DNA of 64,000 nucleotides. Source: Propionibacterium sp. (GTDB lineage Bacteria; Actinomycetota; Actinomycetes; Propionibacteriales; Propionibacteriaceae). Shown piece after piece: positions 1 through 64,000 of the stretch. Within the stretch, counting starts at the first letter, position 1. Each line of letters opens with the position of its first letter. The stretch spans positions 62,001 to 126,000 of the forward strand of contig JAAYTZ010000018.1 of NCBI GenBank assembly GCA_012517965.1. The letters are read 5' to 3'. The translations under genes were made by a program, and so were the position numbers. The notes below the pieces were generated by a model, which was given only the letters and a program-made list of their open reading frames with translations, had not been told where the DNA came from and ran no database searches.

Positions 1-722
1 CCGGCGCCGGTGTCGATGTTCTGGCTGGGCAGCTGGGCGCGGATGTCGAAGTCGTCCTTCGCCCGGACGGCCGACAGGTCCTCCTGCTGGAAGACGAGGT
101 TCCAGATCTCCAGGAACCGGTCCTCGTCGACGACCGGGCCGCCGTCGAGGCCGAACGCGGGGCCGCGGTCGATGTAGATCTCCGAGCAGGGGCCGCCCGG
201 GCCGGGGACGCCCATGTTCCAGTAGTTGTCCTTGAGGCTGCGGCCCTGGATGCGCTCGTCCGGGATCCCCATCCGGCGCCACAGCCGGCGGGCCTCGACG
301 TCGCCCTCGGGGTAGTCGGGGTGGAAGCCGGGGCCGAGCACCGTGACCCACACCGTGTCGGGGTCGAAACCGAAGCCGCCCTCGCTCTGCGGGCCCGTGA
401 CGAGGTCCCAGGCGAGGCGGATCGCGCCCTCCTTGAAGTAGTCGCCGAAGGAGAAGTTGCCGAGCATCTGGAAGAACGTGCCGTGCCGGGTGGTCTTCCC
501 GACGTCCTCGATGTCGAGGGTGCGCACGCACTTCTGGCAGGTGGCGATGCGGGGGGCCGGGGCAGCCTCCTCGCCGACGAAGTACTTCTTGAACGGCACC
601 ATGCCCGCGTTGACGAACAGCAGCGTCGGGTCGTTGTAGACCAGCGACGTGGAGGGCAGCACGAGGTGCCCGTTCTTCTCGAAGAAATCGAGGAACCGTC
701 GCCGGATCTCGGCCGTCTTCAT
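1..722 (-). CDS. alaS: Alanine--tRNA ligase, N-terminal part (truncated by window edge)
   Basis: Reverse-strand translation [50 protein letters not shown]..., classic AlaRS N-terminus. Confidence 0.95.
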
Positions 723-856
723 CCCAGGTGCCTTCTTTCGATCGTCGGGCCGGCGCCGCGCCCCGCTGGACGCCGAGGGTCCAGGTTACCCGCCTCCTCG
801 GCCGCCCCCGGCCGGGGCGAAGCCTAGTGCACGGCCGCGGGGCGGGGACGGCCGAC

Positions 857-2236
857 TCAGGAGGGGCGCCGCCGGCCCAGCAGGTCGTCGATCGCGCGCA
901 GCCGCTCGGCGATCTGGGCCTCGTTGCCGTGGTCGGTGGGCCGGTAGTAGACGGCGTCGGCGAGGTCGTCGGGCAGGTACTGCTGCGCGGCGACCCCGTG
1001 CGGGAAGTCGTGCGCGTAGCGGTAGCCCTCGCCGTGGCCGAGCTTCGCGGCGCCCGGGTAGTGGGCGTCGCGGAGGTGGGCCGGCACGGGGCCGCCCTTG
1101 CCGGCTCGCACGTCGGCCAGGGCCGCCCCGATCGCGACGACGACGGCGTTCGACTTGGGCGCCGTCGCGCAGGCGACGACCGCGTGGGCGAGGTTGATCT
1201 GGGCCTCGGGCAGGCCGATCAGTTGGACGGCCTGGGCGGCGGCGACGCAGGTCTGCAGCACGCTGGGGGCGGCCAGCCCGATGTCCTCGCTGGCGAGGAT
1301 CACCAGGCGTCGCGCGATGAAGCGCGGGTCCTCCCCCGCCTCCAGCATGCGGGCCAGGTAGTGCAGGCCGGCCTGCACGTCGGAGCCTCGGATCGACTTG
1401 ATGAACGCGCTGACGACGTCGTAGTGCTGGTCTCCGTCGCGGTCGTAGCGGAGGGCGGCCTTGTCGACGGCCTGGGCGACGACCTCGGGCGTGATCTCCG
1501 TGCCGCCCTGGGCGGACGCCGACGCTGCGGCCTCCTCCACGTAGGTCAGGGCGCGGCGCGCATCCCCACCGGCGAGGCGGACGAGGGTGGCGCGCGCCTC
1601 GGGGGCGAGGCGATAGGGGTCGCCGTCGGGCGTCCGGAGGCCCCGATCGTCGGTGAGGGCCCGGTCGAGCAGGACGCCGATGTCGGCGTCCGTCAGGGGT
1701 TTGAGGGTGAGCAGCAGGCTTCGGGAGAGCAACGGCGAGATGACCGAGAAGCTCGGGTTCTCGGTGGTGGCGGCGATCAGGGTGACCAGGCGGTTCTCGA
1801 CGGCGGGCAGCAGGACGTCCTGCTGGGCCTTGGAGAACCGGTGGACCTCGTCCACGAACAGCACCGTCGCCCGCCCGCGGGCGAGTTCGCGCTTGGCGGT
1901 CTCGAGTTCGGCCCGCACCTCCCTCACCCCGGCGGTGACGGCCGAGAGCTCGACGAAGCGCCGGTTCGTGGCGCGCGAGACGACGGCGGCGATGGTGGTC
2001 TTGCCCACCCCCGGCGGCCCCCACAGGAACACCGACATCGGCTGGCCGTCGGCGAGGCGGCGCAGGGGGCTGCCCGGAGCCAGCAGGTGCTGCTGCCCCA
2101 CGATCTCGTCCAGGGTCTGCGGGCGCAGGCGCACCGCGAGGGGCAGCCCGGCGTGGTCGGCCCCGGTGAGCGACCCGCCACGGATCGCGGGCGTGGCGGC
2201 GTCCGTCGGGTCGGGGTTGCCGAACAGGTCCGTCAC
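857..2236 (-). CDS. rarA: Replication-associated recombination protein A (AAA+ ATPase, RarA/MgsA)
   Basis: [50 protein letters not shown] start VTDLFGNPD. Confidence 0.93.
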
Positions 2237-2293
2237 GCCCCCGACCGTACACGGGGGGTCGGTCACCCGGTTCGTTGGGGCACACCCGCGGAA

Positions 2294-2446
2294 GGGCCAC
2301 CCCTCGGGCAAGCGTCGGACGCTCGGGCAGCAGCCCGCGGAAACAACGCCACCCCGAGGCGTTTCGCGGGCGGCAGGGCCACCCCTCGGGCGATCGACAA
2401 CCGCTCGGGCAGCAGCCCGAGGAAACGAGGCCACCCCGAGGGGTGA
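2294..2446. repeat. Two tandem ~80-bp intergenic repeat units with CTCGGGC / CCCGAGG inverted elements
   Basis: GGGCCACCCCTCGGG at 2294-2308 and again at 2376-2390; both units also contain CGCTCGGGCAGCAGCCCG(C/A)GGAAAC. Confidence 0.75.
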
Positions 2447-2498
2447 GGACCGAGCCAGGGGCGGCGCTCCGATCACGGCCTTGCTTACGACTTACTTT

Positions 2499-2508
2499 CG
2501 ATATATCG
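2499..2508. promoter_or_regulatory. Palindrome CGATATATCG upstream of the PadR-family gene, possible autoregulatory operator
   Basis: Perfect 10-bp AT-rich palindrome 12 bp upstream of the ATG in an otherwise very GC-rich region. Confidence 0.55.
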
Positions 2509-2520
2509 TTAGAGCAGTCG

Positions 2521-3369
2521 ATGAAAGGACTTCAGATGTATGACGCAGACACGCGGCCGCAGTGGCCGCAGACGAACGACGATTTGGGACGCCCCCGGCG
2601 CGGTCGCCGGGGCGGCTGGAACGCGGCGGGTGGCGGCTTCGGGCCGCGCCTGGGCCGCCGAGGGGAGGACACCGACGGACCTAGTGGTCCCGGTGAGGGG
2701 CGCCGTGGCGGACGCGGTGCGGGCCGCGGCCGCCACGGCTTCGGCCCGATGGGTTCGCCGGAGCCGGGCGGTTTCGGCGCCGGGCACTCGGGCGGACGCG
2801 GCGGCTTCGGGCCCGGCGGTTTCGGGCCCGGCGGTTTCGGGCCCGGCGGTTTCGGGCCGGCCGGGCAGGGCCCCTACGGCTTCGGCCCCGAGTGCGGCCC
2901 CGGCGGCCGGCGCGGACGCGCCCGGCGTGGCGACGTCCGACAGGCGATCCTGGCCCTGCTGACGGAGCAGCCGATGAACGGCTACCAGGTCATTCAGGCC
3001 CTGGCAGAGCGCACCGGCGGGGCCTGGAAGCCCAGCCCCGGCGCCATCTACCCGGCGCTCAACCAGCTTGTGGACGAGGGTTTGATCGAGGCCCACGAGG
3101 ACGAGAACAGCAAGGGCTTCCGCTTGACCGAGTCCGGCCGGGCCGCAGCGAAGGCCGTCGAGGTCAAGCCCTGGGAAGCGTTGAACGAGGCCACCGGCCG
3201 CAACGCCGAGGGCGCCGAGGAGTTGTGGCGGGAGTTCGCCGCCCTGGCCGCCGCGCTGCGGTCGGCCACCGTGGCGGGCACCCCGGCCCAACTCCGGGTC
3301 GCGACGGACCTCCTGACCGAGACGCGGCGCAAGCTCTTCGGCCTCCTCGCCGAGGAACAGTCCAGCTGA
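2521..3369 (+). CDS. PadR-family transcriptional regulator with long Gly-rich N-terminus
   Basis: RRGDVRQAILALLTEQPMNGYQVIQALAERTGGAWKPSPGAIYPALNQLVDEGLIEAHEDENSKGFRLTESGRAA is the PadR winged helix. Confidence 0.9.
   Translation: MKGLQMYDADTRPQWPQTNDDLGRPRRGRRGGWNAAGGGFGPRLGRRGEDTDGPSGPGEGRRGGRGAGRGRHGFGPMGSPEPGGFGAGHSGGRGGFGPGGFGPGGFGPGGFGPAGQGPYGFGPECGPGGRRGRARRGDVRQAILALLTEQPMNGYQVIQALAERTGGAWKPSPGAIYPALNQLVDEGLIEAHEDENSKGFRLTESGRAAAKAVEVKPWEALNEATGRNAEGAEELWREFAALAAALRSATVAGTPAQLRVATDLLTETRRKLFGLLAEEQSS
2800..2858 (+). repeat. 15-bp tandem repeat GGCGG(C/T)TTCGGGCCC, about 4 copies, encoding (GGFGP)n
   Basis: Read directly from sequence. Confidence 0.9.
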
Positions 3370-3398
3370 ACAGCGGACTGCGCCTACCTGCGGCGGGC

Positions 3399-3977
3399 TC
3401 AGTCGCGGACCAGCGGCACGAAGACGAAGCCGCCGCTGCGTTCGACGCTGAGCTCGTCGCCCTCGCGCCGGACCCGCACCATCTCCCCGGCCACCGGGAT
3501 CACCATGATCCCGCCGGGCGCGAGTTGCTCCACCAGATCCAGGGGCAGCGTCTCCGCCATCGCCGAGACGAGGATGCGGTCGTACGGGGCGGCGTCCGGC
3601 CAGCCCAGCACCCCCGGCCGGGCCTGCTCGATGCGCGCCCAACCGAACCGGTACGCCGCCAGGTTCGCGCGGCCGAACGCCGTCAGCGCCGGAACGCGCT
3701 CGACCCCGATGACCTCGCCGGACGCCCCCACCAGGTGGGCCAGCAGGGCGGTCGTCCAGCCCGAGCCGGCGCCCACGTCCAGCACCCGCTGCCCGGGTCG
3801 GACGTCGAGGAGCTCGAGCATGTAGGCGACGGTCCACGGCTGCGAGTTGGTCTGCCCGTGCCCGATCGGCAGCGGACCGTCGTGCTCGGCGGCGTCCCGC
3901 AGGTCGGGCGGGAGGAAACCGCGCCGGGCCACGGCGCGGAAGGCGCCCGCGACAGCAGGGCTGGTCACGGGCGCCAT
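3399..3977 (-). CDS. pcm: Protein-L-isoaspartate O-methyltransferase-like
   Basis: GQTNSQPWTVAYMLELLDVRPGQRVLDVGAGSGWTTALLAHLVG. Confidence 0.85.
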   Translation of the reverse strand: MAPVTSPAVAGAFRAVARRGFLPPDLRDAAEHDGPLPIGHGQTNSQPWTVAYMLELLDVRPGQRVLDVGAGSGWTTALLAHLVGASGEVIGVERVPALTAFGRANLAAYRFGWARIEQARPGVLGWPDAAPYDRILVSAMAETLPLDLVEQLAPGGIMVIPVAGEMVRVRREGDELSVERSGGFVFVPLVRD

Positions 3978-4026
3978 CGTACCGGGGCCGTCCCCGCCGG
4001 CCCGCGGCCGGCCGGAACGACCGCCG

Positions 4027-5838
4027 TCAGGCGGACGGAGCCGCCTGAGCCGGCGCCTTGGCCCCCTTCTCGACGGGCTTGGCGTCCACGCCGGCCTCCT
4101 TGCGCTGCTGGGCCGAGATCGGGGCGGGCGCCTGGGTGAGCGGATCGTAGCCACCGCCCGACTTCGGGAACGCGATCACGTCCCGGATGGTGTCGAAGCC
4201 GCCCAGCAGCATGACGAGCCGGTCCAGGCCGAACGCGATGCCGCCGTGGGGCGGCGCCCCGTACTGGAACGCGTCGAGCAGGAAGCCGAACTTCTCCTGC
4301 GCCTCCTCCTCGGACAGCCCCATCACCTTGAACACCCGCTGCTGCACGTCGCGGCGGTGGATACGGATCGACCCGCCGCCCACCTCGTTGCCGTTGCAGA
4401 TGAAGTCGTAGCCGTAGGACAGTGCGGAGCCCGGGTCGGTGTCGAAGGTGTCCATCGACTCCGGCTTGGGGGAGGTGAACGCGTGGTGCACGGCGGCCCA
4501 CTTGCCGGCCGCGAGCGACACGTCGCCGGACGCCTCGGCGTCCTCGCGCAGCTTGAACATCGGGGCGTCGACGACCCACAGGAACGACCAGGCGTTCTCG
4601 TCGATCAGGCCGCAGCGGCGCCCAATCTCCAGGCGGGCGGCACCCAGGAGCTCCTGGGTCGCCTCGCGCTTGCCCGCGCCGAAGAAGATGCAGTCCCCCG
4701 GCTGGGCGCCCGTCGCGGCGGCCAGCCCGGCGCGCTCGGCGTCCGTGATGTTCTTGGCGACCGGGCCGCCCAGCTCGCCGTCCTCGCCGATCGTGACGTA
4801 CGCGAGCCCCTTCGCCCCGCGCTGCTTGGCCCACTCCTGCCAGGCGTCGAAGGCACGCCGCGGCTGCGACCCACCGCCGGGCATGACGACGGCGCCCACG
4901 TACGGGGCCTGGAAGACGCGGAACGGGGTGCCGGCGAAGTACTCGGTCAGCTCGACGATCCGGTTCTCGAAGCGCAGGTCGGGCTTGTCGGAGCCGTAGT
5001 GGTCCATGGCGTCGTGCCAGGTCATCCGCGGCAGCGGCAGCGGCATCTCGACCCCGACCAGCTTCCAGCAGGCCGCCATGACCTGCTCGGAGACGCCGAT
5101 CACGTCGTCCTGGTCGACGAAGCTCATCTCGATGTCGAGCTGGGTGAACTCGGGCTGCCGGTCGGCGCGGAAGTCCTCGTCGCGGTAGCAGCGCGCGATC
5201 TGGTAGTAGCGCTCCAAGCCCGCCACCATCAGCAGCTGCTTGAACAACTGCGGGCTCTGCGGCAGCGCGTACCAGCAGCCCGGGTGCAGGCGGGCCGGCA
5301 CCACGAAGTCCCGGGCACCCTCCGGGGTCGACCGGGTGAGGGTCGGCGTCTCGACGTCGACGAAGTCGAGCCCGTCGAGCACCCGGCGCATCGTCGACGT
5401 CACCTTCGACCGCAGCCGGATCGCCGCCGCCTGCCGGGGACGCCGCAGGTCCAGGTAGCGGTACTTCAGCCGGGCGTCCTCGCCGACCGTCGTGCGCTCG
5501 TCGATCTGGAAGGGCAGCGCCGCGGACGGGTTCAGCACCGTGAGCTCGCGGATGGCGACCTCCACCTCGCCGGTGGCCAGGTTCGGGTTCACGTTCTCCG
5601 GGGTGCGGGCGTCCACGACGCCGGTCACCTGGATGCAGAACTCGTTGCGGAGGTCGTGAATCCCGGACGCCGCCAGGTACTCGTCGCGGACGACGACCTG
5701 GCAGATGCCCGAGGCGTCCCGCAGGTCGATGAAGGCGACCCCGCCGTGGTCGCGGCGGGCGGCGATCCAGCCGGCCAGCGTGACGGTGGTGCCCACGTCG
5801 GCCTGACGGAGGGTCCCGGCCCGATGGGTGCGAAGCAT
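4027..5838 (-). CDS. aspS: Aspartate--tRNA ligase
   Basis: [41 protein letters not shown]..., [14 protein letters not shown]. Confidence 0.97.
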
Positions 5839-5966
5839 GTGCTGTTCCTTTCCGGTGCCGCGCATAGACGGTGCGGGCACGAGCGGCCAGTCTAGGACCC
5901 CCCGCGTACCCGCGGCGCCTCCGGCCGGCCATGGCATCGCCCACAGGCGGCACGTACGATCGGGGC

Positions 5967-6524
5967 ATGCCTCGGTTGATCCTGTTGAACGGCGCTCCCG
6001 GCGTCGGCAAGTCCACGATCGCCCGCCTGCTGGCCGAACGGAACCCGTTCACTCTGGCGTTCAGCATCGACGACATCAAGCACTCGCTGGGGCGGTGGGC
6101 CGACGATCCGACCGAGGCCAAGGCACACGCCCGCTCCCTGGGCATCGCCCTGATCCGCGAGCAACTGGGGCGGGGCCGCGACGTCATCCTCGCCCAGTAC
6201 ATCGTGCGAGGGTCGTTCATCGACGAGCTCGAGGCCGACGCCGGGGACGTGGGGGCGACCTTCCACGAGATCGTGCTGACGCTGCCGGTGCAGGCCCTGG
6301 CCACCAGGATCGGCGAGCGGTTGAGGAACCCCACCAAGACGGCGCTCGAGCTCAACAACCGGATGGTCGTCCCCGCGGACGCCCCCGACCTGGTGGCGTC
6401 CATCACCGAAATGCTGCGCGCGCGGCCGCGCGCCGAACGCGTCGACGCCGGCGGCACCGTCGAGGAGACCCTGGCCCGGGTGGCCGAACTGTTCGAGCCC
6501 CCCGGCGACGAGGACGAGGATTAG
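5967..6524 (+). CDS. P-loop AAA/kinase-like protein
   Basis: [27 protein letters not shown], Walker A. Confidence 0.8.
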
Positions 6525-6538
6525 AACCACGCAACGGA

Positions 6539-6569
6539 CCGGCGCCACGGACGATGTCCGTGGCGCCGG
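6539..6569. terminator. Bidirectional hairpin terminator
   Basis: CCGGCGCCACGGAC-GAT-GTCCGTGGCGCCGG, perfect 14-bp stem between convergent genes. Confidence 0.85.
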
Positions 6570-6585
6570 GTCTGGAGGGTGTCGG

Positions 6586-7431
6586 TCAGGCTGCGAACGC
6601 TGCCTTGATCACGCCGTTGAAGGTGTTGGCGTAGGCGCGCTGGCCGTCGGCCGTCGGGTGGAGGTACTGGTTGATGAGGAGGTACTGCTCCGTGATCGGA
6701 TTCGCGGCGCAGTAGCCCTGCCCAGCGAACGCGGGGACGACGTCCACGTAGGTGGCGTCGACGTAGTAAGTACGCGCCGCGCCAACTCCGCCGGCAATCG
6801 CGTCGTTGAGGAGACCGTTGGCGTAGTTCAACGAGGCCACCAGTTGCTCTTGCTGGCCACAGACCGGGTTGGTGCCCGTGCCCAGCACCAGGGGGTATCC
6901 GGAGACGAAGATCTTGGCTTGCGGTGCCAGAGTCCGAATGGACGCGAGAGTCCCAGCCAGGTTGGCCGGCAAGTTGGACAGGGCTGCTTGATCGAACAGC
7001 CCGACGCAGCCCGCCGCAGGAGTCCCGGTGGCGATGGCCTGGGCGAGGCACGAGGTGATCGCCCCGAAGCCGACATCGTTCCCACCGATGGTGAGCTTGA
7101 TGATCTTGGCCTTGGAGAGGTCGACGCCCGCCAACTGCGCGGTCAGGTCTCCGATCCCGTCCCCCGTACAGGCCCGGTTCACGCGGGGACCTTGGGTGAA
7201 CTTGCCGATCAGCTTCGTCGGGTACGCCAGCGAGGAGCGGTCACAGTCGATGTCGATCACGTAGGCGGGATCGAGGGTCGAACCCGCCGCGAACGAGTCG
7301 CCCAGCGAGACGATCTGGTAGGGCTTCGGCCCTTGGGCCTTGCCCGGTGCCGCGGCGGCCGGCGTTCCCGCGGCGAAGGCGGCGAACAGGCTCAGGATGG
7401 CGGTGAGGATGGCGGCTGCGCGTCTCTTCAT
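6586..7431 (-). CDS. Secreted SGNH/GDSL-family hydrolase
   Basis: Signal peptide MKRRAAAILTAILSLFAAFAAGTPAAAA, GDSFAAG, GGNDVGF, HPTADGQ. Confidence 0.9.
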   Translation of the reverse strand: MKRRAAAILTAILSLFAAFAAGTPAAAAPGKAQGPKPYQIVSLGDSFAAGSTLDPAYVIDIDCDRSSLAYPTKLIGKFTQGPRVNRACTGDGIGDLTAQLAGVDLSKAKIIKLTIGGNDVGFGAITSCLAQAIATGTPAAGCVGLFDQAALSNLPANLAGTLASIRTLAPQAKIFVSGYPLVLGTGTNPVCGQQEQLVASLNYANGLLNDAIAGGVGAARTYYVDATYVDVVPAFAGQGYCAANPITEQYLLINQYLHPTADGQRAYANTFNGVIKAAFAA

Positions 7432-7550
7432 GATGGTTCCCCCTTGCGAATGGTGGACGCTGCCACTCAACCTACGCTCCGCCCGGTGGAGAGGCCCGCG
7501 TTTCGCGGCTGAACCCGCTCTGCCGCCAACGCGCGCCGGCCGGGTGGGGA

Positions 7551-8873
7551 TCAGCCGGCGCCGACCGTCGGACGCAGGTCCGCCGGCGGCGGCGTCCAGC
7601 GGTCGGGGTCCGCGGGCAGCTGCTCGCCGCTGCGGATGTCCTTGACCGAGTCGCCGAACCACACGTACGGGATGCCGCGCCGATCGGCGTACCGGATCTG
7701 CTTGCCGAACCGGTCCGCCCTCGGGGCAACCTCGGTCGGGATGCCGCGGGCGCGCAGCCGGGCCGCGATGCCCATGGACGCCGACCGGGAGTCCTCGTCG
7801 TCGACCGCCACCAGCACGCAGGTCGGCACCGAGCGGGACGCCGTCAGCTTCCCCTGCCCGATCAGCACCCCGAGGATCCGGGTCACCCCCACCGAGATCC
7901 CGACGCCGGGGTACGTCGTCCGGCCGTCGGAGGCCAGGGAGTCGTAGCGGCCACCGGAGCAGATCGACCCGAGCTTCTCGTAGCCCGCCAGCTCGGTCTC
8001 GTAGACGGTGCCCGTGTAGTAGTCGAGCCCCCGCGCGATCTTCAGGTCGGCCACCACCCGGCCGGGCGCGACGGCCGCCGCGGCCCGCACGACGGACGCC
8101 AGCGCGGCCAGCCCCTCGTCCAGCAGGTCGTGGGTGACGCCGAGCGCGCGGACGGCGTCCACGAAGGAGTCGTCGGCCGCCGTGATCGTGGCGAGCGCGA
8201 GGCACCGGGCGGCGGCGTCCGCGGTCAGGCCCAACTCCTCGACGAGCAGGGCGTGGACGGCGTCCGGGCCGATCTTGTCCAGCTTGTCGACGCGCTGCAG
8301 GACGGCGAGGTGGTCCTCCACGCCCAGCCCGCGGTAGAAGCCCTCGGCGAGCTTGCGGTTGTTGACGTGGATCGTCACCGGCGGCAGGCCCAGCTCGGTG
8401 TGCAGCCGCTCCAGCGCCTCGAGCATGACCAGCACGACCTCGACGTCGTGATGCTCCGCCAGGACCCCCTCGCCGACGATGTCGATGTCGGCCTGCACGA
8501 ACTCGCGGTAGCGACCCTCCTGGGGACGCTCACCGCGCCACACCTTCTGGATCTGGTAGCGCCGGAAGGGGAAGTGCAGGTGCCCCGAGTTCTCCAGCAC
8601 GTAGCGCGCGAACGGCACCGTCAGGTCGAAGTGCAGTCCGAGGTCGTCGGACGCCTCGCCCTCCGCCGCGTGCAGCCGGCGGACGACGTAGACCTCCTTG
8701 GTGATCTCGCCCTTGCGGGTGAGCGCCTCCATGGGTTCGACGGCCCGGGTCTCGATCGAGGCGAAACCGTGCAGTTCGAACGTGGAGCGCAGCGAGTCGA
8801 GCACGGCCTGCTCGACGATGCGGCCGGCGGGCAGGAACTCCGGGAAGCCGGACAACGGCTTGGGACGCGCCAT
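7551..8873 (-). CDS. hisS: Histidine--tRNA ligase
   Basis: MARPKPLSGFPEFLPAGRIVEQAVLDSLRSTFELHGFASIETRAVEP; FDLTVPFARY. Confidence 0.95.
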   Translation of the reverse strand: MARPKPLSGFPEFLPAGRIVEQAVLDSLRSTFELHGFASIETRAVEPMEALTRKGEITKEVYVVRRLHAAEGEASDDLGLHFDLTVPFARYVLENSGHLHFPFRRYQIQKVWRGERPQEGRYREFVQADIDIVGEGVLAEHHDVEVVLVMLEALERLHTELGLPPVTIHVNNRKLAEGFYRGLGVEDHLAVLQRVDKLDKIGPDAVHALLVEELGLTADAAARCLALATITAADDSFVDAVRALGVTHDLLDEGLAALASVVRAAAAVAPGRVVADLKIARGLDYYTGTVYETELAGYEKLGSICSGGRYDSLASDGRTTYPGVGISVGVTRILGVLIGQGKLTASRSVPTCVLVAVDDEDSRSASMGIAARLRARGIPTEVAPRADRFGKQIRYADRRGIPYVWFGDSVKDIRSGEQLPADPDRWTPPPADLRPTVGAG

Positions 8874-8876
8874 GGT

Positions 8877-9575
8877 CTACCTCAGGAACGACGGTTGCAG
8901 GTACGGGTTGTCGGCGCGTTCGGCGCCGATGGTCGTCTCGGGGCCGTGCCCGGACAGCACCGCCCAGTCGTCGGGCAGGGCCAACACGACCGTGCGCAGC
9001 GTGGCGCGCATGGCCTCGGGATCGCCGCCGGGCAGGTCGGTGCGCCCGATCGACCCGGCGAACAGCACGTCGCCGCTGAACAGCAGCCGGTCCGGGGCCG
9101 GGGCGCCCCCCGCTTCGCCGTCGCCCGCATAAGCCGTCGAGTACATGACGCAGCCGGGCCGGTGCCCGGGCGCGTGGTGCACGTGGAACGTCAGCCCGCC
9201 GACCTCGAGGTCGTCGCCGTCGGCCACCCAGCGCAGGTCCTGCGGCTCCCGCAGGCGGACGCCCAGGCTGCGGATCAGGTCCAGCGCGCCGGGGAGGATC
9301 GGACCAGCGGCGTCCAGCAGTTCGCGCTCCGCCGGATGCACCCAGACCGGGCAGCCGTACCGTTCGGCGACGTCCGCGGCCGAGGCCACGTGGTCGATGT
9401 GGCCGTGGGTCAGCAGGACGCCGGCGACCCGGACGCCCTCGGCGTCCGCGAACCGTTCGATCTGCTCGAACGCCTGCACGCCGGGGTCGATCACGACCAG
9501 GTCCGCCCCCCGCTCGGACGCCACCAGGTAGCAGTTGGTCTGCCACGGGCCCGCGGGAAAGGAAGCCAGGAACAT
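8877..9575 (-). CDS. MBL-fold (glyoxalase II-like) hydrolase
   Basis: LLTHGHIDHVASA, APGHRPGCV, FSGDVLFAGSIGRTD. Confidence 0.88.
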   Translation of the reverse strand: MFLASFPAGPWQTNCYLVASERGADLVVIDPGVQAFEQIERFADAEGVRVAGVLLTHGHIDHVASAADVAERYGCPVWVHPAERELLDAAGPILPGALDLIRSLGVRLREPQDLRWVADGDDLEVGGLTFHVHHAPGHRPGCVMYSTAYAGDGEAGGAPAPDRLLFSGDVLFAGSIGRTDLPGGDPEAMRATLRTVVLALPDDWAVLSGHGPETTIGAERADNPYLQPSFLR

Positions 9576-9680
9576 GGGGGGCAGCCTAGCGAAGTCGCGC
9601 CGGAGGCCCCGCGGGCCGTCCGAGGCGCCGACCTCGGACGCGCACGCGCACGGGCGCGTTCTTGGGGCAAGATGGGGCGC

Positions 9681-10925
9681 ATGACTCAACCCGCAGGTCC
9701 GACGAGCTACGGCCGCGTCGCGGAGGACGGAACCGTTTTCGTCCGCACCGCCGACGGCGAACGGGCTGTCGGTCAGATCCCCGATGTCCCGCCGGCCGAG
9801 GCGCTCGACTTCTACGTGCGCCGGTTCCAGGCCCTCGAACTCGAGGTGCAGCTGCTGGAACAGCGGGTCAGGAACGGGGCGCTGTCCCCGGAGGAGGCGC
9901 GGCAGTCGATCGGCATGGTGCGCAAGAGCGTCACCGGCGCGAACGCCGTCGGTGACCTGGACGGGCTGCTGGCCCGCCTGGACGCCTTCGCGCCGCTACT
10001 GGCGGAGCAGTCCGAGGCCCGCAAGGCCGAACGCGCCAAGCAGCACGAGGCCACCCGGGCCGCCAAGGAGCAGATGGTCGCCGAGGCCGAGGCGCTCGCA
10101 CAGGGCAACGACTGGCGCGGGGGCGTCAACCGGTTCCGGGCGTTGCTGGATGCCTGGAAGGAGCTGCCCCGGATCGACCGGGCCACCGACGACGCGCTCT
10201 GGCACCGGTTCAGCTCGGCCCGCACGACCTACACCCGCCGCCGCAAGTCCCAGTTCGCCGAGCAGTCGGCGCGCCGGGACGGGGCCCGGGCCGTCAAGGA
10301 GCAGATCATCGCGGAGGCCCGCGAACTGGCCGACTCGACCGACTGGGGCCCCACGTCGGCCGCCTTCCGGGACCTGATGGCCCGCTGGAAGACCGCCGGG
10401 GCCGCCCCCCGCGCCGTCGACGATCAGCTCTGGACGGAGTTCCGCGCCCTGCAGGACCGGTTCTTCAACGCGCGCAGCGCGGCCCTGAACGAGCAGGACG
10501 CCGAGTTCCAGGGCAACCTGAACGCCAAGGAGGCGCTGCTGGCGGAGGCGGAGGCGTCCATCCTGCCGGTGACCGACCTGAACGCCGCACGGGCGGCGTT
10601 CAGGACGTTCCTCGAGCGGTACAACGCGCTCGGCAAGGTGCCCCGGGACGCGATCCGCGGGCTCGACAGCCGCGTCCGTGCGCTCGAGTCGGCCGTCCGC
10701 AAGGCCGAGGAGGACGAGTGGCGGCGCACCGACCCCGAGGCGCGCCAGCGCGCCGAGGAGACGGTGTCGATGCTGTCGTCCGAGATCGCCAAGCTGACCG
10801 AGAAGATCGCGAAGGCGACCGCCCGCGGCGACGCCGCCGCGGCCCGGAAGGCCGAGGACTCCATCCGCACCTACACGGCGTGGCTCGACCAGGCGAAGGC
10901 CACGCTGGCCGACTTCACCCGCTGA
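9681..10925 (+). CDS. DUF349 repeat protein
   Basis: Repeated W(K/R)..G...R...D..LW.RF units, highly charged. Confidence 0.8.
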   Translation: MTQPAGPTSYGRVAEDGTVFVRTADGERAVGQIPDVPPAEALDFYVRRFQALELEVQLLEQRVRNGALSPEEARQSIGMVRKSVTGANAVGDLDGLLARLDAFAPLLAEQSEARKAERAKQHEATRAAKEQMVAEAEALAQGNDWRGGVNRFRALLDAWKELPRIDRATDDALWHRFSSARTTYTRRRKSQFAEQSARRDGARAVKEQIIAEARELADSTDWGPTSAAFRDLMARWKTAGAAPRAVDDQLWTEFRALQDRFFNARSAALNEQDAEFQGNLNAKEALLAEAEASILPVTDLNAARAAFRTFLERYNALGKVPRDAIRGLDSRVRALESAVRKAEEDEWRRTDPEARQRAEETVSMLSSEIAKLTEKIAKATARGDAAAARKAEDSIRTYTAWLDQAKATLADFTR

Positions 10926-10945
10926 GCCGGCGGGCTGGGCAGCGC

Positions 10946-13363
10946 CTAGCCCGCCTGCACGCGGAACACGTCGAACACCCCGGACACCCGGCGCATCGCC
11001 GCGATCACGTTGTCGAGGTGGCGCGGGTCGGGGGTCTCGAACGTCAACCGGAGCGTGAATTCGCCGTTGCGGCTCGCCCGGCCGTTCGCCGAAATGATGT
11101 TCATGTGCATGTCGGACAGCACCCGCGTCACCTCCGACAGCAGGCCCGCCCGGTCGATGGCGTCCACCTGGACGGCGACCAGGTAGGCGGCGTTGGCGGT
11201 CGGCGTCCAGGTGACCGGCACGATGCGTTCCGGGGTGCGCAGGAGGCTGCGCACGTTGGAGCAGTGGGCGCGGTGGACGCTGATGCCCTCCTCGCGGGTC
11301 ACGAAGCCGACGATGTCGTCCCCGGGCACGGGCATGCAGCACTTGGCCAGCTTCACCCACACGTCGGGATCGCCGTCCACGACGACGCCGGTCGAGTTCA
11401 GCCGCTTCCGGATCGACCGTCCCGTGAGCACGGGCTCACCGACGGCGGACGCCTCGGCCGCGGCGTCCCCGCCGCCCATGGAGTCGATCAGTTGCTCCAC
11501 GACGGCCTGCGCGCTGATGCGGTGCTCCCCCACCGCGGCGAACAGAGCGTTGGCGTCCACCAGGTGGAAGTGCTGGGCGACGGCCGCCAGGTGTTCGGGT
11601 GTCATCGTCCGCGCGATCGACAGGCCCCGGCGGCGCAGTTGCTTGGTCAGCGACTCCTTGCCGTGCTCGATCGACTCGTCGCGCCGCTCCCGGGTGAAGT
11701 ACTGCCGGATCTTCGACCGCGCCCGCTGGGTCTTGACGAAGGACAGCCAGTCCCGGCTCGGGCCGGCGTTCTGGGCCCGGGAGGTGATGATGTCGACGAT
11801 CATCCCCATCTCGAGGGTCGAGTCGAGGGGCACCAGGCGGTTGTTGACGCGGGCGCCGATGCAGCGGTGCCCGACCTCGGTGTGGATCGCATACGCGAAG
11901 TCGACCGGGGTCGACCCTTGTGGCAGCGAGATGACGTCGCCCTTCGGGCTGTAGACGAAGACCTCGTTCCTGGCGATCTCCTCGCGGAAGGTGTCGAGGA
12001 ACTCCCCGGAGTCCTCGGTCTCCTTCTGCCACTCCGAGATCGACTGCACCCAGTTGATCTCGCTGCCCTCGGCCTTGCCCTCCTTGTACTTCCAGTGGGC
12101 GGCGACCCCGCTCTCGGCCTCCTCGTGCATCTTGTGGGTGCGGATCTGCAACTCCACCGGACGCCCCGCCGGCCCCAGCACCGTCGTGTGCAGCGACTGG
12201 TAGAGGTTGAACTTGGGCATGGCGATGTAGTCCTTGAACCGCCCCGGGAGCGGACGCCAGCGCGCGTGCACCACGCCCAGCACGTCGTAGCAGTCGCGCT
12301 TGTCCTCCACCAGCACCCGGAGCCCCACCAGGTCGTAGATCTCGTAGAAGTCGCGGCCGCGGACCATCATCTTCTGGTAGATCGAGTAGTAGTGCTTGGG
12401 TCGGCCGGTGACGGTCGCCTTGATGTGGGCGGCGGCCAGGTCGGCCTTCACCTGGTCGATGACGGTGTGCATGAACTCGTCGCGCATGGGGGCCCGCTCG
12501 GCGACCATGTTGACGATCTCGCGGTAGATCTTCGGCTCGAGCACCTCGAAGCTGAGGTCCTCCAGTTCCCACTTGATGGCGTTCATGCCGAGGCGGTGGG
12601 CCAGTGGGGCGAAGATCTCGAGCGTGTCGCGGGCGATCCGCCTCTGCTTGTCCTGGCTCAGGAAGTGGATCGTCCGCATGTTGTGCAGGCGGTCGGCCAG
12701 CTTGATGATGAGGACGCGGATGTCCCGGCTCATCGCGACGACCATCTTGCGGATCGTCTCGGCCTTGGCGTTCTCGCCGTAGGTCAGCTTGTCGAGCTTC
12801 GTGACGCCGTCTACCATCCTGGCGACCGTGTCACCGAACTCCTCGCGGAGCTGGTCGAGGCTGTAGTTGGTGTCCTCCACGGTGTCGTGCAGCAGCGCGG
12901 CCACCACGGTGGGTTCGGTCATCCCCAGCCCGGCCAGGATCGTCGCCACGGCGAGCGGGTGGGTGATGTACGGGTCGCCGCTCTTGCGGGTCTGCTCGGC
13001 GTGCAGCCGCGCCGCGGTGCGGTAGGCGCGCTCGATCAGGGCCGTGTCGATCTTCGGGTGGTGGGCACGCATGGCGCTGAGCAGCGGATCCAGCTGGGAG
13101 GAGTGGGGGGTGCGCGTGCCACCGAGGCGTGCCAGCACCTGCCGCATGCTCAGGCGCGGCTGTTCGGTCGCGGGGACCTCCGGCTGACGGGTCGGCGGCG
13201 GAGCTGCCGCGACGGCGGCGGTGGCGGCGGCGTCCGCGGTGACCGGGGCGGGCACCGGCACGGCAGCCGGACGCGCCATGCTGGGCAGCCCCATGATGAG
13301 GGCGTCGGCCTCCGAGACCCTCGGCGTGTCCGCAGCGCGCCGTGTCTCCCGCTCGCCAGCCAC
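10946..13363 (-). CDS. relA: RelA/SpoT bifunctional (p)ppGpp synthetase/hydrolase
   Basis: HD (AALLHDTVEDTNYSLDQLREEFGDTVA), synthetase, TGS and ACT domains. Confidence 0.95.
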   Translation of the reverse strand: MAGERETRRAADTPRVSEADALIMGLPSMARPAAVPVPAPVTADAAATAAVAAAPPPTRQPEVPATEQPRLSMRQVLARLGGTRTPHSSQLDPLLSAMRAHHPKIDTALIERAYRTAARLHAEQTRKSGDPYITHPLAVATILAGLGMTEPTVVAALLHDTVEDTNYSLDQLREEFGDTVARMVDGVTKLDKLTYGENAKAETIRKMVVAMSRDIRVLIIKLADRLHNMRTIHFLSQDKQRRIARDTLEIFAPLAHRLGMNAIKWELEDLSFEVLEPKIYREIVNMVAERAPMRDEFMHTVIDQVKADLAAAHIKATVTGRPKHYYSIYQKMMVRGRDFYEIYDLVGLRVLVEDKRDCYDVLGVVHARWRPLPGRFKDYIAMPKFNLYQSLHTTVLGPAGRPVELQIRTHKMHEEAESGVAAHWKYKEGKAEGSEINWVQSISEWQKETEDSGEFLDTFREEIARNEVFVYSPKGDVISLPQGSTPVDFAYAIHTEVGHRCIGARVNNRLVPLDSTLEMGMIVDIITSRAQNAGPSRDWLSFVKTQRARSKIRQYFTRERRDESIEHGKESLTKQLRRRGLSIARTMTPEHLAAVAQHFHLVDANALFAAVGEHRISAQAVVEQLIDSMGGGDAAAEASAVGEPVLTGRSIRKRLNSTGVVVDGDPDVWVKLAKCCMPVPGDDIVGFVTREEGISVHRAHCSNVRSLLRTPERIVPVTWTPTANAAYLVAVQVDAIDRAGLLSEVTRVLSDMHMNIISANGRASRNGEFTLRLTFETPDPRHLDNVIAAMRRVSGVFDVFRVQAG

Positions 13364-13481
13364 GATCCACCCCCTCCCGGCGCCCGAATCGGCTCCCCCC
13401 GGTGGGGAGAGTGTAGATCGGTCGGCGGGGCGACCGCGCCCGCCACCCGGTGCGGGCGGCGCAGCGGCCTCCGGCGCGGGG

Positions 13482-14036
13482 TCAGACGGTGACGACGGCC
13501 GAGTAGGAGTCGATGCCGGCGGCGTCGAGGACGCCGCGCCCGCCGAGGAAGCCCAACTCCATGAGGACGGCCACGTGGACGAGTTGGGCGCCCAACTTCT
13601 TGAGCAGGGCGGCCGTGGCGGCCACCGTGCCGCCGGTGGCCAGGATGTCGTCGACGACCATGACCCGGGCGCCGGGCCACAGCGAGTCGTGCAGGATCGT
13701 CAGCGTCTCGTGCCCGTACTCCAGCGTGAACTGCTGCTCGAGCACCCGGCCCGGGAGTTTGCCGGGCTTGCGCACGGGCACGAAACCCGCCCCGAGCTCC
13801 AGGGCGACCGGGGCGGCGAAGATGAAGCCGCGGGCCTCCATGCCCACGACGACGTCGATCGGGCCCGGGGCGTGCGCCACGAGTTCGTCGATCGACGCGC
13901 GCAGGCCCTCCGGCCGCTCCAGCAGCGGTGTGATGTCCTTGAACACGACGCCGGGCTTCGGCCAGTCCGGTACGTCGCGGATCAGGTCGAGGATCAACCG
14001 CTGGTTGGCGTTGTGTTCCTGGGGCACGGTCGTCAC
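13482..14036 (-). CDS. apt: Adenine phosphoribosyltransferase
   Basis: DVPDWPKPGVVFKDITPLL; VMVVDDILATGGT. Confidence 0.95.
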   Translation of the reverse strand: MTTVPQEHNANQRLILDLIRDVPDWPKPGVVFKDITPLLERPEGLRASIDELVAHAPGPIDVVVGMEARGFIFAAPVALELGAGFVPVRKPGKLPGRVLEQQFTLEYGHETLTILHDSLWPGARVMVVDDILATGGTVAATAALLKKLGAQLVHVAVLMELGFLGGRGVLDAAGIDSYSAVVTV

Positions 14037-15229
14037 GTCTTCTTCCTCTCGGCGCGGCTGGTCCGGATCGGCTGATGGCGCTCGCCGGCCGGCGCGGAGG
14101 CGGGCGGCTGCGTGAAGGCCGTCTCGCCCGGGAGATGATCGGCGGGGACCGCGGCGAGACGCTCGGGCGCGACGGCGACCGCCCCGGCCGTGGCGATCGG
14201 CACCGCCGGAACCTGGGTCCCCTTGCGGGCGGCGCGCCGGGCCAGCCGGGCCCGGTGCTCCTTCATGGCGGGCTCCGCCTCCCGCATCAGCGCCAGGAGC
14301 GGGGTGGCGATGAACACCGAGCTGTACGCGCCGGCGATCATGCCGACGAAGAGGGCCAGGCCCAGGTCCTTCAAGGGCCCGACACCGAGGATGAAGGTGC
14401 CCGCGAACAGCAGCGCGGCGACCGGCAGCACGCCGATGATCGTGGTGTTGATCGACCGGACCAGCACCTGGTTCACCGCGGCGTTGGCCGCCTCCGAGTA
14501 GGTGCGGTTCTGCCTTTCCAGGCCCCGCACGTTCTCGCGCACCTTGTCGAACACCACGACCGTGTCGTACAGCGAGTAGCCGAGGATGGTCAGCATGCCG
14601 ATGAGGCTGGCGGGGCTGAACGCGAACTGCAGGATCGCGAACACACCGAGCGTGACGATCAGGTCGTGGAGCAGCGCCACGATGGCGGCCACCGACATCT
14701 TCCAGTCCCGGAAGTAGGCCCAGATCATCAGGCTGACCAGCACGAGGAACACCACCAGCGCGATCAGCCCCTGCTGGGTGATCTGCTGGCCCCAGGTGGC
14801 GCCGATCAGGCTGTTGGCGACCTGCTCCGGCGCCAGCCCGGCCTCCTGGGCGAGGGCGGCGCGCATCGTGCCGAGCTCCTCGGCGTCCAACGACCGGGTC
14901 TCGACCCGCACCTGCCGGTCGCCGATCGTGCTGACCTGGATGTCGGCCATGCCCGGCAGCCCGGCCCCCTGCGCGACCCGCCGGTAGTCGTCGATCGAGG
15001 TCGCCGTGACCGTGGTCGGCACCGTGAACGCCGTGCCACCCCGGAAGTCGATCGACAGGTTCAGCCGGAACACGGCCAGGGCCAGCCCCGCGATCAGGAT
15101 CAGGACGCCGGAGAAGACGAACCAGCGCTTCCAGCGGCCCACGAACTCGAAGGCCAACTGCCCCGTGTAGAGGCGGTGGGTCAGCCCCATCGTGCCGGAC
15201 CGGCCGGCGCCCGTCGCGGTGTCGCTCAT
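14033..15229 (-). CDS. secF: Protein translocase subunit SecF
   Basis: LSIDFRGGTAF; GYSLYDTVVVFDKVREN; ATGA overlap with apt. Confidence 0.95.
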   Translation of the reverse strand: MSDTATGAGRSGTMGLTHRLYTGQLAFEFVGRWKRWFVFSGVLILIAGLALAVFRLNLSIDFRGGTAFTVPTTVTATSIDDYRRVAQGAGLPGMADIQVSTIGDRQVRVETRSLDAEELGTMRAALAQEAGLAPEQVANSLIGATWGQQITQQGLIALVVFLVLVSLMIWAYFRDWKMSVAAIVALLHDLIVTLGVFAILQFAFSPASLIGMLTILGYSLYDTVVVFDKVRENVRGLERQNRTYSEAANAAVNQVLVRSINTTIIGVLPVAALLFAGTFILGVGPLKDLGLALFVGMIAGAYSSVFIATPLLALMREAEPAMKEHRARLARRAARKGTQVPAVPIATAGAVAVAPERLAAVPADHLPGETAFTQPPASAPAGERHQPIRTSRAERKKT

Positions 15230-16938
15230 CGGTTCCCCTCCCCCGCGGTCGCCGGCCGCCGGCGCGCCGCCGGCGAGCGTCGGCTCACACCCATGTGCTC
15301 GGCCTCGAACCCCGAGAACCGGCGTCCCTCGCCCCAGAACCGCGTGCGGCCCAGCAGCGTCACCAGCGGCTTGGTGAAGAAGAACACCAGCAGGATGTCG
15401 ATGATCGTCGTCAGGCCCAGCGTGAACGCGAAGCCCTTCACCGCGCCGATCGCCAGGACGAACAGCACCACGGCGGCGAGCAGCGAGACGGCGTCCGCGA
15501 TCAGGATGGTCTTGCGGGAGCCCACCCAGCCGGCCTCGATCGCGCTGCGCAGGCTGCGGCCCTCGCGCACCTCGTCCCGGATGCGCTCGAAGAAGATGAT
15601 GAACGAGTCCGCCGTGACGCCGATGGCGACGATCGCGCCGGCGATGCCCGGCAGGTTGAGCGCGAAGCCCATCCCCTCGCCGAGCAGCACCATCAACGCG
15701 TAGGTCATCGCCGCCGCCAGCGCCAGCGAGGCGATCACCACGATGGCCAGCGCGCGGTAGTAGACGATCGAGTAGGCGACGACCAGGGCCAGGCCGATGA
15801 GGCCCGCGATGATGCCGGCCTGCAGTTGCTCACCGCCGAGGGTCGGGGACACCGTGTTCTGCTCCGACAGGGTGAACGACAGCGGCAGCGCGCCGTACTT
15901 GAGCACGTTCGCCAGGTCCTGGGCGGACGCCAGCGTGAAGTTGCCCGAGATCTCCGCGGAGCCGCCCGGGATGCCGTTCGGCGTCTTGATCGGGTCGATC
16001 TCGGGGTAGGAGATCACCCGGCTGTCCAGCACGATCGCGAAGGCGTTCTGGGGCGACTGCTTCTTGGCCAGCGCCTTCGTGGCCTCCTCGAAGATCGCCG
16101 CACCCTCGCTGTTGAACTGCAGGGTGACCACCGGCGCCAGCTGGCCCTGCGGAACCCCGGCCGCGGCGGAGGTGACCTGGTTCCCCTTGAGGATCACCGG
16201 GCCGAGGAGGAACTTGAGGGTCCCCTCCCGGTCGCAGGTGATGAGGGGCTGGTCGGTGACGTCGGGGAACGGGTCTCCGCACTGATAGGCGGCGAAGTCG
16301 GCCTCGTCGCGCCCCGTCGGGGTCCAGGCGAGCGCCTCCGCGGTCGTCGGCTGCTTCTCCGCCGGGACGGTGGGCCGCGGGGTCGGCGGCAGGGTCGGCA
16401 GCTGGGGCAGCGGGCGGCGGTTGGGCGTGGGCACCACGGTCGGGGCGGCGCTCGGGTCGGCCGCCGCCACCGTCGCGGCCGGGCTGGGCGCGCCGGACGC
16501 CGACGGCTCGGCGCTGGGCTCCGCCGACGGCTGCGGCTGCGGCGCCACCACCTGGTCGATGGCGTAGACCGGACGGAAGTGCAGCTGGGCCGTCTGGCCG
16601 ACCATCTGGTTGAGCTTGTCGGGGGCCACGTTGGGGACGGCGACCACGATCTGGTTGTCACCGGAGGTCGAGACCACCGACTCGCCGACGCCGAGGGAGT
16701 CGACGCGCTGCTGGATGATCGTGCGCGCCTGCTCGAGGCTCTCCCGGTCGACGGCCCCCTGACCCGACACGTTCGCCGCGGTCAGCGTGATCGTGGTGCC
16801 GCCGCGCAGGTCGAGGCCCAGCTTCGGCTGCCAGATGTTGTTGACGGCCATGATGACGTACAGCAGGGCCGTGACCGCCAGCACCGTCAGGAGCGTCCGC
16901 AGGGGGTGCTGGTGCGTGTTGGTGCTCTTCGTCGCCAC
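15226..16938 (-). CDS. secD: Protein translocase subunit SecD
   Basis: LGLDLRGGTTITL; GVTADSFIIFFERIRDEVREG. Confidence 0.95.
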   Translation of the reverse strand: MATKSTNTHQHPLRTLLTVLAVTALLYVIMAVNNIWQPKLGLDLRGGTTITLTAANVSGQGAVDRESLEQARTIIQQRVDSLGVGESVVSTSGDNQIVVAVPNVAPDKLNQMVGQTAQLHFRPVYAIDQVVAPQPQPSAEPSAEPSASGAPSPAATVAAADPSAAPTVVPTPNRRPLPQLPTLPPTPRPTVPAEKQPTTAEALAWTPTGRDEADFAAYQCGDPFPDVTDQPLITCDREGTLKFLLGPVILKGNQVTSAAAGVPQGQLAPVVTLQFNSEGAAIFEEATKALAKKQSPQNAFAIVLDSRVISYPEIDPIKTPNGIPGGSAEISGNFTLASAQDLANVLKYGALPLSFTLSEQNTVSPTLGGEQLQAGIIAGLIGLALVVAYSIVYYRALAIVVIASLALAAAMTYALMVLLGEGMGFALNLPGIAGAIVAIGVTADSFIIFFERIRDEVREGRSLRSAIEAGWVGSRKTILIADAVSLLAAVVLFVLAIGAVKGFAFTLGLTTIIDILLVFFFTKPLVTLLGRTRFWGEGRRFSGFEAEHMGVSRRSPAARRRPATAGEGNR

Positions 16939-16956
16939 GAAAGTCCCCGGCCCGGG

Positions 16957-17367
16957 TTACTTGTCGTCGCCGGGGCGCGGGTACGCCCGGAAGTCCTCAG
17001 GTCCCTCGGCGGACACGGGGCCTTCGCCGGTCTCGAACGGCGCTCCCGCGGGACGGTCGGGACCGGACGCCGCATCGTCGGCGTCCTCGTACTCGAACTC
17101 CTCGTCCTCGGCGCGCACGAGCTGGCTGATCGCCGCCTTCGCGATGGTCATCTCGACCCCCGGGGCGATCTCGACGACGGCCTGCGTCCGGCCCAGGTGC
17201 CGCACGGTGCCGTAGATGCCCGAGGTGGTCATCACCCGGGTGCCCACCTCGAGGCTGTTGATGCGCTCGGTCTGCTCCCGCAGGCGGCGCTGCTGCGGCC
17301 GGATCAGCAGGAACCAGAAGACCGCGAAGATCGCGACCAGGGGCAGCAGGGAGGAGATGAGGTCCAT
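16957..17367 (-). CDS. yajC: Preprotein translocase subunit YajC
   Basis: FWFLLIRPQQRRLREQTERINSLEVGTRVMTTSGIYGTV. Confidence 0.92.
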   Translation of the reverse strand: MDLISSLLPLVAIFAVFWFLLIRPQQRRLREQTERINSLEVGTRVMTTSGIYGTVRHLGRTQAVVEIAPGVEMTIAKAAISQLVRAEDEEFEYEDADDAASGPDRPAGAPFETGEGPVSAEGPEDFRAYPRPGDDK

Positions 17368-17432
17368 GACGGATCAGGTTCCTTGACGTTCGGAGCGATG
17401 GCACGACCGTCGGCGGACGCGCCCGGGAAAGA

Positions 17433-18497
17433 CTACCCGGTTTCGCCGGGGCCGCCGAAAAGGTCCGGTGCGCCGGCGGCGTCCGGCCCGGGCCGCGGGG
17501 GCGCGAGCCCGAGGTGCCGCCAGGCGCGCGGGGTCGCGACGCGGCCCCGCGGCGTCCGCATCAGGAAGCCCTGCCGGATCAGGAACGGTTCGGCGACCTC
17601 CTCGACGGTCTCGGTCTCCTCCCCCACGCTCATCGCGAGGGTGCCGACACCGACGGGACCGCCGCCGAACCGAACGCACACGGCCTCCAGGACGGCCCGG
17701 TCGAGCCGGTCGAGGCCGAGGGCGTCCACCTCGTAGAGCGCCAGGGCGTCGGCGGCGATCTCAGGGGTGATGACTCCGTCGGCCCTGACCAGCGCGAAGT
17801 CGCGCACGCGGCGCAGCAGCCGGTTCGCGATGCGGGGGGTGCCGCGCGAGCGGGACGCGATGACCGTCGCCGACTCGCGGTCGATGCCGATGCCCAGCAG
17901 GGCCGCCGACCGCTCGACGATGCCGATCAACGGGTCCGTCTCGTAGTAGTCGAGCTGCCCGGTGAAACCGAACCGGTCCCGGAGCGGCCCCGGCAGCAGA
18001 CCCGCCCGCGTGGTGGCGCCGACGAGGGTGAACGGCGGGATCTCCAGGGGGATCTCGGTGGCGCCGGGGCCCTTGCCGACGATGACGTCGACCCGGAAGT
18101 CCTCCATCGCGAGGTAGAGCATCTCCTCGGCGGGCCGGCTCATCCGGTGGATCTCGTCGAGGAAGAACACCTCACCCTCGGCCAGCCCGGACAGGATCGC
18201 CGCCAGGTCGCCGGCGTGCTGGATCGCGGGGCCCGAGCTGATCCGCAGGCCCACGCCCAACTCGTTGGCGATGATCATGGCGAGGGTGGTCTTGCCGAGC
18301 CCGGGGGGCCCCGACAGCAGGACGTGATCGGGCACCCGCCCCCGGCGGCGGGCCGCGGTGAGCACCAGGTCGAGCTGCTCGGCGACCCGCGGCTGCCCCC
18401 GGAACTCGGCCAGGGTGGGCGGACGCAGCGCCGACTCGGCGGCCTTGTCGTCGGGGTGCCGGTGGGGGTCGAGGGGGTCTTCGGCGAGCTTGGCCAT
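17433..18497 (-). CDS. ruvB: Holliday junction helicase RuvB
   Basis: [51 protein letters not shown]. Confidence 0.97.
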
Positions 18498-18506
18498 GCG
18501 CGGCTC

Positions 18507-19121
18507 CTATCGGGTCTTCGCCAGCGTGCGCAGCGCGGCCTTCATGAGGTCGCTCACGCCGAGGCCCGGGTCGTCCTCGGCGAGCGGCGCGACCCGCTCG
18601 ACGGCCGCGGCGGCGTCCCGGGCGGACCAGCCCAGCGACTCCAGGCCGGCGGCGACCTGCTCGCCCCAGCCGGACGCCGCGGAGGCGGGCGGCGGCGAGG
18701 CGGTGCCGGAGGACGAGCCCAGCGCGTTGATCTTGTCGCGCAGCTCGATGACGAGCCGCTCCGCACCCTTGCGGCCGATGCCGGGCACCTTCATCAGGGC
18801 GGTCAGGTTCTCCGAGGACACCGCGGCCCGCAGCTGGTCGGGCGGCAGCACCGACACGCAGGACAGGGCGATCTTCGGTCCGATGCCGGACGCCGACTGC
18901 ACCAGTTCGAAGGCGTCGCGCTCGGCGGCGTCCGCGAACGCGTAGAGGGTCAGGGAGTCCTCCCGCACGATCAGCGTGGTGTGCAGCGTGACGCGCTCGC
19001 CCACGCGCGCGGACGCCGACGTGGCCGGCGTGCAGAGAGCCCGCAGGCCGAAGCCGCCGAGGTCGACGACGAGCCAGGTGACGCCGGCCGCGACCACGGT
19101 GCCGGTCAGGCGGTCGATCAC
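18507..19121 (-). CDS. ruvA: Holliday junction helicase RuvA
   Basis: MIDRLTGTVV..., SGIGPKIAL, VPGIGRKGAERLVIELRDK. Confidence 0.95.
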   Translation of the reverse strand: MIDRLTGTVVAAGVTWLVVDLGGFGLRALCTPATSASARVGERVTLHTTLIVREDSLTLYAFADAAERDAFELVQSASGIGPKIALSCVSVLPPDQLRAAVSSENLTALMKVPGIGRKGAERLVIELRDKINALGSSSGTASPPPASAASGWGEQVAAGLESLGWSARDAAAAVERVAPLAEDDPGLGVSDLMKAALRTLAKTR

Positions 19122-19690
19122 GACAGTCTCCTCTCCCGCGCCCTGGCGCGGCTCGCGGCCCTCCCCGCGGCCAACTCGGCGCGGAGGCGGGCCTCCTCGA
19201 CGCGCCGCAACGCCGGTGCCCGCCACAGGTGGCAGATCGCCAGCGCGACGGCGTCCGCGGCGTCCGGCGGGCGGGGCGGGGCGTCCAGTTTCAGGACGCG
19301 CATCACCATGTGACCGACCTGCTCCTTGTCCGCGCGGCCGGAGCCGGTGATGGCCGCCTTCACCTCGGTGGGGGTGTGCTGGACGACCTGCAGGCCGGCC
19401 CGGGTGCCCACCAGCAGTGCGACCCCGGCCGCCTGCACCGTGCCCATGATGGTGCTCACGTCCCGGCGGGCGAACGGGCGTTCGACGGCCATGGCGTCCG
19501 GCCGGTACTCGGCGATGAACTGCACCAGCGACCGCTCGAGCGCCGCCAGGCGCTGACCCGGCTCCAGGTCGGCGGAGGTGCGCACCACGTCGGCCGCCAG
19601 CAGGACCGGGGAGCGGCCGGGACCGCCCTCGACGACCCCGACACCGCACCGGGTCAGGCCGGGGTCGACGCCCAGCACGCGCATGCCCAC
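19118..19690 (-). CDS. ruvC: Crossover junction endodeoxyribonuclease RuvC
   Basis: MRVLGVDPGLTRCGVGVVEG; DAADAVALAICH. Confidence 0.95.
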   Translation of the reverse strand: MGMRVLGVDPGLTRCGVGVVEGGPGRSPVLLAADVVRTSADLEPGQRLAALERSLVQFIAEYRPDAMAVERPFARRDVSTIMGTVQAAGVALLVGTRAGLQVVQHTPTEVKAAITGSGRADKEQVGHMVMRVLKLDAPPRPPDAADAVALAICHLWRAPALRRVEEARLRAELAAGRAASRARARERRLS

Positions 19691-19817
19691 CCCTCCCGAC
19701 GGGACCCCGCGCCCCGAACGTTTGTTCGGATGCTAGCGGACGCCGGCGCCCCGGCGCGGATCTCGGTCGGCGGGTCGCCGGCGAGCCGCGCGGGGGGCGT
19801 GGCGGTCGCGAGCCGGG

Positions 19818-20609
19818 TCAGTCCTCGTCGAGTTGCGCGAGGATCGCGTCGGGCACGTCCTCGTTCGACCAGACGTCCTGGACGTCGTCGACGTCCTCGA
19901 TCGCGTCGAGCAGCTTGAACAGCTTCGCGGCCTGGTCCTTGTCGGTGACGGCCTGGACGAACTGGGCGCGGAACTCGGTGTCGGCCGACTCGTAGTCCAG
20001 CCCGGCGGCCTGGACCGCCTTGCGGACGTCGACCAGGTTGTTCGGGTCGCAGACGATCTTGAAGGTGTCGCCCTCGTCGGTGATGTCCTCGGGGCCGGCG
20101 TCGAGGGTCGCCTCCAGCAGGTCGTCCTCGGTCACCAGCTTGTCCGGGACGCCGCGCTCGCCGGACGGCTGCTTCTTGGCGACCTCGACGACGCCCTTCC
20201 GGTCGAACACCCGGGCGACCGAGCCCATGTCGGCCATGGTGCCGCCGTTCCGGGTCACCGCGACCTTGACGTCGGCGGCCGAGCGGTTGCGGTTGTCGGT
20301 CAGCACCTCGATCAGGATCGCCACGCCGGCCGGGCCGTACGCCTCGTACATGATGTTGGTGTACTCGACCGACTCGCCCCCCACCCCGGAGCCGCGCTTG
20401 ACCGCACGGTCGATGTTGTCGTTCGGGACCGAGTTCTTCTTGGCCTTCTGGATCGCGTCGTAGAGCGTCGGGTTCCCGCCGGGGTCACCGCCGCCAAGCC
20501 GGGCCGCGACCTCGATCTTCTTGATCAGATTGGCGAAGAGCTTGCCGCGCTTCGCGTCGATCGCCGCCTTCTTGTGCTTCGTGGTGGCCCACTTGGAGTG
20601 ACCGCTCAT
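19818..20609 (-). CDS. yebC: YebC/PmpR-family protein
   Basis: [37 protein letters not shown]. Confidence 0.96.
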
Positions 20610-20681
20610 CGGTGTCCGTTCCTGTCGCGAGTTTTTTGCCGCGGCGAGTCTAGTGCACGCGCGCGGACGCCCCCGCTGTGC

Positions 20682-21029
20682 CTACTCGCCGTGCCCCTCC
20701 GCCGGGCGGCGCCAGACCGTCGACTGGGGCCCTCGGTCCCGGGCGGTGGCGTGGATCAGGGTGTTGGCGGCGACCCGCACGCGCCGGTCCTGCGACTGGG
20801 ACGCCCACAGCAGCGCCGCCTCGGTCTCGACCGGATCGAGGACGCCGATGGCCTGCACGGCGGCGTACCGCACGGCGGCGTCCGGGTCGTCGAGGGCGAC
20901 CACGAGCGCATCGAGGGCGGGCAGGGCGGCGTCGCGCAGGTCCGTGAGGCGCAGGACGGCGGCCAGCCGCTGGGCGGGATCCCCGGCGGCGAGCGTGGCG
21001 AGGAGGGTCGCGAGGTGTTCGGCGGTCAT
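20682..21029 (-). CDS. HEAT-repeat-like small protein
   Basis: [45 protein letters not shown]. Confidence 0.65.
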
Positions 21030-21754
21030 CGGCCGGCGACGTCGAGGGCCTCGGCCAGGGTGAAGTTCCCCACGTAGAGGGCGGTGCCGATGATGGCCCC
21101 GGTGACGCCGAGCGGCACGAGGGTGCGCAGCGCGCGCAGGTCGTCGAGGGAGGCGATGCCGCCCGAGGCGATGACCTCGGCGTCGGTGAGGGCGCACACC
21201 CGGCGCAGCAGGTCGAGGTTGGGGCCGGTCAGCATGCCGTCGGACTGCACGTCGGTGACCACGAAGGTGCGGCACCCGGCGTCGGACAGACGCCGGACCG
21301 CCTCGGCCCAGTCGCCGCCCTCGCGCACCCAGCCGCGGGCCGCCAGCCGGCTGCCCCGGACGTCGATCGCGATGCCGATGCGGTCGCCGTGCTCGGCGAT
21401 GATGCGCTCGCACCAGGCGGGGTTCTCGAGCGCCGCCGTGCCGATGTTGACGCGACGGCAGCCGGTCGCCAACGCCCGTTCGAGGGACGCGTCGTCCCGG
21501 ATGCCCCCCGAGAGTTCGACGTTGAGACTCAGGCGGGCGGTGATCTCGGCGATCCGCTCGGCGTTGGAGCCCCGGCCGAACGCGGCGTCGAGATCGACGA
21601 GGTGGAGCCACTGGGCGCCGGCGTCCTGCCAGCGCAGGGCGGCGGCGAGGGGGTCGCCGAAGACCTTCTCGGAGCCCGCGATGCCCTGGGTCAACTGGAC
21701 GGCCTGGCCCCCCTGGATGTCCACGGCCGGGAGGAGGTACAGCGAATCGGTCAC
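21026..21754 (-). CDS. hisA: HisA/PriA phosphoribosyl isomerase
   Basis: [41 protein letters not shown]. Confidence 0.93.
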
Positions 21755-21802
21755 CGGGGAAGGGTAGCGTCCGGCCCAACCACGGGGCGCCCCGACCTCA
21801 CC

Positions 21803-21935
21803 CCCGGACGCCTCGGGCGAGCCACGCTTCCTCGGGTGGGCGACGGGACGCCTCGGGCCGGCCACGTTCCCTCGGGTTCCTGCCCGAGCGTCCGTCGCGA
21901 ACCCGAGGCGGCCGGGGGTCGAGGGGCCCGAAGGG
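21803..21935. repeat. CTCGGG/CCCGAG intergenic repeat cluster (his cluster, hisA side)
   Basis: Contains CTCGGGTTCCTGCCCGAGCGTCCGTCGCGAACCCGAGGCG at 21871-21910, shared with 23058-23097. Confidence 0.85.
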
Positions 21936-22002
21936 GGAGACCTGGGAGCCCTCCCCTGTGGATAACCGGGCAGCCGCGGCGCAGACGTGGTGGGGTGTGC
22001 TC

Positions 22003-22974
22003 ATGACCCCCCAGGAATGGCGTGACCAGCACCGCGAACAGGCGCCCGATCGGCGCGAACGACGGACAGCGAACCTGCGGGCCGACGACGGGCTGAGCGA
22101 GCGGGACGTGAAGCAGCGCGTGCGGGACGGGCGCCTGGTCCGGTTGCGGCGTGGCGTGCTGACGGACCGCACGGCCGAAACGCCCGTCCAGCGGCACCTG
22201 CAACTGGCCAGGGCCGTTGCCCTGCAGCGGTCCGAGCCGGTCTTCAGCCACGTCACGGCCGCGGTCGCCTGGGGGTTGCCCGTGAACAGCCGCAACCTCG
22301 ACCGGGTCTGGCTGACGCGGCGTCGGGGCCACGGCCATGGCCGGACCGTGCCCGACGCGGTCGAGAGTCAGTCCTCGTTGCGCGCCGAGGAGATCGCCGT
22401 GGCGTCGGGGCTCGTCGTGACGAGCGTGGCCCGCACGGTGGTCGACCTGGGCCGGACCTCCGCGCTCGAGTGGGGCGTGGCCGCCGCGGACGCCGCCCTG
22501 CACCGCGGCCTGTGCACCCGGGACGATCTTGAGGCAGCGGTCGCCGCCGGCAGGGGACGTCGCGGGATCGCCCGCGCGGCGCGGGCGGTCGCCTTCGCCG
22601 ATCCACGGGCGGAGTCGCCGCTCGAGTCCGTCAGCCGGCTCACGATTTCCAGGACCGACCTGCCCCAGCCGGTCCTGCAGCACCCGATCGTGCTGGCGGG
22701 CCGGAAGGTGGCGACGAGCGACTTCGCCTGGCTCGACGAAAAGGTGGTCGGCGAGTGCGACGGGGCGGTGAAGTACGGCGCGCTGCTGGCCGATGGGCAG
22801 AGCGCGCAGGACGCGGTTCTGGCGGAGAAGCGCCGCGAGGAACTGATCCGCGAGGCGGGCTGGTGGGTCGTCCGGTGGGATTGGAAGACCGCGTGGGACC
22901 GGCAGCGACTCGCTCAGCGCCTCCGCTCGGCACTGGGTTTTCAGAGCCTCGGGCCGGCGGCACGGTCGGCCTGA
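22003..22974 (+). CDS. AbiEi-like N-terminal domain / DUF559-type protein
   Basis: LVRLRRGVLTDRTAET...FSHVTAAVAWGLPV...SVARTVVDLGR...ADFAWLDEKVVGECDGAVKY...REELIREAGWWVVRW, the architecture seen in many actinobacterial 'AbiEi antitoxin domain' proteins. Confidence 0.7.
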   Translation: MTPQEWRDQHREQAPDRRERRTANLRADDGLSERDVKQRVRDGRLVRLRRGVLTDRTAETPVQRHLQLARAVALQRSEPVFSHVTAAVAWGLPVNSRNLDRVWLTRRRGHGHGRTVPDAVESQSSLRAEEIAVASGLVVTSVARTVVDLGRTSALEWGVAAADAALHRGLCTRDDLEAAVAAGRGRRGIARAARAVAFADPRAESPLESVSRLTISRTDLPQPVLQHPIVLAGRKVATSDFAWLDEKVVGECDGAVKYGALLADGQSAQDAVLAEKRREELIREAGWWVVRWDWKTAWDRQRLAQRLRSALGFQSLGPAARSA

Positions 22975-23009
22975 TCGGCAGACCAACTCAGTACGGGACC
23001 GCCCCTGGC

Positions 23010-23195
23010 CCACAGGACGCCCCTGGCCCACCGGACGCCTCGGGTCGGCTCCGTTTCCTCGGGTTCCTGCCCGAGCGTCCGTCGCGAGCCCGAGGCGTCC
23101 GGGCCGGAACCCGAGCGTCCGTCGCGAACCCGAGGCGTCCGGGCCGGAGCCCGAGGCGTCCGGGCCGGAACCCGAGGCGTCCGGGTCGGCGGCCG
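23010..23195. repeat. CTCGGG/CCCGAG intergenic repeat cluster (his cluster, hisH side)
   Basis: Multiple CCCGAGGCGTCCGGGCCGGA units; 40-mer at 23058-23097 matches 21871-21910 at 39/40 positions in the same orientation. Confidence 0.88.
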
Positions 23196-23208
23196 GGTGG
23201 ACGGCCCG

Positions 23209-23829
23209 TCAGAGGGTGGCGACCCAGTTGCGCAGCAGGCGTCCGCCGGCCGCCCCGGACTTCTCCGGGTGGAACTGAGTGGAGCTGAGCGCCCCGTACT
23301 CGACCGCGGCGACGAACCGGTCACCGCCGTGCTCGCACCACGTCACCTGGACGCCGTCCGGCCACGCGGCGTCGTGGACGGCGTAGCTGTGCACGAAGTA
23401 GAACCGTTCCTCGGCGAGCCCGGCGAACAGCGTCGAGGAGCCCTCGGCGGCCACGGTGTTCCAGCCCATGTGCGGCAGCCGGCGCGACGTCAGCCGCTCC
23501 ACGACCCCGGGCAGGACGCCGACGCCGGCGGCCCGCACCCCGTGCTCGACGCCCGCGGCGAACATCACCTGGTGGCCCACGCAGATGCCGAGCACCGGAC
23601 GCCCCGCGGCCAGCCGCTCCCGGATCAGCGCCGGACCGCCGACCGACTCGAGCCCGGCCATGCAGGCGGCGAAGGCGCCGACGCCCGGCACGACGAGCCC
23701 GGCGGCGGAGCGCACGATCTCCGGGTCGGCGGTGAGCACGGCCTCACAGCCGGCGGCGGCGACGGCCCGGGTCGCGGAGTGCAGGTTGCCGGAGCCGTAG
23801 TCGAGCAGCGCCACCAGCGGACGGGTCAC
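23209..23829 (-). CDS. hisH: Imidazole glycerol phosphate synthase glutaminase subunit
   Basis: [35 protein letters not shown]. Confidence 0.95.
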
Positions 23830-23872
23830 GGCCGATCCCCGGCTCGGCCGCGCCAACCGGCGGGGCCGCCGG

Positions 23873-24485
23873 TCACAGGGCACCCTTCGTCGACGGCACG
23901 CTCCCGGCGGTGCGGGCGTCCGGCTCGACCGCGGCCCGCAGCGCGCGGGCCAGCGCCTTGAACTGGGCCTCGACGATGTGGTGCGGGTCCCGGCCCGCCA
24001 GCAGCGTCAGGTGCACGCACAGCCCCGCGTTGAGCGCCAGCGACTCGACGACGTGCCGCGTCATCGATCCGGCGTACGGGACCCCCGAACCGCCGATGCG
24101 CGCGTACACCTGCCCGTCGGGTTCGCCCGAGCAGACGACGTAGGGGCGTCCGGCGACGTCGACGGTGCACTCGGCGAGCGCCTCGTCCAGCGGGACCCGG
24201 GCGTAGCCGAACCGGCCGATGCCGCGCTTGTCGCCCAGCGCCGCGGCCAGCGCCTGACCGAGCACGATCGCGGTGTCCTCGACGACGTGGTGGGCGTCCA
24301 CCTCGACGTCGCCGGACGCCTCGACGATCAGGTCGATCAACGCATGCTTGGCCAGCGAGGTCAGCATGTGGTCGTAGAACCCGACGCCGGTCGCCACCGT
24401 CGCCCGTCCGGTGCCGTCCAGGTTCACCTCGACCCGGACGCGCGACTCGCTCGTGACCCGCTCGGCGGTCGCCCTGCGCTCGCTC
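23873..24485 (-). CDS. hisB: Imidazoleglycerol-phosphate dehydratase
   Basis: [38 protein letters not shown]. Confidence 0.97.
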
Positions 24486-25572
24486 ATGCCTCCCCGATCT
24501 GTGCCGCGGCCGCGTAGAAGGCGGCCATCTCCTCCGGCGTCCCCGCCGAGACCCGCAGGAACCCGGCCGGTCCGGTCTCCCGCACCAGCACCCCCCGATC
24601 CAGGAGCCGCTGCCAGGCCAGGTGCCGGTCGGCGAAGCGCCCGAACAGCACGAAGTTGGCGTCCGACGGGACCACCTCGAACCCGAGTTCGGGCAGCCGG
24701 ATCAGCATCGCGTCCCGGACGCCGCGGAGCAGGTCCACCTTCGCCAGCATCTCGTCGGCGTGGGCCAGCGCCACCTCGGCGATCGCCTGGGTCTGCGCCG
24801 ACAGGTGGTAGGGCAGCCGGACGATGCGGCAGGCGTCCACGATGGCCGGCGCCGCCGCCAGGTACCCGACGCGGCCGCCGGCGAGCGCGAACGCCTTGCT
24901 CATCGTCCGCGACACCACCAGGTTGCCGAACTTGGGCAGCAGCCCCAGGGCGGACGCCTCGGGCGTCCGGCTGAACTCCTGGTAGGCCTCGTCGACCACC
25001 ACGATGGCGTCGGTGCCCTCCAGGACGGCCTCGATCACGTCCAGCGGCGTCGAGGTGCCCGTGGGGTTGTTGGGCGTCGTGATCAGCACCACGTCCGGGT
25101 CGTGCTCGTCGAGTGCCCCCAGCACCAGGTCGGCGTCCAGGGTGTAGTCGGGCCGCCGCGGCACGGTCACGTACTCGGTGTGGGTGTTGCGGGCGTACTC
25201 GGGGTACATCGAGTAGGTGGGGGTGAAGGTCAGGCAGCGGCGTCCGGGGCCGCCGAAGGCGCCGAGCAGGTGCGTCATCACCTCGTTCGACCCGTTCGCG
25301 GCCCACACGTGGGCGGCGGTCAGCCCGTAGCCGAGATAGGCGGCCAGTCGGCGGCGCAGTTCGGACGCCTCCCGGTCGGGGTAGCGGTCGATGCGGGCGG
25401 TGGCCGCCCAGATCGCGTCCGCCATCTCGCGCCGGATCGCCTCGCTCGGCGGGTACGGGTTCTCGTTGACGTTCAGGCAGACCGGCACGTCGAGTTGGGG
25501 GGCGCCGTAGGGCTGTTCCCCGACCAGTTCGGGCCGCAGCGGCAGGTCGGCCAGGGTGGGGTCGGGCCTCAC
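24484..25572 (-). CDS. hisC: Histidinol-phosphate aminotransferase
   Basis: [41 protein letters not shown]. Confidence 0.96.
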
Positions 25573-26888
25573 CGGACGCCCCCGCCGCCGGGCTGCGTCC
25601 GGACCCGGATCGCCGCCCGGTGCCCGGGCAGGTGCTCGGCGGTCGCGAAGGTCTCCACCAGCGGCCCGATCGCCGCGAGCGCGTCGGCGCTGTAGTCGAT
25701 GACGTGCACGGTCTTCAGGAAGTCCCGCGCGGTCAGCCCCGAGCTGTGCGCGGCCGTCCCGCCCGTCGGCAGCACGTGGGTCGAGCCCGCCGAGTAGTCG
25801 CCGAGCGGCACCGGCGCGTACGGGCCGACGAAGATCGCTCCGGCGTTGCTCACCCGGTCGGCGACCGCACGGGCGTCGCGGGTCTGCACCTCGAGGTGCT
25901 CGGCGCCGTAGGCGTCCGCGACCTCGATCCCCTGGTCGAGGTCGTCGACCAGCACGGTGGCCGACTGCGACCCGGTCAGCGCCGTCCGGATCCGCTCGAT
26001 GTTGTCGAGCGCGGCGATCTGCCCGTCGAGGGCGGCGTCGACCGCGTCGGCCAGCGCGACGGAGGGGGTGACCAGCACCGAGCCGGCCATCGGGTCGTGC
26101 TCGGCCTGGCTGATCAGGTCGGCGGCGACGTGCGCGGGGTCGGCGGTGTCGTCGGCCAGCACCATGATCTCGGTCGGGCCGGCCTCCGAGTCGATGCCGA
26201 TCAGGCCCCGCAGGTGCCGCTTGGCGGCCACCACGTAGATGTTCCCGGGCCCGGTGACGAGGTCGACGGGCTCGCACAGGCCGGCCACGCCGTGGGCGAA
26301 CATCGCGATCGCCTGGGCCCCGCCGACGGCGTACACCTCGTCGACGCCCAGCAGGTGGCACAGCCCGAGCACCGTCGGGTCCGGCAGCCCGCCGTGCGCC
26401 CGGCTCGGCGGGGTCGCCACCGCCAGCGACCGGACGCCCGCCGCCCGGGCCGGCACCACGTTCATCAGCACCGAGGACGCCAGCGGCGCCAGCCCGCCCG
26501 GCACGTACAGCCCGACCCGGCGGATCGGGACGCTCCGGATGCCGATCGTCGCCCCGGGGGCGACCTCGACCTCGACCAGCGGCGGCAGCAACTCGGCGCG
26601 GCAGACCAGCTCGCGGCGCCGGATCGACTCCAGCAGCGCGGCCCGCACGTCGGCGTCCAACTCGGCGGCGCAGCGCGCCAGCACGTCGGCGGGCACCCGG
26701 AGCGAGTCGGGCACGACGCCGTCGAAACGCTCGGAGAACTCGCGCAACGCGGCCTCGCCGCGGTCGCGGACGGCGTCGCAGATGGGGCGGACGGCGGCCA
26801 GGGCGTGCTCGACATCGAACGCGCCGCGAGGGATCACGGCGCGGTAGTCGGGTTTCTGTCCTCGGACGTCGATCCTTCTCAGCTGCAC
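25569..26888 (-). CDS. hisD: Histidinol dehydrogenase
   Basis: [50 protein letters not shown]. Confidence 0.97.
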
Positions 26889-26907
26889 CCGATGATTGTA
26901 TGAGGGC

Positions 26908-27642
26908 ATGTTCATCGGGATCGGAACGGTCGCCAATGTGGTCACCGTGGCCGTCGGCGCCCTTGTCGGGCTGGCGTTCGGCAGCCGCATCCCCGAACGC
27001 ACCAAGGATCTGATCACCGCCACCCTCGGCCTCGTCACGCTGGTGCTGGGGCTGTCGTCGGCGGCGGCCATGAACTCGGACGCCCTCGCCGCGGTCGTCG
27101 GCCGTGGCGGGTTGCTGATCGTGATCGGCTCGTTGCTCGTCGGGGGCATCGTGGGGTCCGCGCTGCGGATCGAGCAGCGGCTGGAGGGCGCCGTGGGCTG
27201 GCTCCGCGACCGGTTCGCCCGCGGCGAGACCTCCGGCCGGTTCGTGGACGCCGTCGTCACGCCGACCCTGCTGTTCTGCGTCGGGCCGCTCACGATCCTG
27301 GGGTCGCTGTCGGACGGGCTGGGCCGCGGCGCCGACCAGCTGCTGGTCAAGGCCGTGCTCGACGGGTTCGCGGCGATCGCGTTCGCCGCCTCGCTGGGGG
27401 CCGGCGTGGTGCTGTCGGCGGTGGCGGTCGGCGTCCTGCAGGGCCTGCTCACGTTGCTGGGCTACCTGGTCGGCGACTTCCTGCCGCTGGCGCACATCGA
27501 CGCCCTGACCGCCACCGGCGGGGTGATCCTGATGGCGCTGTCGCTGCGCCTGCTGAACCTCAAGCAGATCCCGGTCGGCGACATGCTGCCGGCCCTGGTG
27601 ATCGCGCCGGTGCTCGTCGCCCTCGTCGACGTGGTCCTCTGA
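26908..27642 (+). CDS. DUF554-family membrane protein
   Basis: [34 protein letters not shown]. Confidence 0.85.
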
Positions 27643-27649
27643 GGCGGCG

Positions 27650-28150
27650 ATGGCCAAGAAGCGGACCCCCGGCGGCACCCCGGCGACCGACGCCCTGACG
27701 GCGGCCGGAGTCGCCTTCACGGTCACCTCCTACGACCACGACCCCGCCGAGCGGCATTTCGGCGCCGAGACCGTCGCGGTGCTGGGCCTCGACCCGGCCC
27801 GGGTGTTCAAGACGCTGCTCGTCGACCTCAACCCCGGCGGACGCCCCCGGCTGGCGGTCGGCGTCGTGCCGGTCGCGGGCATGCTGGATCTCAAGGCCAT
27901 CGCGGCCGCGCTGGGGGCCAAGAAGGCCGACCTCGCCGACCCCCGGGTCGCCGAACGGTCGTCCGGCTACGTCGTGGGCGGCATCTCCCCCGTCGGCCAG
28001 AAGACCCCGCTGCCGACCGTCATCGACTCCTCCGCGCTCGGGTTCGCCACGATCTTCTGCTCGGCCGGGAGGCGGGGGATGCAGGTCGAACTCGCCCCCA
28101 CCGACCTGGCGCGGGTGACCGGGGCGTCCTTCGCCGCCATCGCCCGCTGA
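27650..28150 (+). CDS. ybaK: YbaK/EbsC-family Cys-tRNA(Pro) deacylase
   Basis: [45 protein letters not shown]. Confidence 0.92.
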
Positions 28151-28177
28151 GCTCCGGCCGCCGACGGGCGGGCCGGC

Positions 28178-29653
28178 TCAGGACAGCCAGGCCCGGTCGG
28201 CGGCCAGCGCGACGTCGAGGGCGGCCCGCCCGGCCCGCAGCGCGGCCGCGCGCCGGTCGAGTTGCCGTTGCTGCAGCACCCGGTAGGTGAGGGTCGGCTC
28301 GCCGCGCGCGACCGCGGCGGCCTCCAGGTGACCCAGGGTGTCGTGGGCGACCACGGTGTCCTGGACTTCGCCCAGCGCCTCGGTCACCGCCTCGAACAGG
28401 GCGGCGTGGTCGCGGGCCGCGTCGCCGTAGACGTCGGCGAGCACCTCCGCGGAGTAGCGGGCCGCCTTGGCCGCCTTGCGCACCTGGTGCCAGCGCTCCA
28501 GCTCCGCCGGTTTCCGCAGCGCCCGGGCGTGCCGCTCCCCCACCCGTTCGACGGCACGCGCGAACAGGCCGGGAAACGCCAGCCGGGCCGGCCGGAGGCC
28601 GGCGGCGCCCAGCGGCGGGTCGGTGAGCAGTGCGGCCAGCGAACGGTGGAGCGCCCGGTAGCGTTCGCCGGCCATGACCGCCACGAGCCGGTCGTGGGCG
28701 TCGGCGTGCAGCCGGTCCAGGTCGGCGACGAGCCGCTCGGCCACGGGGCCGTGCACCGTGCCGGGGTCGAGGGCGGCCAGCGCCTCGAGCAGGTGTTCCT
28801 TGAGCACCTCGGCGTCCCGGGGCCCGCCGGCGATCTCCCCGAACCACTGCAGCTCCTCCGCCAGCGGGTCGGTGCGCTGCGGCTCGAACAGCGGCCCGAA
28901 GGTGCGCAGCAGCCCGCGCAGCCGGCGGCACGCCACCCGGGTCTTGTGCACGGCGTCCGGAGCGTCGGAGCGGACGCCCGCGGCGAGCGACTGCAGCGCC
29001 CCCACTTGCTTGGCGGCGTACCCCAGGAGCACCTCCCCCGCCGGGGTGTCGCGTCCCGGGGCGGGCCGGGGCCGGGCGACCGCGTCCGCCAGGGCTCGCG
29101 CGACCTTGGAACCGTGCGGCGCGCGGGTGGCGCCGCCGGCCAGCAGCGCGGCCTCGAGGGCGTCCAGGGTGTCCGGCGGTTCACCCGGGGCCAGTTCGGT
29201 CTCCACCTCGTGCCAGGACGCCACCTCTCCCCCGACGACGGCGGTCACCGCGTCCTCGGCGAGATGGGCCCGAACCCGGGCGTCCGACACCAGGTCGCGT
29301 TCGACGCGGGCCGTCACCAGCACGGCGACGGGCACCAGCGGGCGGGGCCCGGCGAGTTCGTCGACGGCGGCCCGGAAGTCGGCCGGGAGTTCGGGGGCCT
29401 CCGGGCGCCACTCCTCGCGCCGCACGTCGGCGGCCACCGGACGCTTCAGGTGCCAGCCTGCGTCGTCGCCGCCGGTGCGCCGGCGCAGTGACCAGCCCGC
29501 GCGGGCGAGATCGTAGCCGGGGGTGTCGAGGTACTCGGCGCGCAGATCGTGCCGTCGCGGCTCGGTCCAGGCGCCGAGGCCGGGAACGGCCGGCGCCGTC
29601 CACCCCGGGGGCACCAGGAACTTGCGTTCGATCTCGTGCTCGGCGGGGGTCAT
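28178..29653 (-). CDS. CYTH and CHAD domain protein
   Basis: EIERKFLVPP (CYTH); DAVHKTRVACRRLRGLLRTFGPLF (CHAD). Confidence 0.9.
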   Translation of the reverse strand: MTPAEHEIERKFLVPPGWTAPAVPGLGAWTEPRRHDLRAEYLDTPGYDLARAGWSLRRRTGGDDAGWHLKRPVAADVRREEWRPEAPELPADFRAAVDELAGPRPLVPVAVLVTARVERDLVSDARVRAHLAEDAVTAVVGGEVASWHEVETELAPGEPPDTLDALEAALLAGGATRAPHGSKVARALADAVARPRPAPGRDTPAGEVLLGYAAKQVGALQSLAAGVRSDAPDAVHKTRVACRRLRGLLRTFGPLFEPQRTDPLAEELQWFGEIAGGPRDAEVLKEHLLEALAALDPGTVHGPVAERLVADLDRLHADAHDRLVAVMAGERYRALHRSLAALLTDPPLGAAGLRPARLAFPGLFARAVERVGERHARALRKPAELERWHQVRKAAKAARYSAEVLADVYGDAARDHAALFEAVTEALGEVQDTVVAHDTLGHLEAAAVARGEPTLTYRVLQQRQLDRRAAALRAGRAALDVALAADRAWLS

Positions 29654-29657
29654 GGTC

Positions 29658-30236
29658 TCACTCCACCCCGACCTGGGCGCGCGGGTCGTCCGGCGCCGCC
29701 ACGGCCAGCGTCGTGCGACCGCGAGGATCCGGATGGGCCCGCAGCTCCGGTTGTTCGGGCCCCAGCGCCGCGAGGAGCATGCTGGGGGTGACCGCGGCGA
29801 GCCCCCAGGCGGCCAGGGCGGCCGGAGCATGCAGGGCGAACGCGATCACCACCGAGTCGCCGGGTTGGGCCTGGGCGAGCCGAACGTCGAACGGCCCCGG
29901 CCCCAGCAACTGGCCCACCCCCCAGCAGACGAGGCCCGCGAGCAGGCCGGCCCCCGTCGAGATGAGCGCGACCGGCCAGCCGAGGTTCCTGAACCACGAC
30001 CAGGCCACCCCGCCCAGCACCAACCCGGCGGCGAGCCCGATCACCACGAACCAGGCGTCCGAGGCGATGACTTCGGTGTGCCCCCGCTCGCTGATGGTGG
30101 CGAAGTAGTTGGCGTCCACGACGTAGGCCGGGAGGCGCACGAGCCGCGCCCAGAGCAGGGACGCCAGCGCGCCCACGACGACGGCCAGGCCGGCGAGGAT
30201 GCCGACCCAGGAGACGACCCGGTGGCTGGTGACCAT
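29658..30236 (-). CDS. Predicted multi-pass membrane protein
   Basis: Four hydrophobic segments (GILAGLAVVVGALASLLWA; FVVIGLAAGLVLGGVAW; ALISTGAGLLAGLVCWGVG; APAALAAWGLAAVTPSMLL). Confidence 0.7.
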   Translation of the reverse strand: MVTSHRVVSWVGILAGLAVVVGALASLLWARLVRLPAYVVDANYFATISERGHTEVIASDAWFVVIGLAAGLVLGGVAWSWFRNLGWPVALISTGAGLLAGLVCWGVGQLLGPGPFDVRLAQAQPGDSVVIAFALHAPAALAAWGLAAVTPSMLLAALGPEQPELRAHPDPRGRTTLAVAAPDDPRAQVGVE

Positions 30237-30246
30237 GGGGCCCACT

Positions 30247-33200
30247 CTAGGCGCCCACGCAGGACGGCCCGAGCAACGCCTTGAGGTCGGCCATCAGCGA
30301 CGGCGAGGTGGCCACGCGCAGCCGGTCGTCGAGCCGCCAGACCCGGCTGCCGGCGGGCGCCAGGAGCCTCATCCGCACCTCTTGGGTGCCGGGGTGGTTG
30401 CTCAGGACGAACTTGAGTTGCTCGACCACCGCCGGGGTGCAGCGGGCCGTGGGCAGGTTGATCGTGAGCGGTCCGCTGGGCCCGCCGCTGACATCGGGGA
30501 ACGTCACCTCCTGGGCGCTGAGCTCGACCGAGTCGTCCTTGTCCCGCACGCGTCCCTTGATGCGCACGACGGTGTCGGGGGCGATCGACAGGGCGACGGG
30601 GGCGTAGGCGTTGCTGAACACCAGCACCTCCAGCGACGCCTCCAGGTCCTCGACCGTGACGATCGCCCAGATGCGCCCGTCCTTGCTCTGCTTGCGCTGC
30701 ACGTGGGTGATCAGGCCGCAGATCGTCACCACGCCGTCGCGCGGGCCGTCGTCGGCGACGAGCGCCGCGATCGACAGGTCCCGGTTGGCGGCGATGATGT
30801 GCTCCAACCCGTTGAGCGGGTGGTCGGACACGTAGAGGCCGAGCATCTCCCGCTCGAAGCTCAACCGGGTGGCCTTGTCCCACTCGTCGAGGGTCGGCAC
30901 CGGGCCGGCGACGGAGACCGCACCCGCGGCGTCCGCCCCCCCGAGGAGGTCCGCGAACAGGTCGTCCTGGCCGTTGGCCTGGTTGCGCTTGAGGTCGATG
31001 ATCTGGTCGACCTTCTGCTCGAAGCAGTCCATCAGCGCGCGCCGGGTGTGGCCGAGCGAGTCGAAGGCGCCGGCCTTGATCAGCGACTCGATCACGCGCT
31101 TGTTGCAGACCACGAGCGGCACGTGGTCGAGGAACTCGTTGAAGTCGGACGCCTTCCCGTGCGTCCGGCGCGCCTCGACGATGCCGGCGACGACGTTCGC
31201 GCCCACGTTGCGGATGGCGCCCAGGCCGAACCGGATGTCCGTCCCGACCGGGGTGAACGCCCCCGCCGACTCGTTGACGTCGGGCGGCAGCACCCGGATG
31301 CCCATCCGGCGGCACTCGCCGAGGTAGACGGCGGTCTTGTCCTTGTCGTCCTTCACCGACTCCAGCAGCGCGGCCATGTACTCGGCCGGGTAGTTGGCCT
31401 TGAGGTAGGCGGTCCAGTAGCTGACCAGGCCGTACGCGGCGGCGTGGGACTTGTTGAAGCCGTACGCCGAGAACGGCACCATCGTCTCCCACAACGCCGA
31501 GATGGCGGCGTCCGAGTAGCCGTTGGCCTTCATGCCGCGCTCGAAGTTGACGAACTCGGCGTCCAGCACTTCCTTCTTCTTCTTGCCCATGGCGCGCCGG
31601 AGCAGGTCGGCGGCGCCGAGGGTGTAGCCCGCGAGTTCCCGGGCGATCTGCATGACCTGCTCCTGGTAGACGAGCAGGCCGTAGGTCTCGCCGAGGATAC
31701 GTTCGAGCGGCTCGGCCAGCTCCGGGTGGATGTGGGTGACCGGCTCCAGCCCGTTCTTGCGGTTGGCGTACTTGGTGTGGGTGTTGGTGCCCATCGGGCC
31801 GGGGCGATAGAGGGCGCCGAGCGCGGTGATGTCGGCGAACTTGTCGGGCCGCATCAGCTTGCACAGCGACCGGTACCCGGAGCCGTCGAACTGGAACACC
31901 CCGAGCGTGTCCCCGCGCGAGAGCAGGTCGTAGGTCGCCGGATCGGTGGTGTCGCGGGCGAGGGCGTCCAGGTCGAGGTCGATGCCCCGGTTGGCTTTCA
32001 CGTTCAGCACGGCGTCGTCGAGGATCGTGAGATTCCGCAGCCCGAGGAAGTCCATCTTGACCAGGCCGAGCGCCTCGCAGCTCGGGTAGTCGAACTGGGT
32101 GATGATCTGGCCGTCGGCTTCCCGCTTCATGACCGGGATCACGTCCTGCAGCGGGACGCTCGACATGATGACGCCGGCGGCGTGGACGCCCCACTGCCGT
32201 TTGAGCCCCTCGATGCCCCGCGCGGTGTCGACGACCTCCCGCACCTCGGGGTCGGCCTCGTACAGCTCGCGGAACTCGGTGCCCTCGCCGTAGCGGGGGT
32301 GGTTCTCGTCGAACACGTCGGCGATCGCGACGTCCTTGCCCTGGGTGGGCGGGGTGTAGACCTTGGTGATCTTCTCGCCCAGCGAGAACGGCTTGCCGAG
32401 CACCCGGCCGGCGTCCTTGATCGCCTGCTTCGCCTTGATCGTGCCGTAGGTGACGATCTGGCAGACCCGGTCGTCGCCGTACTTCTCGGTCACGTAGCGG
32501 ATGACCTCGCCGCGGCGGCGCTCGTCGAAGTCCACGTCGAAGTCGGGCATCGAGGGGCGCTCGGGGTTGAGGAAGCGCTCGAAGAACAGGCCGTGGGGCA
32601 CGGGGTCCAGGTCGGTGATCCGCATCGCGAAGGCGCACATCGACCCGGCGCCGGAGCCGCGGCCCGGGCCGACCCGGATGCCGTTGCGTTTGGCCCAGTT
32701 GATGAAGTCGGCCACGACGAGGAAGTAGCCCGCGTAGCCCTTGTCGATGATGATGCGTTCCTCGTAGGCGGCCAGCTCCACGGCGTAGTCGGGGACGCCG
32801 TCGGGGAACCGCTCCCGCAGGCCGCGGTCGACCTCCCGAACGAACCAGGACTCCTCGGTCTCGCCGTCCGGGACCGGGAAGCGCGGCATGTAGGTGCCGG
32901 TGCCCTCCTCGAAGCTCACGGTGCACCGCTCGGCGATCGCGAGGGTGTTGTCGCAGGCCTCGGGCAGGTTCGAGAACAGCAGGCGCATCTGCTCGGGCGT
33001 CTTCAGGTAGTAGCCGTTGCCTTCGAAGCGGAACCGGCCGGGCGTGTCCCGGTTCGACCCCGCCGAGACGCACAGGAGCGTGTCGTGCGCGTCGGCGTCC
33101 TCGGCGTGGACGTAGTGCAGGTCGTTGCTGGCGACGAGCGGCAGGTTGAGTTCGCGGGCGAGCTTCAGCAGGTCGGCGCGGACCCGGTTCTCGATGTCGA

Positions 33201-33774
33201 GGCCATGGTCCATCAACTCGCAGTAGAAGTTGCCGGCCCCGAAGATGTCGCGGAACTCGGCGGCGCTGTTCACGGCGTCCCGGTACTGGCCGAGTCGCAG
33301 GTACGTCTGCACCTCACCGGACGGGCAGCCGGTGGTGGCGATGAGCCCCTTGCCGTAGCGCTGGAGCAGTTCCCGGTCGGCGCGCGGCTTGTAGAAGAAC
33401 CCCTCCAGGCTCGACATCGAGCTCAGCCGGAACAGGTTGTGCATGCCCTCGTTGTCGGACGCCCACATCGTCATGTGCGTGTAGGCGCCCTTGGCGGACA
33501 CGTCGTCGCCCGTGCCGTCGCCGAACTGGACGCGTTTGCGTTCGGAGCGGTGCGTCTTGGGGGTCAGGTAGGCCTCCAGGCCGATGATCGGCTTCACCGG
33601 GGAGCCGTTGGCCGTCCGGTACCACTCGTACGCGCCGAAGAGGTTGCCGTGGTCGGTCACGGCCAGCGCCGGCATGCCCAGCTTCTCGGCCGAGCGCTGC
33701 AGGTCCTTCAACCGGGCCGCGCCGTCGAGCATCGAGAACTCCGAATGGCAGTGCAGGTGAACGAAACCGTCCAT
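30247..33774 (-). CDS. dnaE: DNA polymerase III subunit alpha
   Basis: [57 protein letters not shown]. Confidence 0.98.
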   Translation of the reverse strand: [1175 protein letters not shown]

Positions 33775-33940
33775 GAACGCAGTCGACCTCCCTCGTGCCG
33801 GGTCAGCCTAACCGCTCCCGGCGACAGGTCTGCGGAGCGCCCAGCCGGGTGGCGCACCGCTGGTGGCAGCCCGGTTGACCACTCCGTCTCTCCGGCCAAG
33901 AATGGGAGGACAACCACCTTTCGTTGAGGAGAGATGGTGA

Positions 33941-33964
33941 CCGGGTGACACGCCGGTCACCCGG
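33941..33964 (+). promoter_or_regulatory. 9-bp inverted repeat in the leader of the Hsp20 gene
   Basis: CCGGGTGAC-ACGCCG-GTCACCCGG just upstream of RBS GAGGAG and ATG 33983. Confidence 0.6.
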
Positions 33965-33982
33965 GGAAGAGAGGAGTTCGCG

Positions 33983-34393
33983 ATGGCACTGGTGCGCCGC
34001 GAGTGGCCCGATCTTCAGGATCTGGTGCAGCGGTGGTTCGAGGGCGACGCAGAGAAGTCCTGGTTGCGGGTCGAGGAGTTCGTGGACGACAAGACGCTCG
34101 TCGTCCGCGCCGAATTGCCCGACATCGACCCGGAGAAGGATGTCGACATCTCCGTCGTGAACGGAGAGTTGCGCATCAAGGCCGAGCGGCAGGCCAAGTC
34201 CGAGCACAAGGAGAAGGACTCGTACCGCTCGGAGTTCCAGTACGGCTCGTACCTGCGCACGATCACGCTCCCGCCGGGAGCGACGGAGGCCGACGTGACG
34301 GCGAGCTACAAGGACGGCGTCCTGGAGATCCGGGTGCCGTTCGCGGAGCCGGTGGCCCCGGCCCCGACCAAGATCCCGATCACGCGGAAGTGA
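33983..34393 (+). CDS. Hsp20/alpha-crystallin family chaperone
   Basis: DKTLVVRAELPDIDPEKDVDISVVNGELRIKAER...GSYLRTITLPPGATEADVTASYKDGVLEIRVP. Confidence 0.94.
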   Translation: MALVRREWPDLQDLVQRWFEGDAEKSWLRVEEFVDDKTLVVRAELPDIDPEKDVDISVVNGELRIKAERQAKSEHKEKDSYRSEFQYGSYLRTITLPPGATEADVTASYKDGVLEIRVPFAEPVAPAPTKIPITRK

Positions 34394-34427
34394 ACTCCCG
34401 AGGGGCCGCGGCGGCCCCCCGGTCGGC

Positions 34428-34450
34428 GGGGCACCCCCGAGGGGTGCCCC
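34428..34450. terminator. Hairpin GGGGCACCCC-CGA-GGGGTGCCCC
   Basis: Perfect 10-bp stem after hsp20. Confidence 0.75.
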
Positions 34451-34454
34451 GCAC

Positions 34455-34483
34455 GCCTGCCCGGGACGTTGCGCCGGGCAGGC
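34455..34483. terminator. Hairpin GCCTGCCCGG-N9-CCGGGCAGGC
   Basis: Perfect 10-bp stem, adjacent second hairpin. Confidence 0.65.
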
Positions 34484-34524
34484 GGCCCGTGTGAGCATCC
34501 ACGCAGCACACGGAAGGGTTCACC

Positions 34525-35457
34525 ATGGACCGCGTCACCCTCATCGGCGCCCCGACCGACGTCGGGGCCAGCAGGCTCGGCTGCCGGCTCGGCCCCCAGG
34601 CCCTCCGCATCGCCGGCCTGGGTCCCGCCCTGGAGGCGTTCGGCGCCGAAGTGGTCGACGCGGGCGACCTCGCCGGCCCGCCCAACCCCCAGTCGCCGCC
34701 CGTCGCCGGGTATCGGCACCTGCCCGAGGTCGTCGCCTGGAACGTGGCCGTCCACGACGCCGTCCGCCGCGAGCTCGCCGCGGACCGCCTGCCGATCGTG
34801 CTGGGTGGCGACCACTGTGTGGCCATCGGGTCGATCAGCGCGGTGGCCGAGCACTGCCGCGCCACCGGCAAGAGGCTGCGCGTCATCTGGGTGGACGCCC
34901 ACGCGGACTTCAACACCGCGGAACTGACGCCCTCGGGCAACATCCACGGGATGCCCGTGGCCTGCCTGTGTGGGCTGGGGCCGGACGAGCTCACCGGCCT
35001 GGCCGAGCGGGTGCCGGCCGTGGACATCGCCGACATCCGCTCGATCGGGCTGCGCTGCGTGGACGCCGGCGAGAAGAAGCTGGTGCGAGCCGCGGGCCTC
35101 GATGTCTACGACATGCGCTGGATCGACGAGCACGGCATGCGGGCTGCCATGCACACCGCGCTGGCCGGGGTGGACGCCGACACCCACCTCCACCTGTCGC
35201 TCGACCTCGACTTCGTCGACCCCGACCACGCCCCCGGGGTTGGGACGCCGGTGATCGGCGGCCCCACTTACCGCGAGGTGCAGCTGGTGATGGAGATGAT
35301 CGCCGACACCGGCCGGCTCGGCTCCCTCGACATCGTCGAGGTCAACCCCGCCCTCGACGTGCGCAACAAGACCGCCGAGCTGGCCGTCGAGCTCGTCGAG
35401 TCGCTGTTCGGCAAGAGCACCCTGGAGCGGGTGACCCCCGCCGATCACCCGGCCTGA
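34525..35457 (+). CDS. rocF: Arginase-family protein
   Basis: GGDHCVAIGS; WVDAHADFNT; HLSLDLDFVDPDHAPGVGTP; VEVNPALD. Confidence 0.92.
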   Translation: MDRVTLIGAPTDVGASRLGCRLGPQALRIAGLGPALEAFGAEVVDAGDLAGPPNPQSPPVAGYRHLPEVVAWNVAVHDAVRRELAADRLPIVLGGDHCVAIGSISAVAEHCRATGKRLRVIWVDAHADFNTAELTPSGNIHGMPVACLCGLGPDELTGLAERVPAVDIADIRSIGLRCVDAGEKKLVRAAGLDVYDMRWIDEHGMRAAMHTALAGVDADTHLHLSLDLDFVDPDHAPGVGTPVIGGPTYREVQLVMEMIADTGRLGSLDIVEVNPALDVRNKTAELAVELVESLFGKSTLERVTPADHPA

Positions 35458-35519
35458 GCGAGCCTCCGCTTGAGCGCCCTCCGCCCGCTTCCCGCCCCCG
35501 GGGCAGCGGGCCGGCCCGC

Positions 35520-36978
35520 TCAGACGACCAGCGGGCGCTCGGACGGCGCGATGGCTCGGGGCAGCTGCGAGCGCTCCCCCTGCAGGTAGGCGTCCACGCC
35601 GTTGGCGCACGAGCGGCCCTCGGCGATCGCCCAGACGATCAGCGACTGGCCGCGGCCAGCGTCACCGCAGACGAACACGCCGGGCACCGAGGTCTGGTAG
35701 TCGTCGCCGCGGGCGATGTTGCCCCGGGCGTCCAGCGCGACGCCGAGTTGCTCGACGACGCCGGTCCGCTGGGGGTGCAGGAAGCCCATCGCCAGCAGGA
35801 CGAGGTCGGCGGGCAACACCCGCTCGGTGCCCTCGACGGGCACGATCCGGCCGCCCTCGAAGCGCACCTCCTCCAGCCGCAGGCCGGTGACGTGGCCGTT
35901 CTCGCCGAGGAACTCGCGGGTGTTCACCGAGTAGAGCCGTTCGCCGCCCTCCTCGTGGGCCGACGACACCCGATAGACGAGCGGGTACGTCGGCCAGGGC
36001 TGGCCGGCGGGACGCCCGACCGGCGGCTCGGGCAGGATCTCCAGCTGGGTGATGGACGCCGCCCCCTGCCGGATCGACGTGCCGAGGCAGTCGGCGCCGG
36101 TGTCGCCGCCGCCGATGATCACCACGTGCTTCCCGGTCGCCACGATCTGGTCCGGGACCTCCTGGCCGAGCGCCGCCCGGTTCGCCTGGGGCAGGAACTC
36201 CATGGCCTGGTGGATGCCGGCCAGCTCGCGGCCCGGCACGTCGAGGTCGCGCGGGACCGTCGACCCGATCGCCAGGATCACGGCGTCGAAGCGGTCGGTG
36301 AGCTGCTCGCCGGTGATGTCGGTGCCGATGTCCACCCCGGTCTTGAACACGGTGCCCTCGCGGACCATCTGCTTGAGGCGGCGGTCCAGGACGGCCTTCT
36401 CCAGCTTGAACTCCGGGATGCCGTAGCGGAGCAGCCCGCCGATGGCGTCCGCCCGCTCGTAGACGACGACCGTGTGGCCCATCCGGGTGAGCTGCTGGGC
36501 GGCGGCCAGGCCGGCCGGCCCGGAGCCGACGATCGCCACCGTCTTGAGGGTGTGCCACTCGGACATGACCGGCTCGACGCGGCGGTCGTCCCAGGCCTTG
36601 TCGGCGATGGCAACCTCGACGTTCTTGATCGTCACCGGGTCGCGGTTGATCCCCTCGACGCAGGCCGTCTCGCAGGGCGCCGGGCACAGCCGGCCGGTGA
36701 ACTCCGGGAAGTTGTTGGTCGCGTGCAGGCGTTCGGTGGCCTCCACCCAGGCGTCCCGGTAGATGAGGTCGTTCCACTCGGGGATGAGGTTCCCGAGCGG
36801 GCAGCCCTGGTGGCAGAACGGGATGCCGCAGTCCATGCACCGGGCGGCCTGGGTGGTGATGATCGGCAGCACCGCCCGGCCGGGGGTGCCGGGGTACACC
36901 TCCTTCCAGTCGAGGACGCGCTCCGCCACCGGACGCCGCTCGGCGACCTGGCGCGGGTACTTCATGAAGCCCTTCGGA

Positions 36979-36986
<8 letters not shown>
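35520..36986 (-). CDS. gltD: Glutamate synthase small subunit
   Basis: [10 protein letters not shown]...[42 protein letters not shown]. Confidence 0.97.
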
Positions 36987-41505
<4,519 letters not shown>

Positions 41506-41693
41506 GTGATTCTCCGATCCGCTCGGGGCTGTGCCGGCGGCATCGGGGCGTCCCGGCGCTCGCCGGAGGCGTCCCACGCCGCGCCGCATGGCCGAGGCGG
41601 TGACCGGCCCGAATCGACCGGACGCCGCGGCCGCAGCATATGCCCGATCCGGGCCCAAACCGAATATTGGTCAGGATGACGGACGGTGTGCCG

Positions 41694-42272
41694 TCACCAG
41701 GGCAGCAGACCCACGTGCTCGAGCAGGATCTTGGTGCCGATGCCGATGAGGATCAGCCCGCCCAGCGCCTCGGCCGGCCGTTCGGACCGGGCGCCGAACC
41801 GGTGGCCGACGAGCACGCCGACGAAGGAGAGCGTGCCGGTGATGAGCGCGATCGCCGTGACGACCTGGACGATGTCGAGGTCGAGGAAGGCGAAGCCCAC
41901 CCCGGCGGCCAGCGCGTCGATGGAGGTTGCCACAGCCAGGACGAGCAGTTCCCGCACCCCGAGGGGCGCGTCCTGGGGGGTGTCGGGGCCGTCGGGATCC
42001 CCCCACAGGGCCTCGTACAGCATCCTGCCGCCGATGACGCTCAGCAACCCGAAGGCGATCCAGTGGTCGACGCTGGTGATCAGGTCGGCGAAGCGGGTGC
42101 CGACGGCCCAGCCGAGGAGCGGCATGCCGCCCTGGAAGGCGCCGAACGCGACGGCGATGGCCGCGGCCTGCCGCAGGTAGAGCCGCCGCATGGCCAGGCC
42201 CTTGCCGACTGAGACCGCGAAGGCGTCCATCGCGAGCCCCACCGCGATGAGGACGACCTCAACGAACGACAC
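41694..42272 (-). CDS. mntP: Manganese efflux pump MntP-like
   Basis: VSFVEVVLIAVGLAMDAFAVSVGKGLAMR; ATSIDALAAGVGFAF. Confidence 0.93.
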   Translation of the reverse strand: MSFVEVVLIAVGLAMDAFAVSVGKGLAMRRLYLRQAAAIAVAFGAFQGGMPLLGWAVGTRFADLITSVDHWIAFGLLSVIGGRMLYEALWGDPDGPDTPQDAPLGVRELLVLAVATSIDALAAGVGFAFLDLDIVQVVTAIALITGTLSFVGVLVGHRFGARSERPAEALGGLILIGIGTKILLEHVGLLPW

Positions 42273-42303
42273 GGACGCCTCCTCTTCCCGGCCGCAAACG
42301 AAA

Positions 42304-42327
42304 CGGCCCGGTCGCGAGACCGGGCCG
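42304..42327. terminator. Hairpin CGGCCCGGTC-GCGA-GACCGGGCCG
   Basis: Perfect 10-bp stem. Confidence 0.75.
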
Positions 42328-42334
42328 AGCGTGG

Positions 42335-42407
42335 TGGGCGGTACCAGACTTGAACTGATGACCTCTTCCGTGTCAGGGAAGCGCGCTACCAACTGCGCCA
42401 ACCGCCC
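42335..42407 (-). tRNA. tRNA-Val(GAC)
   Basis: Reverse strand GGGCGGTTGGCGCAGTTGGTAGCGCGCTTCCCTGACACGGAAGAGGTCATCAGTTCAAGTCTGGTACCGCCCA. Confidence 0.95.
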
Positions 42408-42408
42408 G

Positions 42409-42479
42409 AGGTGGGTACCGGATTTGAACCGGTGTACACGGATTTGCAGTCCGTTGCCTCGCCTCTCGGCCAACCCACC
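42409..42479 (-). tRNA. tRNA-Cys(GCA)
   Basis: Reverse strand GGTGGGTTGGCCGAGAGGCGAGGCAACGGACTGCAAATCCGTGTACACCGGTTCAAATCCGGTACCCACCT. Confidence 0.95.
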
Positions 42480-42522
42480 AATGCGGGTAGGCCCATGAAC
42501 CGAGCCGATGGACCCAACTCCG

Positions 42523-42595
42523 AGCGGACGACGGGATTCGAACCCGCGACCCTCACCTTGGCAAGGTGATGCTCTACCAACTGAGCCACGTCCGC
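42523..42595 (-). tRNA. tRNA-Gly(GCC)
   Basis: Reverse strand GCGGACGTGGCTCAGTTGGTAGAGCATCACCTTGCCAAGGTGAGGGTCGCGGGTTCGAATCCCGTCGTCCGCT. Confidence 0.95.
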
Positions 42596-42725
42596 GTTAC
42601 GCCTGGGAACCTTCCGGCCCCGGGGCGTCGATAACGTTAGCGGGCCCACGGCGAAAGTACAAAACCGGCGGACTGCGCCAGCCGAGGTGCGGTGCGCGCG
42701 CGGGTGCGCTATCGTGTGTCCCCGC

Positions 42726-42797
42726 GGGCGATTGGCGCAGTGGTAGCGCGCTTCGTTCACACCGAAGAGGTCACTGGTTCGAACCCAGTATCGCCCA
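42726..42797 (+). tRNA. tRNA-Val(CAC)
   Basis: GGGCGATTGGCGCAGTGGTAGCGCGCTTCGTTCACACCGAAGAGGTCACTGGTTCGAACCCAGTATCGCCCA. Confidence 0.95.
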
Positions 42798-42799
42798 CC

Positions 42800-42852
42800 G
42801 CGAGAAAGCCGCTCTGGCAAGGGGAAATAACCCGAGTTGGAGCGGCTTTCGC
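42800..42852. terminator. Long hairpin after tRNA-Val(CAC)
   Basis: GCGAGAAAGCCGCTC ... GAGCGGCTTTCGC pairing arms. Confidence 0.55.
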
Positions 42853-43053
42853 AGTCTCGTTCCCTGAGCGTTCCCTTAGGTTCCGGACGCAGGTGCGGTC
42901 GATGGCGCGGACCTCGCCCCCGCGGAAACTGGACGGATAGCGGTCAGAGTCGAAGCGTGGGTGGCTCGCTGGCTGCCGACCGGGAACGATGGGCCCCGAC
43001 CACGCATCCGGCCCAGCGTCGGGTGCGGCCATCCAGCAGAGAGGGAGCAGACC

Positions 43054-43200
43054 ATGTTCTTCAAGGTCACGGCGAAGAAGTCGCCCGAGGGCAACTACAA
43101 CATCGCGACGACCTGCCCGAAGGGGCACACGTCGTTCAAGAAGCAGGGCGACACCAGCAACGAGTACGCGTGCCCCTACTGCGGTAACCGCGTGCCCTGA
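43054..43200 (+). CDS. Small zinc-ribbon protein (48 aa)
   Basis: MFFKVTAKKSPEGNYNIATTCPKGHTSFKKQGDTSNEYACPYCGNRVP, Cys pairs. Confidence 0.75.
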   Translation: MFFKVTAKKSPEGNYNIATTCPKGHTSFKKQGDTSNEYACPYCGNRVP

Positions 43201-43213
43201 CCCACCCCCTCGA

Positions 43214-43249
43214 CGGACGCCCCGGCCGGGCCTTCGGCCGGGGCGTCCG
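43214..43249. terminator. Terminator with GGACGCC/GGCGTCC arms
   Basis: CGGACGCCCCGGCCG-GGCCTT-CGGCCGGGGCGTCCG, perfect 15-bp stem. Confidence 0.88.
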
Positions 43250-43371
43250 CCTGTCCGGACGCCGCGGGACCGGACAGTTACCGGACGATCCGGACCACCA
43301 CCCGCACGGGAGACCCACGCCATGGAAACCTCCCTGACCGAAGCCAATGACTTGTCCGACAAGGAGCCATC

Positions 43372-43767
43372 GTGGAGTTCTTTACCTTTCTCATCGTCGC
43401 GCTGATCGCGCTCGCCGCCCTGGCCATCGCGGCGACCGTGGCAGCCAAACAGCAGGACAACATCCAGACCGACCTCCCCCGCTCCGAGGCGATGCGGGCC
43501 GTCGAAGGCATGTTCAACCGCCTGCTCTGGAAGGACGTCCAGGGCCGGGGGCTCCTCAACAAGCAGCGCCGGATGGCCCGCTACGACGGGCCGGTCGTCT
43601 CGGTGGACTTCGAGCAGATGCCGTCGGGCGGCACCGAGATCCAGGTCTGGATGTCCGAGGCGACCACGAAGTTCGGAATCGTCTTCGGCGCGGAGTTCGC
43701 CTGGCTGCAGAAGCGGAAGATCCTCAAGCGTCTCGGCGCGGAACCCGTCCCCAGCATCGAGTCCTGA
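43372..43767 (+). CDS. Hypothetical protein with N-terminal TM segment
   Basis: MEFFTFLIVALIALAALAIAATVAAKQQDNIQT... Confidence 0.7.
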   Translation: MEFFTFLIVALIALAALAIAATVAAKQQDNIQTDLPRSEAMRAVEGMFNRLLWKDVQGRGLLNKQRRMARYDGPVVSVDFEQMPSGGTEIQVWMSEATTKFGIVFGAEFAWLQKRKILKRLGAEPVPSIES

Positions 43768-43998
43768 TTCCCTCCCCCGCCTGGCCCGCCCAGGGGGGTT
43801 CCTGACGAAACCTCATCTCGACCGTCGTCCCCAGTGGAAGCACCCAGCCTCCGCGGCGCCCGCCGCGGAGCACCGGCCGGGTGTCGTCCAGAAAGGGGAT
43901 GGTGAGGTTGTTCGCGAGCTTCATTCAGCTCATCGCGCTGATCTGGTACCACGGCTGACCGACACGTCCGGGGCTCCGGTTTCCGACCGGGGCCCCGG

Positions 43999-44973
43999 TC
44001 ACCCGTGGCTGTACAGCCCGGACGCCTTCGGCGCCACTCCCTGTTCCGGCAGCTCGGGGTCGGCCCACCGCCACTTGATGCCGTACACCAGCCCGGGCGT
44101 GAGGTCACGGAAGTCCGCCCGGGGTGCGGGGTTCACCGTCAGGTCCACCGGCGGCACGTTCGGGTCCTCCGACAGCGCGGTGGGGGCGGTCACCCCGTCC
44201 AGGATCCACGCCCTGTCGGCCAGCTCGCCGAGGTGCACGGTGGCCTGGAAGTGCCAGCAGTCGCGCCGCGGGGCCATCACCAGCAGCGGATCGCCCTCCC
44301 GGCGTGACGGCAACCGCAGCGCCGTCTCGTACTCCACCGTGTCGCCGCAGGCGTAGGTGCGGTCCAGCCGCAGGACGAACTCCCACGTCTGCGGGCCGAC
44401 CAGGCGGGCGTCCTCCAGCGTGGCCGCCCCCTGCACCCGGAAGTCCGGGCCGGCCTCGCCGTAGCCGGGCAGGCTGATCATCTCGGTGACGCGCTCGAGG
44501 GTCGGCGCGGTGACGACCAGGGTGCGGCGCGCGCGATGGATGGGGCGCTCGTCGCGGAAGTCGACGTAGGCGATCAGTTCGCCGAGGAACCAGCCCCGAT
44601 CGTCCGCGGCGGCCGCCACCAGCTGCTCGGCGACCGCCAGGTTCGCGGCCGTCAGGCGCCGCCGCGCCACCTTGACGCTGCGGTCGATCTGCTCGGCGGC
44701 CTCGGCAAGCCGGTCCTGCAGGTTCGGGGCGTCCCCGGGACGGGCGGCGCAGGCCCGTAGGAAGATCATCCGCTGCTCCGGCGGCAGCGCCTGGGTGCCC
44801 CGCACCAACTGCCGCACCAACGACTGGCGGCCCTCGGCGCCGCGCGCCGGGCTGAACCCGGTCACCCGGGCCAACCCCGGCCCGATCCGCGATGCCAGAT
44901 CGCCCGCCTGCAGGCCGCGGTTGCGCTGGAGCTGCGCCAACTCGGCGGCGACCGTCTGCACGCTGACGTCCAT
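43999..44973 (-). CDS. Hypothetical protein, possible N-terminal helical DNA-binding region
   Basis: ELAQLQRNRGLQAGDLASRIGPGLARVTGF...; ATG start, good coding signal; divergent from the RNase H-like gene. Confidence 0.65.
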   Translation of the reverse strand: MDVSVQTVAAELAQLQRNRGLQAGDLASRIGPGLARVTGFSPARGAEGRQSLVRQLVRGTQALPPEQRMIFLRACAARPGDAPNLQDRLAEAAEQIDRSVKVARRRLTAANLAVAEQLVAAAADDRGWFLGELIAYVDFRDERPIHRARRTLVVTAPTLERVTEMISLPGYGEAGPDFRVQGAATLEDARLVGPQTWEFVLRLDRTYACGDTVEYETALRLPSRREGDPLLVMAPRRDCWHFQATVHLGELADRAWILDGVTAPTALSEDPNVPPVDLTVNPAPRADFRDLTPGLVYGIKWRWADPELPEQGVAPKASGLYSHG

Positions 44974-45079
44974 CGTCCCCCTCTCTACGAACGGCTCAAC
45001 CCTAGGGACCCCACCGGCCGCGGGCACCGTCTCGCCACGATCCGGCGGGCGAGTCGCCGGGCCGCGGCGCCGGCCCCCC

Positions 45080-45106
45080 CCCTGACAAACTGCGCGCTCC
45101 TCCGTC
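45080..45106 (+). promoter_or_regulatory. ECF-like promoter copy 1: CCCTGACAAAC-N11-CCGTC
   Basis: TGAC 45083-45086, CGTC 45103-45106 (16-nt spacer), 9 nt before ATG 45116; same element upstream of 46186. Confidence 0.65.
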
Positions 45107-45115
45107 GTCAGGGAC

Positions 45116-46111
45116 ATGAACTTCTTCAGCACGCTGCTGCGCACGCTGCGCACGATCCTGGCTGGCCGGCCGAGCCCGGCTGCGGCGTCCGGCCCCGCCC
45201 CCACCCCGAGCCTCGACCCGCCGGTCCGGACAGACGAGCCCCGCACCGAGTGGGCGCAGCGCCGGGCCGCCCTCACCTCGGACCGCGCCGGCGGCTCGAC
45301 GGTCTGCGCCGTCTGGCAGGACGCCTCCGGTCTCGCCCAGCGACGGTTCGGTACCCCCGGCGGCGACGTCCGAGTCGCCTACCTGGACGCCGTCGCACAT
45401 GTCGTCGCGCTGGCCGGCACCGACGACGCCGACGCCGGTCCGACCAGGGTGTTCGTGGCCGATCGGATCGTGCGGGAGGGGCTGCTGGGCTACGCCGCCT
45501 CCTTCCCCGCGCTCAGGTTCGTCACCGACCCGGACGCCGAGGACTGCGCCCTGCTCGCGCAAGCCCGTCGCCTGGCGGCCCGCCGGGACGCGCCGACGAC
45601 GCCCCGGAGCCCCGGCACCCCCGCCACACGGGCGGACGCGGCCGCTGCGGTGCCGGCACCGTTGACGGTCGCGACGGACGCCTCGCGCGGCCGGGTCCCC
45701 GGCCTCGGCCTGGCCTGCATCGCCGAGGACGGCCGTCACGCGGTGGCGTACCGGGCGGCGTCCGAGTCCATTCACGCCGGCGAGCTGCGGGCGCTGCGAC
45801 TGGCCCTGGACACCTTCCCGGGCGTGCGACTCCGGCTCCTCACCGACAGCCGGCTGGCGGTCGCGTGGATCGCGGACCCGGCGGCCGCCCCCACCCGCGC
45901 CCTGCGGGCACTGGCCACCCCGATCGCCGCCGAGGTGCGCCGGCGCCGCTGCGAGGTGACCTGGGTGCGGGGTCACGCGGGCCACCCGCTCAACGAGGCC
46001 GCCGACCGGCTCGCGGTGGCCGCGCGCCGCGGCGTCCAACTCGGTCAGCCCGCCGACGTCTGCGCCGACATCGCCCGGCGCATCGCGTCGGAGCTGTCGA
46101 CGGCCGCCTGA
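45116..46111 (+). CDS. RNase H-like protein
   Basis: C-terminal VATDASRGR...GELRALRLAL...TDSRLAVAW...VRGHAGHPLNEAADRLA matches the RNase HI catalytic DEDD pattern. Confidence 0.8.
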   Translation: MNFFSTLLRTLRTILAGRPSPAAASGPAPTPSLDPPVRTDEPRTEWAQRRAALTSDRAGGSTVCAVWQDASGLAQRRFGTPGGDVRVAYLDAVAHVVALAGTDDADAGPTRVFVADRIVREGLLGYAASFPALRFVTDPDAEDCALLAQARRLAARRDAPTTPRSPGTPATRADAAAAVPAPLTVATDASRGRVPGLGLACIAEDGRHAVAYRAASESIHAGELRALRLALDTFPGVRLRLLTDSRLAVAWIADPAAAPTRALRALATPIAAEVRRRRCEVTWVRGHAGHPLNEAADRLAVAARRGVQLGQPADVCADIARRIASELSTAA

Positions 46112-46128
46112 GGGCCCCGCCGCAGCCT

Positions 46129-46155
46129 CCCTGACAAACACCGCCCCCCACCGTC
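46129..46155 (+). promoter_or_regulatory. ECF-like promoter copy 2: CCCTGACAAAC-N11-CCGTC
   Basis: TGAC 46132-46135, CGTC 46152-46155 (16-nt spacer), 30 nt upstream of ATG 46186. Confidence 0.65.
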
Positions 46156-46185
46156 CACCTACCTGAACCCAGGGAAAGGAATCCC

Positions 46186-46374
46186 ATGAACCACCCGCTC
46201 CGCCCGGTGGCGGCCGTCTTGGCCGTCGTGCTGGGTGTCGCCCCGCTGACCGGCTGCTCGTCCGACAGCACCGCGAAGGGCTGCCGCGCGTACGCCAGCC
46301 AGCCGCTCAGCCTGGCCATCGTCACCGGCAACCACGAGCCGCCGAGCGGCACGACAGCCCCGAACACCGCCTGA
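46186..46374 (+). CDS. Short lipoprotein-like ORF (possibly truncated)
   Basis: MNHPLRPVAAVLAVVLGVAPLTGCSSDS lipobox; stops after 62 aa. Confidence 0.55.
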   Translation: MNHPLRPVAAVLAVVLGVAPLTGCSSDSTAKGCRAYASQPLSLAIVTGNHEPPSGTTAPNTA

Positions 46375-46433
46375 CGCGCCGCCGCCGCGAGCAGGCGGCC
46401 CGCCGCGCCCCGCTGGCGGGCCGGCGCGACCAG

Positions 46434-46712
46434 TTGCTGGCCGCCATCGAGGCCGCCGGCGCCGACCAGGAGTGGATCGGCGTCGCCCGGCAGTCGCAGT
46501 GGAACCTGATGCTGGCCCGCTGCCACCACCTGCTGGAGCTCGGCAACCGCCGGGCCGCCCGGTACACCCGCGCCCTGACCCGCCGCCTCGGCGGCGTCGT
46601 CTCGACGCCGCGGCTCCAGGCGCCCGTCTGGCTCGCCCAGCTCGACGTGCCCGACCGCGTCGTGGCCCCGTGCGAGCCCGCCCCCGAGAACGCCGCCCCG
46701 GCCGTCGGCTGA
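46434..46712 (+). CDS. Hypothetical protein; start uncertain (TTG 46434, or CTG further upstream)
   Basis: Open frame LLAAIEAAGADQEWIGVARQSQWNLMLARCHHLLELGNRRAARYTRALTRRLGG... Confidence 0.5.
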   Translation: MLAAIEAAGADQEWIGVARQSQWNLMLARCHHLLELGNRRAARYTRALTRRLGGVVSTPRLQAPVWLAQLDVPDRVVAPCEPAPENAAPAVG

Positions 46713-46732
46713 CCCCACGAGAGGAATCGACC

Positions 46733-47242
46733 ATGCCCAAGAAGCCCAGCACCCCGAGCCCGAAGCCGCCCGCCGGCTGGTGGGAGCGGCTGACCAACCG
46801 CCGGCCCACCACCTTCATCCCCGGCTACGACGCCATCGCCCCGTTCGACTACCCGCGGCCCGACCGGGAGGCCGTGTGGGCCGACCTCCAGGCCGAGATC
46901 GACGACCTCGCCGCCCGGAAGGCTTTCGACGAGGCACACCCCTTCCTGGTCGACGACCTGATCGCGGCCCGGATCGACCACTGGCGCCGGATCGTCGCCG
47001 CCCACCGCGCCGAGCGGCTGTCGATCCTGGAGGCCCTCGAGGCGCAGGGCACCTGGCACCAGACGAGGCTGCGGCGCCGGTTGGCGACCGTCCGGCGCGC
47101 CCACTGGCAGGCCGTCTCGACCCAGGGCACCACCTGGACGTCGCTGACGGGCCTGCCCAGCGAAGCGCCGGCGGCGTCCACCGGCGCCCAGGCCGGGCCG
47201 TGGGCGTCCGACGGGGTCACCCCGCTGCACCGGGCGAGCTGA
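46733..47242 (+). CDS. Hypothetical protein
   Basis: MPKKPSTPSPKPPAGWWERLTNRRPTTFIPGYDAIAPFDYPRPDREAVWADLQAEIDDLAARK...; RBS GAGAGGAAT. Confidence 0.65.
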   Translation: MPKKPSTPSPKPPAGWWERLTNRRPTTFIPGYDAIAPFDYPRPDREAVWADLQAEIDDLAARKAFDEAHPFLVDDLIAARIDHWRRIVAAHRAERLSILEALEAQGTWHQTRLRRRLATVRRAHWQAVSTQGTTWTSLTGLPSEAPAASTGAQAGPWASDGVTPLHRAS

Positions 47243-47249
47243 GCCGGCC

Positions 47250-48036
47250 GTGACCGCCCCCACTCCGCAGACGCGGACGATCTACCGCGCCGGGCTGCCC
47301 TTCGACCCGTTCCCGGGTCCGGGCGCCCGGCGCGGGCCGGCGCTGCCCCCGTGGCTCCGGCGACTGCTGCTGGTGCCGCTGCTGCTGGCGCTGCTCGCGC
47401 TCCCCGCCTGGCTGCTGCTGCGACCGCCCGCCGCCCTCGACGAGGCGTGGCTGGCGGGTGCCCGCGGGCCCGGCTGCCTGCGGCTGGTGATCGCGTCGGA
47501 CCTGTCCGGCTCGATGGCCGAGCTGCAGGAGCCCCGCGACCGCGCCGTCGCGCAGCTGCTCGGCTGGGCGCCGGCCAACCTGCGCGCGAACGACGAACTC
47601 GCGCTCGTCTCGTTCGCCGGCGACGCCCGGACGAACCTCGCCCCCACGCCCGTGGACCGGCTCACCACCCCGAGCCCGGACGCCCCGGGCGCGAACAGCA
47701 CCCGGCTCACCCCCCCTGCTGGGCGCCGTGCGGGCCTTCCCCGACACGCGGTGCCGCACGGCCCTGCTGATCCTCGGCGACGGTGTCTTCGAGGACCTGC
47801 CGGGCAGCGAGGCGGACGCCACGGCGTCCCTGTTCGCCGCGGGCGTCGACGAGATCGCGCTGCTGGTCCCGGGCCAGACCGAGGTCGGCCCGGCCTGGCG
47901 TGCGCGCTACCCCTCGGCCCCGCCGCGGGTCTTCGACGGCCGCGACCCGGACGCCACCGGCCTCGCGATCGCCGAGCAGCTGGCCCGGTTCACCGGCCAG
48001 CAGCTGACCCGCCGCGACCCCACCACCACCGCCTGA
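47250..48036 (+). pseudogene. vWA-domain membrane protein split by a frameshift at a C7 run (47710-47716)
   Basis: Frame 1: TM + LRLVIASDLSGSM...LALVSFAGDA...STRLTP; frame 2: LLGAVRAFPDTRCRTALLILGDGVFEDLPGSEADATASLFAAGVDEIALLVPG. Removing one C joins the frames. Confidence 0.75.
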
Positions 48037-48058
48037 CCCCCCACTGAACGGAGCAACC

Positions 48059-48823
48059 ATGTCCCTCGTCACCACCACCGTCGCCCCCGCGCCCGCCGCC
48101 CCCGCCCCGCAGCGGGGCGAGGCCGGGCCCTACTTCCCGCTCGTCGCGTTCGCGGCGCTGCTCGTCGGCGTCGTCGTCATGTCGGCGGACGTGCTGCTCG
48201 GCAAGTCCCTGCTCGACAAGCTCGTCAACGGCGAGGAATGGCAGTCGTACCTGATCGCCGGCGCGTTCGCCCTGGCCAGCGCCCTGGGCGCCATCGGGGC
48301 GGGCTCGGCGCTGCGCCACCGGCGCCGGGTCTGGGCCGGGCTCTTCCTCGCCTTCTGGGCCATCGTCGGGGTCGCCCTGGCCGTCCTGCGCCGGTTCACT
48401 TACGAGATCATGGACGACCCCGACAGCGCCAACCGCGACCTCGTCGTGGCGCTGGTCATGCTCGGCGTCTACCTGCTGGCCGGGCTCGACGTGATCTACC
48501 AGTCGACGAAGCTGTCCGACCAGCGCTACTTCGCCCTGTGGCGCAGCGGCCGCCAGTGGCGCGCCGCCGAGCGGCGGCTCGCCAAGCTGGAGCCCGAACT
48601 GGAGCGCACCGACGAGACCCTGGCCCGGCTGGCCCGCGACAAGGACCGCCTCGAGGCCGAGGTCGCCGAGGAGAACGGCCGGCTCGACGCCCTGGCGCGC
48701 GAACTGCGGGCCAAGGCCCGCCTGCGCATCGCCTACCACCTCGGCGACCCGGCGGCCACGTCCCTGGTGGGCTCCGAAGGGCGGGGCCCCGATCCGGACG
48801 CCGCCCGGCCGGCCGCCAACTGA
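48059..48823 (+). CDS. TM plus coiled-coil protein
   Basis: Four hydrophobic segments then RRLAKLEPELERTDETLARLARDKDRLEAEVAEENGRLDALARELRAKARL. Confidence 0.7.
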   Translation: MSLVTTTVAPAPAAPAPQRGEAGPYFPLVAFAALLVGVVVMSADVLLGKSLLDKLVNGEEWQSYLIAGAFALASALGAIGAGSALRHRRRVWAGLFLAFWAIVGVALAVLRRFTYEIMDDPDSANRDLVVALVMLGVYLLAGLDVIYQSTKLSDQRYFALWRSGRQWRAAERRLAKLEPELERTDETLARLARDKDRLEAEVAEENGRLDALARELRAKARLRIAYHLGDPAATSLVGSEGRGPDPDAARPAAN

Positions 48824-48833
48824 TCGCAGTTCT

Positions 48834-48872
48834 CTGGACGCCCCCGGCGCGAGCCGCGCCCGGGGCGTCCAG
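48834..48872. terminator. Hairpin with GGACGCC/GGCGTCC arms
   Basis: CTGGACGCCCCCGGCGCG-AGC-CGCGCCCGGGGCGTCCAG, 18-bp stem with one mismatch. Confidence 0.85.
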
Positions 48873-48908
48873 GGGCTGGATCGCCGGACTCCCCCGCGCG
48901 GCTACGGC

Positions 48909-49934
48909 ATGATGCGTCGCAGGGTTTCTGGGGGGAGCAGCAACGTGGACGCAGCGGTGAGGGCCAAGGCCTTCGAGGATGTCCAGGAGTTCTTCCGGGA
49001 GCACAAGGCGGAGTTGATCGCGGCCTGCCGCCGGCGGACCAATTTCGACCCCGAGGATCTGCTCATGAAGGTGGCGTCCAAGATCCTGGCGATGCTGGGG
49101 CGCTGCCGGACCGAGGACGAACTCGAAGTGGTCCGTCTGAAGGCCCTCGACATCAGGAATTGGCACGTAGGACTTCGCAACGCCGCCATCGACGAGTCGC
49201 GCAAGCCGATTGTCGACGCCAGGTCGCTGCACTCCGCTGAGCCCGCCGACCCGGTGCCCCGTGAAGCGATCGCGAACATCGAGGCCGCGTTGCGCACGCA
49301 CGCCATCGCCAACGCCGTGCGCGTTCTCGTCGGTCGTCACCGGCGTTACCCCGGGCCGGTGAACCAGCGCGAACACCCTCAGCTCACCGCCCGCCAGTGG
49401 GAGGTGCTTCAGGCCATGAACGCCCTGCCCGCCGAGAGGCGCGAGCGCGGGTTCCAGACGGCCATCGCGAAGGAGCTCGGCGTCAGCCGGGCAACGGTCA
49501 GCGAGCACCTGCTCACGATCCGGTCGATGCTCCTGTTGACGCGGTACCTCGCCGGCGTACTGGCCGCCCCGAAGACCCTGCTGCACGCGGCGGCCATCGA
49601 CGCCGTCCTGGACGCGTACGAGGAGTGGCTGGAACCACGCCCTTCACCTGACACCGGCCTGACGGTCACGCTGCTGGCGCACTCGGTCGAACACTCCGAG
49701 ATCGACGGGACCCGGGCCCGGCTCGACTTACGGTCCGAGAATCTGCCCGGCCTCACAGCCGCATCGCTGGCCCGGCTTCTTCCGAGGCTGCTTCCCGCCG
49801 ACGCGAAGGAGCGGCTCCACGCCGTCCACGCTCTCGAAGGCGACTTGGCCGCCGCTGCCGGCAATCCCCAGCCCAACTGCGTGGCCTGCTGCCCGCAGCA
49901 CAACCCCACACCCGACCGTACGACGGAGTTCTGA
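48909..49934 (+). CDS. ECF-like sigma factor / HTH protein with C-terminal extension
   Basis: DPEDLLMKVASKILAML (sigma2-like) and LTARQWEVLQAMNALPAERRERGFQTAIAKELGVSRATVSEHLL (sigma4-like HTH); alternative GTG start at 48945 has a better RBS. Confidence 0.6.
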   Translation: MMRRRVSGGSSNVDAAVRAKAFEDVQEFFREHKAELIAACRRRTNFDPEDLLMKVASKILAMLGRCRTEDELEVVRLKALDIRNWHVGLRNAAIDESRKPIVDARSLHSAEPADPVPREAIANIEAALRTHAIANAVRVLVGRHRRYPGPVNQREHPQLTARQWEVLQAMNALPAERRERGFQTAIAKELGVSRATVSEHLLTIRSMLLLTRYLAGVLAAPKTLLHAAAIDAVLDAYEEWLEPRPSPDTGLTVTLLAHSVEHSEIDGTRARLDLRSENLPGLTAASLARLLPRLLPADAKERLHAVHALEGDLAAAAGNPQPNCVACCPQHNPTPDRTTEF

Positions 49935-49935
49935 C

Positions 49936-50640
49936 ATGAACGACGACTTCACTCTCGAGCCCGAACTCCAGGACGACCCCGACGACTTCGCCGACCTCGG
50001 ACCCGACCTCCCCCTGCTCTTCGAGGCGGCCGCGGTCGCAGGCCGCTACGAGCGCGGCGTCCTGCCCGGCAACGACCCCATCGAGATCCTCACCGGCCTC
50101 TACCTCGGTCTCACCGAGGCCCAGCTGGACGCCGTCGAGGCCGACCAGCGACTGCGCGACCTGATCCGGCGCCACTGGGACGCCGAAGGCGTCGACGAGA
50201 CCCTGTGGCAGCTCGCCGACCGGGACGACCGACTCGGACGCCGCCACGCCGCCCTGCTGGCCGGCTGCGGGTACCACCGCTTGACGGCCGACCTGGACGC
50301 CGAGGTGGAGGAGCTGCTCTGGCTGGTCCTGGCCGGCGCGCCGCAGGCCGTGGCGACCAAGGGCGACGAGGTCGCCGACACCACCCGCTGGACGTTCCGC
50401 AGCGAGCCCCTCCGGTGCCTCGTCGCGGTGACGCAGCACGAGGGCGACTACGTGGTGTCGTTCACCCCCGAGCAGGGCGTGCCGGGAACCGGCCGCGTCC
50501 TGGCCCGCTGGAGCGACGGCACCGTCGACGCCGTGGACGCCACCTTCGCCGAGAAGCAACTGGTCAGGGTGCACTTCGCGGCGTCCGGACGCACCCTGAA
50601 CGCCATCGCGATCGCCCTGCCGGGGGACGACGGCGCATGA
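49936..50640 (+). CDS. Hypothetical acidic protein
   Basis: ATG, overlaps the caspase gene by ATGA. Confidence 0.65.
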   Translation: MNDDFTLEPELQDDPDDFADLGPDLPLLFEAAAVAGRYERGVLPGNDPIEILTGLYLGLTEAQLDAVEADQRLRDLIRRHWDAEGVDETLWQLADRDDRLGRRHAALLAGCGYHRLTADLDAEVEELLWLVLAGAPQAVATKGDEVADTTRWTFRSEPLRCLVAVTQHEGDYVVSFTPEQGVPGTGRVLARWSDGTVDAVDATFAEKQLVRVHFAASGRTLNAIAIALPGDDGA

Positions 50641-51599
50641 GCCGGCGAGCGCTCGTGGTGGGCATCGACGGGTACCCGCGGCGTCCGCTGACGACGTGCG
50701 GCAACGACGCCCGCGCGATGGCGGAGCTGCTCTCCCGGAACCACGACGGCAGCCGGAACTGGACCATCGTGGAGTTGGTCGCCCGGCACGCCGAATCGCC
50801 GGTGGTGACCCGCGAGGACCTGCTGCGCGAGCTGGGCGACCTGCTCTCGGCCCCCGACGACGACGTCCTGTTCTACTTCTCGGGGCACGCGATCCGGACG
50901 CCGTGGGGCCCCGAACTCGCCACCCAGGACGGCCTGCTGCCGGGCGACGGGGTCTCGTTCAGCAACCTGTTGACGCTGATCAACACCTCGCCGGCGACCT
51001 CGATCACCGTGATTCTCGACTCCTGCAACTCCGGCGACCTGGGCACCGAGACCCCGGGCGACGGGTTCCGCCTCGGCCACCAGGACCGGGCGATCCTCCG
51101 GGAGAACGTCGCCATCCTGGCGTCCACCAGGGCGGACGCCGACAGCTCGGCCGCCGGCGAGCTGAGCGACTTCACCGGGCTGCTGGTCGACGGGCTCCGC
51201 GGTGGGGCCGCCAACCGGCGCGGACTGGTCACCGCGCTCAGCCTCTACAGCCACGCCTGGACGGCGATGGCCAACGGCCGCACCAAGCCGCAGTTCAAGG
51301 CCAACTGCGCCGTCCTGCCGGTGCTGCGGGAATGCCGGCCCTGGGCCAGCCCGGAGGCGTTCCGGGCGCTGGGGTCGCTGTTCCCGGAACCCGGGACCGA
51401 GCTCGTCGTCGAGCCGTGCTGGCTCGACGAGACCGACGCGCGCCACGACGACTATCTGCTGCTGACCGAGCTGTTCGCCGCGCGGCTCGTCGAGGTCGAC
51501 GATCGGTGGCTCGAGCCGGCGATCGAGCACGGACACCCCGTGCGCCTGTCGCTGGTCGGGCGCTATTACTGGTGGCTGTTCGGGCGCGAAGGTGGGTAG
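50637..51599 (+). CDS. Caspase-family (C14-like) peptidase
   Basis: RALVVGIDGYPRRPLTTCGNDARAMAELL; DVLFYFSGHAI (His); ITVILDSCNSGDL (Cys). Confidence 0.88.
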   Translation: MSRRALVVGIDGYPRRPLTTCGNDARAMAELLSRNHDGSRNWTIVELVARHAESPVVTREDLLRELGDLLSAPDDDVLFYFSGHAIRTPWGPELATQDGLLPGDGVSFSNLLTLINTSPATSITVILDSCNSGDLGTETPGDGFRLGHQDRAILRENVAILASTRADADSSAAGELSDFTGLLVDGLRGGAANRRGLVTALSLYSHAWTAMANGRTKPQFKANCAVLPVLRECRPWASPEAFRALGSLFPEPGTELVVEPCWLDETDARHDDYLLLTELFAARLVEVDDRWLEPAIEHGHPVRLSLVGRYYWWLFGREGG

Positions 51600-51604
51600 C
51601 GTCC

Positions 51605-54246
51605 GTGGCCGCCGCTGACCCCCGGCACCGGCCCTGGGCGTCGGTGCTGGCCCTGAGCGTCGGCGCGCTCGTCACCGCCACGACCGGGTGGCTCCTGTGG
51701 GACCACCTGGGCACGCCGCCGCTCGCGATCCCCTGGCCGGACGCCTCGCTCGCCGTCGTGCTGGTGGTCGCCACCGGCGTCCTGCTGTGGTCCCACTGGA
51801 TGCGCCACCGCGGCGAGACGCTCCGCCCGCAGTTCGGCATCGGCGTCGCGGCCGGGCTCGCCGTCGTCCTGGGGCTCGCCTCCTACGCCCCGTGCGCCAC
51901 CCCCGACCAGTGGCCGGTGGTGCTGATCGGCCTGCTCAACCTGTTCACCGGCCAGGTCGAGTCCTCCCTCATCGGGGAGGCCCCCGCGCTCTGCCGGACG
52001 CACCCGCTGGTCTTCCAGCTGGCCCGGCTGTTCGGCCTGGCGACGTTGCTGTTCTCGGCGCTCGCCGTCCTGGCCACGCTGGTGCGTCCCGTGCTCGACC
52101 GCCTGCGGGCCCGGTTCGCCCGCGTCGTCGACGTCGTGGTCGGGCTGGACGCCACGACGCTTCCGCTGGTCAGGGCGCTGTGCGCCGAGCGGGACGCGCA
52201 CGTCGGGCGTCCCGACTGGTACACCCCCCGGCTGCGCTGGGGCGACCGGCCCTGGGCGAACCCCCGCCCGGTGGTCGTCGTCGTGCACCACGACGACGCC
52301 GACCCCCTGGCGGCCGAGGCGCGGGTCTTCGGCGCGCTGGTGTACGTCGCCGCCCCCACCGACACCGACGCCCTCCGCCCCGTCGTCTTCTTTCGCCCCG
52401 TCCTCTTCTGGCCCTGGCGGGTGGCCGCCCATCGCCTCTACGCCGTGACCGCGTCGCAACGCGACAACATCGCGATCGTCGAGCACGTCCAGCAGATGAT
52501 CGCCGCCCGCCACCCGAGCACCGACACCGGCTGGCTGGCACGCCGGGCCGTGCCGCGGCTCGTCGCCCGGTTCAGCGACACCCGCGACGCCCGGGACTGG
52601 CGGTTGGCGAACGTGTCGTCGGTCGGCTGCCTCGTGGACGCCATCACCCCCGACGGGCTGCTCGCGCGCGCCCTGGTCGATCGGGTCGCCGCGTACGAGG
52701 CGACCGACCTGCTCATCACCGGCGACACCCCGCTGACCGTCGCGATCCTCGACCAGGTCGCCCAGCAACGAGCCTTCCGCCACGAACTCCAGACCAAGCG
52801 TCGGCTCGAGCCCGGCCGGCGCTCGACGCCGGAGGAGGACGCGCTCAACGAGGTCTACCAACTGGGCTTCGACAAGGTCACGATCCTCGCCGACACCGCC
52901 GCCGACCTGTGCGACGAGTGGCGGGCCGACCGCGCCCCCGGCGCTGCGGTCCCCACCCTGCTGGAGCCGACGCCGAGCACCGCCGGCTGGAAGGAAGCGG
53001 TGGGCCGGGCGGCGGCGCGCGGCGGTCGCCCCGTCCTGATCGTCACCGACATGGTGTGCCCCAGGTCAGCGCCCGCGCCATGCGGCTCAGCGACCAGCAC
53101 CCCGACCTGCTCGTGCTGCGGCCCTCCCACAACGTGCAGGGCGTCGAACCGCTCCCGGGTTCGGACGCCGACGACCGCCCCGGCGGCGTCGTCCGGTTCG
53201 GGCCGGCCCTCGTCCTGGACGACCGGGCTCCCGACGACACCTGGACCGTCCTGGCCCGCCAACAACACGAGTGCTACTGCGGCCGCCGAAGGGTGCCCGA
53301 GGAGGACCTGCCGCCCTCCGGCCGGGAGTGGAAACGCGGCCCGGGCGGTCTGCCCGACTTCTTCCGGGAGGACACCCTGCGGCAGCACCGGCATCTGCTG
53401 ATGCTCGTCGAGCGGCACGGCTACCACTGGCGCGTCGCCCGCCTGACCGACCCCGCGCCGACCCTGCCGGAGCCGGTCATCACCGCGGTCGCCAAGGCCG
53501 AACACGAACGCTGGGCGGACTTCCGCCGCAACACCGGTTGGCGCGGGCTGGCCAGAAGCCAGCGGGACAGGGGCGAGGACTGGATCAAGGCGCACAAGAG
53601 GGAGTTGGACCGGCAGCGACGCAACGCGAACCTTGTCCCCTGGGATGATCCGGCTGTGCCAGCGAGCGTCCAAGCCCCCGACGAGGTCACCCAGCAGAGC
53701 CCCGATGCCCCTGCGCAGGAGAGCGAGAAGACCCCCCGCCAGAAGTTGCGTGAGTTCAACGTGCAGATAGACACCGCGATCATCGAGCGTCTGCGCTTGT
53801 GGGGGGTGGAACCCGTGGCCGACCGCTACCGACGCGTCGGGATCGTGACGGCGTCCGAGTTGACCGAGCAGGTCACCTGGACGACCGACCAAGGCGACGA
53901 ACTCACCTCCCAACCCGGCGACTTCTGGGTCGTGGACGCCGCGGGCGCCGGCCGGGGCGTGGCCCGCGCCCGGTTCGCCGACCTCTACGAACCCACCGAC
54001 GTCCCGGGCCGCTACCGGCGCCGGGGCACGGTGACCGCGCGGCGCGTCCGGGCCCGCGAGATCGTGCCCACGCTGGAGGGGCCCGCCGTCGCCGAGCCGG
54101 GCATGTGGGTGCTGACCGACGACCACGGCGACTCCTGGCCGGTCACCGACGACTACCTCAGCCAGCACTACCGCCGGGAGAAGCCCGCACCGGACAGATC
54201 GCGGCCACAGCGGTCCGGCGAGTCCAGTCGGGCGCCGGGCGCCTGA
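51605..54246 (+). pseudogene. TM / Rossmann-like / RyR-domain protein interrupted by a frameshift near 53059-53062
   Basis: Four N-terminal TM segments, VVDVVVGLDATTLPLVRALCAERD, then after the frame change KAEHERWADFRRNTGWRGLARSQRDRGEDWIKAHKRELDRQRRNANLVPWDDP (RyR-like). Adding one C to the C4 run restores DMVCPQVSARAMRLSDQHPDLLVLRPSHNVQG. Confidence 0.7.
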
Positions 54247-54279
54247 TTCAATGACGCCAGCACGTTGGGGGGGGAACCG

Positions 54280-55391
54280 ATGAGCGGACCGAAGGGCGCC
54301 AGCTACCGGGTCGTGTCCGAGGCCGAACTGCGCCGCCGGGCGGCGGAGGCGGCGCGCGCCAGGGTGCGGGCCTGCGCCCAGCAGGTCGAGGAACTGCTGC
54401 TCGTCGCCGGGCACGACGCGGTCAAAGCCGGACGCCGCCCCGCCCTGGCCGCCCGGTCCGACGCCCTCGACGCCCTGGCCGCCGAGGAACGCGCCGGCCA
54501 GGAGTACCTCGAGCGCCTGCGCCAGGTCGTGGCCGAGCGTCGCCGCAGCGCCGCGGCCGCCCACCTCACGGCCGCCCTGGGCACACTCGCCATCGACATC
54601 GACTTCACCGCGACCCACAGCCGCCGGACGCCGACGCCGACGCCGAAACCCGACCAGCGGGCCCGCCTGGACGCCCTCGCGTCCCGCCTGGTCGACGTCG
54701 ACGACGGCGACCTGCCGGCGCTGACGGAGGCGATCCGCGCGGCCGCCGCGGCCCTCGACACCGCGGACGCCGGCCGCGCCGCCCAGATCGTCGCCGCCGT
54801 CCAGCTGCGGGTGTCGGACGCCCTGCACCGGGCCCAGGACCGGGCGGCCCTCGCCGTGCGCCGCGCGGCCCTGGCGCGCGAGTTCGCCGACGTCCCCCCG
54901 GACGACCCGGCGGCCGTGGCGGCGGCCGCGGCGTCCGACGAGCACGGCCTCGCCCGGGCCCGCACCCTGCTGCAGGCGGCCCGCGACCGGCGGCGGCGGG
55001 CGGCCGACCAGGAGTTCGTCGTCGACCGGGCCGTCGACGCCCTGCGGGCGCTCGGCTACCGCGTCGAGGCGCAGCACGGCGGCGGTCTCGACACCCTCGT
55101 CGCCCGCAAGGACGCCTGGCCCCACCACGGGCTGCGGCTGTTCTTCCCCGAGTCCGAGCCCGCTTTCACCACGGTGCCCGAGGCGTACGGCGCGACGGAC
55201 GCCCGCGACGACGCGGCGTTCGAGCGGGCGACCTGCGGCGACGTGGACGCCCTCGTGGCGCGGCTCACGGCCGGCGGCGTCCCGACCGAACTGCGGCTGC
55301 GGCGGGCGCCGGGCACCGTGGCGCTGCGGCGCCTCGGCGACACCCAACAGCAGCCGGCCGCGGCCGTCCCGGCCGAGCGGGAGCGCGCGCT

Positions 55392-55395
<4 letters not shown>
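54280..55395 (+). CDS. Ala/Arg-rich helical/coiled-coil protein
   Basis: MSGPKGASYRVVSEAELRRRAAEAARARVRACAQQVEELL...; stop overlaps next GTG. Confidence 0.7.
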
Positions 55396-57169
<1,774 letters not shown>

Positions 57170-57194
<25 letters not shown>

Positions 57195-57823
57195 CCCTCC
57201 GGGTGGCGCGCGTGCTCGCGCCGGTCACCGTGCTGGGCCCAGGCCGCCGCGTCGCGGTCTGGGTGCAGGGCTGCGCGCTGGCCTGCCCCGGATGCGCGTC
57301 CCGCGACACCTGGGACGCCGCGGCCGGCACGCTCGTGCCGGTCACCGCCCTGGCCGACCGTCTCGCGGACGCCGTCGCCGCCGACGGCCTGGACGGGCTG
57401 ACCCTCACCGGCGGCGAACCCACCGACCAGGCGGCCGCGCTGACCGCGCTCGTCGTGGCCCTGCGCGAGCGGCGCCCCGGCCTCGACGTGCTGCTGTTCA
57501 CCGGCCGCGAGCTGTCCGCCGCCCGGGCGCTGGCTCCCGGCCTGGTGGCCGCGTCGACCTGCGTGGTCGCCGGCCCGTACCGGCGCGACCGCGCCACCCC
57601 GGGGCACCGGCTGCTGGCCACCGCCAACCAGGAACTGCGGATCGCACCGGAGGCGTCCGGCCGGTACGAGGACTGGCTGGCCGAACCGGAGCCGCCGCGG
57701 CTGCAGGTGTTCGCCGAGGGGGACGGGCTCTACCTGGTCGGGCTACCGGCGCCCGGCGACCTGGACCGGTTCCGCCGGGAACTGGGCGAGCGAGGCGTCG
57801 AACTGGAGGGAGTGTCGTGGTGA
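57170..57823 (+). CDS. Radical SAM / 4Fe-4S activase-like protein
   Basis: VWVQGCALACPGCASRDTWD (Cx3Cx2C), LTLTGGEPTDQ. Confidence 0.88.
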
Positions 57824-58436
57824 GGTGCGACTGCGGGCGGGAGGTGGCGCCCGACGAGGTGCTGTGCGGCGGTTGTGGCCGGTTCGTCGACCACAGCCGG
57901 GTCTCGCCCGACGCGGCGGTGCCGCCGCCCACGCCCCCACCTCCCCCCGTCCCGGCGTCGGACGCCGTGCCGCCCGGCCCGGTGGGTCCGGCCGCGCTGG
58001 CCGAACCCGGCGTGCGGCGCTGCGCGGTGGACTGGTGCCCGGGCGTCGTGCCGCCCGGGGCGTCCGCCTGTGACGCCTACGCCCATCCGGCGACCCCGGC
58101 CGCGCCGGCGGCGTCCACGTCGCCGGGCGGGGGCTGCGAACTGGTGCTGCCCGACGGGACGGCGATCGGCCTGGTCGACGGCGTCCCGCTGGAGATCGGC
58201 CGGCACTCGCCCGACCCGAGGGTGGCGGCGGCGCTGGCCCGGTACGACCAGGTCGGACGCCGGCAGGCGACCGTCGTGCTGCGGGGCGGGCTGGTCGAGG
58301 TCACGCACGTCGGCCGCACCAACCCCACCTACGCCAACGACCAACCGGCCGCCCCGGCGGTCACCGTGACGCCGCCCGTGGACGTGCGGATCGGACGCGA
58401 ACTGCACCTGACGGTGCGCCCGACGAGGGAGAACCG

Positions 58437-58440
<4 letters not shown>
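57817..58440 (+). CDS. Zinc-ribbon plus FHA-like domain protein
   Basis: CDCGREVAPDEVLCGGCGRF; VPLEIGRHSPDPRVAAALARYDQVGRRQATVVLRGGLVEVTHVGRTNPTYAND. Confidence 0.75.
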
Positions 58441-61078
<2,638 letters not shown>

Positions 61079-61106
<28 letters not shown>

Positions 61107-61819
61107 TCCGGCTGCGGGTCGGCTGGGTGTCGGCCGTCGGCCAGCGGCAACAGAACCAGGACTGCGTGCTGGTCGGCGGCATGCTCAGCGTCGGGGACGT
61201 GATGATGGACACCACGCTCGAGGTGGACGCCGGCCGCCCGGTGCTCCTGGCGGTGCTGGACGGACTCGGCGGCCACGCCGCCGGCGGCGTGGCGTCCCGG
61301 GTGGCCGCCGGCATCCTCGCCGGCCCACCGGTCCCCGGGGACGTGGAGTCGTTGGACGCCCGCGTCCGGCAGGCGCACCGCACGGTCGCCGGCCTGGGCC
61401 GCACGCTCGACGGCCTGGCGGGCATGGCGACGACGGTGGCGGGGTTCGTGGTAAGCCCGGAGGCCTACCGCGTCTTCCGTCTCGGCGACTCGGCCGTCTT
61501 CCGCTGGTCGGAGGGCTCCGTGGGCCGCCTCACCGTGGCCCACCGCGTGCCCGACGGGGGCCCTGGCGGTGGGGCCCTGACCCGTTGCATCGGCGTGGGC
61601 ACCGAGGAGGCGCCGACCGTCGACGTCTTCCCGCTGCGGCGCGCGGTGCGGTTGCTGGCGTGCAGCGACGGCGTCTGCGACGCGGTCTCGCTGGAGGACC
61701 TGCGCGGGGTGGTCGGCGAGGGCACCCCCGCGGACGCCGCCCGCGGGCTCGTGCAGTTGGCCTGGGTGTCCGGGAGCACCGACAACATGACCGCCCTGGT
61801 GGCCGACCTGATCCCCTGA
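61079..61819 (+). CDS. PP2C-like protein phosphatase (start 61079 or 61103)
   Basis: QNQDCVLVGG; LLAVLDGLGGHAAGGVAS; FRLGDSAVFRW; LLACSDGVCD; GSTDNMTALV. Confidence 0.88.
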
Positions 61820-61839
61820 TCGATCGTCGCGGGGCCCGG

Positions 61840-62255
61840 TCAGCGCCTTCCCGGCCCTCCGGTCAGGCGCTGCTCCACGGCGTGCGCGATGGCCGAGGCC
61901 CGTTCCCGGAGCGACTCCGGCACGTCGCCGACGGCCTGCCCGAACGAATCGGGGAGGCGTTGCCGCAGGTCGTGGACGCGGGCGACGGCCGCGTCGGCGT
62001 CCAAACCCAGGCGGCGGCCGACCTTGGCCCAATCGAAGTCGTTGATCTCCCGCAGGGACCAGTGGTCCCCGACCTTCATCGCTGCTGTCGCCGGGGTGTC
62101 GAAATCGTAGGCGGCCGCGGTGGCCACGTCGTACAGGGGCGCCACCTGGGCGCGGCTCCCCGCCAGCAGCACCGAGTAGTTCTTGGCGTGGGCGTCCGTG
62201 CCGCCGATCAGCACGTGATCGGCCAAGCCCCGGACCGCCGGCTGGCCGGCGCTGG
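61840..62255 (-). pseudogene. hipA C-terminal remnant
   Basis: GLADHVLIGGTDAHAKNYSVLLAGSRAQVAPLYDVATAAAYDF..., HipA C-terminal kinase-fold motif without the N-terminal domain. Confidence 0.7.
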
Positions 62256-62267
62256 GACAGTGGCCCC

Positions 62268-64000
62268 TCAGTGGATGGCGGCTGCTTCCTCGGTGAGGAT
62301 CTGCCCGAGCGCGGAGCGCATCACGAGCCCGCGGATGATGCCGTACCACCGGGCCCGCACGGTGTCGACGGGCTCCAGCCACTGGGTGGGCACCTCGGGC
62401 AGGGGGCGGTCGATCAGTTCCAGGGCGAACTCGGTGAAGATCCAGGCCGACGGCCTCGCGAACTGCTTGCCCTGGGCGGCCCGCCAGGCGCGGTCGGCGT
62501 CCGCGGTGGCCCCGGTGATGAGCGCGCGCAACGCCAGCAGTCGGGCGATGCTGGCCCGCGGGAACTCCGACTGGACGCGCCCGATGCGTTCGAGTTCCGC
62601 GAGGCAGCGCCCGAAGGCGTCCTCGTCGTGCAGCACGGCGTAGGCGCGGATGATCCAGGCGTCCGCTTCCCGCGGCGGCGCCCCGAGGACGACGGCCCGT
62701 TCGGCCATCTCGTCGACGACGCTGCGCGGGACGGGGCGGAAGCGGGCCTCGACGGTCCACGCGGTGGTCTCCACCTCGAAACCGAAGCGGCGCGACTTCT
62801 CGTCAGCTGCCCGTTGAAGCTCTGACGTGAGGCGATCGATGTCCAGCCCGTGCAGCGACAGCACCTGCGGACGCAGCGCGGGCGCGATCCCGTGCTCCTC
62901 CCGATAGGCCACGGCGTCGGCGAAGCGGCGCAACTGCGAGAGAGTCAGCGAGTACTGGTGCCGGTAAAGGCGCGTCCGCTCCGGATCGCGCCGCAGCAGT
63001 TCCTCGAACACCGCCAGCGACTCCTCACGCCGGTGGTGCGCGCGCAGCCGGTAGGCGAGCCAGCGGCCACCGGACGCCGCAACGCCGGTGGGTCCGTCGA
63101 AGATCGCCCGGAGAGTGGCTTCAGCCCGGGGATCCTTGGGGGCGTCCAACGCCCGAATCAACTGGACGAGCGCGACGGCGTCCGTGGCCGCCGGCCCGTC
63201 GGGCACCTGCGGCAGTGCGCCGGCGAGGCCCCGCATGGTCGGGGCGTACTTGACGGCGTCGGGGAGCCAGTCGGCGTGCACGCCATGCGCCACCGCGATC
63301 GCGATGCCCAGCACGATGGCCTCGCCGATGGCGACGTCGTCGTCGGCCGCCCACGCCTCCTCGTGGCGGCGCTTGGCCTCGACGAGCCCGCGTTCGGCGG
63401 CGGCCCGCCAGTCGGCGTCGCTCCAGCCGGCCAGGACGAGGGAACCCGCCCGGCGCACCAGGCACCTGATCTCGTCGTGCACCTTGTACGGGTAGCGCCG
63501 CGAGTGGTGGGGCTCGACGAGCGTGCGGCGCACGCATTGCTCGACCGCACCCTCGCTGATGCCGCCGACGGCCGCCACCAGCGCGGTGTCGAAGTACGGA
63601 AGCAGACAGGCGGCCTGGAAGGCGCGGGCCTGCTCGTCGGTCAGCCCGGCCAGCAGCCGGCGCACCAGGTCGGGGAGGTTGGAGCCGATGTCGTCGGCGG
63701 TGATCGCGGCGGCCCCGTTCTCGGTGAGGTTGTCGGCGACGCGACAAACGGCGTCCACGTGCAGCGGAAAGCCGTCGGTGCGGTCGGCGGCGACGGCGAG
63801 CTCGGCGTCCGTGATCGGCCAGCCGCCGGAGCGGCGCCGCCGCCCGATGAGGGCGTCCCGGTCGACCTCGGACAGCCGGCCGAGCAGATGCTGGCGCGGC
63901 TCCTCGGTGCGGCCGTCCACGAGGCTGGGCCACCACCGCGGGCCCCGTTTGGGGCTGTCGCTGACCTGGTGCCACGTGAGCTTCTCGCGTCCGGTGACAA
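62268..64000 (-). CDS. STAND/NTPase-like protein, C-terminal part (truncated by window edge)
   Basis: Frame stays open to the window end (VTGREKLTWHQVSDSPKRGPRWWPSLVDGRTEEPRQHLLGRLSEVDRDALI...), followed by a helical repeat-like C-terminus; the P-loop would lie outside the window. Confidence 0.6.
   Translation of the reverse strand, partial: VTGREKLTWHQVSDSPKRGPRWWPSLVDGRTEEPRQHLLGRLSEVDRDALIGRRRRSGGWPITDAELAVAADRTDGFPLHVDAVCRVADNLTENGAAAITADDIGSNLPDLVRRLLAGLTDEQARAFQAACLLPYFDTALVAAVGGISEGAVEQCVRRTLVEPHHSRRYPYKVHDEIRCLVRRAGSLVLAGWSDADWRAAAERGLVEAKRRHEEAWAADDDVAIGEAIVLGIAIAVAHGVHADWLPDAVKYAPTMRGLAGALPQVPDGPAATDAVALVQLIRALDAPKDPRAEATLRAIFDGPTGVAASGGRWLAYRLRAHHRREESLAVFEELLRRDPERTRLYRHQYSLTLSQLRRFADAVAYREEHGIAPALRPQVLSLHGLDIDRLTSELQRAADEKSRRFGFEVETTAWTVEARFRPVPRSVVDEMAERAVVLGAPPREADAWIIRAYAVLHDEDAFGRCLAELERIGRVQSEFPRASIARLLALRALITGATADADRAWRAAQGKQFARPSAWIFTEFALELIDRPLPEVPTQWLEPVDTVRARWYGIIRGLVMRSALGQILTEEAAAIH

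Follow-up and report, generated by a model that had tools for sequence, protein, structure and literature searches.

The heptamer GGACGCC (GGCGTCC on the opposite strand) is a highly iterated, site-autonomous, orientation-independent, and vertically inherited genome word of the class that contains HIP1 and the uptake sequences, the textbook examples of such words. In the source genome (3.27 Mb), whose nearest named relatives are Propioniciclava species, it occurs 10,973 times, against 1,668 copies of the reversed word used as a control (6.6x). It thereby meets the requirement for a highly iterated genome-wide oligomer, its frequency across the whole genome greatly exceeding what composition and codon nulls predict, and that a genuine force acts at the level of the oligomer is close to certain. 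Genome-wide figures given here are counts, and the finer tests were made on sampled stretches.

Within the window, the whole 64,000-bp stretch of DNA that was analysed (positions 1-64000), the word occurs 252 times, dispersed over both strands at about 4 copies per kb. It is the top heptamer there by count and by excess over Markov models of orders 1, 2, and 3, which predict 51, 38, and 64 copies, respectively, and none of 100 dinucleotide-shuffled windows (50.4±7.2 copies) reaches 252, confirming the recurrence on both strands noticed in a preliminary description of this DNA. The same description had counted 10 copies between positions 18601 and 19750 where fewer than one was expected; exactly 10 are found, base composition predicting about 0.7. 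Six lie on the reverse strand (18612-18618, 18927-18933, 19250-19256, 19259-19265, 9 bp from the one before, 19280-19286, and 19493-19499) and four on the forward strand (18672-18678, 18888-18894, 19011-19017, and 19738-19744, the last being intergenic, upstream of ruvC). This segment spans most of ruvA (18510-19121, reverse strand; Pfam RuvA_N/HHH/RuvA_C), ruvC (19118-19684, reverse strand; Pfam RuvC, 3.5e-45), and the gap upstream of ruvC. The word occupies 5 of the 8 positions permitted by the protein sequence in ruvA and 4 of 5 in ruvC, making the two genes motif-rich (9/13), although heterogeneity between genes is small overall (chi2/df 1.35). The segment is only a mild local peak: 1150-bp segments hold 4.5 copies on average and 12 at most, and 2.8% of them reach 10. 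As a separate observation, 324 kb of sequence contain 14 inverted pairs of the form GGACGCC-N2/3-GGCGTCC (start distance 9 or 10) against an expectation of roughly 2, and both coding and uncalled DNA hold them (window positions 4528, 9431, 24952, and 47814, as well as loci L017-L029).

The dependence of the word on coding context was assessed in 212 genes called in 324 kb of the source genome. These hold 881 copies, compared with 334±13 after synonymous codons are shuffled within each gene, so that the outcome proposed at the outset as refuting the observation, counts explained by codon and dinucleotide models with a z-score near 0, does not occur. An excess is seen in all six combinations of phase and orientation (1.9x-8.8x) and is greatest where codon usage opposes the word, being 7.5-fold for GGA|CGC|C and 8.8-fold for GG|CGT|CC as against 2.0-fold for G|GAC|GCC. 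Density is similar in the two kinds of DNA, at 4.0 per kb in uncalled DNA and 3.5 in genes; the gene finder was simple and missed some genes, ruvA among them, and uncalled DNA is not purely intergenic. The suggestion that Ala-Ser is often written GCG-TCC also stands, with a motif copy at each of the five examples cited (near 45190, 45760, 53850, 54930, and 56360), and can be put more sharply: serine is encoded by TCC in 78% of cases after GGCG, 42% after CGCG, and 24% after GGCC, so the last base of the codon preceding alanine helps to decide the serine codon.

Further resolution comes from four-fold degenerate sites, at which use of the motif base when the other six letters match was compared with its use when exactly one of those six differs. 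The odds ratios in eight Propioniciclava genomes are 5.1 for G1, 3.1 for G2, 8.5 for A3, 10.3 for C4, 3.7 for G5, 9.1 for C6, and 5.0 for C7, the effect being present in 29 codon contexts and both orientations, with every lower confidence limit above 1. The motif base is generally favoured against each of the three alternative bases, by transition and transversion alike. Odds ratios scatter around 1 in low-motif genomes and in two motif-poor 20-kb islands, where numbers are small. Preferences in the flanks (C-2, C-1, G+8, and C+9) are only weak around the compact 7-bp core, and there is no long flanking consensus. The force is therefore directed at the 7-mer rather than at codons, proteins, or composition, each of the seven positions counts, and the suspicion that a force acts on the oligomer itself is borne out by synonymous shuffles, flank-contingent codon choice, and four-fold sites together. 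If read as a mutation-drift balance, the logarithm of the odds ratios (1.1-2.3) is the scaled strength per letter. The idea that high GC, codon usage, or a preference for certain codon pairs (GAC-GCC, GCG-TCC) produces the word incidentally can be set aside with hardly any reservation. Although high-GC actinobacteria naturally have many GAC-GCC pairs preceded by G, and the majority of GC-rich Actinomycetes carry 1-2x the reversed control, the synonymous-shuffled counts, the maximal excess in codon-disfavoured phases, the dependence on a base of the adjacent codon, and values of about 1 in relatives of similar GC (G016, 0.70) all contradict it, and within-gene shuffles and matched-flank tests rule out a codon or GC artefact. 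Two further features of composition were seen in passing: genes of the source genome strongly avoid seven-letter runs of G or C (14 versus 118 codon-shuffled; window and L017-L029), and GGWCC is depleted, at least partly as an arithmetic consequence of inflated GGAC.

The copies behave as independent and unoriented units. No replication-strand skew was found in 20 blocks of the closed genome G001 (420 copies on G-rich versus 453 on C-rich strands), a test that relies on GC skew, a weak proxy in that genome, and no strand bias of the motif appears at contig level. Neither the leading-strand polarity of Chi nor the replichore strand polarity of FtsK KOPS is met, and within the limits of what GC skew in G001 reveals a strand-polar motif is rejected. 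Among the functions floated initially, a segregation motif of the strand-polarised, KOPS-like kind is accordingly disfavoured, and an uptake-like or Chi-like role has not been demonstrated. Spacing is near random (Poisson; CV 1.08) and no more even than that, without regularity or saturation, and occupancy is no lower where another copy lies close by (stratified odds ratio 0.97-1.44). At orthologous positions (76% protein identity) the conservation odds ratio is 3.2, compared with mostly 4-8 (range 0-37) for twelve control words, giving no extra positional conservation over control 7-mers, and there is no sign of concentration in particular genes. The force is thus exerted per copy and clade-wide, is neutral to orientation, and is not positional.

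Comparison with related species, one of the checks originally proposed, shows the same motif enriched in all 13 genomes of the genus Propioniciclava, with enrichment graded through the family. In 8 of the 9 Propioniciclava species sampled, no other 7-mer is so strongly over-represented. P. tarda is densest, with 13,828 copies in 3.0 Mb (11.7x control), and P. flava is the weakest of the genus with 4,888. Occupancy of protein-permitted positions follows suit, at 55% in P. tarda, 45% in the source genome, 33-51% in six other species, and 19% in P. flava, compared with 6% in the two motif-poor islands. By order-2 excess GGACGCC ranks first in the sampled genera g18, g32, and g9 and second in g4, behind GACGCCG, whereas codon-shuffle analysis of g9 favours the variants GGACGCG/CGGACGC. 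Genera g5, g14, g15, and g30 lie close to the control, with some small genomes lower still. In a sample of 297 Actinomycetes genomes, the top outsider (G440 of g24, Propionibacteriales, outside the family) reaches 3.5x control; its 4,826 copies versus 1,360, unlike its congeners, could reflect an independent gain or an ancestral remnant.

The word is largely missing from DNA that appears to have been acquired recently. Two of the twenty 20-kb blocks of G001 have observed-to-expected ratios (O/E) of 0.63 and 0.71, while the other 18 are at or above 2.4; these two, L132 (C1, 720001-740000) and L136 (1440001-1460000), contain almost no motif and are lower in GC. Phage-like loci lie at O/E 0.4-1.2 with one exception at 3; the three phage-portal contigs comprise two at 0.6-1.2 and one at 3.0. 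The portal of one of the two low contigs (L212; G010:C385, from a Propioniciclava draft genome) is 99% identical to that of two IMG/VR viral contigs, L207 and L208, which at O/E 0.5-0.7 lack the host's motif excess, as does L212 itself; no viral relatives were found for the portal of G006. Depletion in recently acquired DNA, a hallmark of DNA uptake sequences, is hence met by the two islands and most phage-like loci.

Among known iterated words, HIP1 (GCGATCGC, cyanobacteria) and the alternate HIPs resemble GGACGCC in being genome-wide, strand-neutral, present in genes and elsewhere, and very dense, and HIP1 is likewise clade-wide with some members in which it is weak or lost (PMC4390886). HIP1 reaches 300-2700 copies per Mb in most cyanobacteria (PMC4390886); GGACGCC, at about 3,400 per Mb in the source genome and 4,600 in P. 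tarda, is denser, the chance background of a 7-mer also being higher. In contrast to HIP1, it is 7 bp long and actinobacterial, and it does not meet the HIP requirement of palindromy, since it differs from its own reverse complement and only the outer GG/CC are symmetric. HIP1 and the alternate HIPs accompany cognate methyltransferases (PMC4390886), and a HIP-type word tied to such an enzyme is one proposal for GGACGCC. In its favour, GACGCC fits GRCGYC, and a resident orphan PF01555 methyltransferase with motif-rich surroundings is present in the source genome, in P. tarda, and in G008, with homologues in G010 and G092. However, this enzyme has no close homologue in the motif-enriched genomes G001, G002, G004, G005, G009, G011, and G012, most other methyltransferase loci lie in motif-poor DNA and look recently acquired, and the word is not palindromic. 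Only the families PF00145, PF01555, and PF02384 were searched. C5 methyltransferases had no match in G002, G008, and G012, PF01555 none in G011, and PF02384 (type I) none in G008, so that no C5, N4/N6 (PF01555), or type I enzyme is a partner common to the genus and the clade-wide orphan methyltransferase expected of a HIP is not met within these families. For the HIP1-like element entertained in the preliminary description, a cognate methyltransferase is therefore unsupported within these families and in the absence of methylome data, and such a partner seems improbable. Two loci of the source genome are recorded for their own sake: the orphan PF01555 methyltransferase of L109 (922-2316; G000:C81, about 21.3-22.7 kb) carries a C-terminal cytidine/deoxycytidylate deaminase-like domain (PF00383, 4.5e-18) in one open frame, its P. 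tarda homologue being the methyltransferase alone, and beside a C5 methyltransferase, L103 (2136-2624; G000:C103) holds an ORF resembling a very-short-patch (Vsr) repair endonuclease, judged from its translation by eye only.

The uptake sequences of Neisseriaceae and Pasteurellaceae (DUS/USS) occur at about 1 per kb. Like GGACGCC they are dispersed in both orientations, are absent from acquired DNA, and exist as variant words (dialects) in related genera, and they can be explained by a weak per-copy drive (PMC1939737). GGACGCC differs in being shorter and denser, in showing no saturation between neighbours, and in lacking evidence of preferential uptake. Chi, the word read by RecBCD/AddAB, is similarly short, GC-rich, asymmetric, and over-represented outside acquired DNA, and its polarity is not universal, Chi being unskewed in Pseudomonas syringae Lz4W (PMC5959072). 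At about 1 in 600 bp per orientation GGACGCC is several-fold denser than Chi, found once per 4.5 kb in E. coli and once per 3 kb in P. syringae, has no leading-strand skew, and shows an excess that does not track RecC type within genera; a Chi role remains possible in the absence of RecBCD biochemistry. By distribution, then, GGACGCC resembles both HIP1 and DUS/USS, while by symmetry and methyltransferase it is not a HIP. A literature search on Actinobacteria, from which subscription journals were mostly excluded, returned no described case and no mention of GGACGCC in such a role.

Three mechanisms for the force remain to be weighed. The first, which we regard as unlikely though not negligible, is that the word is bound by an abundant protein that organises the nucleoid or structures the chromosome, with many weak sites each conferring a small benefit. 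The even spread over genes, both strands, and non-called DNA, the lack of saturation and of positional conservation, and the compact core with weak flanks all suit such a protein, but no candidate has been tested, binding data being absent, and the protein would have to tolerate newly acquired DNA without sites.

The second, somewhat better placed but still rather unlikely, is a site-autonomous bias of repair or mutation, in which a bound protein or a sequence-sensitive mismatch or lesion repair makes the heptamer hypomutable or the favoured product, the copies themselves being functionless. It is supported by the independence of the copies (no reduction near others, near-Poisson spacing, no extra conservation, and little heterogeneity between genes) and by the disfavouring of all substitution types, as would follow from protection of an entire bound site. 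A route through a single chemistry (C-to-T deamination or its repair, for example) can be excluded because transitions and transversions are affected at all seven positions. We know of no enzyme with a 7-bp repair preference of this kind. A repair-driven origin has been proposed for HIP1 (Elhai 2015, PMC4390886). In its most far-reaching form this bias would constitute a new bacterial class of site-autonomous motif drive, in which a 7-bp word that is hypomutable or the favoured repair product reaches about half of coding-permitted positions with functionless copies and no methyltransferase, in organisms without MutS/MutL, which Actinobacteria are not known to carry; this extension is to be doubted slightly more than the bias itself.

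The third, GGACGCC as a self tag for DNA exchange, is the reading we prefer over repair bias and binding protein, albeit tentatively and at less than even confidence, as it is inferred without uptake data. On this view a component inherited vertically, belonging either to DNA uptake or to end-processing and recombination, would prefer DNA carrying the word, and word-containing alleles would replace word-less ones slightly more often than the reverse. The per-site advantage would be equivalent to a scaled coefficient of about 1-2.3 (the logarithm of odds ratios of 3-10), and copies would build up until mutation balanced gain, at about one-third to one-half of protein-permitted positions in most species; a weak force on each copy separately would in this way keep GGACGCC dense in Propioniciclava and related Propionibacteriaceae. 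A reader in the uptake or RecC pathway is available, since ComEC is present in 57 of 58 genomes searched, including all those of the genus except the fragmented G012, and RecC (PF04257) in 49 of 50. The presence of ComEC expected for an uptake sequence and of a RecBCD/AddAB-type enzyme expected for Chi (met through RecC) are both fulfilled but undiagnostic, as both proteins also occur in low-motif genomes and neither correlates with the motif. The RecC tree follows genera, with motif enrichment centring on the clade g1+g18+g9, a pattern that any core reader would give, and enrichment varies inside genera that share one RecC type. Self-tagging for exchange is the best known way of arriving at a pattern of this kind, and the islands and word variants agree with it; by analogy, the shifted variants in g4 and g9 may be likened to dialects of uptake sequences or Chi. 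Against it stand the lack of an identified reader, the even use of genes, spacing no more even than random, and above all the missing saturation: with a copy every ~300 bp, a kilobase fragment ought to gain little in uptake or rescue from one copy more, yet occupancy near other copies does not fall. This lack of saturation speaks rather for a repair bias acting at each site on its own or for a binding protein whose sites add up.

Denser than HIP1, asymmetric, and apparently without a shared methyltransferase, GGACGCC offers a case in which the strength per position can be read directly from synonymous sites, so that the dispute between selection, uptake drive, and repair bias becomes testable in culturable species, P. 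tarda DSM 22130 among them. Within Propionibacteriaceae the motif biases codon choice and motif discovery, and in the genus its density sets recently acquired DNA apart and could be used to locate islands. If the word is indeed a reader-driven self tag, it would suggest that Actinobacteria take up DNA, or control recombination, in a sequence-specific manner.
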